64,000 nt of DNA from Myxococcales bacterium (GTDB lineage: Bacteria > Myxococcota_A > Polyangia > Haliangiales > Haliangiaceae), in NCBI GenBank assembly GCA_016794525.1, contig JAEUJY010000021.1, forward strand, positions 1 through 64,000. The letters run 5' to 3'. Shown piece after piece: positions 1 through 64,000 of the stretch. The notes beneath the pieces are model-generated. The model saw only the letters and a list, made by a program, of their open reading frames with translations, did no database searches and was not told where the DNA came from. The translations under genes were made by a program, and so were the position numbers. How positions within the stretch are numbered: the stretch's first letter is position 1; each line of letters begins with the position of its first letter.

Positions 1-10
1 CTGACCATTG
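1..10 (+). repeat. left terminal inverted repeat of the IS
   Basis: CTGACCATTG, exact reverse complement of 1455-1464. The window starts at this base. Confidence 0.75.
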
Positions 11-1453
11 ATCACATCTCGGGAATTTCGGCCCAAGGCCGTGGATTTGCTCGAGGTGCAGAATAGCCAGCTTGCGTGGGCCACGTCGACGTTTGGTGAT
101 GCAGCGCTCGGCGACGCGCGACGGACCGCGCGGCTGGTCGAGATGGCCGCGGGCGTGAGCGAGCGCCCCAACGGACGCGTGACGCAGGTCTTCGAGGGCG
201 CCGAACGCGAGGCGGCGTATCGATTGCTCGAGAACCGCGCCGTCGCCGCAAGCGAAGTGCAGCAGGCGGCGTTTCGCGCGGGCGCGCGCAGCGCCGCGGC
301 GTTCAACATCGTGTTCGTCCCGGTCGACCAGAGCGCGCTGGGGCTGACGGATCGCGCCGGCACGCACTTCGGGCCGCTGTCGACGCGCAACACCGGCGTG
401 AGTGGCTTACAGGCGGTGTCAGCGCTGCTCGTGAGTCCCGAGGGCGTGCCGGTCGGACTGGGTGCGCAGGCGATCTGGACGCGGTCGTGGTCGCAGCGCG
501 CGCAACCCCACAACGCGCGGCCGCCCGTCGAAGAGACCGAGTTGCAGCGCTGGATCGACGTGTTGACGACGAGTGCGGAGACCCTGGCGGCGCTCGCGCC
601 GGCGACGTTGCCGTGGTTCCAACTCGACCGCGGCGGTGACGCGACGCCGGTGTTGCGCCACCTCGCACGCCTCGACGTGGCCTACACGGTGCGTGCGTCG
701 TCGAACCGGCGGGTCGCAACCGACACCGGGACGCGCAGCCTCCACGAGGTCCTGGGCGCGAGCCGGTGGCTGGGTGCGTATACGCTGCGCGTTCCCGCGA
801 CGCGCGACCGCGCTGCGCGCACGGCGCTCGTCGACGTTCGGGCCTGTGTGGTCAAGCTGATCGTGCCCCTCGGGCGATCGGGCATGGGCCCGTTCGAGCA
901 GTTCGCGGTGACCGCGCTCGAGGCGCGCGAGCGGCATCAACCCGACGGTGCCGAGCCGATCCACTGGCGCCTCTTGACCAACCGGTCGGTCGTCACGATG
1001 GCCGCGGCCCACGACGTCATCGTCGGCTACACGATGCGGTGGCGCGTCGAGGAGTTCCACCTGGCTTGGAAGTCGGGCGCGTGCGGCATCGAGGACTCGC
1101 TGCTCCGCAGCGTCGCGGCGTTCACCAAGTGGGCTACCGTCTTGGCCACCGTGGCCATCCGGGCTGAACACCTCAAGCAGCTATCGCGCACAACCCCTGA
1201 ACTGCCAGCGGCGGCCGAGTTCTCGCGCGACGAGATCGACGCCGTCATCCTCCTCCGGAAGCCCAAGGGCGTCACCGTCGGTGCCGACGCGACCGTCGGC
1301 CAACTGGTCTACTGGATCGCCGACATCGGCGGCTATACGGGCAAGTCCTCAGGGGGGCCACCCGGTGTCCGCATCATCACGCGCGGCCTTGAGCGCGTCG
1401 CGGCGGCGGCCGCCGCCGTCACCGCCCTCCGTCTTGGGAACGGGGACTTGTAG
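8..1453 (+). CDS. IS4-family (Tn5-type) transposase
   Basis: DDE transposase that cuts and pastes the surrounding insertion sequence. The N-terminal DNA-binding region (about residues 24-80, with the run AALGDARRTARLV) is close to that of Tn5 transposase. Catalytic acidic residues fit D107 (VPVDQSAL), D207 (FQLDRGGD) and E348. The IS4-family YREK signature is exact: Y341-x2-R344-x3-E348-x6-K355 in YTMRWRVEEFHLAWK. Full length for the group (about 480 residues, like Tn5), with no frameshift seen. The open frame can begin at TTG 8, but that lies inside the inverted repeat; GTG at 41 is a more natural start and keeps the whole DNA-binding domain. Family and signature are seen directly; activity is inferred from intact motifs. 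Confidence 0.93.
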   Translation: MITSREFRPKAVDLLEVQNSQLAWATSTFGDAALGDARRTARLVEMAAGVSERPNGRVTQVFEGAEREAAYRLLENRAVAASEVQQAAFRAGARSAAAFNIVFVPVDQSALGLTDRAGTHFGPLSTRNTGVSGLQAVSALLVSPEGVPVGLGAQAIWTRSWSQRAQPHNARPPVEETELQRWIDVLTTSAETLAALAPATLPWFQLDRGGDATPVLRHLARLDVAYTVRASSNRRVATDTGTRSLHEVLGASRWLGAYTLRVPATRDRAARTALVDVRACVVKLIVPLGRSGMGPFEQFAVTALEARERHQPDGAEPIHWRLLTNRSVVTMAAAHDVIVGYTMRWRVEEFHLAWKSGACGIEDSLLRSVAAFTKWATVLATVAIRAEHLKQLSRTTPELPAAAEFSRDEIDAVILLRKPKGVTVGADATVGQLVYWIADIGGYTGKSSGGPPGVRIITRGLERVAAAAAAVTALRLGNGDL

Positions 1454-1454
1454 C

Positions 1455-1464
1455 CAATGGTCAG
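1455..1464 (-). repeat. right terminal inverted repeat of the IS
   Basis: CAATGGTCAG, exact reverse complement of 1-10, immediately after the transposase stop codon. Confidence 0.75.
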
Positions 1465-1478
1465 GTCCTGGGGGGAGG

Positions 1479-1526
1479 CTCGGCGGGGACCTGGCCCCGC
1501 CGAGGGGGGCTCGGCGACGAGCCCCC
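1479..1526. terminator. two tandem GC hairpins between convergent genes
   Basis: Hairpin 1: CTCGGCGGGG (1479-1488) pairs with CCCCGCCGAG (1495-1504), 10 bp, 6-nt loop. Hairpin 2: GGGGGCTCG (1505-1513) pairs with CGAGCCCCC (1518-1526), 9 bp with a GCGA loop. They sit between the IS and the stop of the converging gene at 1533. No U-run follows, so this is a candidate bidirectional terminator by position and stem strength only. Confidence 0.5.
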
Positions 1527-1532
1527 TGCAAC

Positions 1533-2933
1533 TCAGTGCGCGACGACGGTGCCGTAGGCGTTGCCGCCGACGCGGTAGTACTCGGGGTGGCGGGCGAAGC
1601 TCCAGGCGCCGAACAGGTTGATGACGATGCCGAGCACGATCAGGCTGCGGGTGACGTAGGTGAGCGGGCGGCCGCCGACGGCGAGCAGGAGCACCAGGAA
1701 CACGGTGTAGTCGAGGCTGAAGCGGTAGCCGAACTGGACCCAGCCGCTGTTCTGGTAGAAGAACGTCGGGATCGCGACGGCGGCGACGGTGAGCCACAGC
1801 GCGCGGTGGATCGGCGGCTTGGTGCGCGGCCACAAGAGCAACAAGAAGATCGGCGTGGTGACCCACAGCGCGAGGCCGTGGCCGGAGACCTGGACGAATG
1901 GCCCCTTGGCCGGGAACTCGGGCAGCAGCGTGAACGCGACGGCGAGGTTGCGCGCGAGATACTGGTAGCTGAACAGGCCGTACTGCTCCATCTGCGCCTG
2001 CTGGCGCACGTCGAGGTAGGTGTGGCCGAACTCGGTGGGCGCGTCGAAGCGGACCAGGTTGTACGCGGCGGCGGCGATCGCGATCGCGGCGACCGGGATC
2101 GCGAAGCGCACGAGCGGCCCGCGCACCGCGCGCACGAACGCGGCGCGATCGCCCTGCAGGGCGGCCCAGCCGCCGGCGCCGCGGGCGGCCTCGAGCACGA
2201 ACAGCGGCAGCATGAACGCCATCGGCGTGCGGGTGATCGCAGCCAGCCCCAGGAAGACGCCGGCCAGGATCGGCCGCCGCGCCTCGATCGACGCCCACGC
2301 GTAGGCCATGGCCAGGAGCACGCCCAGCACGTGGGCGGTGAACCACACGCGGCCCTGCACCGACGCGAAGCACAGCACGGTGCCGAAGCCGAGCGCGAGC
2401 GTGAGCCAGACGTCGTCGGTGGGCGTGCGGGTCGACTGCCCCGCCGCCGCCAGCCGACGCAGCGTCAGGAACGCCAGCGGCAGGATGAGCGCCGCGCACA
2501 GCACCGTCGGCACCACGTCGTTGCCGGCGCGCCCGCCGAGCGCGGCGCCCGGCAGCATCAGCGCGCTCGGCAGCGGCGGGAACGAGACGAAGTACGTCTG
2601 GCCCTTGCTGCTCGCCACGTCGGCCAGCGGGATCTCGGCGCCCTTGGTGGTGCGGAACACCGGGCGGATGTGCAGCCGGCGGCCGCGCACCTCGCGGCCG
2701 TCGCGCAAGACGACGGTCTCGACCTTGGCCCAGTCGTCGCCGCGCGCCGGCGGCGGCGAGATCGTCGCCTTGCCGTGCAGCCAGGCGTCGGCCTGGTAGA
2801 CGAAGTGCGGATCGGTGGACTGGTGCCACAGCCGCGAGCCGGCGAGCGCGCCATAGCCGCACAGGCCGACCAGGAACAGGACGAGCGGGATGGCGTGACG
2901 ACGCAGCCAGGGCACGGCGCGCGCACTGTACAC
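1533..2933 (-). CDS. polytopic membrane protein, GT-C glycosyltransferase-like
   Basis: About 466 residues with many hydrophobic segments. A signal anchor (HAIPLVLFLVGLCGYGALAG) is followed by a roughly 100-residue extracytoplasmic loop, then alternating membrane spans and short loops to the end. The first loop carries TDPHFVYQADAWLHG, which sits where GT-C enzymes (PMT/ArnT/PIG-type) keep their acidic catalytic residues. No cytoplasmic nucleotide-sugar fold is visible. Role inferred: transfer of a sugar from a polyprenyl-phosphate donor outside the inner membrane. Divergent from the gene at 2963. The first codon is GTG 2933, but a TACAGT hexamer at 2930-2925 would place transcription start near the in-frame GTG at 2915, giving a cleaner signal anchor. 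Assignment to the GT-C class rests on topology and gene neighbours, not on a decisive motif. Confidence 0.7.
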   Translation of the reverse strand: MYSARAVPWLRRHAIPLVLFLVGLCGYGALAGSRLWHQSTDPHFVYQADAWLHGKATISPPPARGDDWAKVETVVLRDGREVRGRRLHIRPVFRTTKGAEIPLADVASSKGQTYFVSFPPLPSALMLPGAALGGRAGNDVVPTVLCAALILPLAFLTLRRLAAAGQSTRTPTDDVWLTLALGFGTVLCFASVQGRVWFTAHVLGVLLAMAYAWASIEARRPILAGVFLGLAAITRTPMAFMLPLFVLEAARGAGGWAALQGDRAAFVRAVRGPLVRFAIPVAAIAIAAAAYNLVRFDAPTEFGHTYLDVRQQAQMEQYGLFSYQYLARNLAVAFTLLPEFPAKGPFVQVSGHGLALWVTTPIFLLLLWPRTKPPIHRALWLTVAAVAIPTFFYQNSGWVQFGYRFSLDYTVFLVLLLAVGGRPLTYVTRSLIVLGIVINLFGAWSFARHPEYYRVGGNAYGTVVAH

Positions 2934-2962
2934 GACGCCGCCCGCGCTCGCGTCGGTGTAGG

Positions 2963-3787
2963 ATGCGCGGCCCCGTGCCGTCGCTCACGTCGCGCCTCGC
3001 CCGCCTCGCGCCCGCGCTCGCCCTGGTCGCGATCGCCGCGTGGGGCACCTGCCGCGCCGTCGGCGCTGGGGCCGGCGTCCCCGACGACCGGGCCTGGGCG
3101 GCGGTGAGCCAGCGGCTGCACGCCGAGCTGCGCCCCGGGGAGCTGATCGTCGTCGCGCCGGCGTGGAACGAGCCGACCGCGTACCTCCACGTCGGCGATC
3201 TGATCTCGGTCGACGCCGCCGGGCGGCTGGACGCCGCGCGCTACCCGGCGATCTGGGAGCTGTCGATCCGCGGCGCCCGCGCGGCCGAGACCCGCGGCCT
3301 GCGCGCCGAGCGGTCGTTCACGATCGGCGGCGTGACCGCGCGGCGCTACCCGCAGGCCGCGCGCACGGTGGTCACCGACTTCGCGCCGCAGATCGGCACC
3401 GCCGCGGTCGGCGGCGCGCGCGCCGGCGGCCCGACCTACGTGCTGGCCGAGGTCGGCTTCGCGCCCCACCGCTGCGCGCAGGTGACGCCGGCGCCCGACG
3501 GCGAGGTGACGCTGACCTTCACCGACGTCGCGCTCGGCACCGAGCTGGCGGTCGGCGTCGGCCTGGCCGACGTGTTCACCCGCCGCGACGTGCGCGCGCC
3601 GGGCGAGCTGGCGGTGGCGATCGACGGCTTCGAGGCCGCGCGCTGGCGGTTCGGCGTCGACGACGGCTGGGTGCGGCGGACCATCGTCACCCGCCCCGGG
3701 CGCGGCACGGTCACGTTCACCGCCCGCGCGGTCGGGCTCAAGGCCACCGGCCGGCTGATCTGCTTCGCGGCGGAGGCGCGGTCGTGA
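2963..3787 (+). CDS. exported protein of unknown function
   Basis: About 274 residues. One N-terminal hydrophobic segment (LAPALALVAIAAWGTCRAVGAGAG) reads as a signal peptide or anchor. The rest is soluble with beta-rich character and ends in a sandwich-like region (FGVDDGWVRRTIVTRPG). The central ELIVVAPAWNEPTAYLHVGD resembles the soluble loop found in some GT-C membrane enzymes, so it may be a periplasmic partner of the next gene. Its stop overlaps the GTG start of that gene (GTGA at 3784), so the two are translationally coupled. An in-frame GTG at 2975 is an alternative start, since TAGGAT at 2959-2964 looks like a -10 box. No family recognised. Confidence 0.75.
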   Translation: MRGPVPSLTSRLARLAPALALVAIAAWGTCRAVGAGAGVPDDRAWAAVSQRLHAELRPGELIVVAPAWNEPTAYLHVGDLISVDAAGRLDAARYPAIWELSIRGARAAETRGLRAERSFTIGGVTARRYPQAARTVVTDFAPQIGTAAVGGARAGGPTYVLAEVGFAPHRCAQVTPAPDGEVTLTFTDVALGTELAVGVGLADVFTRRDVRAPGELAVAIDGFEAARWRFGVDDGWVRRTIVTRPGRGTVTFTARAVGLKATGRLICFAAEARS

Positions 3788-5517
3788 TCGGCCGCTGGCG
3801 CGTGCGCGCGATCGGGCTGGTGCTGTTCGTCGTGACGCTGGCCACCGCGCTGGTGGCGCAGGAGGACGTCGGCATCGCCCGCGACGAGACCGTCTACATG
3901 GGCGCCGGCGACGGCTACGCGCAGTGGTGGCTCGACGCGGCCCACGGCCGGCGCAAGCGTTACGGGCTGGTGGCGGAGCCGCAGCGAGTCACCAGCCGCG
4001 ACGGCATCACCGCGGCCTGGGGCGGCCCGGGCCCGACCGATCACAACCGCGAGCACCCGCCGTTCATGAAGACGCTGTTCGGGTTGTCGCACAAGCTCCT
4101 GCACGACGGCCTCGGCGTCTCGCACGTGACCGCGTACCGGGCGCCGAGCGCGCTGATGCACGCGATCCTGGTGCTGATCGTGTTCGCGTGGGTGGCCGCG
4201 GCGTGGGGCGTGGCCGAGGCGGTGATCGCCGCGCTGCTGACGCTGTGCCTGCCGCGCGCGCTGTTCCACGCCGGGCTGGCCTGCTTCGACGGGCCGATCG
4301 CGACCTTGTGGGTGGCGACGCTGTACTGCTACTGGCGCAGCCTCGCCCGCTGGTCATGGGCGATCGTCGCCGGGGTGGTGTGGGGCCTGGCGCTGGCCAC
4401 CAAGCACAACGCGCTGCTCTTGCCGTTCGCGATCGCGCCGCACTTCGCGTGGGTCGTCGCGCGCCAGGCCTACGCGACCACCGCGCCCGGGCCGGTGCGC
4501 GGGCTGCGGGCGCTGGGCCGGGGGCTCTTGCACCGGTGGTACGTGCCGCTGGCGCTGATCGCGCTGGGCCCGCTGACGTTGATCGCGGTGTGGCCGTGGC
4601 TGTGGTTCGACACCGTGCCGCACATCCGCGCGTGGCTGCAGTTCCACCTGCACCACGTGCACTACAACTTCGAGTACCTCGGCGAGAACTGGAACCACCC
4701 GCCGTTCCCGTGGCACGTCGCGATCGTCACGACGCTGCTGACCGTGCCGGCCGGCACGCTGGCCGCCGCGGCGATCGGCGTGCTGGCGCGCGCGCGCGGG
4801 TGGTGGCGGAGCCGCGGCGAGTTCGCCGACGGCGCGGCGCTGCTGCTCGGGCTGTCCCTGGCCGCGTCGATGGGGCCCTTCTTCCTCGGCTCGACGCCGA
4901 TCTTCGGCGCCGAGAAGCACTGGGAGGCGGCGATCCCGACGGTGTGCATGGCCGCCGGCCTGGGCGCGGTGTGGGCCGCGCGCGCCGCCGCGGCCGCGCT
5001 CGGCGAGCTGTGGGCCGGGGCGCGCCACCGCCTCGCGCCGACGATCGCGACGGTCGCGGTGGGCGGCGCGTTGATCGCCGGCGCGGCGGCCGAGACCGCC
5101 CACGCGCACCCGTACGCGCTGTCGTCGTACAACGGCATCGCCGGTGGGGCGCCGGGCGGCGCCGACCTCGGCATGAACCGCCAGTTCTGGGGCTACGCGG
5201 CGCGCGGCGTGCTGCCGTTCCTGCGCACCCAGGCGCCGCCCGCCGGCGCGCCGCCGCGCCCGGTCTACACCCACGACGCGACGCCGGCGTGGGGCGCCTA
5301 CGCCCGCGATCGCCTGCTGGCGCCGGGCCTCCCTGACGCCGGCCACGAGGACGCCGGCGTCGCGCGCTCGCAGCTGGCGATCGTGATCCACGAGCGCCAC
5401 TTCCGCCGCCACGACTTCATGATCTGGCAGAGCTACGGCACGGTGCAGCCGGTGTTCGTGCTGCGCTTCGACGGCGTGCCGATCGTCAGCGTCTACCGCC
5501 GCCCGGCGCCGCGGTAG
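3784..5517 (+). CDS. PMT/ArnT-family (GT-39-like) membrane glycosyltransferase
   Basis: 577 residues, starting at GTG 3784 inside the stop of the previous gene. Polytopic, with the two hallmarks of the dolichyl-phosphate-mannose protein mannosyltransferase family: an acidic pair after the first membrane span (RDET, D34 E35) and the NREHPPFMK motif (E90-H-P-P93) in the first extracytoplasmic loop. About ten further hydrophobic segments follow, then a soluble tail of roughly 100 residues. Expected role: move a sugar from a polyprenyl-phosphate donor to a protein or glycolipid on the outer face of the inner membrane. The acceptor cannot be read from sequence. Same architecture as the gene at 14562, so likely a paralogue. 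Confidence 0.88.
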   Translation: MIGRWRVRAIGLVLFVVTLATALVAQEDVGIARDETVYMGAGDGYAQWWLDAAHGRRKRYGLVAEPQRVTSRDGITAAWGGPGPTDHNREHPPFMKTLFGLSHKLLHDGLGVSHVTAYRAPSALMHAILVLIVFAWVAAAWGVAEAVIAALLTLCLPRALFHAGLACFDGPIATLWVATLYCYWRSLARWSWAIVAGVVWGLALATKHNALLLPFAIAPHFAWVVARQAYATTAPGPVRGLRALGRGLLHRWYVPLALIALGPLTLIAVWPWLWFDTVPHIRAWLQFHLHHVHYNFEYLGENWNHPPFPWHVAIVTTLLTVPAGTLAAAAIGVLARARGWWRSRGEFADGAALLLGLSLAASMGPFFLGSTPIFGAEKHWEAAIPTVCMAAGLGAVWAARAAAAALGELWAGARHRLAPTIATVAVGGALIAGAAAETAHAHPYALSSYNGIAGGAPGGADLGMNRQFWGYAARGVLPFLRTQAPPAGAPPRPVYTHDATPAWGAYARDRLLAPGLPDAGHEDAGVARSQLAIVIHERHFRRHDFMIWQSYGTVQPVFVLRFDGVPIVSVYRRPAPR

Positions 5518-5561
5518 TCGACGCGACGCCGGCGCCGGGACGCGCGCGGTGCGCCGACCCG

Positions 5562-6026
5562 CTACGGCGTGGCCGCCGCGATCGGCGTGCAGCGCGGATC
5601 GGTCGCCTGGCTGTTCCAGACGCCCGGGTGCACGCCGACCCGGCCCCCGGGCGCCAGCCGCAGATCGGCGTCGCACCGGCGCGTCACCCCCGCGGCGTCG
5701 GGCACCAAGGTCACGGCCAGCTCGCGGATCGCGGGGTCGGTGTCGACGACCATCGTCGGCACCTCGACCTCGGCCACGCACGGCTGGGTGCGCAGCCACG
5801 TCGCCAGCGGCTCGCTGGCATCGTCGGTGTGGTCGGCGCCCACGGCGACCAGCGCGCCATGGGCCGCCGCGCTGGCGCGCTGCAGCTCGCCGGCGATGAT
5901 CGCGGGGCAGAACTCGTCAGGCGGGCGGCTCGCCTGTGCGCCGCGCTGGCTGGCGCCACAGCTCGCCCCGAGCGCGAGGCGCCCGAGCATCGACAGGACG
6001 TGCGCGCGCGTGATCATCGTCGCCAC
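5562..6026 (-). CDS. small exported or lipoprotein-like hypothetical protein
   Basis: 154 residues from a GTG at 6026; ATG codons at 6017 and 5990 are alternatives. An N-terminal hydrophobic stretch ends at a Cys (GRLALGASCG), a weak lipobox, followed by a soluble region with three further Cys (QPCVAE, RRCDAD, DPRCTP). The codon pattern is consistent with coding and no better frame covers this interval. Lies between two convergently arranged neighbours and is followed on the same strand, upstream, by another lipoprotein gene. No family recognised. Confidence 0.6.
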   Translation of the reverse strand: MATMITRAHVLSMLGRLALGASCGASQRGAQASRPPDEFCPAIIAGELQRASAAAHGALVAVGADHTDDASEPLATWLRTQPCVAEVEVPTMVVDTDPAIRELAVTLVPDAAGVTRRCDADLRLAPGGRVGVHPGVWNSQATDPRCTPIAAATP

Positions 6027-6073
6027 TGAACGCGCGGCGCGGCCCGGCGATCTACCGCGGGGGCCGCGATCGA

Positions 6074-6781
6074 TCAGCGATCGAACGTCAGCGCGAGCGT
6101 GCGCACCTGCGCGAGCGTGACCAGGCCGCCGCGGCCGAACGCCGGATCGGGCGCGCCGTGGGCCACCGCGCGCGCGGTGACCTCGACGTTGCAGGTGGCG
6201 GGGCCGCCGGGCGTCAGCACGAAGCGCGCGGGCGAGATGGCCACCGTGGTCGCGGTCGCGGGACCGCGCTCGGTGAACGGCTCGAAGCAGCCCTCGACGC
6301 TGCGCAGCGACACCACCAGCTCGTCGGCGCCGCCGATCCGGCTGAAGGTCAGCTGCAGCCCGTCGGCGCGGCGGAACCGGGTCGCGGTGGCGCCGAGATC
6401 GAACGCGTCGGGGACGGCGCCGTGGGTCGCGGGGGCGTCCTGGCCGTCGGCGCGATCGTACGCGACCACCAGCGGCGCGCGGTCGGCGACGTCGGTCGCG
6501 GTCCCGACGTACTGGTACGCGCCGAGCAGGGTGCGCTCGCTGAGCGCCACCGCCCGGCCGCCGATCGTCATCGCCAGCGCGTCGCCACCCTCGAGTCGCA
6601 GGTACGTGACCTCGAGCAGCGCGGGGTTGTCGGCGGTCAGGCCCACGGTGGCGTCGGCCGCGCCGGCGCTGTCGACGGTCACGTCGACGAAGATGCCGGT
6701 CTCCGACGTCGGATAGTCAGAGGACGGCGCGTTGTCGCAGGCGGCGGCGAGGAGGACGGGGAGGAGCCACGGGAGTCGCAT
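6074..6781 (-). CDS. lipoprotein of unknown function
   Basis: 235 residues. The signal peptide MRLPWLLPVLLAAAC ends in a clear lipobox (LAAAC, Cys15), so the protein should be lipid-anchored at the envelope. The remainder is soluble and beta-rich, with only two further Cys (GCFEPF, TCNVEV) that could form a disulfide. Followed on the same strand by the small protein at 5562. No family recognised. Confidence 0.78.
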   Translation of the reverse strand: MRLPWLLPVLLAAACDNAPSSDYPTSETGIFVDVTVDSAGAADATVGLTADNPALLEVTYLRLEGGDALAMTIGGRAVALSERTLLGAYQYVGTATDVADRAPLVVAYDRADGQDAPATHGAVPDAFDLGATATRFRRADGLQLTFSRIGGADELVVSLRSVEGCFEPFTERGPATATTVAISPARFVLTPGGPATCNVEVTARAVAHGAPDPAFGRGGLVTLAQVRTLALTFDR

Positions 6782-6907
6782 GCGCCCGCCATCTGCACGG
6801 CGCGTGCCGGCGCGATGCCGTGCCCCGTGCGCCTGCCCGCACGGCGGCTGGCCCGCCGACGTCGAGATCCGGACGCCGCTGTCGCGGTCCGGGCGCGGGC
6901 GATCGAA

Positions 6908-7984
6908 TCAGGGCTGCGCGCGCCGCGCCTCGCAGGCGTCGAGGTCGGCCGCGTCGGCGACGAGCGTCGCGCCGGCCCGCGGATCCAGCCACTGTGCGCC
7001 GTACGGGCGGATGGCGACGAACCCATCGTCGTCCGGCGGACCGAGGCGCTCCGGCGCGGGCGCGCCGGCGGCGAGCGTCCCGATCGTCGCGCGTCGGCCG
7101 CCGTGCGCGATGACCAGCGCCAGCGCGCGGCCGCACCGCGGATGCGCGGCGTCGGCGGCGATCGTGCGCGGGGCCTCGGGGGCGGCGTCGCCGAACCCGG
7201 CGAGACCGTCGACGACGTCGTCGCTTTGCACGGCCGCGAGCGGGACCCAGCCGGTGAGCAGGTAGGCGTCGGTCTCGACGACGACGCGGGCGGACGCGCC
7301 CGCGCGCGCGCCGTACACCAGCCCGACGCCGGCGCGCAGCTGCGCGACCGGCGGCCCGCCCGCGGCCAGCGCCAGCGGCGCTTCGGTCCGGGTGTGTCCC
7401 CCGGTGGACGCCGCGGGCGCCGACACCGGTATCGCGAAGTCGGTCACGGTGACCGCGACGGCGTCGCACGCGACCTCGGCGCTGGCGGCCGGCGCCGCCA
7501 GGGTGTCGCTGGCGTCGATCGCCACCTCGAGGGCGTCGGCGCGCCCCAGCCCGCGCCACGCGACCGGCGTCCACGGCTGCGGGTAGACCACCTGCGCCAG
7601 CGCAACGGGCCGCGTCAGGTACAGCGTCGGCCGGCTGATCCACGCCGCGATCTGGACCCCGTCGCCATCGGCGGTGACGTACATCCCGCGCCCGGTGAGC
7701 GGCGCGGCGATGGCGGCGTGGGCCCCGACGACCCGCGCCACTGCGGGCTCGCCCGGCGCCAGGCTGATGTCCCCCCACCAGGCGTCGCGCTGCCAGCGGC
7801 ACGCGTCGGGGCCGGGCGGAAACGTCGCGGCGACCGCGGGCGGGGCGGGCGCGCGGGGCGGCGGTGGCGCCGCGGGGCGCGCGGTGGCGGGGGCGGCCGG
7901 CGCGCCGGTCGGGAGCGCGGCGCGCTCGGCGGGCGCCGCGCACGCGCCGGCCAGCGATAGTGTCAGCAAGCCGCGTCTCACCAT
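6908..7984 (-). CDS. lipoprotein with Ala/Pro-rich linker
   Basis: 358 residues. The signal MVRRGLLTLSLAGAC carries a lipobox (LAGAC, Cys15). Residues about 18-55 are an Ala/Pro-rich linker, then a soluble domain of about 300 residues. The run QSDDVVDGLAGFG and the earlier ARVVVETDAYLLTGWVP suggest an SH3-like wall-contact module (TGWVPLAAV), a tentative call. TACGCT at 7996-7991 ends 6 nt before the ATG, so the transcript may be leaderless. The 126 bp downstream to the next gene hold nothing I recognise. Confidence 0.78.
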   Translation of the reverse strand: MVRRGLLTLSLAGACAAPAERAALPTGAPAAPATARPAAPPPPRAPAPPAVAATFPPGPDACRWQRDAWWGDISLAPGEPAVARVVGAHAAIAAPLTGRGMYVTADGDGVQIAAWISRPTLYLTRPVALAQVVYPQPWTPVAWRGLGRADALEVAIDASDTLAAPAASAEVACDAVAVTVTDFAIPVSAPAASTGGHTRTEAPLALAAGGPPVAQLRAGVGLVYGARAGASARVVVETDAYLLTGWVPLAAVQSDDVVDGLAGFGDAAPEAPRTIAADAAHPRCGRALALVIAHGGRRATIGTLAAGAPAPERLGPPDDDGFVAIRPYGAQWLDPRAGATLVADAADLDACEARRAQP

Positions 7985-8046
7985 CGGCCGAGCGTACCCG
8001 CGCCACCCGCGCGGCGAACCTCACGCGCCTCCCACCGCGTCGCGCG

Positions 8047-10098
8047 CTACTCGGCCGGGCCGATCCAGATCTCGTCGACGTTCAGGTGGCCCCACGAGGC
8101 CTGCGACTCGTCGACCAGCGCGATCGTCGCGGTCTGGCCGACCAGGTCGGCGACGTTCCAGGTGACGTCGGTGAAGCGCTCGGAGGGCGGCGCCGGCGGG
8201 GTGGCGGTCCGCACCGGCATGCCGTCGACGCGCAGCTCGACGCGGAGGCCGCTGTCGCCGCTGCCGCCGCCGAGGCGCATGCGGATGCTGTCGGCGTCGA
8301 TCGCGAACGGCGCCGACAGCAGCGTGCCGGTGCGGGCGTCGCCGCCGTGGAACGACGTCGCGAAGTTGCGGCCGCCGAAGCGGCGCACCATGCCCTGGCC
8401 GGCGACCTCCTTGCGCTCGGGCGTGTTGCCCCACGCCGAGCCGAAGACCGTCCAGTTGGAGAACGTGCCGTCCTCGAAGTCGAACAGCACGCGCCAGCCC
8501 GGCGGCAGGAGCGCGCGGCCGGCCGGCACCCAGATCGAGTCGGGCACGATCTTGGCGCCGGTGAACAGCCGCGGGCGCGCGGTGCGCGGCACCAGATCGT
8601 CGGGCCGGTAGTAGAGGTTGATCGCCGGCACCTCGAGGTACAGGTCGCGGTTGTCGAAGACGATCGCCGAGAACTCGCGGCCGCGCAGCGCCTCCTCGAG
8701 GCCCATCACCGGGCGCGGCTTGCGCGCGGTGACGTCCTTCACGCCCATCCGGTGGACGTACATCGGCTTGCCCGCGAGGTGCGCGTACCAGGGGTGCGAC
8801 GGCACCCAGACCCGGCCCGGCAGCGCGCGGATCGTCGCGATCAGCTCGTCGCCGGCGGCGCGATCGCGCGCGGTGGGGATGAACGGCCGCGGGTTCCACC
8901 GCGCCTTGTACAGCTGCACGCCGAGGCCCAGCGCGACCAGCGCGGTCGCCGCGTGGGCCAGCGCGCGGTTGCGCGGCAGCGTCGTGTAGGCTTGGCGGCC
9001 CGGGGCCAGCGCGTCGTCGGCGAACAACAGCTCGCTGCACGCCAGGATCGCCGGGATCGCGAAGCCCGCGGCCATCGCGCCGTGGAGGAACGCCGGCATG
9101 TACGCGTTGTAGTGCGCGAACTCGGTGCCCCAGCCGACGGCGCCGACGACCGTCGACACCGCGTAGAAGTACGTCCACAGGAGCAGCGCCTTGGCCGGCG
9201 GCGGCAGCCGGCGGCGCACGATCGCGCACGCCACGACGACGCACAGCCCGAGCACGATGATCGCGGTGGCCCAGCGGAAGTGCAGCAGGATCAGCTCGAA
9301 CGACTTCCAGAACCGATCCTTGTTCCAGTCGTGGGCCTGGTGGATCTGGAACGCGTAGGTCCAGAACCAGCCGCCGGTGGTCCACTGCAGGAGCGCCGCG
9401 CCGCCGAGCCCGGTGACCGCGACCGCGCCGACGTAGGTCGGGGCCCGCCGCCAGTTCATCGCCAGGATGATCGGCCCGCCGGCCAGCGCGTAGAGCACGC
9501 CGGTCTGCTTGGCGAAGAACGACAGCCCGAGGATCACGCCGGCCACCGCGACCAGCCGGTGGCCGCGGAAGCCCTCCTCGGCGCGCGCCCACCGCGACAG
9601 GCCGATCAGCCCGCCGGTCGCGATGAACAGGAACATCGTGTCGGCGCGGACCAGATCGTACCAGCCCTCCATGAACGGGTACGCGGCGGCGAACAGCCCG
9701 AGGCCGAGGATCGCGCCGGCGGCCGCGGCGCCGCGGTGCTTGGGCGACCACGCCAGCGCGTTGGTGATGGCCAGGATGCCCAGCCCGATCAGCGACAGGA
9801 TCGAGATGATCCGGCCGAGCTGGTACGACAGGCCGAAGATCGAGCCGAGCAGCGCCAGCAGGCCGGGGTAGAGCGGCGTGTACAGGAACGAGATGTAGTC
9901 GACCGACGGCGGGCCGTAGATGCCGTCGCCCGACGCGATGCGCGACGCGCCGTGCAGCACGCCGCCCTCCATCCACTCGAGGTCGTACGGGTACGGGAAG
10001 CGCGCCGCGATCGCCCACACCAGGAGGCCGATCTGCCAGACGCCGGGCGCCGCGAGCAGCGCCCAGAACGTCGCGCGCATCCACGCGGGCATCGTCAT
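8047..10098 (-). CDS. GT-C-like membrane protein with C-terminal carbohydrate-associated domain
   Basis: 683 residues when started at ATG 10098, which overlaps the stop of the sulfatase-like gene upstream (ATGA), so the two are translationally coupled. A longer frame to 10284 only reads the shadow of that gene. Residues about 8-30 form the first span, then PYDLEWMEGGVLHG (D39, E41) at the GT-C acidic position, then about ten more membrane segments up to about 400. A soluble tail ends with a module from about residue 540 (FDFEDGTFSNW ... RVDGMPVRTA ... WGHLNVDEIWIG). The order of those motifs is that of the C-terminal beta-sandwich seen with GH32-type and related secreted glycosidases. Probably a surface glycan-modifying enzyme with its own sugar-binding tail. 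Confidence 0.83.
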   Translation of the reverse strand: MTMPAWMRATFWALLAAPGVWQIGLLVWAIAARFPYPYDLEWMEGGVLHGASRIASGDGIYGPPSVDYISFLYTPLYPGLLALLGSIFGLSYQLGRIISILSLIGLGILAITNALAWSPKHRGAAAAGAILGLGLFAAAYPFMEGWYDLVRADTMFLFIATGGLIGLSRWARAEEGFRGHRLVAVAGVILGLSFFAKQTGVLYALAGGPIILAMNWRRAPTYVGAVAVTGLGGAALLQWTTGGWFWTYAFQIHQAHDWNKDRFWKSFELILLHFRWATAIIVLGLCVVVACAIVRRRLPPPAKALLLWTYFYAVSTVVGAVGWGTEFAHYNAYMPAFLHGAMAAGFAIPAILACSELLFADDALAPGRQAYTTLPRNRALAHAATALVALGLGVQLYKARWNPRPFIPTARDRAAGDELIATIRALPGRVWVPSHPWYAHLAGKPMYVHRMGVKDVTARKPRPVMGLEEALRGREFSAIVFDNRDLYLEVPAINLYYRPDDLVPRTARPRLFTGAKIVPDSIWVPAGRALLPPGWRVLFDFEDGTFSNWTVFGSAWGNTPERKEVAGQGMVRRFGGRNFATSFHGGDARTGTLLSAPFAIDADSIRMRLGGGSGDSGLRVELRVDGMPVRTATPPAPPSERFTDVTWNVADLVGQTATIALVDESQASWGHLNVDEIWIGPAE

Positions 10099-12788
10099 CG
10101 CACCACCCGCACGGTCGCGACCTTGACCCGGTTGTCGACGACCGGCACGCCGGCGGGCGCGCGCACCGGCTGGCGCGCGGCCTTGCGCCACAGGCCGATC
10201 CACATGCCGTAGTCGCCGGCGGGCGCGCTGGGCGGCACGCTGGCGTCGATCGTGTAGCGGATGTACTGGCCGCGTCGCCACCACTCGAACGGCCGGGCCG
10301 GCGCGTGATCGGCGGTGAAGCGGCCGCCGCCGGGGCCCTCGACGTGGACGAACACCTTCCAGCCGCCGGTCAGGCGGCCGCGGGCCTCGAACGTCCAGGT
10401 GATCGAGAAGGTCTGGCCGGGGCGCACCTCGGCGGGCGCGTCGACGGCGAGCAGCCGCACGTCGGGGCCGAGATCGACGTCGAGCGGCGCGGCGATCGCC
10501 GGGCGATCGGGCAGGAGCGCGTCGGCGGCGCCCGGCGGGATCTGCGCGCTGTCGTACCAGCGCTCGAACGCGGTGCGCACGCGGCCGCAGCGACCGGGCG
10601 CGTCGGCGCGGTCGTGGGTCTCGGAGGGGTCGTCGGTGAGGCGGTACACTTCCCAGCTCGTGTGCGGAGAGACGTTGTACAGCACGTGGCAGTCGGCGGT
10701 CGCGGCGCCGCGCATCTCGTGATTTCCCTCATACGACAGCTGCTGGAACACCACCCGGTCGGGGTCGTCGGGGGCGCCGGCCAGGAGCGGCACCAGCGAG
10801 CGCCCCATCATCTCGGGCGTGGCGGTGGCGCCGGCCAGGTTGGCCAGCGTCGGCAGGATGTCGACGTGGCCGACCGCCGTGGTCGACACCCGCGGCGGTA
10901 GGCCGGGCACGCGGACGATCAGCGGCACCTTGGTCTGCGGCGCGTACAGGTGGTAGCCGTGCTGGAGCACGCCGTGCTCGCCGAAGCCCTCGCCGTGATC
11001 GCCGGTGACGACGATGATCGTCTTGTCCCACAGCCCGCGGGCCTTGAGGTCGTCGAGCAGCCGGCCGACGTGCAGGTCGGTGTAGCGGATCTCCTGGTCG
11101 TAGCGATCGACCTCGCCGGTGCCGAAGCTCGGCACCTCGGGGTGCGGCTCGTACTCGTGGTGGGGATCGTAGTAGTGGACCCACAGGAAGAAGCGCTGGG
11201 TCGCGTGCGCGGCGACGAAGCCGAGCGCCTTGTCGGTCTGCTGGCGCGACGAGCTGCCGCGGGTGTGCGCGGGGTCGGCGCCCTGGTGCAGGCGCGCGTT
11301 CTCGTTGTCGTAGACGTCGAAGCCCTGGTCCATGTGCCGGGTGCGATCGAAGTACCAGTAGTTGGTGAACGCGCCGGTCGCGAAGCCGCGATCGCGCAGC
11401 ACCTCGGCCAGCGTCGTGGCGCGCGGCAGGATGCCGGGCCAGCCGGCGACGCTGTGGTCGTAGTAGACGTCGAGCGGCAGCCGGCCGGTGAGGATCGCCG
11501 GCATCGAGTAGCGGGTCGACGGCGCGTGGGCCCAGGCGGCGGCGAAGCGGGTGCCGGCGGCGGCGACCGCGTCGAGGGTCGGCGTCGTCGGCCGCGGGTA
11601 GCCGTAGCTCGACAGGTGATCGGCGCGCAGCGTGTCGATCGTGATCAGCACGATGTTGGCGTCGGCCGGCACGCCGGGCGGCAGCGACGCGAAGCCGACG
11701 TCGGCGGCGGCGCGCTGGCTCTTGGCGTCGCCGGCGACGCAGTTCTGATCGCGGCCGTCGTCGGGGATGTCGCTGGCGCCGGGGTGGACGTGGGGATCGC
11801 CGTCGTCGCAGTCGCCGCCGCCGAACCACGGCGAGTAGCCGTCGCGATCGCGATCGATCAGCCGCTTCCACGCGCGGGTCAGCGGATCGCCGACGCCGGA
11901 GTACGCGACCGCGGCCTTGATGACGCCGGGGCGGTTGCCGGCCAGCGCGGCCACCAGGAACGCGGCGAGCGGCACGACGGCGGGGAGGCTGCGGCGCCAG
12001 CGCGGGCGCAGCGCGGCCCAGCGCGCGGCCCAGCGCGCGCCGACCGCGCCCAGCGGCACCGCCAGCACCAGCGCCAGCACGACGATCGCCGGCGGGCGCA
12101 GCGGCAAGAGCCGGGTGACGCTCCAGGTGCGGACGATGATCACCGCGGCGCCGATCGCCGCCATCGCGGCCAGCGCCACCGCCGGGGTCCACACCCACGA
12201 CAGCGCCGGGCCCAGCCGGCCGCGGGCCAGCGCGCGCAGCCCGGCCTCGAGCGCGCGCGCGACGACGATCGCGACCGCCAGCGCCACCGCCAGCGTGACG
12301 ATGCCGGCGGCCATCGCCACGGCGACCACCAGCGCGAAGTTCTTGCGGGTGTGGAGGCCGTGGACCAGCCGTGGGAACACCACCACCAGCGCGGTGGTCG
12401 CCAGCGGCGCGAACGCCAGCACCAGCGACAGGCCGACGACGGCGTGGGGGTGGCCCTGGGCCCGGGCGGCGGCGTGCTGGGCGAACGCGTGGCGCACGAG
12501 GCGCCCGAGCAGCGTCCACCGCGCGTAGACGACGACCACCGCCGCGACCACCGCGCCGATCAGCGCGCCGGCGAGCGCGTAGCTGGTGGCGAGGTAGAGC
12601 ACCTCGCGGACCCGCTCGAGGAAGCCCGGCGCGAACTGCCCGGCGGCGCGCCACGACCACAGCCCGTCGATGGCGCCGGTGGCGGCGGCGGCGAGCCCGG
12701 CGGTCAGCGCGCCCGCGACCACCGCCTGGGGCACCGGCCGCGGCGCTGCGGCGGGGGCCGCGGCGTCTGGACTCGTCGGTGCCGACAT
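10095..12788 (-). CDS. membrane-anchored sulfatase/alkaline-phosphatase-superfamily protein with MopE-type motif
   Basis: 897 residues in three parts. Residues 1-290 hold about seven hydrophobic spans. Residues 312-350 carry a calcium-type DRDRDGYSP and a MopE-like metal-binding motif ([17 protein letters not shown] ... GRDQNC). From about 377 a sulfatase fold begins: [11 protein letters not shown] (D385, D390), the active-site block [12 protein letters not shown], and [11 protein letters not shown]. In the usual C-x-P-S-R sulfatase signature the first residue is the formylglycine Cys; here Thr425 aligns with it, so formylglycine activation is not expected and a phospho- or phosphonate-type or other transferase activity is possible. 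A beta-sandwich of about 110 residues ends the protein. Probably acts on envelope glycans outside the inner membrane. Coupled to the GT-C-like gene downstream (ATGA). Confidence 0.88.
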
Positions 12789-12859
12789 CGACCGCGAAAG
12801 CTAGCAAAGACTGCGCGCCGCGCGCGCGTCGGCGACGCGATTTCGCGCGAGCGCTTGAC

Positions 12860-12888
12860 TTGCATCGCCCCGAGCGGCAGGGGAGGCT
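12860..12888 (+). promoter_or_regulatory. candidate sigma70-type promoter, leaderless
   Basis: TTGCAT at 12860-12865, 17-nt spacer, GAGGCT at 12883-12888, then 6 nt to the GTG start at 12895. The geometry is right for a transcript starting at the first base of the start codon. The -10 match is only partial. On the other strand, TAGCTT at 12803-12798 lies 9 nt before the ATG of the sulfatase-like gene. Confidence 0.4.
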
Positions 12889-12894
12889 CGCGCC

Positions 12895-14561
<1,667 letters not shown>

Positions 14562-14565
<4 letters not shown>

Positions 14566-16574
14566 GCTGGCGCCAGGCGGTGGTGCCGCGCGCGCTGCCG
14601 TGGCTGATCGCGCTGATCGCGATCGCGATCGTGCTGGGCGTGCGCGCGGCGACGGTGCCGGCGCCGCTCGATCGGCTGGCCGCGGCGCCGTCGCAGCCCG
14701 GCGATCCGCCCGGCACGCGGGCCTACGTCGGCGCGCTGCACGTGCCGCGCGGCGGGCCGACCCGGATCGGCTTCGCGTCGGCGGGGCCGGCGGTGCTCAC
14801 CGTCGAGGGCCTGGCCACGCCGATCACCGGCCGCGGCGTGCGCACCGAGCGGGTCGTGCTGTCGCGCGGCGCGGTGGCGATCCGGTTCGCGGCGCCGCCG
14901 GGCGCGCGGCTGGTGTGGCACCCGGCGGGGCGCACCGGCGATCCCGAGTACGTGCCGGCGTCGTCGCTGGCGCCGCGGCCGCCGCTCGAGGCGCGCTTCG
15001 ATCACCCGGGCACCGCGCGCGGCGACGCCCTGGCGGCGTGGCTGATCGTGCTGATCGTGATCGCGGCCGCGCTGTGGAGCGGGCGCGCCGCGCTGCGGGC
15101 GCTGCCGCGCGACGCGCTGCTGGTGACGGCGGCGGTGTTCGCGGTCGCGGCGATCGCGCGGCTGTGGGATCTGGGCGCCGCGGGCCAGACCTGGGACGAG
15201 GACACCTACTGGTCGGCCGGCCGCAACTACGTCCAGAACCTGGTGCGCGGCGACGTCGGCGACGCCGCGTGGCGGTGGAACTACGAGCACCCGCCGGTGA
15301 CCAAGTACCTGGCCGGGCTCGGCGGGCTGTGGAGCGACGGCTTCGGCGGCGCGCGCGCGATGTCGGCGCTGGCGATGGCGCTGGGCTGCGCGCTCCTGGT
15401 GCCGATCGGCCGGCGGCTGGTCGACCTGCGGGTCGGCGCGCTCGCCGGCGGCATCGCCGCGCTGTCGCCGCACCTGATCGGCCACGGCCAGGTCGTCGGC
15501 CACGAGGCGCCGTCGGTGGCGGCGTGGGCGCTGGCGTGGTGGCTGTCGGCCCGGGTGTGGGACGGCGGTGATCGCGGGCGGCCGCTGGTGTGGCGGATGG
15601 TGGCGGTGGGCGTCGTGCTCGGCGTGGCGCTGATGATCCGCTTCGTCAACGGCCTGATGGCGCCGGCGATCGGCGCGACGATCTTGCTCGCCGCGCCGGC
15701 CGGCGCGCGGCTGCGCGCGGTGAAGCTGGGGCTGGCGATCATCCCGGCGGTGGCGATGGTCACCGCGGTCGCGCTGTGGCCGCGGCTGTGGACCCACCCG
15801 ATCGCCCACACCGAGGAGGCGTGGGCCAAGCTCAAGGGCACGCACTCGCTCGAGCCGTTCCACGGCACGCTGACCAAGGCGCCGCCGCGCTGGTACTTCC
15901 TGCCGTACCTGGGCGCGACGACGCCGATCGTCGTGCTGGCGGCGGCCGGCGCCGGGCTGGCGCTGGCCGCGGCCCGCGGGTGGCGCGGCGCGCTCGTCAT
16001 CGCGGCGTGGGCGATCGCGCCGCTGGGCGTGATGCTGTCGCCGGTGCGGCAGGACGGCATCCGCTACGTCCTGCCGGTGCTGCTGCCGATGGCGGTGGCG
16101 GCGGCGATCGGCGTCGCGGCGCTGGCGCGCTGGGTCGGCGCGCGGCTGCACGTGCTGGCCGGGCTGGCGGTGCCGCTGGCGCTGACGATCTACCTGGTCG
16201 TCACCTGCGCGCGCATCCACCCCTACTACCTCGACTACTACGGCGAGCAGACCGGCGGCCCGGCGGCGGTGGCCAAGGCGCGGCGGTACGAGATCGCGTG
16301 GTGGGGCGAGGGCGTCGAGCGCGCGATCGCGTACGTCAACGCCCACGCGGCGATCGGCGATCGCGTGCACCGCGACTGCGTCGAGCCCGGCCACCTGACC
16401 TGGTTCCGCGGCGATCTGTGGGAGCCGGTGCGCGACCCGCGGCAGGCGCAGTGGATCGTGCACTACCAGCCGAGCTGGCGGCCGTGCGCGATCCCGCCGG
16501 ACGCGACCCGGGTGCTGCGCGTCGAGGCGCAGGGCGCGCCGCTGGTCGACGTCTACCAGCGAGGGCGGCCGTGA
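14562..16574 (+). CDS. PMT/ArnT-family membrane glycosyltransferase with N-terminal extracytoplasmic domain
   Basis: 670 residues, ATG 14562 overlapping the previous stop. After a first span (residues 12-30) comes an extracytoplasmic beta-rich domain at about 45-135, an unusual insertion at the N terminus, then a second span. The PMT motifs follow: QTWDEDTYW (D212, E213) and [11 protein letters not shown] (E242-H-P-P245). About nine more spans and a C-terminal soluble tail with DCVEPG and a WRPCAIPP segment complete it. Role as for the gene at 3784, which shares the same motif spacing. The extra N-terminal domain may bind the acceptor. Its TGA overlaps the GTG of the next gene (16571). Confidence 0.88.
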
Positions 16575-17119
16575 CCCCGAAGCGGCTGGCGATCTATGCC
16601 GAGGCCGATCGCAAGAACGACGCGATCGCGGCGGCCACCGGGCTCGGCTGCCCGACCGGCTGCGGCGCGTGCTGCGTGCGCACGCCGCCGCACGTCAGCG
16701 TGTCCGACGTGGCGCCGGCGGCGCGCCTGCTGGTCGCCGCCGGCGAGGGTGAGGCGGTGCTCGACCGCGCGCGGGCGATCGGCGCCGGGCCGTGCGCGCT
16801 GTTCGCGCCGGGGCAGCTGCCCGGCGGCTGCACGGTCTACGCGGCGCGGCCGGTGATCTGTCGGCTGTTCGCGTTCGCGGCGGTGCGCGACAAGCGCGGC
16901 GCGCCGGAGGTGGCGATCTGCCGCGAGCACGCGGCCGCCGATCCCGACGTGCGCGCGCGCGTGGCCGCGTACCTGGCGGCGGGCGGCGAGGTCGCGATGT
17001 TCGCCGACGTGCAGGCCGAGGCCCACGACCCCGACGACGGCCCGCCCGAGCTGGTGCCGATCAACGAGGCGCTGGCGATCGCGCTCGAGCGCGAGCTGTT
17101 GCGCGCGATGTATCGGTAG
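16571..17119 (+). CDS. YkgJ-family cysteine cluster protein
   Basis: 182 residues from GTG 16571 (GTGA overlap with the upstream glycosyltransferase). The N terminus carries [10 protein letters not shown] (C27, C31, C34, C35), the Cx3Cx2CC signature of the YkgJ/Fe-S cluster family. Further Cys follow in [22 protein letters not shown] and ICREH, as is typical; these could complete a metal or Fe-S site. Cytoplasmic, no signal. Function in the family is poorly defined. Coupling to a surface glycosyltransferase may be coincidental operon packing. Confidence 0.87.
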
Positions 17120-17172
17120 CGGCGCGGCGCCGCGCCGCGAATAGCGATGGGCGGGAGCGCGTTGGATCCGGC

Positions 17173-17745
17173 ATGAGCTGCCGCCGCGCCGCGCTGGCGC
17201 TGGTCGTCGCGGTGATCCCGAGCCGCGCGGCGGCGGCGCCGGCGCTGTCGGCGCGCTACGCGACGATGTTCGAGCTGGGGCGGCGCTGGACCTACCAGGT
17301 CGACCGGATCGACGAGGTCCCCGACGAGCGCGGCGGCCAGACGACGTGGCGGTCGGTGCCGGCGCCACGGCGCCGCGTCGCGTGCGCGGTCGTCGCGGTC
17401 GAGGCGCACCGCGCCTACTGGTGGGCGCAGATCGCCTGCGACGACGAGCTCGATCCCAACGGCATGACGAGCCCGGCCGGGACCTGGCTGGCCGACGGCC
17501 GCGGCCTGTATCGGCTGGGTGACGCGCGGCGCTCGGCGCTGGCGATCCCGCTGGCGTTCGCCGGCCCGCCGGTGGTCGCGGCGGCGAGCGGCCCGAGGTG
17601 CGCGACGCGGGACCGCCGCGCCGATCCGATCGGCGACGGCGCGCTCGATCGCGCGTGCTTCCGCGGCGGCCTCGACCGCGGCTACTTCGCGTACGTCGGC
17701 GCGTTCCCGTACCGGGTCTGGCTGCGCCGGCGCGGGGGGCGCTGA
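17173..17745 (+). CDS. secreted hypothetical protein
   Basis: 190 residues from ATG 17173. The signal peptide is MSCRRAALALVVAVIPSRAAAAPA with an AxA cleavage site. The mature part is small and soluble with three Cys pairs (CAVVAV, ACDDEL, RCATR, ACFRG), suggesting disulfides and life outside the cytoplasm. The 53 bp upstream separate it from the YkgJ gene, so it may be cotranscribed. Ends 12 bp from the stop of the converging radical SAM gene. No family recognised. Confidence 0.72.
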   Translation: MSCRRAALALVVAVIPSRAAAAPALSARYATMFELGRRWTYQVDRIDEVPDERGGQTTWRSVPAPRRRVACAVVAVEAHRAYWWAQIACDDELDPNGMTSPAGTWLADGRGLYRLGDARRSALAIPLAFAGPPVVAAASGPRCATRDRRADPIGDGALDRACFRGGLDRGYFAYVGAFPYRVWLRRRGGR

Positions 17746-17757
17746 CGCCGCGCCGCT

Positions 17758-18633
17758 TCACAGCCCGCGGTGGTGCTCGGGGCGCAGCGGCAGCTCGCCG
17801 GCGAGCGCGCGATCGATCGCGGCGGCCAGGCGCGCGCCGTCGCGCGGCAGCCGACCGCCGACCGGCAGGTAGTTCGAGGCGTGGTTGGTGCGGAACAGCG
17901 CGTCGGTGGGGCGGGCCTCGGCGACGAACGTGCGCAGCTCGCCGAGCAGCGCCTCGATCGACGGCAGCGTGAAGTCGCCGCGCGCGGCCTGCGTCGCCAG
18001 CGGCGTGCCGGGGACGATCGTCAAGGTCAGCGCCGCGAGGTAGTGCGGATCCATCGCGCTGGCCAGCGCCGCCGACGCCGCGGCGTGCTCGGCCGACCGC
18101 GCGACCCCGCCGGCGCCGAGCAAGAAGATCGCCGACACCTCGAGGCCCGCGGCCCGCGCCCGCTGCGCCGCGGTGACGTGCTCGGCCGCGGTGGCGCCCT
18201 TGGCCAGGCGCTTGAGCACGACGTCGTCGCCGGACTCCGGGCCGATGTAGACCAGGGCGAGGCCCAGCGCGCGCAGCTGGGCCAGCTCGGCGTCGGTCTT
18301 GCCGGCGAGGTTGGCGGCGGTGGCGTAGCAGCTGACCCGGCGCAGCCGCGGGAAGTGGGCGCGGCACGCCGCCAGGATCGCCTCCCAGTGATCCATCGGC
18401 AGCACCAGCGCGTCGCCGTCGGCGACGAACACCTTGTCGACGCGATCGCCGGCGGCGCGGCCGGCGCCGGCGAGGTCGGCCAGCGTCTCGGCCAGCGGCC
18501 GCACCGCGAACCGCGGCTTGTCGCGGTACATGTCGCAGTACGTGCAGTGGTTCCACGAGCAGCCGATCGTCGCCTGGACGATCAGCGCGTCGGCTTCGGA
18601 CGGCGGGCGGTAGACCTTGCCGACGTAGCGCAC
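17758..18633 (-). CDS. radical SAM protein
   Basis: 291 residues from GTG 18633. The N terminus has IGCSWNHCTYCDMYRDK (C25, C30, C33), the C-x4-C-x2-C iron-sulfur binding pattern of a COG1032-type radical SAM subgroup. It is followed by VFVADGDALVLP and LVYIGPESGDD, which fit the SAM-binding barrel. No B12-binding domain and no C-terminal TRAM domain, so probably the core enzyme alone. Substrate unknown. Last gene of a minus-strand run that begins at the metallopeptidase at 22678, with 48 bp to the gene before it. Confidence 0.9.
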   Translation of the reverse strand: MRYVGKVYRPPSEADALIVQATIGCSWNHCTYCDMYRDKPRFAVRPLAETLADLAGAGRAAGDRVDKVFVADGDALVLPMDHWEAILAACRAHFPRLRRVSCYATAANLAGKTDAELAQLRALGLALVYIGPESGDDVVLKRLAKGATAAEHVTAAQRARAAGLEVSAIFLLGAGGVARSAEHAAASAALASAMDPHYLAALTLTIVPGTPLATQAARGDFTLPSIEALLGELRTFVAEARPTDALFRTNHASNYLPVGGRLPRDGARLAAAIDRALAGELPLRPEHHRGL

Positions 18634-18681
18634 GCCGCGTGGATCGCCGAGATCGCGGCGCGGCGCAAGGGCCGGGCGCGG

Positions 18682-19542
18682 TCAGCGCCCGCGGCGGTCG
18701 CCGGCGGCGCGCAGGCGGTCGAGCTCGAGGTTGAGCCGGGTGGCGACGGCGCGGGTGGCGCGCCCGCCGGGGTCATGGCTGGTGACGAGCTCCCGATCGC
18801 GGTCGTCGCAGCGGGCGACGAGCGTCGCCTCCGCGCGCGACCGCCGCGTGCGCGCCACGAAGCGCTCGACGCGATCGAGCGGGACGCGCCCGCGCCGTGG
18901 TCCGGTCGGCACGTGCAGGCCGCCAGGCTCGAGGACGAAGAACTGGGACTGGTGGCGGCGCAGCGCCGGGACGGCGTCGAGCCGCTGGCCCACGAGCAGC
19001 GCGACGCCGACGGCGATGGCGGTGCCCAGCGCCGCGAAGGCCGGCGTCAGCACCAGCGCGCCGCCGACGGCCACCGCGACGACCGGGGCCGCCATGGCGA
19101 AGCCGGCGCCGGGCGGGTCGCGGGTGACGGTCAGCTGATCGCCGGGGCGGGTCAGGCTCCAGCCGTGCGGCACCGGGGGCAAGAGCGTGACGCCGTGACC
19201 GACGTAGGGCACCCCGAGCTCGCGGGCCAGCTCGCGGGCCAGCGCCGCGACCGACGCCGGCGTGCCGTGGCCGATCGCGCGCCGCGCCCCGGCGACCACG
19301 ACCAGCTCCCAGCGCTCCGCGTCGACGGCCGCGCAGGCGACCGCGGTGATGGCCTCCCGCGGGACCGTCGCCTCGCCGAGCACGTCGCGCGCGGTGACGA
19401 CGATGCCGGCGCCGACGTGGTCGGCGTCGACGGCGCGCAGCTCGACCTCGTCGTCCGCGCGTGCGGCCCGGAACGGCGCGCCGTCGTCGTCGCCCGCGGC
19501 CCGCCGCGTGACCCACACCAGCGCGGATGACGACCCGGCCAC
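18682..19542 (-). CDS. membrane protein of unknown function, paralogue of the upstream gene
   Basis: 286 residues from GTG 19542. Soluble N-terminal half (with VVVAGARRAIGHG), two close hydrophobic segments near residues 150-185 (GFAMAAPVVAVAVGGALVL and FAALGTAIAVGVALLVGQRL), then a C-terminal beta-rich part (PTGPRRGRVPLDRVERFVA) that resembles a PH-like domain. Layout matches the gene at 19562, so the two look like a tandem duplication, with the N-terminal zinc ribbon lost here. TACGCT at 19554-19549 ends 6 nt before the GTG, so it may have its own leaderless promoter. No named family. Confidence 0.68.
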   Translation of the reverse strand: MAGSSSALVWVTRRAAGDDDGAPFRAARADDEVELRAVDADHVGAGIVVTARDVLGEATVPREAITAVACAAVDAERWELVVVAGARRAIGHGTPASVAALARELARELGVPYVGHGVTLLPPVPHGWSLTRPGDQLTVTRDPPGAGFAMAAPVVAVAVGGALVLTPAFAALGTAIAVGVALLVGQRLDAVPALRRHQSQFFVLEPGGLHVPTGPRRGRVPLDRVERFVARTRRSRAEATLVARCDDRDRELVTSHDPGGRATRAVATRLNLELDRLRAAGDRRGR

Positions 19543-19561
19543 GCCGGAAGCGTACCGCGGG

Positions 19562-20506
19562 TCAGGCCGGCGCGTCGGGCGGCGCCAGCGCGGCCCGGCG
19601 GCGGGCCAGCCGCCACGCCGCGAGCTCGGCCTCGATCGCCGCGGCCAGGTCGCGCGCGGTGATCGCGTTGCGGCCGCGGTGCACGACCAGCGGGCGGCCG
19701 TCGCGGCGCTCGAGCTCGACCCGGACCCGTCGCACCGGGGAGCGATCCGGTTGCCACGGGGGCACCACGCGCACCCGCGTGATCTGCTCGATCGGGACCC
19801 GTCGCCAGCCGACCCGCAGCGCGTCGCCGACCAGCGCGACGGCGATCGACGGCCGCCCGCGCAGCGCGACCGCCGCCCACGTGGTGTGCGCGAACACCAG
19901 CAGGGCGGGCCAGCCGACGAACACGCCGACGATCAGCGCGGTCATGGTCCCGGCGGTCGCCACGGTGGCGGCCAGGGTGGCCACCGGGCGCCGCGCGATC
20001 GCGACGCCGTCCGGGGTGACGATCGCCTGCCACACCGTCGGCACGCGCGGCTGCAGATCGATGCTGGGCCGCGCGTGGGTCGGCAGCCCGAGCACCTGGC
20101 ACAGCGTCTCGGCCAGCGCCTCGAGGACGTCCTTGGGGGCGCGCGCCAGCACGGCGACGCCGGCGTCGGTCGCGGCGCGCAACTCCGGCGGCGCGGTGCC
20201 GAGCTCGACGTACAGCATCCGCAGCTGCGCCCGCGGCACCCGCGCGATGCCCTCGAGCTCGGTGGCGGTGACGATGACGGTGACCGCCAGCGCCGGGTCG
20301 ACGTCGCTGGCGTGGGCCGAGATCACGACCGCGCCCAGGGCCTCGTCCGCCTCGCGGAACGCGTCGCCGCGCGGCGCCGCGGCCGGCCGCGCCCGGGTGA
20401 CGTCGACGATCACGTCGAGGCGCGCCGGCGCGATCGCGCCGCAGTGATCGCAGGCCAGCGCGGTGACCGCGCACGGCCGGGCGCAGACGCGGCACGCGCT
20501 GGCCAC
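19562..20506 (-). CDS. zinc-ribbon membrane protein of unknown function
   Basis: 314 residues from GTG 20506. An N-terminal zinc-ribbon-like cluster (C5, C8, C12 and later CDHCG) is followed by a soluble region, two hydrophobic segments (about 180-215) and a PH-like beta segment with VGWRRVPIEQITRVRVV. The gene starts only 9 bp after the metallopeptidase stop, so it is very likely in the same operon. Paralogous in layout to the gene at 18682. Function unknown; perhaps a membrane-bound sensor or scaffold. Confidence 0.72.
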   Translation of the reverse strand: MASACRVCARPCAVTALACDHCGAIAPARLDVIVDVTRARPAAAPRGDAFREADEALGAVVISAHASDVDPALAVTVIVTATELEGIARVPRAQLRMLYVELGTAPPELRAATDAGVAVLARAPKDVLEALAETLCQVLGLPTHARPSIDLQPRVPTVWQAIVTPDGVAIARRPVATLAATVATAGTMTALIVGVFVGWPALLVFAHTTWAAVALRGRPSIAVALVGDALRVGWRRVPIEQITRVRVVPPWQPDRSPVRRVRVELERRDGRPLVVHRGRNAITARDLAAAIEAELAAWRLARRRAALAPPDAPA

Positions 20507-20515
20507 GTCGCGCCC

Positions 20516-22678
<2,163 letters not shown>

Positions 22679-22747
22679 GCGGGGATGGTGGACCGGCGCC
22701 GGGGGCGACGCAATCGCGGCGAGGGTGCGTGGTACAACGCATGGCGC

Positions 22748-24319
22748 GTGGCGCTCGCTCCGTACCTCCGCGTGGCGCTGGCGATCGGCGCGTCGGCCGT
22801 GATCGTCGGCGGCTGTCAGCGTCGGCCGCACCGGCCCGCCGCGGCCAGCTTGACCGTGCGTATCACCGACGGCGCGGGTGGCCCGCTGGTGGCGGCGCGG
22901 GTGCTCTTGTGGGACGGCGATCGGCCGCTGCCGATCGGGCGCGCCGAGCTGTACGGCGGCGTGCGCCAGGCCAAGGGCGCCTGTCACCTGGGGCCGCGCG
23001 CGATCGGCACCGTCGCGGGGATCCTGGTGCCCGACGGCGAGGCGACCTTGCCGGTGGGCGGCGGCGACGACTGCGAGCCGTCGCCGGCGATCCCGCTCGG
23101 CCGTTACCGCGTCACCGCGTGGCGCGACGTCGAGCACGAAGCGTGGGAGGGCGAGGTGACGCTCGCCGCGGGCCAGGCCGCGCGGCTCGACATCGCGCTC
23201 GAGCGGGCGTGGCGGGTCGACGGCGCGCTCCAGGCCGACCTGCACGTCCACGCCGCGCGCTCCAACGACTCGGGCCTGCCCGACACGCTGCGCGCGATGA
23301 GCCAGGCGTGCGCCGGCATCCAGGTGACCGCGCTGTCGGATCACGCGTCGAACGGCGATCTCACCGCCGCGATCGCCGAGGCCGGCCTCGACCGCGTGCT
23401 GGCCTCGGTGCCCTCCAACGAGATCGGCAGCGACGCGGCGCACCTGGGCGTGTACCCGACGGCGATCGCCGCCGGGCCGCGCGGCGGCAGCCCCGACGCC
23501 GCGGCGCTGGCGGCGATGACGCCGGCCGCGCTGATGGCGTGGGGCCACCAGCAGCGGGCCGGCGCGCTGGTGCAGGTCAACCACCCGCGGTTCCGCATGT
23601 ACGCGCTGTTCGACAACACCGGCTGGGACGGCGCGCGCTGGCCGCCGCCGTTCCCGCTCGACTTCGACGCGGTCGAGGTGCTGGCGGGCCACACCGCGTT
23701 CAACGCGCCCGGCGATCGCCGCAGCGATCAGGGCGTGCGCGACTTCTACGCGCTGATCGCCCACGGCGCGTGGGTGACCGGCGTCGGCTCGAGCGACACC
23801 CACCACCTCAACGGCGTGCTCGACGGCGTCGCGCGGACCTACGTGCTCTACGACGACCCGCGCGCGGCGACCGTCGCGCCGTTCGACGTCGACGGCTTCG
23901 TCGCGCAGATCCGCGGCCGCCGCGCGGTCGCCACCACCGGGCCGTGGCTCGACGTCGAGGTGGTCGACGTCGGCGGCGGGCCCAGCGCCGGGCCCGGCCA
24001 GACCGTGCGCGCCGCCAGCGGCACGGTGCGCGTCGACGTCGAGCTGGCGCAGGCGCGCTACGTCCACACCGCGCAGATCCGGGTGCGGGTCGGCGGCGAG
24101 GTGGTGCGCACCGAGCCGGTGCCCCCCGACGTGCGCACCCACCGGTTGACGCTCGAGGTGCCGATCGCCGCGGCGACCTGGATCGGCGTCGACGCGTCCG
24201 GCGACGAGCCGTTGCCGGAGTGGATGACCGGCAGCTACCAGCGCGAGAAGGGCCGGCCCGGCGTCGTGCCGTACGCGATCATCAACCCGATCCGGGTCGC
24301 GCCGGCGGGGGCGCCGTGA
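22748..24319 (+). CDS. CehA/McbA-type PHP-domain metallohydrolase lipoprotein
   Basis: 523 residues from GTG 22748. The signal has a lipobox (VIVGGC, Cys23). A beta-rich domain (about 35-155) is followed by the PHP active site: LQADLHVHAA (D164, H166, H168), TALSDHASN, VNHPRF and GSSDTHHLNG, the order found in CehA/McbA-family metal-dependent hydrolases. A C-terminal beta domain ends the protein. Likely a surface phosphoesterase or ester hydrolase; substrate unknown. TACAAC at 22733-22738 may be its -10 box. Stop overlaps the GTG of the next gene (GTGA, 24316). Divergent from the metallopeptidase at 22678. Confidence 0.87.
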   Translation: MALAPYLRVALAIGASAVIVGGCQRRPHRPAAASLTVRITDGAGGPLVAARVLLWDGDRPLPIGRAELYGGVRQAKGACHLGPRAIGTVAGILVPDGEATLPVGGGDDCEPSPAIPLGRYRVTAWRDVEHEAWEGEVTLAAGQAARLDIALERAWRVDGALQADLHVHAARSNDSGLPDTLRAMSQACAGIQVTALSDHASNGDLTAAIAEAGLDRVLASVPSNEIGSDAAHLGVYPTAIAAGPRGGSPDAAALAAMTPAALMAWGHQQRAGALVQVNHPRFRMYALFDNTGWDGARWPPPFPLDFDAVEVLAGHTAFNAPGDRRSDQGVRDFYALIAHGAWVTGVGSSDTHHLNGVLDGVARTYVLYDDPRAATVAPFDVDGFVAQIRGRRAVATTGPWLDVEVVDVGGGPSAGPGQTVRAASGTVRVDVELAQARYVHTAQIRVRVGGEVVRTEPVPPDVRTHRLTLEVPIAAATWIGVDASGDEPLPEWMTGSYQREKGRPGVVPYAIINPIRVAPAGAP

Positions 24320-26499
24320 TCGAGCGCGTCGTCACGATCGCCGCGCGGGCGCTGGTGGCGCTGATCGCGCTGGCGTGCCTGATCGGCCTGGCGCTGGGCG
24401 CGCGCGCGCCGATCGCCGACGCGCTCGCCGCCGGGCTGCGCGGCGGTCGCGGCGTCGCGGTGCTGCTGGCGATCGCGATCGGCGCGGTGGCGGCGGTGCG
24501 CGGCTGGGCGCCGGCGCGGGTGCTGGCGTGGCCGCCGCGGCGGTGGTTCGTCGCCGGCGCGGTGGTGATCGCGCTGGCGTCGGGCGTGTGGGCCCACCAC
24601 GCGATCGCCCGGGGCGTGCCCGACGTCCCCGACGAGCTCGGCTACCTGCACACCGCGCGCACGTTCGCCCACGGCCAGCTGATCGCGCCGTCGCCGCCGG
24701 CGACCGAGTTCTTCTACGTGTCGTGGGGCGTCCACGATCACGATCGGTGGTACGCGGTGTTCCCGCCCGGCTACGGCGTGCTGCTCGCCGGCGGCGAGCT
24801 GGTCGGCGCCGGCGGCTGGGTCAACCCGATCCTCGGCGCGGCGCTGGTGCTGGTGCTGTTCCTGCTCGCCGAGGATCTGCTCGGCAAGGACGGCGTCGCC
24901 GCCAGGGTAGTGGTGCTGCTGTACCTGGCGTCGTGGTTCCGGCTGATGCACGCGGCCAGCTTCATGGCCCACCCGACCGCGGCGCTGGCGGCGGCGCTGG
25001 CGATCCTCGGGCTCGCGCGCGGCGTCGCCGGGGCCACCGCGCACCGGCGGGCCTGGGCCGGCGCCGGCGGCGCGGCGCTGGCGTTCCTGGGCGCGACCCG
25101 GCAGCTCGACGCGGTGATCGTCGCGGTGGCGGTGGCGCCGATGCTGGCGCTGGCGCTGTGGCGCGGGCGCGCGCTGGCGGCGCGCCGGCTGGCGCTGGCG
25201 GTGGCGTGCGCGCTGCCGATCGCCGGCGCGTACCTGCTGTACAACCGCGCGCTCACCGGCGACGCGATGCTGCCGCCGCAGCAGCGCTACATGCAGCTCA
25301 AGGAGCGGCGGGGCGACTGCTTCCGGATCGGTTTCGGGCCGGGCGTCGGCGAGTGCCCGATCACCCAGGGCACCAACTTCGGGCCGAAGGGCTTCCAGCC
25401 CAAGCACGCCGTCGCCAACAGCAAGAAGCGCCTCGACGCGTGGGTGCAGTTCTCGTGGGGCTGGACCCCGCTGGTGCTGCTGCCGGCGCTGGGGCTGCTC
25501 GGCGCGGCGGTGCGCGGCGGCGCGCGGGCCCGCGGCCTGGCGCTGGTCGGCGGCGTCTTCGTCGCCACCGTCGTCGGCTACGGGCTGTTCTTCTATCACG
25601 GCGTGATCTACGGGGCGCGCTTCTACTACCTGGCGTGGCCGATCGCGCTGATCGCCAGCGCCGCGGCGATCGTCGACGGCGGCGCGCTGCTGGCCCGGCT
25701 GCGCCGGCCGCGGGTGCGCGCCGGGGTGATCGGCGGGCTGGCGGGGGCGTTGCCGGTGGTGCTGGTGACCGGCCTCGTCGCCGGGTGGCCCGCGGTCAAG
25801 CAGCACGCCGGCAAGCGCCCGCGCACCGGCGGCGGCGCGCTGGTGGCGGCGCTCGACGATCCCAGGCTCGACGACGCGCTGGTGTTCGTCGACTCGATGA
25901 CGCTGCCGGCGACGGTGACGTTCGACCCGGTCGACCTCGACGGCAACCACCCGCTGGTGGTCAAGGACCTCGGCGACGCCGCCGACGCCGGGTTCGCGCG
26001 GCTGTTCCCGCGCCGCCGGCCGCTGCGCATGCAGGGCAAGCAGTTCGTGCCGCTGACGTTCGCGCGCGACGCGCCGATGCGCCACGAGGGCGGCGCGCTG
26101 TACCCGCTCGACGACGCCCGCGGCGGGTTCGGCGAGCGCGCGCCGGCGCCGGCGGTGGGCAACGTCGCGCTGTCGGGTGGCGAGGCGCTGCGCTTCGCGG
26201 TCGCGGCGCCGGGCGCCCGCTTCTCGCTGCCGGTGTGGGTGATCGCCGCCGACGCCGGGCCGATGACGATCGATCTGGCGACCGTCGATCACCCGGGCAG
26301 CCCGGCGATCGACGTCACCGTCGACGGCGTCGTGGTCGCGACCGCGATCGCCACCGAGGCACCGGCGTGGACGCTGGCGCACCACGAGCTGGCGGTGACG
26401 CTGACGCCGGGGCGCCACCGGGTCGGCGTCGCGCTGCCGACGGCGCAGAAGGGCCAGGTCTTCGCCCTCGACTACGTGGAGCTGCGGCCCCGACGCTGA
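24316..26499 (+). CDS. GT-C-like polytopic membrane glycosyltransferase
   Basis: 727 residues from GTG 24316, coupled to the PHP hydrolase by GTGA. Three N-terminal spans (to about residue 95), then VPDVPDELGYLHTARTF with acidic residues in the first large outer loop, as in ArnT/PMT-like enzymes. About eight more spans follow and a C-terminal soluble domain of about 200 residues, with a beta-sandwich (IDVTVDGVVVATAI ... RHRVGVALP). No nucleotide-sugar binding fold. Expected to act on polyprenyl-phosphate sugars outside the membrane. Ends 30 bp from the converging sulfatase-like gene at 26530. Confidence 0.82.
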   Translation: MIERVVTIAARALVALIALACLIGLALGARAPIADALAAGLRGGRGVAVLLAIAIGAVAAVRGWAPARVLAWPPRRWFVAGAVVIALASGVWAHHAIARGVPDVPDELGYLHTARTFAHGQLIAPSPPATEFFYVSWGVHDHDRWYAVFPPGYGVLLAGGELVGAGGWVNPILGAALVLVLFLLAEDLLGKDGVAARVVVLLYLASWFRLMHAASFMAHPTAALAAALAILGLARGVAGATAHRRAWAGAGGAALAFLGATRQLDAVIVAVAVAPMLALALWRGRALAARRLALAVACALPIAGAYLLYNRALTGDAMLPPQQRYMQLKERRGDCFRIGFGPGVGECPITQGTNFGPKGFQPKHAVANSKKRLDAWVQFSWGWTPLVLLPALGLLGAAVRGGARARGLALVGGVFVATVVGYGLFFYHGVIYGARFYYLAWPIALIASAAAIVDGGALLARLRRPRVRAGVIGGLAGALPVVLVTGLVAGWPAVKQHAGKRPRTGGGALVAALDDPRLDDALVFVDSMTLPATVTFDPVDLDGNHPLVVKDLGDAADAGFARLFPRRRPLRMQGKQFVPLTFARDAPMRHEGGALYPLDDARGGFGERAPAPAVGNVALSGGEALRFAVAAPGARFSLPVWVIAADAGPMTIDLATVDHPGSPAIDVTVDGVVVATAIATEAPAWTLAHHELAVTLTPGRHRVGVALPTAQKGQVFALDYVELRPRR

Positions 26500-26529
26500 C
26501 GCGGCCCGCGGCGGCGGCGCGTCCGCGGA

Positions 26530-28548
26530 TCACTGCCAGAACGGCGACTGGCGATCGCGCTGGCGCTGGGCGTCGAGCGCGGCGCGCATCGCGGCCAGCT
26601 GCACCGGCGAGGTCGCGGCGCGATCGGCGAGCTCGCGGGGATCGGTGCCGAGGTCGTAGAGCTCGTCGGCGCGCCCCGGCGTGCGGATGATCTTCCACCG
26701 CCCGACCACCAGCGCGACCCGGCCGGCCGGCACGTAGCGATCGGCGACCATCGCGGCGTAGGCGCGGCCGGCGGCGAGGTCGGGCTCGCGGGCGCCGGTG
26801 AGCAGCGGCACCAGCGAGCGCCCGTCGAACAGCGGGTGCGGCAGCGGCTCGAAGCCGGCCAGCTCGAGGATCGTCGGCGCCAGATCGAGCAGGCTGACCG
26901 CCTCGCCGACGCGCCGCGCGACCACGCCGGGCCCGGCGATGATCAGCGGCACCTGCAGCTGCGAGTTGTAGAGGTCGCTGGCGTGGAACGGCGCGCCGTG
27001 ATCGCCGAGCGCCTCGCTGTGATCGCCGGTGATGATCACGATCGGCCGCCGCGCCGCGGGCAGCCGGGCCAGCGCCGCGGTCAGCTGGGTGACGACGCCG
27101 TCGACGCGGGTCAGCGCCTCGTCGTACAGCCGGCGCTTCTCGGGCCGCATGTCGGGATCGCCGCCCGCCCACTCGTGCAGCTCGATGAAGTGCAGCCACG
27201 CGAAGCTGGGCGGCGCGTCGGGGCCGCGGGCCTCGAGCCGCGCGGCCAGGCCGGCCACCAGCTTGTCGGCGTCGTGCTCGACCACCAGCTGGTCGAAGCC
27301 GGCCTCGAGGCCGGTCGGCCGGCTGCGGCTCCAGAACGCCTCGCAGCAGAACAGCCCGAAGGTCTGGTAGCCGCCGGCGCGCAGCCGCTCGGCGATCGTG
27401 ATGTGGCGCGGGTCGAGCCGCAGCGCCCAGCCGGCGACCCGGCCGCGCACCCGGGTCGCGGCGACGCCGGTGGCCAGCGCCGGCAGCGAGCGGCGGGTGA
27501 CGTTGGACGGCGCCAGCGCCAGGTCGAACAGCGCGCCCTGGCCGGCCAGCGCCGCCAGCCCCGGCGTCGACACCGGCCCGCCGTACGCGGCGAGGCGATC
27601 GGGGCGGAAGGTGTCGATCGTCAGGAGGATGATGTCGCGCTGGGGCGCGCCGGCGCGCCGCGCCGGTCGCAGCGCCGCCGCCGGTACCGCCCGCCGCACC
27701 CGCCGCTCGTTCACCAGCAGATCGATCGCCAGCGCGCCGAAGCCGTCGTTGCCCCACAGCCCGAGCACCAGCGTCGGTCGCTGCCAGCGCGCGTAGCCGG
27801 CGGCGCCGCCCAGCGCCAGCACGGCGATCAGCGCGGCCGCGCCCAGCGCGCGCCGCGGCAGCCGCGCCCACGCCAGGTGGATCGCGACCAAGAGCGCCGC
27901 GGCCAGCGCGACGAAGCCGGCGCCGTCGAGGGCGACCTGCTTGAGCAGCGGCCGCACCGCGATCGTCCACGCGGCGATCGCCACGCCGGCGGCCGCGAGC
28001 GCGGCGGCGATCAGCACGCGACGCGGCGTCAACAGCGGGCGCGCGCGCCGCGCCTCGAGCGCCGCGAAGCCGCGGCCCAGCCCGACCGCGATCGGCACGG
28101 TCGCGATCGCGATCAGCCCGACCGCGGCGATCATCACCACCGGCATGATCACGCTGATGGTCTTGGGCTTCCACGCGGTGGCGCGCGACAGGCCGATCAC
28201 CGCCTGGTGGGTGGCCACCGCGACCAGCGCCAGGCCGACGGTGCCGCCGAGCAGCCAGCCGGCGAGTCGCGGCGCGGCGCCGCTGGCGTCGGTCAGCCGG
28301 GTCACCAGCGCGCGCGGCTGCCAGCTGGCCAGCGCGGCGCGCGCGGCCAGCGCCAGCGCCAGGCCCAGCGGCCCCGCCAGCGCCAGCGCGAAGCCGGCGG
28401 TGACGACGATCCGCAGCGCGCCGTCGGCGTAGGTCGCGGCGTCGACCAGCCCGGCGAGGGTCGGCGCCAGCGCCGCGGCCACGACCGACGGCGCCAGCCA
28501 CGCGGCCGCGCGGCGAGCCCGGCTGGGGGCGCCGGCGGGAGACGACAT
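26530..28548 (-). CDS. membrane-anchored sulfatase/alkaline-phosphatase-superfamily protein
   Basis: 672 residues. ATG 28548 is preferred because TAGGAT (28561-28556) ends 7 nt before it; the in-frame ATG 28557 is the alternative, and longer frames read noncoding sequence. About six spans up to residue 250, then the catalytic fold: ILLTIDTFRPDRL (D312, D317), NVTRRSLPALATG and ITGDHSEALGDHG. Thr351 aligns with the sulfatase Cys (the same replacement as at 10095), so formylglycine activation is not expected. No MopE motif, unlike the other copy. Probable outer-face hydrolase or transferase. Divergent from the GT-C gene at 28616. Confidence 0.87.
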   Translation of the reverse strand: MSSPAGAPSRARRAAAWLAPSVVAAALAPTLAGLVDAATYADGALRIVVTAGFALALAGPLGLALALAARAALASWQPRALVTRLTDASGAAPRLAGWLLGGTVGLALVAVATHQAVIGLSRATAWKPKTISVIMPVVMIAAVGLIAIATVPIAVGLGRGFAALEARRARPLLTPRRVLIAAALAAAGVAIAAWTIAVRPLLKQVALDGAGFVALAAALLVAIHLAWARLPRRALGAAALIAVLALGGAAGYARWQRPTLVLGLWGNDGFGALAIDLLVNERRVRRAVPAAALRPARRAGAPQRDIILLTIDTFRPDRLAAYGGPVSTPGLAALAGQGALFDLALAPSNVTRRSLPALATGVAATRVRGRVAGWALRLDPRHITIAERLRAGGYQTFGLFCCEAFWSRSRPTGLEAGFDQLVVEHDADKLVAGLAARLEARGPDAPPSFAWLHFIELHEWAGGDPDMRPEKRRLYDEALTRVDGVVTQLTAALARLPAARRPIVIITGDHSEALGDHGAPFHASDLYNSQLQVPLIIAGPGVVARRVGEAVSLLDLAPTILELAGFEPLPHPLFDGRSLVPLLTGAREPDLAAGRAYAAMVADRYVPAGRVALVVGRWKIIRTPGRADELYDLGTDPRELADRAATSPVQLAAMRAALDAQRQRDRQSPFWQ

Positions 28549-28615
28549 CGCGGGCATCCTACGCGACTGGCGCCCATCGCGCCCGTCGGCGCTGGCGCCA
28601 GAGTAGGATGGCGCG

Positions 28616-30634
28616 GTGAACGACGTCCCGCGGCGATCCCGCGTCCGCGCCGCGGCGCGCTGGCTGGTGCGCCTGGGCGCTGGGCTCGGCTGGGCCCGCG
28701 CGGTGGTGGCCGCCGGCTTCCTCGCGATCGCGCTGATGTACGGCTGCAACAAGGACATGGGCGGCGATCCCAAGACCCCGCGCGGCGACGGCGTGTACCG
28801 CCCGGTGCTGGCCCGCGGCGACGGCCACCTGATGTACCTGATGGCGCGATCGCTGGCCTACGACGGCGATCTCGACTTCCGCAACGACCTGAACCGGTTC
28901 GGCGATCCGTTCGGGCCGCCCGGCGGCTGGAAGGTCCGCCCGACGATCCCGCACCCGATCGGCCCGCCGCTGGTGTGGATCCCGCTGATGTACGTCGCGC
29001 AGGGCACGGCGGTCGTCGCCAACGTCTTCGGCGCCGGCATCCAGCTGCACGGCTACACGCTGTGGCACCAGCGGATCGCGTTCGCGTCGAGCGCGCTGGC
29101 CGCGATGCTGGCGGTCGGGCTGGGCCTGGTGCTGGCGCGCCGGCTGCTCGGCGGGCGCTGGGGCCCGGCCTACGCCGCGGTCGCGATCCTGCTCGGCACG
29201 TCGGTCACGTACTACGCGACCTTCATGCCCAGCTACAGCCACGCGCTCGACGCCGGCGGCGCCGCCGGCTTCCTGACCGCGTGGGCGCTGACGATCGGGC
29301 GCTGGGATCGCCGGCGGGTGCTGCTGCTCGGCGGCCTGCTCGGCGTCGCCGCGCTGATGCGCACCCAGGAGCTCGGGCTCGGCGTCGTCGTCGCGTTCGA
29401 GGCGGCGCTGGCGATCCTCGGCGCGCCGCCGGCCGGCGCCGATCCGTGGCGGTGGCGCGCGCGGGTCGCGCTCGCCGCGACCGCGATGGCGGTGATCGCG
29501 GTGATCGTGCTCGTGCCGCAGTTCCTGGCGTGGAACGACATGTACGGGAAGTTCACGTCGCTGCCCCAGGGCGAGAAGTACACGCGGCCGCGCTACCCGA
29601 TGGTGCTCGAGCTCCTGTTCGCGTCGAAGAACGGCTGGTTCGCGACCCACCCGCTGGCCTACGCCGGCGTGCTCGGCCTGGGCGTGCTGGTGTGGCGCGG
29701 CCCGCGCTGGCACGCGCAGGCGCGGATGGTCGGCATCGGGCTCTTGCTCGCGGTCGCGCTGCAGGTCTACTTCAACGCGATCATCCTCGACTGGTGGGGC
29801 TCGGCGAGCTTCGGCCAGCGCCGGCTGTGCTCGATGACGATGCCGCTGGTGATCGGGCTGGCCAGCTGGCTGCGGCTGGGCGCCGACGTCGTGCGCCGCG
29901 CTCGGTGGCCGCGCGCGATCGGCCACCCGCTCGCGGTGATCGGGCTCGGCTGGTTCGTGTGGTGGAACCTGGTGCAGGTGTGGCCGCTGCACGGCGGCCG
30001 CCCGGCGCAGTACGCCGCGGCGCCGGCGTGCTGCAAGAAGGTGCGCGGGCCGCTGCGCGCGATCGCGGCGCCGGTGTACCGCGCGATCGGCAACCCGTTC
30101 GCGCTGCCGGCGTCGGCGTGGTTCGCGTGGAAGCACGACGTGCCGCTGCAGGCGTGGGACGACATCGTCGGCGACTACCCGTGGTTCCCGGGCATCGACT
30201 ACACCGCGGCGCAGCTGCGCGCGCAGCCGCAGAGCTGGCGCATCGGCAGCCCGCGCCAGGACGAGTACGCGATCCGCGGCTTCGCGCCGGGGCGACCCGA
30301 GATGGGCGGCGTGCGCTGGACGGTCGCGCGGTCGGCGACGTTCCTGGTGCCCAACCTGATCCCCGAGCCGATCACGCTGACGCTGTGGCTCAAGCCCAAC
30401 CTCGCCGCCGGCGCGACCACCAAGGCGGTCGTCGTGCGGTGGAACGGCAAGATCGTCGTCGATCAGGCCATCGGCGCGGCGACGATGGTGTCGTGGCCGG
30501 TGGTCGGGGACGTCGGCACCAACGAGCTGACGATCGAGGCGGCGATCGATCCGCCCAGCGCCGAGGCCACGACCTACGCGGCCCAGGGGCCGGTCGGCGT
30601 CGCGGTCGGCGAGCTGCGCTTCAGCGGCCAGTGA
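28616..30634 (+). CDS. GT-C-like polytopic membrane protein
   Basis: 672 residues from GTG 28616. TAGGAT at 28604-28609 ends exactly 6 nt before the GTG, a good leaderless start. After a first span (to residue 40) comes a soluble stretch with [22 protein letters not shown], the placement of GT-C acidic residues. About ten spans follow and a C-terminal soluble domain (about 550-672) with a sandwich-like [14 protein letters not shown]. Similar layout to 24316 but with little motif conservation, so a divergent member. The 3' end overlaps the converging metallophosphatase gene by 14 bp. Confidence 0.8.
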
Positions 30635-33218
30635 CCGCCGCGGCCCGGCGGCGCCGGCGCCCCAGCCACCCCGCCACCACCAGCGCGGCCGCCGCGCTGA
30701 CCGGGCCGTCGTGCTCGCCGGTCGAGCAGCAGCCGCCCTCGGCCGGCGGCGGCTCGGGCTCGCACGGCGCCATCGTCGACGGCGGCGCGGCGACGCCGGT
30801 GGCCAGCGCGTGGACGCTGCCGTCGTAGGTGGCGACGATCAGGTAGCCGCCGGCGGCGGCGATCGCGCTGGCGATCGGCGCGCCGAGATCGACGGTGAAC
30901 CGCTCGGCGCCGTCGGCGGCGTCGAGCGCGGCCAGCACGCCGTCGGGGCGGCCGATCCAGACGCGATCGCCGGTCACCACCGGGCTGGCGACGAAGCCGG
31001 CCTGGCTCGAGCGGTAGTGGGCGAAGTTGAGCGGGCCGCCGGGCGTCGCGTAGCGCCACAGCTCGGCGCCGGTGGCGGCGTCGAGCGCGACCAGATCGTC
31101 CCACTGCGTGGGCACGAACAGCCGGCCGTCGGCCAGCGCCGGGGCCGCGGTGACGCTGTAACCCCAGTCGAAGCCGCCGTCGGTGGTGCCGCGGGTCCAC
31201 AGCACGCGGCCGGTCGCCAGCTCGGCGGCCGAGGCCTCGCCGCGGGCGTTGACCATGTACAGCACGCCGCCCTCGACGATCGGGGTGGCGTTGATCGCCA
31301 CGGTGGCGCCGCCGGTGTTCGACCACAGCGGCGCGCCGGTGGTCGCGTTCCAGCCGGTCAGGCCGTCGTCGCGGTTGAACGCGACCAGCGCGGTGCCGTC
31401 GGCGACCGCGATCGCGGCCAGCGTGCCCAGCCACGGGTAGCCGGGCGCGCGATCCTGGTTCCACAGCTCGTCGCCGGTGGCCAGGTCGAGCGCCGCCAGC
31501 TTGCCCTGCACGGCGACGTAGACCACGCCGTCGGCGACGGTCGGCGCCGCCCACAGCGACGACTCGAGCATCGGCAGGCCGTCGGCGACGTCGTGGGTCC
31601 AGCGCACCGCGCCGTCGGCCAGCGCGACCGCGTGGACCTCGCCGTTGCCGAGCCCGACGACGACGGTGCCGTCGGCGATCGCCGGCGCGTTCGACGGCGG
31701 GTACGGCGTGACGTAGCGCCACTTGATCGCGCCGGTCACCAGGTCGAGCGCGACCAGCCCGCCGGCGTCGCCCGCGGCGCGATCGGCGACGCTGACCACG
31801 ACCGTGCCATCGGCGATCACCGGCGAGCCCAGCGCCAGCGCGCCGCCGACCGCGGTGGTCCAGCGGGTGGTCAGCGGCGGCGCGATCGCCGCGGCCTGGC
31901 GGCCCTGGTGGGCCGGCCCGCCGCCGAGCTGCGGCCACGCGCCGATCGCCGGCGTCGCGTCGGCCGCCGCGCACACCTCGAAGCGCACGGTCTTGTCGAC
32001 GGTGCGGCCGGCCGGGGTCGCCGCGTGCAGCTGCACGACGTGGGTGCCCGCGGCCAGCGCCGGCACCGCGCCGCGGTAGGTCCAGCCGCCGACCGGGCTC
32101 AGCGGGATCGGCACGCCGCAATCGATCGTCGCGGTGACCTCGGCGGCGCTGGCGTCGAGCGCCGCGGCGGCCAGCAGGTCGAAGCCGCCGGCCGGCGCGC
32201 ACGAGCCCGGCGTCGGCGCGATCAGGCCCAGGTGCGGCTCGACGAGCCGCTCGCGGTGCACCACCGTCGGGGTGTCGCCCTCGAAGGTGATCACGCGGTA
32301 GCCGGCCGGCGACGAGTCGATGCCGCCCATGACCAACGTCTGGGTGCCCCACTCGACCATGCCGGTGCGCTCGACGCGGCGGTTGGCGTGCCAGTGGCCG
32401 GTGAACAGGTAGTCGACGCCCAGCGCCGCCAGCTGATCGGCGACCTCGTCGCGCGGCGAGCCGTGGCCCAGGCCGACCACGATCATCGCCGGGGCGACCC
32501 GCGCCAGGTCGGCGGCGAAGAACGCGACCTGGGTCGGCTCGGGCAGGTTGGCGTCCCAGACGACGATATGGAGGTTGCCGATGTCGAAGCTGTAGTTGTC
32601 GGGGCCGAAGTACCGGCGGTAGGTGGTGCCGCCGTCGTACCAGTCGTGGTTGCCGGCGACCGGGACCCACGGCACCGTGACGCCGGCCAGCGCCGCCTGC
32701 ACCCGCTCGAACTGATCGGGCGCGTTGCCCTGGGTGATGTCGCCGACGATCGTGAAGAACCGCGGCGGGGTGGGCAGCGAGATCGCCTGATCGATCGCGT
32801 CGGCGAGGTCGCCGCCGTCCCAGGGATCGGTGGCGGCGATCGTGTTGGTGTGCGAGTCGGCGGCGACCACGAAGGTCAGTGGCGCCGCGGCCTCGGCCGG
32901 CGTCAGCGCCACCAGCGGCAGGTCGAGGTCGGGGCTGTCGGCGTTCTTCCACACCGGCCCGGGGCGGTAGCCGTCGGGCACGCGGACCCAGACGATCCCG
33001 ACCGCGGCGGCCACGTCGAGGCGGTAGGTGCCGTCGGCTTCGGTCACCGTGAACGCCCCGCGGTCGAGCGCCACGACCGCGCCGGGGACGCCCGGCTCGT
33101 CGGCCTGGCGCTCGTGGTCGCCGTTGCGGTCGACGAACACCCGGCCGCTGACCGTCGCCGCGCAGGCGGCCTCGGTCAGGCCCGACAGCAGGGCGACGGC
33201 GAGGGCGAGGCGGCGCAC
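30621..33218 (-). CDS. metallophosphatase with PQQ-type repeats and MYXO-CTERM anchor
   Basis: 865 residues from GTG 33218, which follows CACAAT by 6 nt. A signal peptide (to about A21) precedes a calcineurin-type N-terminal beta domain ([19 protein letters not shown], about 24-105). The metallophosphatase follows with all five motifs: ADSH (D121, H123), VGDI (D160), AGNHDWYD (N190-D192), GHGSP and GHWHAN. From about residue 470 come repeated PQQ/BamB-type blades (for example [15 protein letters not shown]), a propeller. The C terminus has [10 protein letters not shown], a hydrophobic stretch and GRRRRR: a MYXO-CTERM-type sorting signal, so the protein is expected on the cell surface. Substrate unknown. 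Confidence 0.9.
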
Positions 33219-33356
33219 TCGCTGATTGTGCGGCAATTTGCCAGGGTTGTCGCGGGGCCCGGAGGTGGCGGCGGTCACGGCCGGCGCCGGCGCCCGACCC
33301 GCCGGGATCCGACACTTGCCAAGCAACCGCCGGCGCGCGTGGCCGATACTCCGGCC

Positions 33357-34217
33357 ATGAGCGACTCGTCCGCCCGCGCGCTGCGGGTCACTGTCACGAT
33401 CGGCACCGCCCCGCAGCGCATGCTCGAGCTGGCGTCGCCGGTGCTGTGCGGGTCGGGGCGCGCCGCCGATGTCCGGGTGATCGATCCCGGGGTGGCGCCG
33501 CTGATGCTCCGGCTGACCCGCGAGGGCGACCGGGTCGTGGCGATCGCCGCGGCGCCGGGGGTGACCGTCGACGGGGTGCCGGCGGCGGTCGATCAGCCGG
33601 TGGTGGTGACCGGCAAGGCGATCCAGGTCGGGCCGGCGCGCCTGGTGGTCGCCCCGTGGTCGCAGGCGCCCGACGCCGACGCCGCCCGCACCGACTCGCT
33701 GGCGCGGGAGTTGATGCGCGACCTGCTCGGCGATCAGTCGCCGCCGCCGCCCGAGCTGGTGATCGAGGGCGGGCCGGCCGCGGGGCAGCGGCTGGCGCTG
33801 CCCGGCGTCGGCGCCCGGGTGGTGATCGGCCGCGGCGACAGCGGCTGGGTCGTGCTGGATCCGGATCTGTCGCGCAGCCACGCGGTGATCGAGCACCGGG
33901 CCGACGGCGCCTGGCTGCGCGATCTCGAGTCGAAGAACGGCACCCGGGTCAACGGCGTGCTGGCGCCGATCGCCGAGCCCGGCGTCGTGCTGTCCGAGGG
34001 CGCGATCATCACGCTGGGCAAGACCACGATCCGCTACCGCGATCCGGCCGCCGCGGCCCTCGGCGGTGCCGCCGCGATGCTGGTGGCCGACACCCACACC
34101 AAGACCACCGGCGCCGCCATCCCGGTCGACGTCCCGCCGCGCTGGCCGATCGCCGTGGCGGCGGTCGTCGCGGCCGCGGCGTTCGCGCTGGTGATCGTGC
34201 TGCTCGCCGGCGGCTGA
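33357..34217 (+). CDS. tail-anchored FHA-domain protein
   Basis: 286 residues from ATG 33357, with GATACT (33345-33350) ending 6 nt upstream. The forkhead-associated domain at about 133-225 has the key residues: VIGRGDSG (G158, R159), LSRSHAVI (S172, H175) and SKNGTRVNG (N194, G195), so it should bind phosphothreonine peptides. Residues 10-100 have the same beta pattern ([11 protein letters not shown]) without the RSH core, likely a degenerate FHA. A single C-terminal span (about 263-283) leaves almost nothing outside, so the FHA domains face the cytoplasm. Likely partner of Ser/Thr kinase signalling. Directly followed by the palindrome array. Confidence 0.87.
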
Positions 34218-34232
34218 GCACCGGCCGGCAGC

Positions 34233-34397
34233 GTCCCACGTGGGAGATGCGTGGGGCGTCCCACGTGGGAGACGGGAGGGGCGTCCCACGTGGGAGACCG
34301 GCGGGGCGTCCCACGTGGGAGACGGGAGGGGCGTCCCACGTGGGAGACGGGCGGGGGCGTCCCACGTGGGAGATGGGAGGGGCGTCCCACGTGGGAG
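34233..34397. repeat. array of seven 25-bp units with TCCCACGTGGGA palindrome
   Basis: Seven copies of GTCCCACGTGGGAG start at 34233, 34258, 34283, 34308, 34333, 34359 and 34384, so the period is 25 bp with one 26-bp step. Each copy contains the 12-bp perfect palindrome TCCCACGTGGGA; the 11-12 bp between copies are G-rich (consensus ACGGGAGGGGC). It lies 16 bp after the FHA stop in an interval with no gene. In RNA, neighbouring copies could pair as 12-bp stems with 13-nt loops. The same 14-bp core in the opposite orientation forms the array at 59153. Confidence 0.93.
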
Positions 34398-34421
34398 ACG
34401 GGTGGGGGCGAGTTCCGTCGC

Positions 34422-34647
34422 CGGTTCCGACCCCGACTCCGGCTCCGGTTCCGGTTCCGGCTCCGGCTCCGGTTCCGGCTCCGGCTCCGGCTCCGGTTCC
34501 GGCTCTGGCTCCGGTTCCGGCTCCGGCTCCGGCTCCGACTCCGGCTCCGGTTCCGGCTCCCGCTCCGGCTCCGGTTCCGACGCCGGCTCCGGCTCCGGTT
34601 CCCGCACCCGGCGCCGGCTCCGGATCCCGCACCCGGCTCCAGCTCCC
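34422..34647. repeat. GGCTCC/GGTTCC hexanucleotide microsatellite
   Basis: About 225 bp of GGCTCC and GGTTCC hexamers with a few variants (GACTCC, GACGCC), ending at the stop of the lipoprotein gene on the minus strand. All frames are open (Gly-Ser on one strand, Glu-Pro on the other) because of composition, and no start or ribosome binding site is convincing, so it is called as noncoding. Together with the array before it this fills the 430 bp between two convergent genes. Confidence 0.88.
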
Positions 34648-34649
34648 GT

Positions 34650-37600
34650 CTATTGCTGCTGGATCTCGAGCTTGCCCGGCGGCAGGTTCGTCGGATCGAG
34701 CGCGTCCCAGGCCAGGGTCGCGCCGGCGGCGGCCAGGTGGAAGCCGTCGAGGGTGCGGGTCGAGGCCACGGGGGTCGGCGTCCACGCCGCGCCAGCCTTG
34801 GCGGCGACCACCAGGTCGGCGGTGGCCGCGTCCTGGTACGCGATCGCCGGGGCGCCGCCGCGCAGGAACACCGTCGCCCCCGCGCCCACCGGGTGGGTGC
34901 GATCGCCGGCGCGGGTGCCGTCGTCGACCAGCTCGATCGCGCCCGGCGCGCCGTTCCAGCTGAGGTAATGGACGGTGTCGGCGCGCGCGTCCTGGTAGGC
35001 GACGTGCAGGGTGCCGTCGGGGCCGACCAGCGCGCTGGCCCACATGCCGCGGTCGCCGCTGCCGTCGAGCACGGTCTCGGCGAACGTGCCGGCGCCGGGC
35101 GCGCTCTCGACCATCATCACCAGCGAGGTGCGGCTGCGGTCGTAGAACACCATCGCCAGCTTGCCGTCGGGTAGCGTGACCAGGTTGACGAACAGGCCGG
35201 TGCCCTGCGGCAGGTCGCTGGCGGTCGGCGTCGGGATCGCGGTGCGGCAGGTGCCGGCGACGCACGCCTGATCGTCGGCGCAGGCGGTCGGGCAGCCGCC
35301 GCCCGGCGTCGCGCAGGTCTCGGGATCGCCGTCGGCCGCCGGGGCCAGGCACACGTCGCCCGAGGCGCACCGGCCGGCGCACGAGCCGACCGCGCTGGCG
35401 ACGGTGGTCAGCGTCCAGTCGGTCGACTGCACCGGGTCGGCGGTGCGGGCCCGGGCCAGCCGCAGCTGGGTCTCGAGCGCGCCGCCGGCGGCGGGCACGT
35501 TCTCGATCAGGTACGCGATCGCCGGGGTGCCGCTGCCGTCGAGGGCCAGGCTGGCGTAGGCGCCGACCGCCGCGGTGGCCGCGTCCTCGACGACGTAGGT
35601 CTTCCACTCGCCGGCGCGGGTCTCGATCGCGAACTTCAGCGCCAGCGCGTCGTGGTCCTGGTACGCGACGCGGGCCAGGCCGCCCTTGAGCGCGACCGAC
35701 GTGTAGTAGCCGACGTCGGGCCCCGGGGTCGCGACGCCGCCGCGGTAGGTCGACGGATCGTAGGTCGGGGTCTCGTCGGGCACGCCGTCGACCGCGGTGA
35801 AGCTGCGGGTGCCGTCGGCGGCGACGTCGACCAGCACGAGATCGCCGAGGAACGCGTCGTAGGTCGATACGACGGTGCGGGTGCCGTCGGTGGCGGCGCC
35901 GTTCCAGCGGCCGAGCGTGCCGACCGCGACCTCGCCGGGCAGGCAGTCGTTGCTGCCGCACGGCGGCGTGCCGCCGCAGTCGCACGCCGGCAGCGTCGCG
36001 GCGAGCGCGAGCACCAGCGCGGCGGTGGCCAGCCGGCGCAGCGCGCGGCGATCGAGCGTCTTGCGCCGGCGGCGGCGCAGCAAGAGGCCGAGCGCGACCG
36101 CGCCCAGCGGCAGCGCGTCGGTGGGCCGGCCGCCGGTCGCGCAGTTGCAGCCACCCTCGCCGGGCGCGCCGTGGAAGCCGGCGCGGGTCTTGCCGCGCTC
36201 GGGCGCGATCGGCAGCTCGAGCACCACCGGCGTCGGGTCGATCGACTCGGCGTGGCCGCGGATGCGGGCGCGCACCTCGACGCGGTGGATGCCAGGCAGC
36301 CACAGCGTCCGGCTCGTGATCGTCCGGGTCGGGTACGGCGACCACGCCGACCACAGGCTGTCGTCGACGCGGGTCGACCACTCGAGGTCGCGGGCGTCGC
36401 CGCCCAGCGCCAGCGCGATCCGCGGCGCGTCCTCGCTGGTCCAGCGGTCGGGATCCGCCAGCGCGTCGGCGCCGGGCAGGATCACGTCGTCGATCTGCGC
36501 CTCGGTCTCGACCGGCGGCAGCGCCTTCATCGCCGGCACCAGGTTGGCGAAGATCGCCAGGAACTGCTTCCCGTCGACCGCGGTGATGTCGGTGACCTCG
36601 ATGTTGAGGCCGCCCAAGGACGGCAGCGCGAACGAGCCCAGGCCGCCGGCCAGGCCGGGCAGGGCCAGCTCGAGCAGCGACGGGAACCGCAGCGCGAGCT
36701 GCGCCGGATCCTCGGTGAGCGCCTCGCTGTTCTTGACCGACAGGTTGGTGAACGCGCCGGCCAGATCGCCGAACACCGGCTCGAGCTCGCCGGCGGCGTT
36801 GACCTGCATGCCCAGCGGCAGGTGCAGGTCGGTGACGATCGTGAAGATGCGGACGTACTGGTCCTCGATCGACACGAAGAAGTCGAGCTCGAGGCCGGTG
36901 AAGTTGATGTCGAGCAGCGGCTCGTCGACCATCACCGTGCCGTCCATCGCGGTGGTGAAGGTGTTGGCGCCCAGCCGCATCGTCGGTGGCGCCTGCGGCC
37001 GCAGCCCCACCGCCACCGCGCCGGTCTTGCTGAGCAGGTTGGCCAGCGACGGCGCGATCAGCCCCAGCGTGTCGGTGGTGAGCAGGTCGACCGTGCGGGT
37101 GCCGACGGTCAGGCACAAGAGGCCGCCGTCGTAGAGGCTGTAGGCCAGCTCGTCGATCTGGCTCTGGTGCAGGCCGAACGCCAGGCCGAACGCGCCGCCG
37201 GTGTCGGGGCGGGTGTTGCCCTGGAAGTACGCCGACTGCGGGATCGTGACCCGCGCCGGCGCGGTGGCCGCCGGACCGCAGCGATCGCGCGCGACGCCGG
37301 CCGGGCGGAAGCCGCCGAGCAGGCCGAGCGCGAGGCCGTTGTTGTTCGAGGTCGCGTAGCCGCCGGCGACCTCGTAGACGTCCATCGCGCCGCTGGTGCC
37401 GGGCGACAGGCTGGCGAACAGGTTGCCGCCGCGGGCGCGGCCGGTGATGCCGACCTCCTGGTAGCAGGTGTTGTCGGCGCGCATGCAGACGTTGTCGGTG
37501 CACGCGGTCGCGAACGGGCCGCACTCGCCGACGTCACCCGACGGGCAGGCCTTGCACGCCTGGTCGGCGATCGCGCCCTTGATCGCGTCGGAGAACGTGC

Positions 37601-38264
37601 TGGTCAGCGTGCCGATGAACAGGCCGATGCCGAGGCTGGCTACCTGACAGCCGAAGCTGCCGGTCAGCGCGACGTCCTGCGAGGTGAGCTGCGACACGAC
37701 GACGTCGCCGACCTCGATGCGCGTCGTCGACGCCATCGCGTCCTGGCGGAAGTTGACCGGGATGTCGAGCTTGATGTCGGGGTCGGCGCCCGGCGCGGTG
37801 TCGATCTTCACGCCGCAGTTGCCGACCAGCGGCACGGTCACCGGGATGTCCATCTGCGAGCGCACCCGCGCGCGCACGGTGACGTCGAGGCGCGACGCGC
37901 CCTGGGCCGGGCGCAGCTCCATCCGCGGCTGATCGCCGGGGTGCTGGGTCAGGTCGATCACGATCGGGCCGCACGGCGACTGCGGGTTGCCGCCGGGGCA
38001 GCACACCGGCGTCGAGCCGCCGCAGCTGGCCGGCACGTCGAACGACAGGCCCATGCCGCCGAGCAGGCCGCCGAGCAGCGCCGCGGGATCGGCCGCGACC
38101 GAGGCCAGGCCCGACTGGCTGACCCGGACCTGGCCGGCGTTGGGCGTGCGCGCCGCCGACGGAAACCCGCCGGGTATCGGCTCGAGGCTCGAACAGCCGC
38201 CGCCGCATCCCGACGATGCGGCGACCGCTGCGAGCACGATGGTCGCAAGATAAGGCTTGGTCAT
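34650..38264 (-). CDS. double lipoprotein: two surface proteins fused, with internal MYXO-CTERM-like signal
   Basis: 1204 residues. Residues 1-20 are a signal ending in SSGCGGGC (Cys20 probable lipidation). Residues about 40-700 form a large soluble Cys-containing domain. At 704-735 comes GEGGCNC, a linker, a hydrophobic stretch (ALPLGAVALGLLL) and RRRRRK, exactly the layout of a MYXO-CTERM sorting signal, which normally ends a protein. It continues with a second hydrophobic signal and lipobox-like LAATLPAC (Cys761), then about 440 residues with beta-propeller-like repeats (RVAYQDHDALALKFA, LHVAYQDARADTVHYL) and Cys-rich loops. This looks like two secreted proteins joined in frame. GGGGAG lies 6 nt before ATG 38264. 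Could also be a missed stop or sequencing slip; no internal start is convincing. Confidence 0.8.
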   Translation of the reverse strand: MTKPYLATIVLAAVAASSGCGGGCSSLEPIPGGFPSAARTPNAGQVRVSQSGLASVAADPAALLGGLLGGMGLSFDVPASCGGSTPVCCPGGNPQSPCGPIVIDLTQHPGDQPRMELRPAQGASRLDVTVRARVRSQMDIPVTVPLVGNCGVKIDTAPGADPDIKLDIPVNFRQDAMASTTRIEVGDVVVSQLTSQDVALTGSFGCQVASLGIGLFIGTLTSTFSDAIKGAIADQACKACPSGDVGECGPFATACTDNVCMRADNTCYQEVGITGRARGGNLFASLSPGTSGAMDVYEVAGGYATSNNNGLALGLLGGFRPAGVARDRCGPAATAPARVTIPQSAYFQGNTRPDTGGAFGLAFGLHQSQIDELAYSLYDGGLLCLTVGTRTVDLLTTDTLGLIAPSLANLLSKTGAVAVGLRPQAPPTMRLGANTFTTAMDGTVMVDEPLLDINFTGLELDFFVSIEDQYVRIFTIVTDLHLPLGMQVNAAGELEPVFGDLAGAFTNLSVKNSEALTEDPAQLALRFPSLLELALPGLAGGLGSFALPSLGGLNIEVTDITAVDGKQFLAIFANLVPAMKALPPVETEAQIDDVILPGADALADPDRWTSEDAPRIALALGGDARDLEWSTRVDDSLWSAWSPYPTRTITSRTLWLPGIHRVEVRARIRGHAESIDPTPVVLELPIAPERGKTRAGFHGAPGEGGCNCATGGRPTDALPLGAVALGLLLRRRRRKTLDRRALRRLATAALVLALAATLPACDCGGTPPCGSNDCLPGEVAVGTLGRWNGAATDGTRTVVSTYDAFLGDLVLVDVAADGTRSFTAVDGVPDETPTYDPSTYRGGVATPGPDVGYYTSVALKGGLARVAYQDHDALALKFAIETRAGEWKTYVVEDAATAAVGAYASLALDGSGTPAIAYLIENVPAAGGALETQLRLARARTADPVQSTDWTLTTVASAVGSCAGRCASGDVCLAPAADGDPETCATPGGGCPTACADDQACVAGTCRTAIPTPTASDLPQGTGLFVNLVTLPDGKLAMVFYDRSRTSLVMMVESAPGAGTFAETVLDGSGDRGMWASALVGPDGTLHVAYQDARADTVHYLSWNGAPGAIELVDDGTRAGDRTHPVGAGATVFLRGGAPAIAYQDAATADLVVAAKAGAAWTPTPVASTRTLDGFHLAAAGATLAWDALDPTNLPPGKLEIQQQ

Positions 38265-38388
38265 GATGGCTCCCCGGGGCGATGGGACCGGATGGCGCCG
38301 CGGGGGTCAAGGGAGAACGGCGGGAGGTCGGTGGGCGGCGACAGCCGACGTACCAACCGCCGGCCCGCGATCGGCGTACCGTCGGCCG

Positions 38389-40113
38389 ATGCGCGTCCCC
38401 CGCCAGCTCCTCGCGTGTGCGTTGCTCGTGCTCGGCGCCTGCGGTCCCAGCGTGTCCGGCGGCGACGACGACGACGACGTGCCGCCGATCGACGCGCCCG
38501 ACGCGCCGCTGTGCCCGCGCTGCACCGACGACCTCACCGGCGTGGTCGACTGCGACGGCAACGTCACGCCGTGCCCCGACGCGCTGGCCTGCGGCAACGG
38601 CGTCTGCCTCGATCCGTGCCAGGCCGCCGAACAGACCAACTCGTCGGTCGGCTGCGACTACTACTCGGTCGACATGGACGCGGCCACCGGGCCGCCGCAG
38701 GACGCCTGCTACACGATGTTCGTCGCCAACGTGTCGCGGCACCCGGTGCACATGCAGGTGCAGTGGGGCGCGACGCCGATCGATCTCGCGCGCTGGGCCA
38801 AGCTGCCGAGCGGGCAGGGCGCCGGCCTCACCTACCAGCCCTACGATCCCGTCGCCGGCCTGGCGCCGGGGCAGGTGGCGGTGATCTTCTTGGCCTACGC
38901 GCCCGGCCTGGGCAACGTCGCGTGCCCGGCGGCGATCGGCGGCGCCGCGGTCGGCACCGAGGCGCAGATCAGCGGCACCGGCGTCGGCACCGCGTTCCAC
39001 CTCACGACCGATCAGCCGGTCGTGGCCTACCAGATGCTCCCGTACGGCGGCGGCGCCGCGGCGGCGACTGGCGCGTCGCTGCTCTTGCCGACCAGCGCGT
39101 GGGGCACCAACTACGTCGCGGTGTCGGCGCAGGACGATCCGGCGCCGCCCATCCCGGTGCCGTTCGCGATGGGGCCGTCGCACAACGTCGTCGCGATGGA
39201 GGACAACACCACCGTGACCTTGCGGCCGACGTCGGCCATCACCGCCGGCGGGCCGCTGCCGGCCGGCACCGCCGGCGCGCCGTACACGTTCACGCTCAAC
39301 AAGGGCCAGTACGCGCAGATCACGCAGCTCGCGCCGCTGTCGGGCAGCCCGATCTCGGCCGACAAGCCGATCGGCGTGTTCGGCGGCCACCAGATCATGT
39401 CGATCGATCGCTGCTGCGGCGATCACGGCGAGCAGATGCTGGCGCCGGTGCGCGCGCTCGGCTCGAGCTACGTCGCGGCGCCCCACGCCGCGCGCAAGCC
39501 GGGCAGCGATCCGCGCATCTACCGCATCTACGGCGCGGTCGACGGCACCCAGCTAACCTACGATCCGCCCAACGTCGGCCCGGCGACGGTCAACCTCGGC
39601 CAGATGATCGAGATCCGCACCGAGACGCCGTTCGTCGTCGAGAGTCAGGGCCCCGACAACCCGTTCGCGATGTTCACGTACATGAGCGGCGCCGGCGATC
39701 AGGGCCAGGGCGGCTGGGGCGACCCCGACTTCGTCCGGCTGGTGCCGCCGGCGCAGTACCTGTCGCACTACGTCTTCTTCACCGATCCGACCTACCCGTT
39801 CACCGCGCTGACGGTGGTGCGCAAGAAGAAGGACGGCGCGTTCGCGCCGGTCGCGCTCGACTGCCTCGGCCCGGTGACCGGCTGGCAGCCGGTGGGATCG
39901 AGCGGCGAGTTCGAGCTGGCGCACGTCAAGCTGGTCGATCACTGGACCGGGCAGAGCGGCTGCAACACCGGCGTGCGGGTCATGGACTCGACCGCGCCGT
40001 TCGGCGTCTGGGTCTGGGGCTGGGGCAGCGAGGACACCCAGACCGGCTGGGTCAGCTACGGCTACCCCGCTGGCGAGAACGTGCAGCTGATCAACGACAT
40101 CATCGTCAACTGA
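38389..40113 (+). CDS. IgGFc-binding-domain lipoprotein
   Basis: 574 residues from ATG 38389; TACCGT (38377-38382) ends 6 nt upstream, so likely leaderless. Longer frames lack a signal. The signal peptide has lipobox LVLGAC (Cys18), followed by an Asp-rich tether (GGDDDDDVPP). A Cys-rich segment (about 40-90) precedes a region matching the IgGFc-binding N-terminal domain family: FHLTTDQPVVAYQMLPYGG, LLLPTSAWGTNYVAVS and FGGHQIMSIDRCCGDHGEQ. Such proteins are common in Myxococcota; the binding function implied by the name is untested there. Surface-exposed. Divergent from the double lipoprotein at 38264. Confidence 0.86.
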   Translation: MRVPRQLLACALLVLGACGPSVSGGDDDDDVPPIDAPDAPLCPRCTDDLTGVVDCDGNVTPCPDALACGNGVCLDPCQAAEQTNSSVGCDYYSVDMDAATGPPQDACYTMFVANVSRHPVHMQVQWGATPIDLARWAKLPSGQGAGLTYQPYDPVAGLAPGQVAVIFLAYAPGLGNVACPAAIGGAAVGTEAQISGTGVGTAFHLTTDQPVVAYQMLPYGGGAAAATGASLLLPTSAWGTNYVAVSAQDDPAPPIPVPFAMGPSHNVVAMEDNTTVTLRPTSAITAGGPLPAGTAGAPYTFTLNKGQYAQITQLAPLSGSPISADKPIGVFGGHQIMSIDRCCGDHGEQMLAPVRALGSSYVAAPHAARKPGSDPRIYRIYGAVDGTQLTYDPPNVGPATVNLGQMIEIRTETPFVVESQGPDNPFAMFTYMSGAGDQGQGGWGDPDFVRLVPPAQYLSHYVFFTDPTYPFTALTVVRKKKDGAFAPVALDCLGPVTGWQPVGSSGEFELAHVKLVDHWTGQSGCNTGVRVMDSTAPFGVWVWGWGSEDTQTGWVSYGYPAGENVQLINDIIVN

Positions 40114-40218
40114 GCTTCAGGGGCTCGTCCCCGCGACGCGAGACGCCTGACGCGCCGACCGGTGCTCGACGGGAAGGCGGACCAGCGCTGAGCCGGCTCC
40201 GGATCCGGCCCTTCTCGC

Positions 40219-40914
40219 TCACCGCCAGAAGTCATCGGCCTCGTCGTCGAGCACGTCGAAGTCGTAGGCCCAGATCTCGACCTCGACGCCGTGCAGCGCG
40301 GCGACCTCGACGCGGACCCCGTCGCGCCACACCAGCGGCAGCAGCGGCCCGTCGTGGACGAGCTGTTCGTCGCGCACGCGCAGCGGGTTGTGGCAGGTCG
40401 GGGTCCAGGTCGTCTCGACGTCGAACCCGGCGGCGCGGATCGCGGCGTCCACGCGGTCGCCCACGTCGGCGGCGTAGGGCATGTCCCCGTCGCGGGTCAG
40501 CAAGCAGTCGCCGTCCTCGAAGCCGTACTTGCCTAGCTGCCACCTCACGTCGAAGCGTCGCAACGCCACCGCGGCCAGCGCGCGATCGTCGTCGAGCCGC
40601 GCGATCACGCCGCGACCCTCGCGCAGGAGGCCCAGCCGCAGCTCGCGGTGCTCGACGAGCGTCTCCCACACCGGCTCGATCGTGACGTAGCCGGCCAGCG
40701 GCCCGACGAACGGGCACCGCGACCGCGCGACGTGCCACGGCCGCGCGGCGTGGACGTCGGGCCCGTCGACGCGGTAGCGCAGGCCGTTGAACTCGCGGCC
40801 GCGTTCGATCACCTCGCCGCCGTCGCCGAGCGCGTAGCCGTACGGCGCGAGCTTGTCCGACACCCACGCCCGCAGGTCGTCGACCGGCGCCGCCATGATC
40901 GCGAACGCGAACAC
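40219..40914 (-). CDS. hypothetical protein
   Basis: 231 residues; the start may be ATG 40914 or the in-frame ATG 40896. Cytoplasmic by appearance: no signal or membrane span. Contains two Cys (SRCPFVG, PTCHNPL) and an acidic C terminus (DFDVLDDEADDFWR). Upstream of the toxin gene on the same strand but 85 bp away. No family recognised. The 105 bp between it and the converging gene hold short hairpin-forming sequence but nothing I can name. Confidence 0.65.
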   Translation of the reverse strand: MFAFAIMAAPVDDLRAWVSDKLAPYGYALGDGGEVIERGREFNGLRYRVDGPDVHAARPWHVARSRCPFVGPLAGYVTIEPVWETLVEHRELRLGLLREGRGVIARLDDDRALAAVALRRFDVRWQLGKYGFEDGDCLLTRDGDMPYAADVGDRVDAAIRAAGFDVETTWTPTCHNPLRVRDEQLVHDGPLLPLVWRDGVRVEVAALHGVEVEIWAYDFDVLDDEADDFWR

Positions 40915-40999
40915 CGCGCGGTGGTACCACGCGAACCGCGGCCGGGCGATCGAGCCGCGGTTAGGTGTGTGGCGCGGTGCCGGCGGCGAGACGGTGGCG

Positions 41000-41635
41000 T
41001 CATGGCGCGAGGTTCATCGCTGCGGCGAGGATCGGCTTGACCCACGCGGGTGTCGCGACCTCGGCGCAGCGCCGGGCGATCCGGCCGCGCACGAGATAGG
41101 CGAGTTCGCGGGGCGCAGGTGGCTGACCGGCGTGGGGATCCCCGTGCGCCGAGTTGTCGAAGATGCGGACCTCCGCCAGAAACGGCAGGAGGTCGATCAG
41201 GTTCTCGCGGCACGTGTCCCAGCGCCGCCTGATCGTCGCGTCGTCCACGTCGTGTCCGCCGCGACCGGCGCGCGCGCGGACGCGCGCGATGTGCAACTCG
41301 GCCGACGCGAGGCCGACGAACCAGACGTTGACGACGAACCCGCGGGTCGCAGCTTCCCGGAGTAGCGCCGGCATCGTGCGCCCGCCGAGCGTGGTCTCGA
41401 TTGCGAAGTCGAGGCGCTGCTCGATCGCGCGCTCGAGCAGCGCCCGGCCGATGTTCCAGGCCTCGGCATCGGCCTGGGCGGCCAGGGTCCCCGTCGCGCG
41501 GAGCATCGCGGCGGTCTCGTCGGGATCGAAGTAGTCGGCACCCCTGCGCCGGATCATCGCGCCGCCGATGCTGCTCTTGCCAGCACCGCTGGCGCCGGCC
41601 AGCACCCACAGGATCGGCGGCTCATCGTTCGCCAC
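41000..41635 (-). CDS. zeta-toxin-type P-loop kinase
   Basis: 211 residues from GTG 41635, overlapping the antitoxin gene by 14 bp. The Walker A motif GASGAGKSS (14-22) opens a nucleotide-kinase fold. FDPDETA, IETTLGG and NVWFVGLASAELHIARVRARAGRGGHDV follow, the sequence order of zeta toxin and the related AAA_33 kinases. In the zeta family the target is UDP-N-acetylglucosamine, whose phosphorylation blocks cell-wall synthesis; that substrate is inferred, not shown. Pairing with the Phd-like gene upstream makes a toxin-antitoxin module likely. The module lies beside a decayed kinase gene in a less GC-rich stretch. Confidence 0.83.
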   Translation of the reverse strand: MANDEPPILWVLAGASGAGKSSIGGAMIRRRGADYFDPDETAAMLRATGTLAAQADAEAWNIGRALLERAIEQRLDFAIETTLGGRTMPALLREAATRGFVVNVWFVGLASAELHIARVRARAGRGGHDVDDATIRRRWDTCRENLIDLLPFLAEVRIFDNSAHGDPHAGQPPAPRELAYLVRGRIARRCAEVATPAWVKPILAAAMNLAP

Positions 41636-42110
41636 GCGCCGCCCCCACCGCCGCCGCCGCTAGCTCCGCCGGGTCGGCGTCGAACGCCGCGCGCATCCGT
41701 TCGCGCATGCCGGGCCGCTGCATCGCCGCGAGTCGCGCCTCGTACTGCGCGGTCAACGTGTCGAGCCGACGGCCGGGCGCCTCCATCGCCTCGAACTCGG
41801 TCCACGACACCAGCACCGCGCGCGGGGCGTCGTGCTTGCGGATCACTACGGGCCCGCGGCTCACCGCGGTGTCGAGGATCGACGCGAACTCGTTCTTCGC
41901 TTCGGTCGCAGTGACCTCGCGCGCCTGCCGCCGGATCCGGGGCGCCGGGGCCGCGCTTCCGACCACGACGTCGCTGCTCCCGGTCGCGACGGCCGTCCGA
42001 GGACCCTGCGGGTTTGCCAATCGCACCGTGAATCCGGCGCGGCGGAGCACGACCTCGACCGCTTCGAGGTCATCGATCGAGTCGTCGACGAGCAAGATTC
42101 GGTTGGCCAT
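41622..42110 (-). CDS. Phd/YefM-type antitoxin with receiver-like N terminus
   Basis: 162 residues from ATG 42110; a longer frame to 42146 would start inside the operator. CACAAT (42122-42117) ends 6 nt before the ATG. Residues about 66-110 (VTATEAKNEFASILDTAVSR, GPVVIRKHDAPRAVLVSW) are the Phd/YefM DNA-binding fold that represses its own operon and neutralises the toxin. Residues 1-33 (NRILLVDDSIDDLEAVE) read like the first strand and helix of a response-regulator receiver, cut short, followed by a linker. That chimera is odd, and phosphoreceiver function is not expected from so little. Toxin follows with a 14-bp overlap. Confidence 0.8.
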   Translation of the reverse strand: MANRILLVDDSIDDLEAVEVVLRRAGFTVRLANPQGPRTAVATGSSDVVVGSAAPAPRIRRQAREVTATEAKNEFASILDTAVSRGPVVIRKHDAPRAVLVSWTEFEAMEAPGRRLDTLTAQYEARLAAMQRPGMRERMRAAFDADPAELAAAAVGAARGER

Positions 42111-42162
42111 GACTGCATTGTGGCCATGATTGGCCAAAATGGCCATATGTCTATTTTGGCCA
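42104..42162 (-). promoter_or_regulatory. toxin-antitoxin operator with five TGGCCA sites
   Basis: TGGCCA, itself a palindrome, occurs at 42104, 42121, 42131, 42140 and 42157, spaced 17, 10, 9 and 17 bp, about one or two helical turns and nearly symmetric about the centre. The minus-strand promoter lies inside: -10 CACAAT at 42122-42117 and, 17 bp upstream, TGGCCA at 42145-42140 in the -35 place (4 of 6 with TTGACA). Occupancy by a dimeric antitoxin would block the promoter. The stretch is AT-richer than its surroundings. Confidence 0.7.
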
Positions 42163-42169
42163 GTAGTTT

Positions 42170-42486
42170 TCAGAGTGAAAACAGCATGATGTGCCCGTTT
42201 GGGTCGACGGCTGTGGCGTCATCGCGACGGAGCACGTTCGGAGCTGAGATGTGGCGACGGACGAGCCTGTGGGCATGTCGGCACGCCAAGCCGCGTGCGA
42301 GTTGCAGCATCCATCGCCGGCCAGCGTCGCCGCCGGTCGGCCCCGTACCGCTGCGCGAGCGTGCCACCGCATGAACTCGAGGGCAGTGCCGGCGCCGATG
42401 GCGGTGGCGCTGGGCACGAGACCGTGGCGCGTCGCATGGTCGCTCACGTCGAACAGCTCGTCGAAGTGCTCGCGCAGTTCGTCCCG
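42170..42486 (-). pseudogene. decayed Hanks-type Ser/Thr protein kinase remnant
   Basis: Three frames join into kinase sequence. HVRDELREHFDELFDVSD to ALEFMR (down to about 42368), then GGTLAQRYGADRRRRW (to about 42312), then MLQLARGLACRHAHRLVRRH and ISAPNVLRRDDATAV, ending at 42170. Compare EYxxGGTLAxR ... QLARGLAxAHxxxLVHRDIxPxNVLxxDDGTA of bacterial Ser/Thr kinases. The catalytic HRD has become RRH and no DFG follows (VDPNG), so it is dead, with frameshifts near 42368 and 42312. The activation loop and C-lobe are missing; the toxin-antitoxin operator abuts the broken end. No other gene is visible in 42170-42520. Confidence 0.55.
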
Positions 42487-42522
42487 CACGTGGGCTCGAT
42501 GCGCGCAATGAGTGGGCGGCGA

Positions 42523-42552
42523 TTGAGCCCCGGGCCGCGTCCGCGTTAGCCT
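42523..42552 (+). promoter_or_regulatory. candidate leaderless promoter for the rRNA methyltransferase
   Basis: TTGAGC at 42523-42528, 18-nt spacer, TAGCCT at 42547-42552, then 7 nt to GTG 42560. Good sigma70-type spacing; transcription would start at or one base from the start codon. Confidence 0.45.
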
Positions 42553-42559
42553 GTCGTCG

Positions 42560-43735
42560 GTGCCCACCCGCCGCGCGTGTCCGCAGCGCTACCAGCTCTC
42601 CAAGCGCGCGCTGGCGGTGGTGAAGGAGGGCCACCCGTGGATCTTCCGCGGCCTGGTGTCGAGCGCGGCCAGCGCGCTGGCCGACGGCCAGTGGCTGGCG
42701 CTGTACGACGGCGGCAACCAGGTGGTCGGCCACGGCGTCTACGCCGCCGAGGGCGCGATCGCGATCCGCGTGCTCGATCGCGCGGTGGTGCGGCCGCGGG
42801 CCGGCGACTTCGCGGCGCGGATCGCCGCGGCGCTGGCCCGTCGCAAGGCGCTGCGCGACGAGACCGACGGCTTCCGCGCGATCAACGGCGAGAGCGACGG
42901 CCTGCCGGGCGTCGTCGTCGACGTGTTCGGCGCCGCGGTCGTGACCCAGGCCTACGGCGCCGGCCTCGACGCGCTGGCGCGGTACGCCGGGCTGCGGGTG
43001 GCGCGGACGCTGGGCGCGGCCGGCGTCGTGGTGCGCGGCGCGCAGCGACGGGTCGGCGGCGGGGCGGCGGCGCCGCGGGTGGTGGCCGGCGTCGCCGCCG
43101 ATCTGGCGTGGTTCCGCGAGGGACCGCTGGCGTTCGCGGCGCGGCCCAAGACCGGTCAGAAGAGCGGCACCTTCCTCGACCTGCGCGGGCTGCGCCGCTG
43201 GTGCCGGACCGCGCCGCTGGCCGGGGCGCGCGTGCTCAACCTGTTCGCGTACACCGGCACGCTGGGCCGGGCCTGCGAGCACGCGGGCGCCGCCCACGTC
43301 ACGCAGATCGATCGCGCCGCCGACGCGCTGGCGTTCGCCGCGGCCCACCACGTCGGCGACCCGGCGCGCCACGCGTTCGTCGACGCCGACGTCTTCGCGT
43401 GGTGCAAGCAGGCGCCGGGCGACGCGCGCTTCGAGCTGGTGATCGTCGATCCGCCGTCGATGACGTCGCGCATCGACCAGGTGCCCGGCGTGCTGGCGAC
43501 GTACCGCCGGCTGCACGCCGCGGCCGCGGCCCGGGTCGCGCCGGGCGGGCGCATCGTCGTCGCGTGCTGCACGTCGCGGGTCAGCCGGCAGCAGTTCGCC
43601 GAGGTGGCGCACGCGACGCTGGGCCGGCGCTTCGCGCTCGAGCGCGACCTGCCGCCCGAGGTCGATCACCCGGTCGGCTTCCCCGAGGCCGACTACCTCA
43701 AGGTGCTGGTGTTCCGCGAGCGCGACCGTGCCTGA
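42560..43735 (+). CDS. RlmI-type class I SAM-dependent rRNA methyltransferase
   Basis: 391 residues from GTG 42560. An N-terminal PUA-like domain (EGHPWIFRGLVSS) is followed by INGESDGLPGVVVDVFG and TGQKSGTFLDLR, then the methyltransferase motif I VLNLFAYTGTLG, IDRAADAL and VDPPSMT. The order and spacing match the RlmI family, which makes m5C in 23S rRNA, with a catalytic Cys near CCTSR. Cytoplasmic. Overlaps the DNA glycosylase by 8 bp, so likely one transcript. The exact modified position is inferred by family only. Confidence 0.9.
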   Translation: MPTRRACPQRYQLSKRALAVVKEGHPWIFRGLVSSAASALADGQWLALYDGGNQVVGHGVYAAEGAIAIRVLDRAVVRPRAGDFAARIAAALARRKALRDETDGFRAINGESDGLPGVVVDVFGAAVVTQAYGAGLDALARYAGLRVARTLGAAGVVVRGAQRRVGGGAAAPRVVAGVAADLAWFREGPLAFAARPKTGQKSGTFLDLRGLRRWCRTAPLAGARVLNLFAYTGTLGRACEHAGAAHVTQIDRAADALAFAAAHHVGDPARHAFVDADVFAWCKQAPGDARFELVIVDPPSMTSRIDQVPGVLATYRRLHAAAAARVAPGGRIVVACCTSRVSRQQFAEVAHATLGRRFALERDLPPEVDHPVGFPEADYLKVLVFRERDRA

Positions 43736-44696
43736 GTTGCCCGACATCACGATCTACGTCGAGCGGCTGGCCGCGACGCTGGTCGGGCACCCGCTGACCG
43801 GGCTGCGCATCCCCAGCCCGTTCGTCGTCCGCACGTTCGATCCGCCGGTGACCGCGCTGGTCGGCCACGCGGTGCGCGGCGTGACCCGCCTCGGCAAGCG
43901 GCTGGTGCTGCGGTTCGACGACGATCTCTACGCGGTGATCCACCTGATGATCGCCGGGCGGCTGCGGTGGAAGCCGCCCAAGGCCGCGCTGCCCGGCAAG
44001 CTCGGCCTGGCGGCGTTCGACTTCGACCACGGCACGCTGAGCTTCACCGAGGCGTCGAAGAAGAAGCGGGCGTCGCTCCACGTCGTGCGCGGCGCCGCGG
44101 CGCTGGCCGACTTCGATCGCGGCGGCCTCGACCTGTTCGCGGCCACGCCGGCCAGCTTCCTGGCGGCGCTCACCGCCGAGAACCACACGATCAAGCGCGC
44201 GCTGACCGATCCGACGATCATCGACGGCGTCGGCAACGCGTACTCCGACGAGATCCTGCACCTGGCGGCGGTGTCGCCGTTCAAGCAGACCCGGACGTTC
44301 ACGCTGGCCGAGGCCGCGGCGCTGCTCGACGCCGCGCGGGCGTGCCTGACCGGGTGGATCGACCGGCTGCGCGCCGAGGTCGGGGCCGGCTTCCCCGACG
44401 AGGTGACCGCGTTCCGCCCCGAGATGGCGGTCCACGGCAAGTACGGGCAGCCGTGCCCGCGCTGCGGCGCGCCGGTCCAGCGCATCAAGTACGCCGACAA
44501 CGAGGCCAACTACTGCGCCCCGTGCCAGACCGGCGGCAAGCTGCTGGCCGACCGCGGGCTGTCGCGCCTGCTCAAGGCCGACTGGCCCAAGACCCTGGAT
44601 CAGCTGGAAGAACGCCGGGCCCAGGCCCGCGCGGTGGTGGCGGGGCCGGACACCGGCGGCCTGTCAGGCCCTGGTAAGAAACCCCGCCGACCGTAG
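43728..44696 (+). CDS. Fpg/Nei-family DNA glycosylase
   Basis: 322 residues from GTG 43728. Begins MPELPDITIY: Pro2 and Glu3 are the catalytic N-terminal pair after Met removal. Lys at KRLVLRF and the H2TH helix region follow, with IDGVGNAYSDEILHLA, the conserved substrate-binding Asn. The C-terminal zinc finger is CPRCGAPVQRIKYADNEANYCAPC. Removes oxidised bases and cuts the strand. About 50 residues longer than the typical 270, the excess lying in the C-terminal tail. Overlaps the methyltransferase gene. Confidence 0.92.
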   Translation: MPELPDITIYVERLAATLVGHPLTGLRIPSPFVVRTFDPPVTALVGHAVRGVTRLGKRLVLRFDDDLYAVIHLMIAGRLRWKPPKAALPGKLGLAAFDFDHGTLSFTEASKKKRASLHVVRGAAALADFDRGGLDLFAATPASFLAALTAENHTIKRALTDPTIIDGVGNAYSDEILHLAAVSPFKQTRTFTLAEAAALLDAARACLTGWIDRLRAEVGAGFPDEVTAFRPEMAVHGKYGQPCPRCGAPVQRIKYADNEANYCAPCQTGGKLLADRGLSRLLKADWPKTLDQLEERRAQARAVVAGPDTGGLSGPGKKPRRP

Positions 44697-44829
44697 ACCG
44701 CGGCTCGCGCTGGCGCGTCTCACCCGCTATCGAATGCGCACCGGGAGCGGGGTCGTCATGCGGCCCGGCCGTCGGGTGTGCCTGACGTCCGTCCACCTGT
44801 CCGTCCACCCACGCTCCTCCCGAGGTCCC

Positions 44830-47133
44830 ATGCGCAAGCTTCTCGCCGGCTTCCTGTTCGCGTCCGCGCTGTCTGGCGCCACCGGCTGTGCCTCCAAGGC
44901 CAAGCCCACCACCACCTTCGTCAAGGTCGACCAGGTGTCGCTGGGCAAGGTCGTCGTCTACCGCAACGGCGTCGCGTTCTACGAGCGCCGGGCCCAGGTC
45001 GAGGGCGGCAAGCTGACGGTGCGGGTGCCGCGCGATCGCGTCGACGACTTTCTCAAGTCGCTGACCGTGGTCGACGCCAAGACCGGCAAGCCGCTCCCCG
45101 CCAGCTTCCCGCGCCAGCAGAGCGACGGCGGCCCGTTCCTCGAGATGACGCTCGACATCCCCACCGCCAAGGAGCCCGGCCAGATCGCCGACGTCGTCCT
45201 GACCTACGTCACCGAGGCGCCGGTGTGGAAGCCCAGCTACCGCATCGCGATCTCCGACAGCGGCAAGGTCATGCTCGAGGGCTGGGCCATCGTCGACAAC
45301 ACCTCGGGCGAGGACTGGAAGGACGTGATGGTCGGCGTCGGCTCGAGCTCGGCCCTGTCGTTCCGCTACGACCTGTGGAGCGTGCGCACGGTCGAGCGCG
45401 AGACGCTGCACATCGACGAGCAGTTCGCGGTGGCGCCGCCGACCGCGGTGTCGCCCTACGGCGGCGCCGGTGGCGAGGCCGCCCCGACGATGGTCGCCGA
45501 GCTGGGCGACGACGAGATCCGCCGGCCGGCCGGCCACCCCGAGAACCTCGACGCGCGCCTGGCCAAGAACGCCGAGGAGGTCGAGGACTACGGCGACGCC
45601 GGCGCCGACGACGGCGACTTCGGCAACCTCGACGTCGCCACCGGCAGCGTCGCCCCGTCGGCGCCCAGCGCGTCGCGCGGCGGCGGCGCCGGCATGGGGG
45701 GTGGCTACCGCGACGACAGCGGCGGCGGCAAGAAGCGCCCGGCCAAGCCCAAGGACGCGGCCAAGGCGGCGCGGGTGGCCAAGCTCGAGCAGGAGCGGGC
45801 CCAGCTCGAGTACCAGCGGCAGCGGGTGTCCGAGGGCGACCGCAAGGTCGCGCAGCTCGCGCCCGACCTGATCAAGAACAAGCGCAACCTCGTGATCGAG
45901 GGCTACGCCGACGTCAACGAGCCGGGCAGCGAGCAGCGCGCGATGGACCGCGCCAACATCGTCAAGATGCAGCTGATCGACGCCGGCGTGCCGCCGGCGC
46001 AGATCCGCGTCGTCAACCGCGGCGCGGTGCCGGGCCAGCGCGCCGGCGTGCGGATGGTGACCGAGGCCCCGACCGCCGAGAAGACCGCCGGCGGCGCCAA
46101 GCCGGCCGAGGCCGACGCCTCGCCGGTGGGCGAGAGCCACTTCCAGTCCGAGATCCCGATGACCGTGGCCAAGGGCACCAGCGTGATGGTGTCGATGGTG
46201 CGGTCGGAGACCGACGGCGAGCAGGTCTACCTCTACGACGCCGAGAGCGATCGCGGCAACGACCGCTTCGCGTTCAAGGCGGTGCGGCTGCACAACCCGA
46301 CCGACTCGACGCTCGAGACCGGGCCGGTGACGGTCTACGGCGACGACCGCTACATCGGCGAGGGCCTGACCGAGCCGATCCCGCCCAAGGCCAACGTCGT
46401 CGTGCCGTTCGCGCTCGACCGGCAGATCGTCGTCGACCGCGACGACGCGACCGAGAACCAGGTGGCGCGGCTGGTGACCTTGCAGCGCGGCATCCTGACC
46501 GCCGAGGTCCAGCACATCAAGCGCACCAAGCTGACGTTCACCAGCCGGCTGCACACGCCGACCAAGGTCTACGTCCGCCACACCACCGAGAAGGGCTGGC
46601 TGGTGCTCGACGCGCCCAAGACCTACGAGCGGCTGGGCGACGCCCACCTGTTCGAGATCGCGCTGGGCGCCGGCGAGACCAAGGTGGTCGAGATCGCCGA
46701 GGCGACGCCGCTGACCCGCACGCTCGACCTGGCGCAGCCGACGACGCTCGACATGATGAAGGTGTTCGTCGACAGCCCGCACCCGAGCCCCGAGCTCAAG
46801 AAGCAGCTGCAGGACCTGCTGGCGATCCACCGCGAGGTGATCGACACCGACGAGAAGATCGCCAACCTGCGCGACCGCGCCGCCGAGTACCGCCTGCGCA
46901 TGGACGAGCTGAACGACCAGATCATCTCGCTCAAGAAGGTCAAGACCGCGACCAGCCTGTCGCGCAACCTGCAGGACAAGATGAAGGACATCTCGGACCG
47001 CGTGCAGAAGACGACGATCGACATCGTCGACAACCAGGAGAAGCTGATGCTGGCCAAGGTCCGCTTCCAGGACGCGCTGGCCGAGCTGACGCTGCCCGAC
47101 GCAGCGGCGCACCTCGCCGTCACGGCGCCGTGA
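44830..47133 (+). CDS. DUF4139-type lipoprotein (paralogue 1)
   Basis: 767 residues from ATG 44830. Signal with lipobox (SGATGC, Cys20). N-terminal module with KVVVYRNGVAFYERRAQVEGG and DDFLKSLTVVD, then WKPSYRIAISD and EGWAIVDNTSGEDWKDV. After FAVAPPTAVSPYGG comes a variable linker of about 130 residues, here acidic and Gly-rich (about 195-300), then an OmpA-like LVIEGYADVNE ... DRANIVKMQLIDAGV. The DUF4139 core follows with RFAFKAVRLHNPTDS and LDRQIVVDRDD, ending in a coiled coil (about 640-740). First of three paralogues (also 52115 and 54788). Envelope protein of unknown role. Confidence 0.87.
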   Translation: MRKLLAGFLFASALSGATGCASKAKPTTTFVKVDQVSLGKVVVYRNGVAFYERRAQVEGGKLTVRVPRDRVDDFLKSLTVVDAKTGKPLPASFPRQQSDGGPFLEMTLDIPTAKEPGQIADVVLTYVTEAPVWKPSYRIAISDSGKVMLEGWAIVDNTSGEDWKDVMVGVGSSSALSFRYDLWSVRTVERETLHIDEQFAVAPPTAVSPYGGAGGEAAPTMVAELGDDEIRRPAGHPENLDARLAKNAEEVEDYGDAGADDGDFGNLDVATGSVAPSAPSASRGGGAGMGGGYRDDSGGGKKRPAKPKDAAKAARVAKLEQERAQLEYQRQRVSEGDRKVAQLAPDLIKNKRNLVIEGYADVNEPGSEQRAMDRANIVKMQLIDAGVPPAQIRVVNRGAVPGQRAGVRMVTEAPTAEKTAGGAKPAEADASPVGESHFQSEIPMTVAKGTSVMVSMVRSETDGEQVYLYDAESDRGNDRFAFKAVRLHNPTDSTLETGPVTVYGDDRYIGEGLTEPIPPKANVVVPFALDRQIVVDRDDATENQVARLVTLQRGILTAEVQHIKRTKLTFTSRLHTPTKVYVRHTTEKGWLVLDAPKTYERLGDAHLFEIALGAGETKVVEIAEATPLTRTLDLAQPTTLDMMKVFVDSPHPSPELKKQLQDLLAIHREVIDTDEKIANLRDRAAEYRLRMDELNDQIISLKKVKTATSLSRNLQDKMKDISDRVQKTTIDIVDNQEKLMLAKVRFQDALAELTLPDAAAHLAVTAP

Positions 47134-47287
47134 CCGCGCGCGGGTGAGGCGGCCCGGCCGTCGTCGGGGGTGAGCGGGACCGGGCGAGCAACGGTTGCTC
47201 ACTGGGCAAGGTTGGCTCGCCGCACCCGCGTCCCGGGCCGGCCGGCCCGGCCCGTCGCCTGGCCTGGCGGCTGCAATCGCCGCGGGG

Positions 47288-48325
47288 ATGCTGGAAGCAC
47301 CGTTCGCCCCCGCGCCCACGATCCTCAACGGCGGCATCGACCGCGCGGTCCGCTGCTGGGAGGCCTGCCGCGAGGCCAACCCGGGCGGCTACGGCGCGGG
47401 GGTCGTGCAGCGGGTCGACGGCTGGGGGATGCGGGTCAGCGACGTCACGTCGTGCTCGCCGTTCACCGCGACGGCGACCGCGATGATGCTGCACCGCGCG
47501 GCCAGCGGCGACGGCGGGCCCGATCCGCTGGAGTTCCCGCCCGCGGAGCGGCTGTGGACCCCGTGCTTCGACGGCGGCACGACGCCGTTGCCGGCCGACT
47601 TCTACCAGCTGTCCAACGGCTTCTACCTGAGCGGTGACGGCGAGGTGCCGCGGCGGCGGGCGCTGGCCCGGATCCTCGCCGACCTGCCGGCCGACGCGCC
47701 GCTGGTCGTGGCCCGGCCCGGGCGTGAGCCCGACGACGCCGACCGCACCTCCGGCGCGCTGCTGCTGTTCAACCTCGGCTACGAGATCGAGCCGGCGGAC
47801 ATGCGGCGCGGCGACTTCGTCGGCATCGCCTGGGGGCACTGGGGCGCGCACGCGTCGTTCTGCTGGGACGTGCACCTCGCCGCCGACGGCGCCGTCGACG
47901 CCTTCCAGTTCGTCAGCGCCAACTCCGGTCCCGGCGTCAGCATCGCCGCGCGCGACTACGAGCCGTTCTTCGCCACCGAACACCACGGCGGCCAGCTCAC
48001 GTACCGCGCCCTGCACCAGCCGCACCTCGCCGATCGCGAGCTCAACGTCACCGCGGGGCGGTGGGAGTGCCTGCCCGGGGGGCGCGCCGCCGACGTCGAC
48101 GTCACGACGTTCATCGCCGACGTCCCCCGCCGCAACTGCATCGACGCCAGCAACGCGCCGAGCGGCAAGTACTACGTCCGCGCGCTGCGGGTGATCCGCT
48201 TCTGGGGGGTGGCGCCACCCGAGCGGGCCGCCGCGCTCGACAGCCCGCTGGCGGCGAGCTTCCCGCTGGCGACCGCGCTGGCCCGCGAGGCCGCGCCGCC
48301 GCCGTTCGCCTGTGCCCGGCCCTGA
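47288..48325 (+). CDS. unrecognised protein, possible cysteine peptidase-like fold
   Basis: 345 residues from ATG 47288; a longer frame to 47195 is composed of Ala/Gly/Pro and lacks support. A Cys in DVTSCSPFTATATAMMLH and a His in GIAWGHWGAHASFCWDVHL, in that order, are reminiscent of NlpC/P60- or CHAP-type peptidases, but spacing is not diagnostic. Other Cys: RCWEACREAN, TPCFDGG, WECLPGG, NCIDAS. No signal peptide, so it may act in the cytoplasm or leave by another route. Followed 23 bp later by the next unknown gene. No name is offered. Confidence 0.62.
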   Translation: MLEAPFAPAPTILNGGIDRAVRCWEACREANPGGYGAGVVQRVDGWGMRVSDVTSCSPFTATATAMMLHRAASGDGGPDPLEFPPAERLWTPCFDGGTTPLPADFYQLSNGFYLSGDGEVPRRRALARILADLPADAPLVVARPGREPDDADRTSGALLLFNLGYEIEPADMRRGDFVGIAWGHWGAHASFCWDVHLAADGAVDAFQFVSANSGPGVSIAARDYEPFFATEHHGGQLTYRALHQPHLADRELNVTAGRWECLPGGRAADVDVTTFIADVPRRNCIDASNAPSGKYYVRALRVIRFWGVAPPERAAALDSPLAASFPLATALAREAAPPPFACARP

Positions 48326-48348
48326 TCCGACCCTCACCTGGAGCACCC

Positions 48349-49785
48349 ATGACCACGACGATCGCCTCCGACACCGCCGCGCGCGCGCTGCTGAACTACC
48401 TCTACGCGGTCCTGACCGACGGCCGCGAGCAGTTCGACGCGCGCAACGCCGCCGAGCGCTTCATCACCTGGTGCCTGCCCGGCCTGCCGATCGACGCCGA
48501 CGAGCTGCGCTTCCTGCGCCGCGGCCTGCACGGCGAGGGCGCCACCGCGGAGGAGCGCGACGCCGACGCGCGGATCTTGACCGGCCAGGCGGCGCGCTTC
48601 GCGATGATGTGCGACTTCATCCCCGACGTCACCGGCGCGTACGGCGCGCAGGCGGAGGTCGCGTTCCATCGCAGCGAGCGATCGCTCGCCCGGATGTACC
48701 AGCGGGTCCTGACCCACAGCCAGGTGGCCGCGCTGACGATCACGCCCGAGGAGCAGGCGCAGATCGATCGCTGGCAGGCGCGGCTGTACGGGACCCGCGA
48801 GCGCGTCGACGAGGACACCGGCGAGAAGACCGTCGAGCCGTTCGACGGCCCGGAGCTGGTCGCCTACAAGAAGTACCAGGCCGGCTACGAGGCCGCGCTG
48901 ATGGCCTACAACGCGGCGCGCCTGGCCGATCCAGGCTTCCGCTTCAACGAGCCGATCCACCGCAACCGCCTGATGCTCGCGCTCGACGAGTGGAAGGGCG
49001 CCGGCAAGAAGGGCGAGGTCGAGACCGCGCTGGCGCGGCTGGCGCAGGCGACCGGTCGCGATCTGGCGCTGTGGAAGCGCGACCTCGAGGCGCGGATGGT
49101 GACCGGGCGCCAGGCCGACGAGGTGCTGGGCGAGTTCTGGACCACGGCGCTGGTGCCGGCCGGGTTCGCGAGCAAGGACGCCGGGTGGGTCAAGCACACC
49201 TTCCACCACGAGCTCGCGACCAAGCACCAGACCGGGACGCACACGCGGTTCGGCGGCGACCTCGGCCTCAAGGTCGGCAAGTTCAAGCTCACCGGCGGCG
49301 GGGCGTCGTCGCGTGACACCACGCGCGAGATCTCGACGTTGACCGATCTGTCGGTGAGCTTCGAGGTGGCCCAGGTGCCGCTGGTGCGGCCGTGGTTCGA
49401 TCCGGTGTTCCTCGAGAGCCGGACCTGGCGGCTCGGCGCGAGCGCGGTCGAGCTGACCCAGCTGTCCGACGGCAAGGCGCCGCCGCAGGGCCAGCTGATC
49501 GGCTACCCGACGGCGGTCATCTTCGCCCGCAGCGTCACGGTCGACGCCAAGGAGATCCGCGACGAGCTGCGCACGCTCAAGACCCACGTCGAGGGCGGCG
49601 GCGGCGTCAGCTTCGGGCCGCTCCACCTCGGCGGCAAGGGCGAGCGCACCCACGAGTCGAATCGCTCGAGCCACGAGGCGGCCACCAGCGGATGGACCAG
49701 CAGCGGCCTGCAGATCCTGGGCTTCCGCTGCCACCTGCTCGACGCCAGCCCCAACCCGTTGCCGACGATCGAGGCCTGGGCGTGA
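48349..49785 (+). CDS. unrecognised protein
   Basis: 478 residues from ATG 48349. Largely helical, hydrophilic first part (about 1-280) with charged runs, then a beta-rich region with GGDLGLKVGKFKLTGGGASS and a second Gly-rich stretch (GGGGVSFGPLHLGGKGERTHES) near the end. No signal peptide or span. Stop overlaps the GTG of the next gene (GTGA, 49782), so the two are coupled. No family recognised. Confidence 0.72.
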   Translation: MTTTIASDTAARALLNYLYAVLTDGREQFDARNAAERFITWCLPGLPIDADELRFLRRGLHGEGATAEERDADARILTGQAARFAMMCDFIPDVTGAYGAQAEVAFHRSERSLARMYQRVLTHSQVAALTITPEEQAQIDRWQARLYGTRERVDEDTGEKTVEPFDGPELVAYKKYQAGYEAALMAYNAARLADPGFRFNEPIHRNRLMLALDEWKGAGKKGEVETALARLAQATGRDLALWKRDLEARMVTGRQADEVLGEFWTTALVPAGFASKDAGWVKHTFHHELATKHQTGTHTRFGGDLGLKVGKFKLTGGGASSRDTTREISTLTDLSVSFEVAQVPLVRPWFDPVFLESRTWRLGASAVELTQLSDGKAPPQGQLIGYPTAVIFARSVTVDAKEIRDELRTLKTHVEGGGGVSFGPLHLGGKGERTHESNRSSHEAATSGWTSSGLQILGFRCHLLDASPNPLPTIEAWA

Positions 49786-51203
49786 CCGGCGCGGTCGGCG
49801 TCGCGGCCGCGGCCGTGCTCGCCGAGGCGGCCCACCGCAGCCGGACCGACGGCTGGCGGCGGTTCCTCGCGGTGCCGGCCGCGCTCACGCCGCTCGACCT
49901 CGACGATCTGATCGTGGCCGAGCCGCCCGGGCTGGCGCCGTCGGATCCCGCGGCCGCGGCGACGCTGGCCGCGATCGGCGCGAACCAGCTCGCGCTCGCC
50001 GCGCTGGTCGATCGGGTGATCCAGCCGAGCGAGGTCGCCGCGCACGCGACCGCCGGCGGCGATCGGTTCTTGTGGGACGTGCTCGAGCCGGTGTGCGCCG
50101 GCGCGCGGATCGCGCCCGGCGACGCCGGCGACGCGGTGGCGCGCCGGTTCGCGGCGGTGGCGACGGCCCAGGCCGCGGCGCGCCGCTTCGTCGACGGCGT
50201 CACGCTGTGGCAGACCGCCGTCATCGCGCCGCCGCTCACGCGCGACGCGACCTGGGCCCGGGTGCGCTTGCCGGCGTCGGTGGCGGTCGCGTCGGCCCGC
50301 GAGCTGCCGCCGTACCTGGCGACCTGGCTCGCGCGCCGCGATCTGCTCGCGACCGGCGAGGCCGAGCTGCGGCACGTCGACGTCGAGCTGGCCGAGGTCG
50401 CGCTGCGGCGCGACTGGTTCGACGCCGAGCTGCTCACCAGCGCCGGCTGGTCGTGGCCGGGCGCGGCGCTGTCGGACGGGGGGGCCCCGGCGCGCGGCGC
50501 GCTGCCGGCGCGGGTGGTCGCGCTGGTGCTGATCCGCCGCGCGGTGCTCGCGCTGGATCCCGACCGCGGCGCGGCGTCGACGGGCCGCGCGCCGTGGGCC
50601 GGTCCGACGCTGTCGCTGGCGGTGCTCGCGCGGCTGCGCGCGCGGTGGCGCCGCGGGGCGGTGCGGCGCGGCTTCGATCATGGCCGCCCCGGCGCGCCCG
50701 CCGCGCCGCTGGTGGATCCGCACGACGACGATCTCGGCCAGCTCGCGAACCAGGTGCTGCCGTTCGCGTGGCATCGCGTCGACGCGCCGTGGCTGCTCGA
50801 GGGCATCGATCGCGACACCGCCGAGCGCCAGGCGGATCTCGCGATCGCGCAGGCGCGGCGCGATCAGGCGGAGGCGCGCGCCGCGACCGCGCAGGCCGCC
50901 GCGGCGGCGGCCCGGCGCCGCCAGGCCAGCCTCGAGCGCGGCGGCGCGGCGGCGCTCGCGCTGCGGTCGAGCGAGCTGGCCCAGGCGCGGCGCGCGAGCG
51001 CGGAGGCCGAGACGGCGGCGCGGGCGGCGGTCGCCGAGGTCAGCACCGCGACCCAGCGGGTCGACGAGCTCGCGCGCGCGGTGGCGATGCTGGCCGAGGT
51101 GCACGCGAGCGCGCAGGCGCTGCTCCCGGCCGGCGATCCGCCCGAGCGCTGCTACGTGCTCGCGTGCGTGTGTGAGGCCCTGGGCGCGAGCCCGGTGGGG
51201 TGA
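49782..51203 (+). CDS. unrecognised Ala-rich protein with coiled coil
   Basis: 473 residues from GTG 49782. Ala/Arg-rich and helical, with a coiled coil at about 355-450 (DTAERQADLAIAQARRDQAE). No signal peptide or clear span. Translationally coupled to the previous gene. The two probably act together, but nothing in either suggests a function. The 119 bp after it hold nothing I recognise. Confidence 0.68.
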   Translation: MTGAVGVAAAAVLAEAAHRSRTDGWRRFLAVPAALTPLDLDDLIVAEPPGLAPSDPAAAATLAAIGANQLALAALVDRVIQPSEVAAHATAGGDRFLWDVLEPVCAGARIAPGDAGDAVARRFAAVATAQAAARRFVDGVTLWQTAVIAPPLTRDATWARVRLPASVAVASARELPPYLATWLARRDLLATGEAELRHVDVELAEVALRRDWFDAELLTSAGWSWPGAALSDGGAPARGALPARVVALVLIRRAVLALDPDRGAASTGRAPWAGPTLSLAVLARLRARWRRGAVRRGFDHGRPGAPAAPLVDPHDDDLGQLANQVLPFAWHRVDAPWLLEGIDRDTAERQADLAIAQARRDQAEARAATAQAAAAAARRRQASLERGGAAALALRSSELAQARRASAEAETAARAAVAEVSTATQRVDELARAVAMLAEVHASAQALLPAGDPPERCYVLACVCEALGASPVG

Positions 51204-51322
51204 GGCGATCGCGGTGGGGGCGCGGCGCGGGCGTCGCATCGGGGGCGTGACGCCGCAGGTCGGTCAGCGGCGGTCAGCAGGGGCGTGTGATCCGCGGCGG
51301 GGGGCGGCGCGTCGGAACGCGC

Positions 51323-51703
51323 ATGACGATGCTTCCGGCGACCAGCCTGGCGATGGCGGCGACGCGGTTCGACGCCGACGGGATGAACGGGGCGGCGCGA
51401 GGGCGGCGGCGTGACGCGGCGCACTTCGCGCTGCGTGAGGGCGGGGGCGCGATCGTGCGCGGCGTGGTGCGAGATCGCACGAGCGGCGCGCCGGTGGCGG
51501 GGGTGATCGTGGTCGCCGTGTCGGGGTCGCGCCGGGTGAGCGCGACGACGGCGGCGGATGGCAGCTATGCGCTCGAGGTCGAGACCGGGGCGTGGACGCT
51601 GACGTTCGATGTCGGCTGGGGCGTGATCACGCGGCGACCCGAGCCGGCGGCGCGCGGATGGGTGAGGATCGTGAATCAGGTGGTGGAGGCGGGCATGCGG
51701 TAG
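51323..51703 (+). CDS. small carboxypeptidase-regulatory-like domain protein
   Basis: 126 residues from ATG 51323. Residues about 50-110 match a carboxypeptidase-regulatory/CNA-B-like beta sandwich: IVRGVVRDRTSGAPVAGVIV, AADGSYALEVETGAWTLTF. No signal peptide seen, so secretion is unproven. Interesting because the DUF4139 paralogue just downstream carries a related domain at its variable site. May be a fragment of a larger protein. Confidence 0.55.
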   Translation: MTMLPATSLAMAATRFDADGMNGAARGRRRDAAHFALREGGGAIVRGVVRDRTSGAPVAGVIVVAVSGSRRVSATTAADGSYALEVETGAWTLTFDVGWGVITRRPEPAARGWVRIVNQVVEAGMR

Positions 51704-51710
51704 GTGCGCG

Positions 51711-52000
51711 TGTGGCTGGGACCGCGGCCGGGACCGCGACGGCGACCGGGACCGCGGCCGCGACGGCGACCGCGGCCGCGACGGCGACCGGGACCGCGGC
51801 CGCGACGGCGACCGGGACCGCGACGGCGACCGGAGCCGGAGTCGGAGTCGGTGCCGGAGCCGGAGCCGGAGCCGGAGTCGGAGTCGGAGCCGGAGCCGGA
51901 GTCGGAGCCGGAGACGGAGACGGAGACGGTGACGGAGCCGGTGACGGAGTCGGAGCCGGAGTCGGAAACGGTGACGGAGTCGGAGCCGGTGACGGGGCTC
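51711..52000. repeat. GC-rich hexanucleotide repeat before DUF4139 paralogue 2
   Basis: About 290 bp of GGGACC, GCGGCC, GCGACG, then GGAGCC/GGAGTC and GGAGAC hexamers. It is in frame with the lipoprotein gene downstream, but the signal peptide and AGGAGG site at 52103 mark the true start, so it is called as noncoding. It fills most of the 411-bp gap. Confidence 0.8.
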
Positions 52001-52114
52001 GGGGATCGGGGCTGTCGCACGGTGCGGGGGCCGGGCGGCGGCGTGTCACGGGGCGTGAGCCATGGCGATCGATCGATCGGGGGTCGGGCGCGTGGAGGCG
52101 GCAGGAGGTTCTAC

Positions 52115-54679
52115 ATGCGTCGAGGTATCTCGCTGGCGCTGGTCGTCGGCATGGTCGCGGGGTGCGGGGGGCGGCTGCGCCATGTCGCGGTGGATCGCGT
52201 GCCGCTGGGCAAGGTGGTCGTGTACCGCAACGGCGTGGCGTTCTATGAGCGGCGGGCGCGGGTGGTGGGCGGCAAGGTGCGGGTGCGCGTGCCGCGGGAG
52301 CGCGTCGATGACTTCTTGAAGTCGCTGACGGTGGTCGACGCGGCGTCGGGGCGGGCGCTGCCGGTGACGTTCCCGCGTCGGCAGGCGGCGGACGCTGCGG
52401 TGATCGACATGGAGCTCGACGTCGGCGGCGGCGCGGCCGACGTGGTGATGACCTACATCACCGACGCGGCGGCGTGGAAGCCGAGCTACCGGCTGGTGCT
52501 GGGCGACGACGACGCGGCGATGCTCGAGAGCTGGGCGGTGGTCGACAACCAGTCGGGCGAGGACTGGAACGACGTGGCGATCGGCGTCGGGGCCAGCGCG
52601 GCGATGTCGTTCCGCTACGACCTGTGGAGCGTGCGCACGGTCGATCGCGCGACGCTCGCGCAGGACGAGGTGTTCGCGGTGGCGCCGCCGACCGCGGTGA
52701 GCCCCTACGGCGGTGACGGGACCGCGGTCGCCGCGGCGACGCCGCTGGTGACGCTGGACGCCGACGAGATCCGCGGCGCGAGCGCCGGGGCACCGACCCC
52801 ATCGCCGACCCCGTCTCCGACCCCGACTCCGTCTCCGTCTCCGACCCCGTCTCCGTCCCCGTCTCCGTCGGTGACCCCGCAGGTGATCCCGTACGACGGC
52901 GGTGGCACCGCCACGACCGGCACGATCCAGGGCCGGGTCACGGATACGATCGCCGGCGACGCGATCGCCGGGGTGACCGTGGACGCGCGCGGCCCGGCCG
53001 GTTCCGGGACTGCGATCACCGAGGAAGATGGCAGCTACCGCATCGTCGGGCTCGCGCCCGGCGAGTACATGTTGACGTTCTTCCTGGGCGAGGCCCAGTT
53101 CGCGCGCCCCGGCGTCCGGGTCGTGGTCAACAAGACCACGCCGGTGTTCCAGAAGCTCAACCCGGAGCTGCCGGTCACCGAGATCATCGAACTCCAAGGC
53201 CGCATGCCGGCGATCGATCCGACCTCGACCACGCAGGGCATCACGATCGATCAGGACTACACGCGGAACATCCCGGTGCCGGGGCGCACGTTCGGGGCCA
53301 CGCTCGGCACCGCTGCCGGGCGCAGCGACGACGATGGCGACGCGCCACGATCGCCGCCGCCGCCGCCACCGGATCCGTACGCGCAGGTGCGCCTGGGCGA
53401 TCAGAAGCTGAAGGAGGTCGCGGCGGGGCTGATCAAGGACCGTCGCCCGGTGGTGGTGCAGGGCTTCGCGGCGCCCGGCGAGCTCGCGCCCGAGCGCGCG
53501 GCGCTGGCCCGCGCCAACCTGGTGCGCAACCAGCTGATCGACGCCGGGGTCGCGCCGGCGCGGGTCGGCGTGGCCAGCGCCGGCGTCGGCGCGCGCGCGA
53601 TGGTGCAGATCGTCGCCGGCACCGCGGGCCACGCCGAGACCCGGGCCGCGGCGCCGCGCGCCGAGGTCAGCGCCGACGCGCCGCCGATCGGCGAGAGCCT
53701 GTTCGCGGCGCCGACGACGGTGCGGGTCGCGAACGGGCAGAGCACGATGGTGTCGGTGCTGCGCGCGCCGACCACCGGCCGCGAGGTCTACCTCTACGAC
53801 GGCGACGGCGAGCGCGGCAACGCGCGGTTCGCGTTCAAGGCGGTGCGGATCGCCAACCCGACCGGCGCGACGCTGGAGGCCGGGCCGATCACGGTCTACG
53901 GCGCTGGCCGCTACGTCGGCGAGGGCCTGGCCGGCGCGATCGCGCCCCACGCCGCCGCGGTGGTGCCGTACGCGCTCGACCGGCAGATCGTCGTGGCCCG
54001 CGAGCGCGCCACCGCCGACGAGCTGGCGCGGCTGACCTCGGTCGCGCGCGGCGTGGCGACCGCCGAGGTCCAGCACCTGCGCACGACGACGTTGACGATC
54101 ACCAGCCGGCTGCGCACGCCGACGACGGTCTACGTGCGGCACCCGGTCGAGGCCGGCTGGACGCTGCTCGAGCCAGGCGTGCCCCGCGAGCGCGACGGCG
54201 ACCACGTGCTGCTCGCGGTCGAGCTGCCGGCCGGCGCGACCCGCGCGCTGGCGCTGCGCGAGGCGACGCCGATGACCCGGCGGCTGGCCTTCACCGACGC
54301 GGCGGCGGTCGACGAGCTGCGGCTGTTCGTCGACAGCGGCCGGGCCAGCGGGGCGCTGCGGCAGCAGCTCGCGGCGTTCCTCGCGGCCCACGCGGCGCTG
54401 ATCGACGCCACCGAGCGCGCCGCCGGGCTGCGCGAGCGCGCGGCCGAGTACCGCGCGCGCCAGGCCGAGCTGATGGCGCAGCTGGTGGCGCTGCGCAAGC
54501 TCCAGAGCGCGGCGGTGCTCAGCCGGACGCTGGCGGCCAAGCTCGCGGACATCGCCACCCGGCTGCAGGAGACGACGCTGGCGATCACGACGGCCGACGA
54601 CGCGGTGACGCTGCGCCGGGTGGACCTGGCCGACGCGATCGCGCTGGTGCACCTCGACGACGCGCTGGCGGCGCGCTGA
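52115..54679 (+). CDS. DUF4139-type lipoprotein with CarboxypepD-like and TonB-plug-like insert (paralogue 2)
   Basis: 854 residues from ATG 52115, 6 nt after AGGAGG (52103-52108). Lipobox MVAGC (Cys17). The conserved N-terminal module (KVVVYRNGVAFYERRARVVGG) ends at APPTAVSPYGG. The variable site then holds a Pro/Thr/Ser linker (226-255), a carboxypeptidase-regulatory domain (about 266-345, GTIQGRVTD, DGSYRIVGLAPGEY) and a TonB-receptor plug start (AIDPTSTTQGITIDQDYTRN, IPVPGRTF, to about 402). A PPPPPPDPY joint leads to the OmpA-like stretch, the DUF4139 core and the C-terminal coiled coil. No receptor barrel is present. The insert is in canonical receptor order. Confidence 0.87.
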   Translation: MRRGISLALVVGMVAGCGGRLRHVAVDRVPLGKVVVYRNGVAFYERRARVVGGKVRVRVPRERVDDFLKSLTVVDAASGRALPVTFPRRQAADAAVIDMELDVGGGAADVVMTYITDAAAWKPSYRLVLGDDDAAMLESWAVVDNQSGEDWNDVAIGVGASAAMSFRYDLWSVRTVDRATLAQDEVFAVAPPTAVSPYGGDGTAVAAATPLVTLDADEIRGASAGAPTPSPTPSPTPTPSPSPTPSPSPSPSVTPQVIPYDGGGTATTGTIQGRVTDTIAGDAIAGVTVDARGPAGSGTAITEEDGSYRIVGLAPGEYMLTFFLGEAQFARPGVRVVVNKTTPVFQKLNPELPVTEIIELQGRMPAIDPTSTTQGITIDQDYTRNIPVPGRTFGATLGTAAGRSDDDGDAPRSPPPPPPDPYAQVRLGDQKLKEVAAGLIKDRRPVVVQGFAAPGELAPERAALARANLVRNQLIDAGVAPARVGVASAGVGARAMVQIVAGTAGHAETRAAAPRAEVSADAPPIGESLFAAPTTVRVANGQSTMVSVLRAPTTGREVYLYDGDGERGNARFAFKAVRIANPTGATLEAGPITVYGAGRYVGEGLAGAIAPHAAAVVPYALDRQIVVARERATADELARLTSVARGVATAEVQHLRTTTLTITSRLRTPTTVYVRHPVEAGWTLLEPGVPRERDGDHVLLAVELPAGATRALALREATPMTRRLAFTDAAAVDELRLFVDSGRASGALRQQLAAFLAAHAALIDATERAAGLRERAAEYRARQAELMAQLVALRKLQSAAVLSRTLAAKLADIATRLQETTLAITTADDAVTLRRVDLADAIALVHLDDALAAR

Positions 54680-54787
54680 TCGTCACTGTCGCACCCCGCG
54701 CTGGCCGGGTCGCAGCGGGCCAGCAGCGGTGAGCCACGGGCGGGGACCCGATCGGCGTCCGGCGCGTGAACCCGAGCAGGAGGAACC

Positions 54788-57007
54788 ATGCGTCACTGCC
54801 TGTCCCTGTCGCTCTTGCTCGCCGCGCTCGCCGCCTGCGGGCCCCGCGCGCCCCGCCACGTCGCCGTCGACAAGGTGCCGCTCGGCAAGGTCGTCGTCTA
54901 CCGCAACGGCGTCGCGTTCTACGAGCGCCGCGCCCAGGTCGCCGGCGGCAAGCTGACGGTGCGGGTGCCGCGCGAGCGGGTCGACGACTTCCTGAAGTCG
55001 CTGACGGTGGTCGACGCCCGCACCCAGACGCCGCTGCCGGTGTCGTTCCCGCGGCGGCAGGCCGACGACGCGCCGGTGATCGACATGCAGCTCGACGTCG
55101 GCGGCGTGGTCGGCGATCGCGCCGACGTCGTGATGACCTACGTCACCGACGCCGCGGCGTGGAAACCCAGCTACCGGCTGGTGCTGGGCAAGGACGACGG
55201 CGCGATGCTCGAGGGCTGGGCGGTGGTCGACAACCTGTCGGGCGAGGACTGGAAGGACGTCGTCGTCGGCGTCGGCTCGAGCTCGGCGATGTCGTTCCGC
55301 TACGACCTGTGGAGCGTGCGCACGGTCGATCGCGCCGAGCTGTCGCCCGAGGAGGCGTTCGCGATCGCGCCGCCGACCGCGGTCAGCCCGTACGGCGGCA
55401 GCGCCGGACCGCAGGCCGCCGAGCAGAACGTGCTGACCCTCGACGCCGAGGAGATCCGCGGCAACGCGACGCTCACCGAGGACTACACCAAGAACATCCC
55501 GGTCGGGCGCACGTTCGAGAGCGTGCTCGGGACCGCGGCCGGCAGCCAGGGCGATCAGCTCGGCGGGTCGTTCTCGGGCTCGACGTCGCTCGAGAACACC
55601 TACGTCGTCGACGGCATCAACACCACCGATCGCGCGCCGACGATCGATCCGACGTCGACCAGCCAGGGCGTCACGCTCCAGCCGCCGCCGCCCGACCCGT
55701 ACGCGTCGGTCAAGCTCGGCGACGAGAAGCTCGGCCAGGTGTCGAGCGCGCTGATCAAGCAGCGGCAGTACGTCGTGGTCCAGGGCTACGCCGCGCCCGG
55801 CGAGCGCGACGGCGACAAGGTCGCGCTCGAGCGCGCCAACCTGGTGCGCAACCAGCTGATCGACGCCGGCGTCGCGCCGGGCCGGGTGCGGGTGGCGTCG
55901 GGCGGCGTCGGCGCGCGGGCGTCGGTGGCGATCCTCACCGAGGCGGCGCCTGCCGAGGCCGCGGCCAAGGCGGCGTCGGTCGCCGACACCAGCGACGCCG
56001 CGCCGGTCGGCGAGAGCCTGTTCTCGTCGGGCACGCCGATGACCGTCGGCGACGGCACCAGCGCGATGGTGTCGGTGCTGCGGGCCAAGACCACCGGCCG
56101 CGAGGCGTACCTCTACGACGGCCTCGGCGAGCGCGGCAACGCGCGGTTCGCGTTCAAGGCGGTGCGGCTGGAGAACCCGACCGACTCGACGCTCGAGGCC
56201 GGGCCGATCACGGTCTACGGCGAGGGCCGATACGTCGGCGAGGGCCTGACCGACGCGGTCGCGCCCCACGCCGCGGTGGTCATCCCCTACGCGCTCGATC
56301 GGCAGATCGTCGTCGACGCTGGCGGCGGCACCCACGACGAGCTGTCGCGGCTGCTGACGCTCGAGCGCGGCATCCTCACCGCCGAGGTCCAGCACATCCG
56401 CACCCGCACGCTCACCCTGACCAGCCGGCTGCGCGGCCCGTCGACGGTGTACGTCCGCCACGCGATCGAGCCGGGCTGGCAGCTGCTCGACACGCCGCTG
56501 CCGATCGAGCGGGTCGGCGACGCGCTCTTGGTCGCGGTCGAGCTGGGCGCCGGCGAGACCAAGCAGATCGAGCTGCGCGAGGCGACGCCCTTGACCCGGC
56601 GCCTCGAGCTGGGCGCCAGCGACACGCTCGATCAGCTCGCGGTCTACGTGCAGAGCGATCGGCCGACGTCGGCGCTCAAGAAGCAGCTCGAGGCGATCCT
56701 GGCGATCCACCGCGAGCTGTTCGACACGGTCGACAAGATCGCCAGCCTGCGCGAGCGCGCCGCCGAGTACCGGGATCGTCAGGCCGAGCTGACCGGCCAG
56801 CTGATGAGCCTGCGCAAGGTCAAGACCGCCGCCGCGCTGTCGACCCAGCTCGCCGAGAAGGCCGCCGACATGGCGACCCGCCTGCAGGCGACGACGCTGG
56901 CGATCGTCGACGCCCAGGATCGCATCATGCTGATGCGCGTGCAGTTCGCCGACGCGCTGGCCGAGCTGCACCTCGCCGACGTCTCGACCATCGCGGCCGC
57001 GCCCTGA
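54788..57007 (+). CDS. DUF4139-type lipoprotein with TonB-plug-like insert (paralogue 3)
   Basis: 739 residues from ATG 54788, 4 nt after AGGAGG (54778-54783). Lipobox ALAAC (Cys17). N-terminal module as in the other two (to YGG at about 204). The variable site (about 219-297) holds TEDYTKNIPVGRTFESVLG, then GSFSGSTSLENTYVVDGINT, the plug of Oar-type TonB receptors, and after it APTIDPTSTSQGVTLQ, which normally comes before. OmpA-like VVQGYAAPGE ... LERANLVRNQLIDAGV follows, then the DUF4139 core and a coiled coil (about 640-735). No barrel, no CarboxypepD domain. Closest in sequence to paralogue 2. Confidence 0.88.
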   Translation: MRHCLSLSLLLAALAACGPRAPRHVAVDKVPLGKVVVYRNGVAFYERRAQVAGGKLTVRVPRERVDDFLKSLTVVDARTQTPLPVSFPRRQADDAPVIDMQLDVGGVVGDRADVVMTYVTDAAAWKPSYRLVLGKDDGAMLEGWAVVDNLSGEDWKDVVVGVGSSSAMSFRYDLWSVRTVDRAELSPEEAFAIAPPTAVSPYGGSAGPQAAEQNVLTLDAEEIRGNATLTEDYTKNIPVGRTFESVLGTAAGSQGDQLGGSFSGSTSLENTYVVDGINTTDRAPTIDPTSTSQGVTLQPPPPDPYASVKLGDEKLGQVSSALIKQRQYVVVQGYAAPGERDGDKVALERANLVRNQLIDAGVAPGRVRVASGGVGARASVAILTEAAPAEAAAKAASVADTSDAAPVGESLFSSGTPMTVGDGTSAMVSVLRAKTTGREAYLYDGLGERGNARFAFKAVRLENPTDSTLEAGPITVYGEGRYVGEGLTDAVAPHAAVVIPYALDRQIVVDAGGGTHDELSRLLTLERGILTAEVQHIRTRTLTLTSRLRGPSTVYVRHAIEPGWQLLDTPLPIERVGDALLVAVELGAGETKQIELREATPLTRRLELGASDTLDQLAVYVQSDRPTSALKKQLEAILAIHRELFDTVDKIASLRERAAEYRDRQAELTGQLMSLRKVKTAAALSTQLAEKAADMATRLQATTLAIVDAQDRIMLMRVQFADALAELHLADVSTIAAAP

Positions 57008-57078
57008 CGCGATGCGTCGCCGCGGCTGGCCAGCCCCGTCGTCAGATCGGGCGGGCGGGTCGCGCGTCGGTAGCGTCC

Positions 57079-58143
57079 ATGCCCGCTGCCACCGGCCTCG
57101 CCTTCGACGACCACCCGGGATTTCATCGAGTTGCGCTGGCGACCGGGGGCGCGGCGACGGTCGGAGCGGCGGCGGCGGCGCTGGGGCCGGCGACGATCGC
57201 CGGGGTGCCGGGCGCGATCGTCGGCGCGCTGGTGGGCATCGCGGCGGGGCTGTCGTGGGCCGAGCGGCCGACCTCGGCGCTGCGGATGGGGGCCCGGCTG
57301 TGCGCGATCGCCGCCGGCGTGGGCGCGGCGTCGGTGGCCGGCAGCTGGACGCTGACGCCGCTGGCGCTGGCCGCGGTCTTGATCATCGGCGCGCCGCGCG
57401 CGCGCCTGGCCTGGGCCGCGCCGATCGCCGCGCTGGCCGCGGCCGCCGCGGTGTGGGCCGCCGATCGCGTGCTCGGCGCCGCGGCGCTGGCCAGCTGGTC
57501 GGCGCCGGCGATCGACGCGGCGAGCGGCCTGTTCCTGGGCAGCATCGCCGCCGGCGCGCTGGCCGGTCGCCACCTCGCGGTGCAGGCCGATCCGATCCTC
57601 GCCGCGTGGCGCGCGCTGCCGCCGCTGGCCGGCGAGCCCAAGGCGCTGGCCGAGCGCGGCCTGGCGATCTGGCACGACACCCAGACGATGCGCGCCGACG
57701 ATCGCGCGCTGGTGGCCGGCGGCCTGACGACCCTGTTCGCGGTGGCGGCCAAGGCCTCGACCGCGCCGGCGATCGACGCCGCCAGCATCGACGCGCGGAT
57801 CGCCGAGCTCGACCTGCGCATCGCGGCGTGCACCGACGCGATCGCGGCGGCGCAGTTCAAGGACGCCCGCGCGGCGCTGGCCGATCAGCAGCGCTACGCC
57901 GCGTCGGTGGCGGCGTCGCGCGAGCGCATCGTCGCCCGCATGCACCACTGCGTCGCGACCCTCGAGACGTTCCGGCTGGCGTGCGCCCACGCCGACGCCT
58001 CGGCCGCCGCCCGCGAGGCCGCCGACGCGCGCACCGCGGTGGCGGTGCTCGCCGATCTGTCCGACGGGCTGTCCGAGGCCGCGCGCGCGACCACCGCGAC
58101 CGACGAGCCGGCCGCGCTGCCGGCGCCCGCCGCCGCGTCGTAA
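57079..58143 (+). CDS. membrane protein with C-terminal coiled coil
   Basis: 354 residues from ATG 57079; the 71 bp before it separate it from the paralogue 3 stop. About six hydrophobic segments between residues 18 and 170, then a hydrophilic helical part with heptad-like Ala/Leu spacing (about 230-340). No enzymatic motif. Same strand as the DUF4139 genes and may be cotranscribed. No family recognised. Confidence 0.72.
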   Translation: MPAATGLAFDDHPGFHRVALATGGAATVGAAAAALGPATIAGVPGAIVGALVGIAAGLSWAERPTSALRMGARLCAIAAGVGAASVAGSWTLTPLALAAVLIIGAPRARLAWAAPIAALAAAAAVWAADRVLGAAALASWSAPAIDAASGLFLGSIAAGALAGRHLAVQADPILAAWRALPPLAGEPKALAERGLAIWHDTQTMRADDRALVAGGLTTLFAVAAKASTAPAIDAASIDARIAELDLRIAACTDAIAAAQFKDARAALADQQRYAASVAASRERIVARMHHCVATLETFRLACAHADASAAAREAADARTAVAVLADLSDGLSEAARATTATDEPAALPAPAAAS

Positions 58144-58202
58144 CCGCGGCGGGGCTCGGCGCCACTGGCGATGGTAGGCTCACCGGCCAGGAGGCTCGCC
58201 CC

Positions 58203-59129
58203 ATGCGTCCCATCGTCTCGCTCCGCTCGCTCCGCGCTGTCCTCGGCGCCAGCCTCGTCGCCGTCGCCCTGGCCGCCGCGCCCGCCGCGGCGGACGACGC
58301 CGGCGCGCTCTACAAACAGGGCATCAGCTGGAAGAACCAGGGCAAGGACGACGAGGCGATCGCCGCGTTCGAGAAGACGGTCGCCGCCGATCCCAGGCAC
58401 GGCATGGCGTGGGCCTCGCTCGGCCACCTGTACAAGAAGAAGAAGATGTTCCCGCAGGCGGTCGACGCCTACGAGCACGCGACGCAGATCCTGACCAAGG
58501 ACGCGACGGTGTGGTCGAACCTGGGCATGGCGTACTACCGGGTCGATCGGCTCGACGACGCGCTCGCGGCGCTGCAGACGTCGTGCAAGCTCGACCCCAA
58601 GCAGGCCGACGTGTTCTCGAACATCGGCGTGATCAAGCGCAAGAAGGGCGACGCCGAAGGCGCGCTCAAGGCGCTCGAGTGGGCGGTCAAGCTGGCGCCG
58701 GGCGAGCACAGCTACGTCAACAACCTCGGCGTCGCGCAGCGCGCCGCCAACCAGCTCGACGCGGCCGCGGCGTCGTTCGCGAAGGCGATCGAGCTCAAGC
58801 CCGACGTCGCCGAGTACTACTTCAACGCGGCGGTGGTGTTCCGCCGGCAAGAAGAGGTCGAGAAGGCCATCCCGATGTACGAGAAGGCCGTGGGCCTGGC
58901 GCCCGATCACGCCGACGCCTGGTACGACCTCGGCTACATGTACAAGCTGAACCACGAGGACGAGAAGGCGGTGGAGGCCTTCAACACGTTCCTCGAGCTC
59001 AACAAGGGCAAGGACGCCGAGGCGCAGAAGAACGTCGAGGGCGAGGTCATCGCGCTGGGCGGCACGCCGGTGACCGCGCCGCCGAAGGCGACGCCGAAGA
59101 AGTCCCCGAAGAAGCCGAAGAGCAAGTAG
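58203..59129 (+). CDS. exported TPR-repeat protein
   Basis: 308 residues from ATG 58203, 8 nt after AGGAGG (58189-58194). The signal is MRPIVSLRSLRAVLGASLVAVALAAAPAAA with an AxA site. Residues about 31-280 are tandem tetratricopeptide repeats (WASLGHLYKKKKMFPQAVDA, VWSNLGMAYYRVDRLDDAL, YYFNAAVVFRRQEEVEKAI). A Lys/Pro-rich tail (KATPKKSPKKPKSK) ends it. Likely a periplasmic or outer-membrane scaffold for a protein complex. The palindrome array starts about 25 bp after its stop. Confidence 0.9.
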   Translation: MRPIVSLRSLRAVLGASLVAVALAAAPAAADDAGALYKQGISWKNQGKDDEAIAAFEKTVAADPRHGMAWASLGHLYKKKKMFPQAVDAYEHATQILTKDATVWSNLGMAYYRVDRLDDALAALQTSCKLDPKQADVFSNIGVIKRKKGDAEGALKALEWAVKLAPGEHSYVNNLGVAQRAANQLDAAAASFAKAIELKPDVAEYYFNAAVVFRRQEEVEKAIPMYEKAVGLAPDHADAWYDLGYMYKLNHEDEKAVEAFNTFLELNKGKDAEAQKNVEGEVIALGGTPVTAPPKATPKKSPKKPKSK

Positions 59130-59152
59130 GGGAGCGGCGGGGGAGGTGGGGC

Positions 59153-59472
59153 TCCCCACGTAGGACGTCTCCCACGTGGGACGTCGGCAGGCTCTCCCTC
59201 GTGGGATGGCGCCGCAGGCGCTCCCCCGTGGGACGTCGGCAGGCTTCCCGCGTGGGACGTCGCCCGGATCTCCCACGTGGGACGGCGCCCGGAGCTCCCA
59301 CGTGGGACGTCGTTCGGATCGCCCACGTGGGACGGCGCCCGGATCTCCCACGTGGGACGTCGCCCGGAACTCCCACGTGGGAAGTCGCCCGGAGCTCCCC
59401 CCAAGGATCGCCCACGTGGGATGGCGCCAGGATCTCCCACGTGGGACGTCGCCCGGATCTCCCACGTGGGAG
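59153..59472. repeat. array of about 14 25-bp units with TCCCACGTGGGA palindrome
   Basis: Units of consensus CTCCCACGTGGGAC plus an 11-nt spacer (GTCGCCCGGAT) start at 59169, 59194, 59221, 59245, 59270, 59295, 59320, 59345, 59370, 59409, 59434 and 59459; a truncated unit is at 59395 and a decayed one at 59153. Most contain the exact 12-bp palindrome. The core is the reverse complement of that in the 34233 array. It occupies the gap between the TPR gene and the helicase promoter. No start codon context supports translation. Confidence 0.93.
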
Positions 59473-59521
59473 GTCGCCCGGAAACCAGGGCCCGAACTGC
59501 CCGAAATGGCGAGTGTGAATA

Positions 59522-59550
59522 CTGGACCAGTGTTCAGTCACTGATACGAT
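59522..59550 (+). promoter_or_regulatory. helicase promoter with LexA-box-like sequence
   Basis: CTGGACCAGTGTTCAGT (59522-59538) matches the Myxococcus LexA-box consensus CTRHAMRYBYGTTCAGS, as I recall it, at 13 of 17 positions including the whole GTTCAG. TGATACGAT (59543-59550) is an extended -10 (TGnTAnnnT), with its -35 place (about 59522-59527) inside the box. Transcription would start near 59557, leaving a short leader with AGGAG (59569-59573) 7 nt before the ATG. LexA occupancy would block the promoter. Confidence 0.6.
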
Positions 59551-59580
59551 GAGCAGCCCCCCTCGCCCAGGAGCTGCTCG

Positions 59581-62346
59581 ATGGACGCCCCCTCGCTCGA
59601 CCTGTCTCGCTTCCCGGGCCGCGTGATCGCCACGCGGTCGATCCCGCCGCGCGAGGCGGTGTACGCGCCGCTGCCCGAGGGGCTGCACTCGGCGCTGCGC
59701 GAGACGCTGGCGGCGCGCGGGATCGAGCGGCTGTACAGCCATCAGGTGGAGGCGTTCGACGCGGCGCGCGGGGGGGAGAGCGTGGTGGTCACGACCGGCA
59801 CGGCGAGCGGCAAGTCGCTGTCGTACTTTCTGCCGGTGATCCAGGCGACGCTGGAGGATCCGTCGGCGCGCACGCTGCTGCTGTTCCCGACCAAGGCGCT
59901 GACCCAGGATCAGCTGCGCGGCGTGCTGGGGCTGGTCGATCACCTGGCGACGCGCACCGACGTGCCGGCGCCGCGGATCATGGCGGGCGTGTACGACGGC
60001 GACACGCCGCCGGCCGAGCGGACCAAGGTCCGCGATCGCGCGAACCTGGTCTTGACCAACCCCGACATGCTGCACAGCGCGCTCTTGCCCAGCCACGGGC
60101 GGCGCGGCTTCGCCCACGTGTTCCGCAACGTGCGCTACGTGGTGATCGACGAGCTGCACACCTACCGCGGCGCGTTCGGCGCGCACTTCGCCAACCTGAT
60201 GCGGCGGCTGTTGCGGGTGTGCGCGCACCACGGCAGCCGGCCGCAGTTCCTGTGCAGCTCGGCGACGATCGCCAACGCCCGCGAGCACGCCGAGGCGCTG
60301 TGCCACCGGCCGTTCCGGCTGGTCGATCGCGACGGCTCGCCGTCGGCGGGCAAGGTGGTGCACTTCTGGCAGCCGCCGCTGACCGAGCGCGACACCCGGC
60401 AGCCGGTGACCGCCGAGCTGGCGACGTTGCTGCCGCACCTGATCGCCGCGCGCCACCGCACGATCGCGTTCTGTCGCAGCCGCAAGGAGACCGAGATCGT
60501 GCTGAAGGAGTCGCGCGATCGGCTGCGCGACGTGGCCGGCCACGACGAGGGTTACCTCCTGGCGGGCTACCGCGGCGGCTACACGCCGGAGGAGCGGCGC
60601 GGCGTCGAGCGGGCGCTGGTCGACGGCAGCCTGGTCGGCGTGGTGTCGACCAACGCGCTCGAGCTGGGCATCGACATCGGCGCGCTGCAGGTGGTGGTGC
60701 AGGGCGGCTTCCCCGGCACGCGCGCGAGCTTCTGGCAGCAGCTCGGGCGCGCCGGGCGGCGCAACGAGGTGGCCCACGCGATCGTCGTCCTGGCGGTGTC
60801 GCCGACCGATCAGTTCATCGGCGAGAACCCCGACTGGCTGGTCGGGCAGGCCGCCGAGCACGCGGTGGTCGATCGCGACAACCTGGCGATCCAGCTGGCC
60901 CACGTGCGCGCCGCCGCGGCCGAGCTGCCGCTGTCGCTCGACGACGCCGCGGTGTTCCCCGACCTCGGCGAGATCGTCGTCGTGCTGGCCCGCGCCGGCG
61001 AGGTGCGCGAGGCGCTGGGCAGCTGGCACTGGACCGGCGGGCTGTTCCCGGCCGGCGAGGTCAGCCTGCGCAACCTGCACAACGATCGCTTCAAGGTGGT
61101 CAACCGCGCGACCGGCACGACCCTCACCGAGATGAGCCGGCCGCAGGTCTACCGCGAGGCCCACACCCGCGCGATCTACCTGCACGACGGCGTGCAGTAC
61201 CAGGTCGAGGCGCTCGATCTGGTGCAGCACGTGGCGACGGTGGGCGAGGTCGAGCAGAACTTCTACACCCAGCCCGACGTGCGCACCGCGATCGACGTGC
61301 TGCTCACCCAGGAGCAGCGGGCGTTCGGGCTGACCGAGGCGGCGTTCGGCGACGTGCGCGTCGACGACGTCGTCGTCGGCTACAAGATGCTCGAGTTCCA
61401 CAACCACCAGAACCTCGGCTACGAGGCGCTGCACGAGCACCTGCGCCTGGTGCTGGAGACCGAGGCGGTGTGGATCACGGTGCCCGAGGCGGTGCTGGCG
61501 GTGCTGGGCGGCGAGCGCGAGGACGCGCTGGCCGGCATGGTCCACGCGGTCGGGGCCTGCGCGCGCCTGCACACGATGGCCGAGCGCTCGGACCTGTGCG
61601 CGACCAGCTTCCACGTCGCCGACGAGCAGACCGGCCGCACCGCGACCGCGCTGGTCTGCTACGACAGCCACCCGGGCGGGCTGGGCTACGCGGCCAAGGC
61701 GTACGAGCGGCTCGACGACGTGCTGGCCGCGGCGCTCGGGCTGGTCGAGCGCTGTCGCTGCCAGCGCGGCTGCCCGGCGTGCGTCGGCAGCTGGGCCCGC
61801 GATCCGACGCTGGTGGGCTGGGCGCTGCGCCGGCTGCGCGAGGCGGTGCCGCCGCCGGTCGAGGTGCGCGGCGCGGCGTCCGGCGAGGCGTCGCCGCCGC
61901 TGGCGCCGGTGCTGCGGCTGGTGGTGCCGCGGATCCCGTGGCGCGAGGTCGACGCGCGCTGGGACGAGCTGTGCGCGCGGCTGCGGACGGCGCAGGTCGA
62001 GGGCGCCGAGCTGCTGACGCGGCTCGGACCGGCCGAGCGCCGCGGCGCGCGGCTGGTCCTGCGGGTGGCGAGCCCGGGGCTGGCCGGCTGGCTGGGCGCC
62101 GACGCCGCGCAGCGCCGGCTGTGGCAGGCGATCGCCCGCGAGGTGGAGGTGCCGGCCGACGGCGCGATCGCGATCGAGGTCGACGCGGCGGCGCGCGATC
62201 GCGGGCACGCGATCACCGGCAAGCTGCAGCGGCGCCACGACGATCTGATCGGCGATCGCGCCGACACCGAGCGCGCGGCCAGCGCCAAGCTCGCCAGCGG
62301 CTACGTGCTCGAGGAGGCCGGGCCGCGGCCGGAGCCCCAGCCGTGA
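59581..62346 (+). CDS. DEAD/DEAH-box helicase with DUF1998 zinc domain, MrfA-like
   Basis: 921 residues from ATG 59581 with AGGAG upstream. Superfamily 2 helicase core: TTGTASGKSLSY (Walker A, K78), DELHTYRG (D190-H193), CSSATI (227-229), STNALELGIDIG and QQLGRAGRRN (387-395). The C-terminal part carries CYDSHPGGLGYA and CRCQRGCPACVGSW, the DUF1998 zinc-binding region of MrfA/YprA-type helicases, which work on mitomycin-type crosslinks in Bacillus. Length fits. Cytoplasmic, ATP-dependent. Coupled to the UvrD-type gene by GTGA at 62343 and driven by a LexA-box-like promoter, which fits DNA repair. Confidence 0.92.
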   Translation: MDAPSLDLSRFPGRVIATRSIPPREAVYAPLPEGLHSALRETLAARGIERLYSHQVEAFDAARGGESVVVTTGTASGKSLSYFLPVIQATLEDPSARTLLLFPTKALTQDQLRGVLGLVDHLATRTDVPAPRIMAGVYDGDTPPAERTKVRDRANLVLTNPDMLHSALLPSHGRRGFAHVFRNVRYVVIDELHTYRGAFGAHFANLMRRLLRVCAHHGSRPQFLCSSATIANAREHAEALCHRPFRLVDRDGSPSAGKVVHFWQPPLTERDTRQPVTAELATLLPHLIAARHRTIAFCRSRKETEIVLKESRDRLRDVAGHDEGYLLAGYRGGYTPEERRGVERALVDGSLVGVVSTNALELGIDIGALQVVVQGGFPGTRASFWQQLGRAGRRNEVAHAIVVLAVSPTDQFIGENPDWLVGQAAEHAVVDRDNLAIQLAHVRAAAAELPLSLDDAAVFPDLGEIVVVLARAGEVREALGSWHWTGGLFPAGEVSLRNLHNDRFKVVNRATGTTLTEMSRPQVYREAHTRAIYLHDGVQYQVEALDLVQHVATVGEVEQNFYTQPDVRTAIDVLLTQEQRAFGLTEAAFGDVRVDDVVVGYKMLEFHNHQNLGYEALHEHLRLVLETEAVWITVPEAVLAVLGGEREDALAGMVHAVGACARLHTMAERSDLCATSFHVADEQTGRTATALVCYDSHPGGLGYAAKAYERLDDVLAAALGLVERCRCQRGCPACVGSWARDPTLVGWALRRLREAVPPPVEVRGAASGEASPPLAPVLRLVVPRIPWREVDARWDELCARLRTAQVEGAELLTRLGPAERRGARLVLRVASPGLAGWLGADAAQRRLWQAIAREVEVPADGAIAIEVDAAARDRGHAITGKLQRRHDDLIGDRADTERAASAKLASGYVLEEAGPRPEPQP

Positions 62347-64000
62347 CCGCGCCGACGTGGCAGCGGCTGCAGCGCGAGGCCCGGGCCGAGCGGCGGCGCC
62401 CCGAGGGATCGGCGGCCGCGCCGATGGCTGCGCCGATCGCGCGCGCGGTCGAGGTCGCGCTGCCGGCGGCGGTGGTCGATCCGGCGGCGATCGCCGCGCG
62501 GCTGGCGGCGGTGGCGGCGGTGAGCCCGCGGCTGCACGCGCGGCTGGCGGCGCTCGATCCGATGCAGCAGGCGGCGGTGCTGGCCGACGATCGCGCGGCG
62601 CTGGTGCGCGCGGCGGTCGGCAGCGGCAAGACCACCGTGCTCGTCCACAAGGCGGCGTACCTGCACGTCGCCCTCGGCGTGCCGCTCGCCGAGCTGGCGA
62701 TCGTCACGTTCACGACCAAGGCGGCCGACGAGCTGCGGGCGCGGCTCGACGAGCTGCTCGGGCGCTCGACGACGCCGGCCGAGCGCTGGCTGATCGGCAC
62801 GTTCCACGCGGTGGCGCTGGCGATGCTGCAGCGGGTGCTGCCGGTGGCCGAGCTCGGCTACCGCCCCGACGTCGCGGTGCTCGACGAGGACGGCGTGGCC
62901 GCGCTGCTCGACGAGCTGATCGCGACCCACAAGCTGCGGGTCGGGCAGCGGCGCCGGCTGCGCGAGAAGCTGAAGGCGCTGGGGCCGGGTGGCGGCAGCG
63001 GCGACCTGGCGCGGCTGGCGGCGCTGGTCGGCGAGGCCAAGCGCGCGCGCAACGCGATGGACTTCGACGATCTGATCGACCACGCGTGCGCGCTCCTGGC
63101 GACGGCGGACGTGCGGCGGCCGCGGTGGATCTTGATCGACGAGCTGCAGGACTGCGAGCCGCGCGAGCTCGAGCTGGTGCGCCGGCTGCGCGCGCCCGAC
63201 GGCGGGGTGTTCGGCGTCGGCGATCCGCGGCAGGCGATCTACGGCTGGCGCGGCGGCGTGGCCGATGGCTTCGCGCGCGCGGCGACCGCGCTGGGCTGCG
63301 TGATCCACGAGCTGCCGGCGAGCTACCGCAGCACGGCGACGATCCTCGACGGCGCGCGCGCGGTGCTGGGCGCGCAGCCGATGAGCGACGGCGCGCTGCG
63401 CGCGGTGCGCCCGCCGGGGGCGCCGATCGTGGTGCGTCGCCACCACGATCCGGTCGCCGAGGCGACGTACCTGGCGGCGCGCCTGGCCGCGCTCCACGCC
63501 GACGGCGTGCCGCGCGCCGAGGTGGCGGTGCTGTGCCGGCTGCGGGCCCAGGTCGCGGCGGCGGCCGAGGCGCTGGCGGCGGCGGGCGTGCCGTGCGCGG
63601 TCGACGATGGCGCGGCGGGGATCGTCGCCGCGCCGGCGCCCGCCGACGCGGTGCGCGTGCTGACGCTGCACGCGGCCAAGGGCCTCGAGTTCCGCCACGT
63701 CTTCATCGCCGGCGCCAACCTCGGCGTGGTGCCGCTGGTGGTGCGCGACATGGTCGAGGACGAGCCCGAGGAGCGCCGGCTGCTGTTCGTGGGCATCACC
63801 CGGGCCAAGGACGAGGTCGAGATCTCGTACGTCGCGTGCCCGCACCAGTTCGGCGCGCTCGGCGCGCCCAGCCCGCTGCTGTACCTGTTGCCGGCGACGG
63901 TGGTGGCGTGGCACGACGCGACGGCGCCGGCGGTGCCCGCACCGGCGCCGGCGCCGACGAGCATCGCCGCGTCGGTCGACGCGGCGCCCACCCCCGCGCC
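62343..64000 (+). CDS. UvrD/Rep-type superfamily 1 helicase (partial, runs off the window)
   Basis: At least 552 residues from GTG 62343, overlapping the previous stop; the frame is open at base 64000. Motifs in order: AAVGSGKTTVL (Walker A, K96), TFTTKAADELRARL, GTFHAVAL, ILIDELQDCEP (DExQ box), GDPRQAIYGWRGG, ASYRST, LTLHAAKGLEF and FVGITRAKDE. The distance between motifs is short, so the accessory 1B/2B domains are small compared with UvrD. The visible end is an Ala/Pro-rich linker ([13 protein letters not shown]), suggesting a further C-terminal part outside the window. Pairing with an MrfA-type helicase suggests joint work in DNA repair. Confidence 0.9.
   Translation, partial: MTAPTWQRLQREARAERRRPEGSAAAPMAAPIARAVEVALPAAVVDPAAIAARLAAVAAVSPRLHARLAALDPMQQAAVLADDRAALVRAAVGSGKTTVLVHKAAYLHVALGVPLAELAIVTFTTKAADELRARLDELLGRSTTPAERWLIGTFHAVALAMLQRVLPVAELGYRPDVAVLDEDGVAALLDELIATHKLRVGQRRRLREKLKALGPGGGSGDLARLAALVGEAKRARNAMDFDDLIDHACALLATADVRRPRWILIDELQDCEPRELELVRRLRAPDGGVFGVGDPRQAIYGWRGGVADGFARAATALGCVIHELPASYRSTATILDGARAVLGAQPMSDGALRAVRPPGAPIVVRRHHDPVAEATYLAARLAALHADGVPRAEVAVLCRLRAQVAAAAEALAAAGVPCAVDDGAAGIVAAPAPADAVRVLTLHAAKGLEFRHVFIAGANLGVVPLVVRDMVEDEPEERRLLFVGITRAKDEVEISYVACPHQFGALGAPSPLLYLLPATVVAWHDATAPAVPAPAPAPTSIAASVDAAPTPA

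Follow-up and report, generated by a model that had tools for sequence, protein, structure and literature searches.

A palindrome array downstream of an FHA-domain gene is one locus of a genome-wide repeat family that also occurs in HNH-type genes

Array 1 and its neighboring genes

We analyzed a 64,000-nt stretch of contig JAEUJY010000021.1 from a bacterium of the Haliangiaceae (the window, meaning this whole stretch). The genes and repeats concerned are the following.

33357..34217, + strand: gene preceding array 1, encoding a 286-aa FHA-domain protein (start set by coding score)
34234..34396, no strand: array 1, in which the 12-bp palindrome TCCCACGTGGGA occurs seven times without mismatch, separated by array-specific 13/14-bp spacers
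34421..34646 (226 bp), no strand: hexamer microsatellite CCGGCT (TRF, 37.3 copies, 79% matches)
34650..38264, - strand: convergent gene of 1204 aa (Pfam, no match at E 0.001)
58203..59129, + strand: gene upstream of array 2, 308 aa (coding-score call)
59154..59471, no strand: array 2, of the same palindrome family, 13 units at ≤2 mismatches, 7 of them exact, period mostly 25
59581..62346, + strand: codirectional gene of 921 aa, downstream of array 2 (coding-score call)

Pfam analysis of the 286-aa protein gave matches to FHA (PF00498, 52.2 bits) and Yop-YscD_cpl (PF16697, 58.7 bits). The copies of array 1 start at 34234, 34259, 34284, 34309, 34334, 34360, and 34385, i.e., with spacings of 25, 25, 25, 25, 26, and 25 bp, and TRF reports a 25-bp-period array over 34231-34407. 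The layout described in an earlier sequence-only reading of this DNA was confirmed. The first copy (34234) lies 16 bp past the FHA stop (ORF end at 34217), all seven copies are exact, neighboring copies can pair in 12-bp stems with 13-nt loops (one loop of 14 nt), and the array is followed by the microsatellite and then by the minus-strand convergent gene. Array 2 begins 24 bp past the stop of its upstream gene and ends 109 bp before the start of its downstream gene. At ≤1 mismatch, 19 copies of TCCCACGTGGGA were counted in the window against 0.21 expected, and none of 100 shuffles reached 19. Hexamer microsatellites were found in the window at 22495-22594, 34421-34646, 51830-51989, and 52811-52869.

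Distribution and conservation of the palindrome family

The seven-copy repeat is not specific to the FHA gene; it belongs to a family that occurs across the genome. In 9.8 Mb on 177 contigs there are 348 exact copies of TCCCACGTGGGA, compared with 0.94 expected from base composition and 0 for the reversed control. Pairs spaced exactly 13 bp apart number 106 at ≤2 mismatches, 53 of these exact. At least 252 of the 348 copies could be located, in at least 37 clusters on at least 29 contigs, and this census is a lower bound, with 96 copies having no assigned position. Among the located clusters, 28 are arrays outside HNH-type nuclease genes and 9 are inside such genes. Across the family the palindrome is constant while the spacers are array-specific, with periods of about 22-50 bp. 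Many of the arrays and HNH-type genes are found at the ends of contigs (C6, C7, C20, C21, C38, C48, C50, C70, C82, C87, C88, C121, C122, and C158), so the assembly probably breaks in them and the copy number may be underestimated. The commonest hexamer microsatellites of this genome include CCGGCT/CCGGAG (21 TRF rows in 711 kb); those of G006, the closest relative found, are of different types (GAGACC/GACCGA/CTCGGT; 37 TRF rows in 361 kb, loci L205-L224), and several stand at contig starts.

Gene neighborhoods were taken from a codon-score gene caller, not from curated annotation. For 22 arrays both neighbors were called, with 10 convergent, 11 codirectional, and 1 divergent arrangement; this count omits six arrays at contig ends (C38, C48, C50, C70, C82, and C121:67k) and the 9 HNH clusters, treats the two C91 clusters as one array by ignoring a low-scoring ORF across the intervening microsatellite, and includes a sole divergent array (C37:38.7k) that hangs on a weak gene call. 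In the baseline of 307 gaps without the palindrome, 62 were convergent, 178 codirectional, and 67 divergent. The convergent excess has p = 0.007 (binomial) or p = 0.013 (Fisher), and the divergent deficit has p = 0.03. All 11 codirectional arrays are closer to the upstream stop than to the downstream start, and 21 of the 22 arrays adjoin a stop codon, 10 of the 21 in convergent gaps. Such 3'-end siting fits both insertion tolerance and a role in RNA. According to the available text of one source, REP elements are sited in the same way, near stop codons between convergent or codirectional genes (PMC3733652).

We compared the family with related genomes. Each of six same-genus genomes has 0 or 1 copy of TCCCACGTGGGA, and 15 copies are reached in one genome from another genus of the same family. 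An exact TCCCACGTGGGA pair was found in none of 55 relatives, and a scan for such a pair in a public collection, which may omit the genome studied here, found nothing. In G006 the FHA gene is 66% identical and has the same convergent arrangement; array and microsatellite are both absent from this syntenic locus and the two stops are 23 bp apart. The folD gene was matched in four sister genomes, only one of which, G006, is syntenic downstream (gene 85% identical, convergent neighbor homologous by eye). The folD array and its flanking hexamers are present in the genome studied here and absent from G006; the other three sister genomes have different neighbors at folD and no such array. The simplest reading of this comparison is that the arrays were most likely gained in the lineage carrying them, although they may be ancient and have disappeared from G006.

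Within arrays, the palindrome diverges by 5.4% and the spacers by 19.4%, and the palindrome is the lower of the two in 24 of 28 arrays; the comparison covers clusters with at least 3 exact copies and spacers of 8-45 bp, and the palindrome value is biased low because units were detected through the palindrome itself (up to 3 mismatches). Gap-free runs in exact register, e.g., in C24, showed the same trend of a conserved palindrome. Exact units amount to 234 of 329, and only 1 of 26 double variants is palindromic. With the spacers drifting, this indicates that one exact sequence is kept, and not merely the capacity to pair. A pure RNA hairpin would accept any palindrome and favor paired changes, and the conserved 12-mer therefore points elsewhere, either to a sequence that is itself recognized or to a very recent spread.

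Palindromes in HNH-type genes and in other genomes

Nine of the 37 located clusters lie in frame within HNH-type genes, with the palindrome mostly just past the HNH region, where it encodes the peptide SHVG. C6 carries a small array of 36-bp period after the HNH region; C7 and C88 have the palindrome at one common internal position and count as a single case by descent. Seven of the nine clusters were discovered through the palindrome itself and do not alone show an association; two (C87 and C88) came from 40 independently sampled contig starts (710,834 bp) in which no copy was known before. This sample yielded 2 palindromes, both in HNH genes, and 4 HNH fragments, two of which end before the palindrome-bearing part; it is not random, since repeats, HNH genes among them, are places where assemblies tend to break.

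The palindrome occurs in several HNH-type (apparently DUF222-related) gene copies and coincides with a drop in homology in the clearest pairs. Identity before and after it was 99 and 43% for C20-C21, 98 and 43% for C122-C87, and 92 and 58% for C6-C122. The drop is sharp in the first two pairs and weaker in the C6 pairs; in C158 the palindrome is shifted and the anchored comparison fails. Such a drop could instead reflect a fast-evolving tail and not the end of an element. On the upstream side, other short palindromes, not TCCCACGTGGGA, lie near the homology boundary (by eye).

The relation to the DUF222/HNH family is tentative. In Pfam, L058 matches DUF222 with 30.3 bits and L128 matches HNH with 26.9 bits, both passing the cut-offs; L128 also carries a RuvA_C domain. 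For the HNH-type protein of the present genome the Pfam HNH match is sub-threshold. Matches to the IscB model over the HNH region fall below the cut-off. Searches with the HNH protein gave no confirmed relative in IMG/VR, no match in plasmids, and no solved structure at E 0.1. A possible defense role was considered; the matches from PADLOC fall within the HNH region only and point to a single protein, DpdF (1.3e-8 for L128, 0.0061 and 0.0019 for two others).

In other genomes, the palindrome or its 10-bp core CCCACGTGGG was found inside HNH-type ORFs (L042, L058, L128, L133, L134, L147, and L157) or past the stop of an HNH-type gene, by 499 bp in L148 and 29 bp in L156. The in-frame cases mostly encode SHVG or PHVG; L042, L058, and L134 use other frames. 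As the frame differs between species, or the palindrome lies past the stop, the DNA is shared more than the peptide, and conservation of the protein alone is unlikely to account for the palindrome in these genes. A peptide constraint is possible within the present genome, where all HNH copies use the SHVG frame. Of 31 loci selected with the 12-mer (132 kb), 6 contain an HNH-type gene, compared with 0 of 62 loci selected on other grounds (512 kb); two of the six (L042 and L058) are profile seeds, and the two sets of loci come partly from different genomes. A small sample of G006 (360,620 bp), a genome without the 12-mer, had neither an HNH-type gene nor the core.

Public genomes contain 25 stretches with triple arrays of the core, and the titles of these stretches include Kofleriaceae, Polyangia, Sandaracinaceae, Tannerella, Prevotellaceae, Acidobacteria, and Streptomyces termitum; three of the 25 have an HNH-type gene (L128 and L133, both seeds, and L134). 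Within the class, 10 of 317 genomes, the present one included, carry such arrays. Five control palindromes of equal composition gave triple arrays in 5 (GGGTCGACCC), 0, 0, 0, and 0 of the same 317. The core therefore recurs beyond what palindromy alone would give, with a margin over the best control of only twofold. The contigs titled Tannerella or Prevotellaceae (L120, L122, L124, L126, L130, L131, and L137) have core arrays with periods of 41, 42, or 50 bp and a G+C content of 0.46-0.55, and they are far from the present lineage. In L135 the core array lies between two convergent 23S_rRNA_IVP genes (PF05635, Pfam; 465-785 and 909-1223), and in L138 it lies beside a 23S_rRNA_IVP gene recognized by sequence motif only; a motif scan of the other loci then collected found none besides these two. 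A viral source was rejected, as core-pair and core-triple patterns gave 0 stretches in IMG/VR.

We also examined Y1 transposase genes. The present genome has 17 Y1_Tnp (PF01797) matches (L063-L079), many of which are related to each other, with about 80-95% identity over as much as 1.2 kb. Eleven aligned copies have upstream inverted repeats AAGAACGGCGC / GCGCCGTTCTTC (by eye) that are unrelated to TCCCACGTGGGA. None of the 17 loci carries TCCCACGTGGGA at ≤1 mismatch in the surrounding DNA covered, in which some flanks are cut by contig ends. Within 1 kb of 20 Y1 loci from G001, G002, G004, G005, and G009 the palindrome is absent; a copy with one mismatch occurs at 1.25 kb. In G003 each of the three Y1 matches (L080-L082) is preceded by the palindrome at a distance of about 190-245 bp, exactly in one case and with one mismatch in two, in the form (G)TCCCACGTGGGA(C) or a one-mismatch variant, and the homology of two of these elements starts there. 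In G020 a repeat of 138-154 bp at contig ends holds the palindrome and is common to 5 of 8 fetched loci. The Y1 genes of G003 and the repeat of G020 thus indicate that HNH-type genes are not the sole partner. Tandem repeats of longer period (45-231 bp) also carry the palindrome (L039 and L040 of G024, L121, and L041-L044 of G028), and the units of L039, L040, and L121 have a second palindrome, ATTCCGCGGAAT or ACTCCGCGGAGT.

Origin of the arrays and comparison with known systems

The family is dispersed, tandem, and 3'-end-biased, is absent from G006 at two sites, and keeps its exact sequence as the spacers drift. The explanation that we favor, tentatively and at somewhat less than an even chance, is that array 1 is a locus of a REP-like family that spread in one species, was possibly shed from a mobile HNH gene, and was amplified where insertion was tolerated. 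The repeat unit would comprise the 12-bp TCCCACGTGGGA and a variable spacer, with TCCCACGTGGGA serving as the end of, or the recognition site for, a putative mobile HNH element. Single palindromes would be left by this element, or seeded by its nuclease, at many sites and would then multiply locally via slippage or break repair, from which array-specific spacers and periods would follow. Gene 3' ends would dominate because insertions there are presumably least harmful. RNA hairpins, and any effect at transcript ends, would follow from the palindromes and would not be their primary cause. On this explanation a striking 3' hairpin array needs no role in the adjacent gene, and the coexistence of empty sites, single palindromes, and full arrays would offer a natural case for the step from a palindrome to a tandem array.

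A more far-reaching version, which we regard as unlikely although worth stating, is a REP system of a second type, in which a mobile gene for an HNH/DUF222-type nuclease would shed its terminal TCCCACGTGGGA (core CCCACGTGGG), and this would be dispersed to gene 3' ends and locally amplified, in parallel to RAYT-REP with an unrelated enzyme. If the HNH link is right in either version, REP-like repeats would gain a second, non-HUH partner enzyme and DUF222/HNH-type proteins a testable function. In the more far-reaching version, the core arrays in HNH-type genes of other lineages (L133 and L134, one of them outside the phylum by its title) would mean that the system is widespread.

The arrays might alternatively be neutral minisatellites, in which the palindrome merely promotes slippage with no partner enzyme and the adjacent hexamers behave alike. 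The hexamer richness of both this genome and G006 is consistent with such an origin, as are the microsatellites flanking the arrays at FHA and folD and the triple arrays of the control GGGTCGACCC. Slippage alone, however, leaves unexplained the identical 12-mer with different spacers at 37 clusters, and the ranking of CCCACGTGGG above all five equal-composition controls also speaks against it; we consider it improbable. A comparably low probability is assigned to the view that the palindromes are sites for a putative sequence-specific dimeric DNA-binding protein (a nucleoid organizer or roadblock) and the arrays clusters of such sites. A symmetric, clustered site whose exact sequence is retained while spacers drift would suit such a protein, but the periods differ between arrays with no common spacing, and the family is absent from congeners.

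The sequence-only reading had proposed that array 1 could act as a 3' RNA structure or buffer after the FHA gene. RNA folding of 34218-34420 speaks for this proposal, with z scores of -5.8 (+ strand) and -6.2 (- strand) and a stability that none of 200 shuffles matched on either strand, and so does the position of nearly all arrays beside a stop. When the microsatellite is included (34218-34649, + strand), the excess is lost (z = -0.77; 20 of 100 shuffles as stable). Several findings speak against a device specific to the FHA gene. The FHA and folD sites of G006 lack the array, the exact 12-mer is kept and double variants are almost never palindromic, no U-tract terminator was found in 33900-34900, Rfam gave no match in the window, and the same palindrome stands inside HNH-type coding sequence. 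The general form of this proposal extends to all arrays: where convergent transcripts meet, tandem hairpins carried by both of them would stop read-through or 3'-5' exonucleases. It draws on the strong folding of both strands, on the 3'-end siting, and on the identically sited REPs, most of which are argued in the available text to be transcribed and may act as RNA (PMC3733652). The general form is nevertheless doubtful in the face of the kept 12-mer, where pairing would need only palindromy, and of the two empty G006 sites, the absent U-tract, and the copies within HNH-type genes. A 3'-RNA function of the arrays is possible as a side effect and is probably secondary. Classical RAYT-REP, in which the arrays were moved by the 17 Y1 transposases of this genome, is very unlikely: the upstream palindromes of G003 and the homology that starts at them argue for it, and the counts of 0/17 and 0/20 elsewhere argue against it.

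We also compared the family with known systems. CRISPR was rejected, as the spacers are not unique and recur and drift within arrays. Intrinsic terminators likewise form strong gene-end hairpins on both strands; here the U-tract is missing, the exact sequence is conserved, and the family is nearly absent from relatives, and a terminator made of a GC-rich hairpin and a U run was rejected with 0 found at 33900-34900. The REP13E12/DUF222-HNH elements of mycobacteria resemble the present case in that HNH/DUF222 genes occur in several copies, and REP13E12/HNH endonuclease/DUF222 is counted among repetitive elements (PMC10589994). They differ in that the available text of that source describes no dispersed palindromic arrays for REP13E12 (PMC10589994). 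In the portions of the HNH/DUF222 literature available, no report was found linking these genes to a palindrome. A search of one library for the core sequence, myxobacterial or Haliangium palindromic repeats, REP/RAYT, and HNH/DUF222 found no description of this array family in the accessible text.

The closest comparison is with REP/BIME/REPIN sequences and RAYTs. REPs of the GTAG and CGTC superfamilies are stem-loops of 20-40 bp with an internal loop, whereas the palindrome here is a perfect 12-bp palindrome without a loop, in tandem arrays rather than inverted doublets; some tandem REP arrays are mentioned as well in the available text of one source (PMC3116915). In contrast to REP-RAYT/REPtron systems, the Y1 genes of this genome are unlinked to the palindrome, for which reason RAYT-REP was rejected here, and the linked gene is HNH-type, not HUH. 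REPs carry an unpaired GTAG or CGTC tag at one end; here the flanks vary, with GATC on the left and CG on the right commonest after orientation by flank, and CGTC stands beside the palindrome in some arrays. The inverted pairs of REPINs were not found: by flank score, all seven units of array 1 and all 7 scored units of array 2 point one way. In several other arrays (L016, L021, L022, and L023) the flank-score orientation is mixed or ambiguous. The likenesses to REP-type systems, as far as the available text of two sources describes them, are that both consist of high-copy, often species-specific extragenic palindromes near stops, and that the palindrome flanks a partner DNA-processing gene, in the present case a putative one (PMC3733652; PMC3116915).

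Follow-up and report, generated by a model that had tools for sequence, protein, structure and literature searches.

Three tandem DUF4139 lipoproteins differ in one linker

The window, by which we mean the whole 64-kb stretch of DNA analysed and to whose positions all coordinates refer, contains three DUF4139 lipoproteins in tandem on one strand, P0003, P0001 and P0002 (paralogues 1, 2 and 3; Table 1). An earlier note on this DNA had placed three paralogues at 52115-57007. Three exist, but this range contains only P0001 and P0002, while paralogue 1 is encoded at 44830-47133. All strings quoted in that note were found, in open frames bearing a lipobox. Identity to P0002 is 64% for P0001 and 55% for P0003. 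All three follow a common plan of lipobox, split DUF4139 domain, variable linker, OmpA-like domain, remaining DUF4139 strands and helical C-terminus. DUF4139 is split after ∼50 profile positions, and the linker starts after PPTAVSPYGG and precedes the OmpA-like domain. As the note had proposed, a shared core thus surrounds one variable site, filled by an acidic linker in P0003 and by receptor modules in P0001 and P0002. Upstream of P0001 (51704-52049) GC-rich low-complexity repeats are open in several frames.

The lipobox cysteine (VAGC17 in P0001, LAAC17 in P0002 and ATGC20 in P0003) lies in a column, C17 of P0002, that is almost invariant among 29 homologues. By their signal peptide with a lipobox cysteine the three proteins are classed as bacterial lipoproteins, and lipidation is predicted. 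PF13598 scored 30.1, 30.5 and 25.1 bits in the three paralogues, under the cut-off of 31.8 bits, with the insert splitting the domain; a genome search gave 33.0 bits for P0001. TIGR02231 reached 34-44 bits, below its curated cut-off of 112.6. A PDB sequence search with P0003 revealed no clear relative, and a literature search on DUF4139 returned nothing relevant.

Table 1. Positions of the three lipoprotein genes and their features in the 64-kb window
Feature	Position	Strand	Evidence
P0003 (paralogue 1), DUF4139 lipoprotein with acidic/low-complexity linker and OmpA-like half-domain, no receptor modules	44830..47133	+	
P0003 lipobox ATGC	44878..44889	+	sequence
P0003 OmpA-like stretch	45856..46029	+	PF00691 2.9e-5
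P0001 (paralogue 2), DUF4139 lipoprotein with receptor modules A-T-C	52115..54679	+	
P0001 lipobox VAGC	52154..52165	+	sequence
P0001 split DUF4139, first part	52448..52588	+	Pfam
P0001 module A, receptor-like CarboxypepD_reg, predicted well folded	52913..53161	+	Pfam 3e-12; profile 93 bits
P0001 module T, TonB-box-like TEIIEL then QGRMPAIDPTSTTQGITID, predicted disordered	53177..53251	+	36 bits
P0001 module C, first plug piece QDYTRNIPVPGRTFGATLGTAAG, predicted disordered	53252..53329	+	46 bits
P0001 OmpA-like stretch, key Asp replaced by Ala (GFAA)	53399..53584	+	Pfam
P0002 (paralogue 3), DUF4139 lipoprotein with permuted receptor modules C-D-T	54788..57007	+	
P0002 lipobox LAAC	54827..54838	+	sequence
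P0002 split DUF4139, first part	55133..55273	+	Pfam
P0002 module C DYTKNIPVGRTFESVLGTAAGSQGD, predicted disordered	55481..55555	+	54 bits
P0002 module D QLGGSFSGSTSLENTYVVDGINT, predicted disordered	55556..55630	+	49 bits
P0002 truncated module T DRAPTIDPTSTSQGVTL, without TonB box	55625..55678	+	28 bits
P0002 OmpA-like domain, key Asp replaced by Ala	55724..55906	+	Pfam; Foldseek

The linkers of P0001 and P0002 are N-terminal sequence of Oar-type receptors

The N-termini of 55 receptors from this and related genomes were aligned and cut into modules, from which profiles were built. Module A is the CarboxypepD_reg domain, T the TonB box plus PTIDPTSTTQGITID, C the first plug piece DYTKNIPVPGRTFESALGAAAGSQGD, D GVSFSGSTSLENQYVVDGVNTTGLTYG and E the remainder (second half) of the plug. 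These profiles matched P0001 with 36-93 bits and P0002 with 28-54 bits, and found none of the modules in P0003. Twenty shuffles of every protein gave a best score of 9.1 bits, by which a chance resemblance of the inserts to receptors is rejected. In P0002 module T stands after D, whereas receptors have T before C. Read from sequence only, TEIIEL occupies the TonB-box position in P0001 and the box is missing in P0002. In the host genome, the best match to the P0002 piece outside the lipoproteins is frame C95 (76% identity, query 228-281) and a further one is frame C5 (64%, query 223-283); both are of receptor length, and C95 includes a barrel and is classed by Pfam as Oar-type. Profiles and matches identify the inserts as N-terminal sequence of Oar-type TonB receptors, comprising CarboxypepD_reg, TonB box and first plug half. 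The claim of Oar receptor pieces in barrel-less lipoproteins was thereby borne out.

The profile search proposed in the note (TonB plug, CarboxypepD_reg, DUF4139) had a mixed outcome. CarboxypepD_reg was called by Pfam in P0001 (3e-12), being absent from P0002, and the receptor-built plug profiles matched, but Pfam Plug made no call in P0001, P0002 or P0003 and DUF4139 stayed at 25-30 bits. Pfam Plug misses the inserts for want of module E, the second and most conserved half of the plug. E scored <6 bits in every barrel-less carrier and is present in 55 of 55 receptors, which were picked partly by an E motif; its absence from DUF4139-, vWA- or VIT-domain proteins is unaffected by that selection. 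Pfam detected no barrel family in P0001-P0003.

The plug pieces are predicted to be disordered

AlphaFold predictions for P0001 and P0002, which rest on 29 sequences, show a folded CarboxypepD_reg domain in P0001 (pLDDT 92-96), followed by a disordered T-C segment (residues 353-412, pLDDT ∼32-43). The C-D-T segment of P0002 (∼232-298) is likewise disordered (pLDDT 30-49), so the prediction of paralogue 3 alone, which the note had suggested, lent no support to a plug fold. This bears on the idea that the pieces go into Oar barrels or cap them, or that they complement in trans the plug of a receptor. The inserts do contain true plug sequence with the conserved motifs VDGxNT and SGxxSxEN. However, every copy lacks the plug core, the modules are permuted and disorder is predicted for the segment, and we regard such plug mimicry as very unlikely. 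Of the docking partners that the note had offered, plug mimicry and barrel docking were not supported. It is still reasonable to suspect a TonB-like partner, since nearly all barrel-less copies with a complete T module retain the TonB-box positions.

Behind the insert, the OmpA-like domain matched the C-terminal domains of Pal, YfiB and OmpA in Foldseek (probability 1.00, rmsd ∼2-3 Å over ∼90 columns). In such domains an Asp and an Arg contact peptidoglycan. The Arg is kept in the three paralogues, while the Asp is kept in P0003 (GYAD) and replaced by Ala in P0001 and P0002. Among the homologues, 21 of 26 insert-free copies but 1 of 20 insert-bearing copies retain the Asp, a link that is not significant, with only 3-4 independent events underlying the counts.

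Receptor modules occur in several envelope proteins of Kofleriaceae

With the receptor-built profiles, modules were found in ∼24 DUF4139 proteins from ∼21 genomes of the Kofleriaceae, a family of soil and sludge myxobacteria. Records of the close relatives are Kofleriaceae, Myxococcales and other deltaproteobacterial metagenome-assembled genomes; one scan of genome contigs gave myxobacterial, deltaproteobacterial or 'Proteobacteria' metagenome entries only. An assembly chimera is unlikely, because the arrangement recurs in ∼21 genomes of different projects. In the host genome, two receptors and three barrel-less proteins are strong carriers. YfbK-type vWA proteins with receptor modules are encoded in the host (contig C116) and in four further genomes (G006, G015, G025 and G028). 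The host protein (L075/L125, C116 2355-4421) has a receptor-type A-T-C plus a fragment of D at its N-terminus. Some related Kofleriaceae YfbK proteins contain a generic CarboxypepD_reg domain alone, without T, C or D. VIT-vWA proteins carry C-D near the C-terminus in G001-G005 and modules inside the protein in G014 and G016. Thus several unrelated envelope proteins of Kofleriaceae carry rearranged pieces of the Oar docking end without a barrel. Among 29 genomes from another order of the class, module hits were of receptor length except for a few short frames (274, 297, 755 and 873 aa). A literature search for plug pieces in barrel-less proteins returned nothing relevant.

Some carriers show further features. 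In the five same-genus VIT-vWA proteins (L132, L133, L134, L139 and L140), C-D lies just before a C-terminal segment ending GLGLRW, and L132 scored 477 bits for a marine proteobacterial sortase target family (cut-off 551.65). In G028, an apparent VIT/vWA-type protein end (L147, 2034-2510) has a T module before a MYXO-CTERM-like tail. G015 also encodes a small CarboxypepD_reg protein with modules and an N-terminal hydrophobic stretch. The earlier note had mentioned neither the OmpA-like domain nor the permutation of modules, nor that vWA and VIT proteins have such pieces as well.

The note had itself named as fatal the possibility that the insert belongs to DUF4139 proteins in general, and this is not the case. 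Instead of receptor modules, many DUF4139 copies in these genomes, like those found outside Kofleriaceae, have a linker of acidic, repeat, low-complexity or other type at this position. One is a host paralogue (L015, contig C46, 328-2565) with Asp-rich repeats DGVADVEDACPDG and an OmpA domain. Such diversity would also be expected if Oar N-terminal coding segments were often inserted in-frame into the disordered linkers of secreted proteins and tolerated as spacers without a receptor-related role; module content is variable and no module is universal. Against mere filler, every carrier found resembles an envelope protein, a cut between D and E is seen repeatedly and several architectures acquired the same pieces.

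Modules are permuted in one circular order and were captured repeatedly

Receptors have the order A-T-C-D-E in 54 of 55 cases and C-D-E in one, a count that is partly circular because receptors were picked partly by the E motif. In barrel-less carriers the order is mostly permuted, and includes D-A-T-C, C-D, A-T-C-D, A-T-C, C-D-T, D-T-C, T-C-D-A and C-D-A-T-C. Yet one circular order, A>T>C>D>A, is followed throughout (adjacent pairs: TC 23, AT 21, CD 21, DA 11, DT 4, AC 1), and D-to-A junctions sit close behind the GLTYG end of D. The permutation, with its one circular order, would be explained if an A-D unit had been duplicated in tandem and then trimmed.

In a tree of the DUF4139 core, from which the insert was excluded, four changes of insert state are needed and inserts appear at about four points. 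Forcing the insert-bearing copies together was rejected by the AU test (p = 0.0024, and p = 0.0004 without L066; L069 was omitted from both), and with it a single ancient capture, although gene conversion between adjacent paralogues in the genus of the window could mimic multiple captures. The DUF4139 linker has been filled by an Oar N-terminal segment more than once in Kofleriaceae, and the module-capture site postulated in the note is borne out. Synonymous codon agreement of P0001 and P0002 with their nearer receptors (0.74-0.77) equals the background between two diverged receptors (0.76). Recent gene conversion from receptors is therefore rejected, and the lipoprotein copies are old. Separate donors of the window paralogues, with C-D of P0002 toward C5-type and P0001 toward C95-type receptors, are only weakly indicated.

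Positions conserved in receptors are conserved in the lipoproteins

Within the lipoproteins, conservation is lowest in the inserts (dN/dS 0.37-0.69, compared to 0.08-0.20 in the N-terminal and 0.15-0.37 in the C-terminal core; dS estimates are rough owing to high GC and codon bias). That they change faster than the cores is in line with filler. When insert codons were divided by receptor conservation, however, dN/dS was 0.30 (0.22-0.42) in receptor-conserved and 0.91 (0.71-1.18) in receptor-variable columns, although the former are rich in Gly, Pro and Arg and composition alone may slow their change. For modules T, C and D alone the values were 0.25 and 0.77. Further support is provided by seven lipoprotein pairs, with 257 same and 57 different residues in receptor-conserved and 151 and 209 in receptor-variable columns, columns within a pair not being fully independent. 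These results indicate that the lipoproteins keep what receptors keep, and from this constraint the receptor pieces appear to be functional, as linear motifs. With receptor-conserved columns at 0.25-0.30 and the remainder near 1, tolerated filler is unlikely.

The box Glu is identical in 22 of 22 aligned barrel-less copies and the hydrophobic box positions are kept too, although local profile alignments stop at mismatches and may make module ends, and with them the box, look more conserved than they are. Barrel-less copies that align there show no variation at C residues R12, G23 and D27 or at D residues G8, Y16 and G20. Some carriers have no box, namely P0002, its 87% orthologue and the VIT-vWA proteins with C-D alone, from which it follows that TonB is not the partner of every module. 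The box-less C and D of P0002 and of the VIT-vWA proteins from five genomes, and the invariant residues, would also suit a trafficking or assembly signal, in which a Kofleriaceae chaperone, sorting or surface-exposure factor reads the motifs of Oar, vWA/VIT proteins and lipoproteins without TonB. No candidate factor was identified, and the box is kept in nearly every copy with a complete T module; we consider this explanation quite unlikely.

Discussion

Selection on the pieces despite the missing barrel suggests that the same partner as that of the receptors holds or pulls the carriers. Our tentative reading, to which we give somewhat less than an even chance, is that the inserts serve as linear motifs for docking to whatever partner Oar receptors have, TonB being the simplest candidate. 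The disordered pieces would act as short linear motifs read by the periplasmic partner of the Oar N-terminal end, in the simplest case the C-terminal domain of TonB. In this way the Ton machinery and Oar complexes could pull or recruit the lipoprotein, or the lipoprotein could compete for them. Loss of the Asp in the OmpA-like domain would fit a switch from wall anchoring to docking, and the box-less P0002 may keep the C and D contacts only. Going further, the lipoproteins, placed in the outer membrane, and the vWA/VIT proteins might be resident barrel-less clients of the Ton motor, displaying disordered box/plug motifs to receive force or to compete; we hold this to be possible but doubtful. 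Selective retention of TonB-box and plug motifs on lipoproteins and vWA proteins would imply that further envelope proteins are handled by the Ton motor or by some other partner in common. The permuted modules also form a natural experiment on which parts of a receptor plug work as linear motifs without the plug fold.

Oar of Myxococcus xanthus consists of CarboxypepD_reg, Plug and a 22-strand barrel, its N-terminal part binds TonB C-terminal domains, and box and plug are required for PopC secretion (PMC6434023). The spacing of the Oar substitutions E118R and I122P (PMC6434023) matches the E-x-x-x-I of module T; by this spacing we infer that the residues correspond. Modules A, T (TonB box), C and D of Oar-type transporters are homologous to the insert modules, with the same conserved residues. 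In contrast to Oar, the lipoproteins lack the second plug half and the barrel, and have a lipid anchor, permuted modules and a DUF4139/OmpA-like context. No 22-stranded barrel is present in P0001 or P0002, where the OmpA-like domain, DUF4139 strands and helical C-terminus come after the insert. The host genome has 13 TonB_C matches. A 912-aa host frame (L199, contig C3, ∼65531-65758) contains TonB_C followed by CarboxypepD_reg-like and plug core sequence, an apparent TonB-receptor fusion.

The likeness to the MuiA/DUF4139 family (PF13598, TIGR02231) lies in the core domain around the insert; the proteins described here differ as lipoproteins with sub-cut-off scores and a domain split by a long insert containing the OmpA-like domain. 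Among YfbK-type vWA proteins with a generic CarboxypepD_reg domain, some Kofleriaceae members have the receptor-type A-T-C(-D) at the N-terminus, whereas related ones do not. With Pal and the OmpA-like peptidoglycan-binding lipoproteins the paralogues share a lipid anchor and the OmpA-like fold, but most insert-bearing copies lack the Asp expected to contact peptidoglycan, extra domains are present and the partner is putative. Pal is mobilised by the Tol system (PMC12204202). As Pal is worked by Tol, so TonB may act on the barrel-less carriers, a likeness that we propose. The paralogues can also be set beside the known targets of TonB. In the prevailing view TonB works on transporters of the outer membrane and on the bacteriocins that exploit these, and bacteriocins with a disordered TonB box are foreign imported proteins. 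They likewise present a disordered TonB-binding epitope on a non-transporter, whereas the paralogues here are resident lipoproteins with a putative epitope.
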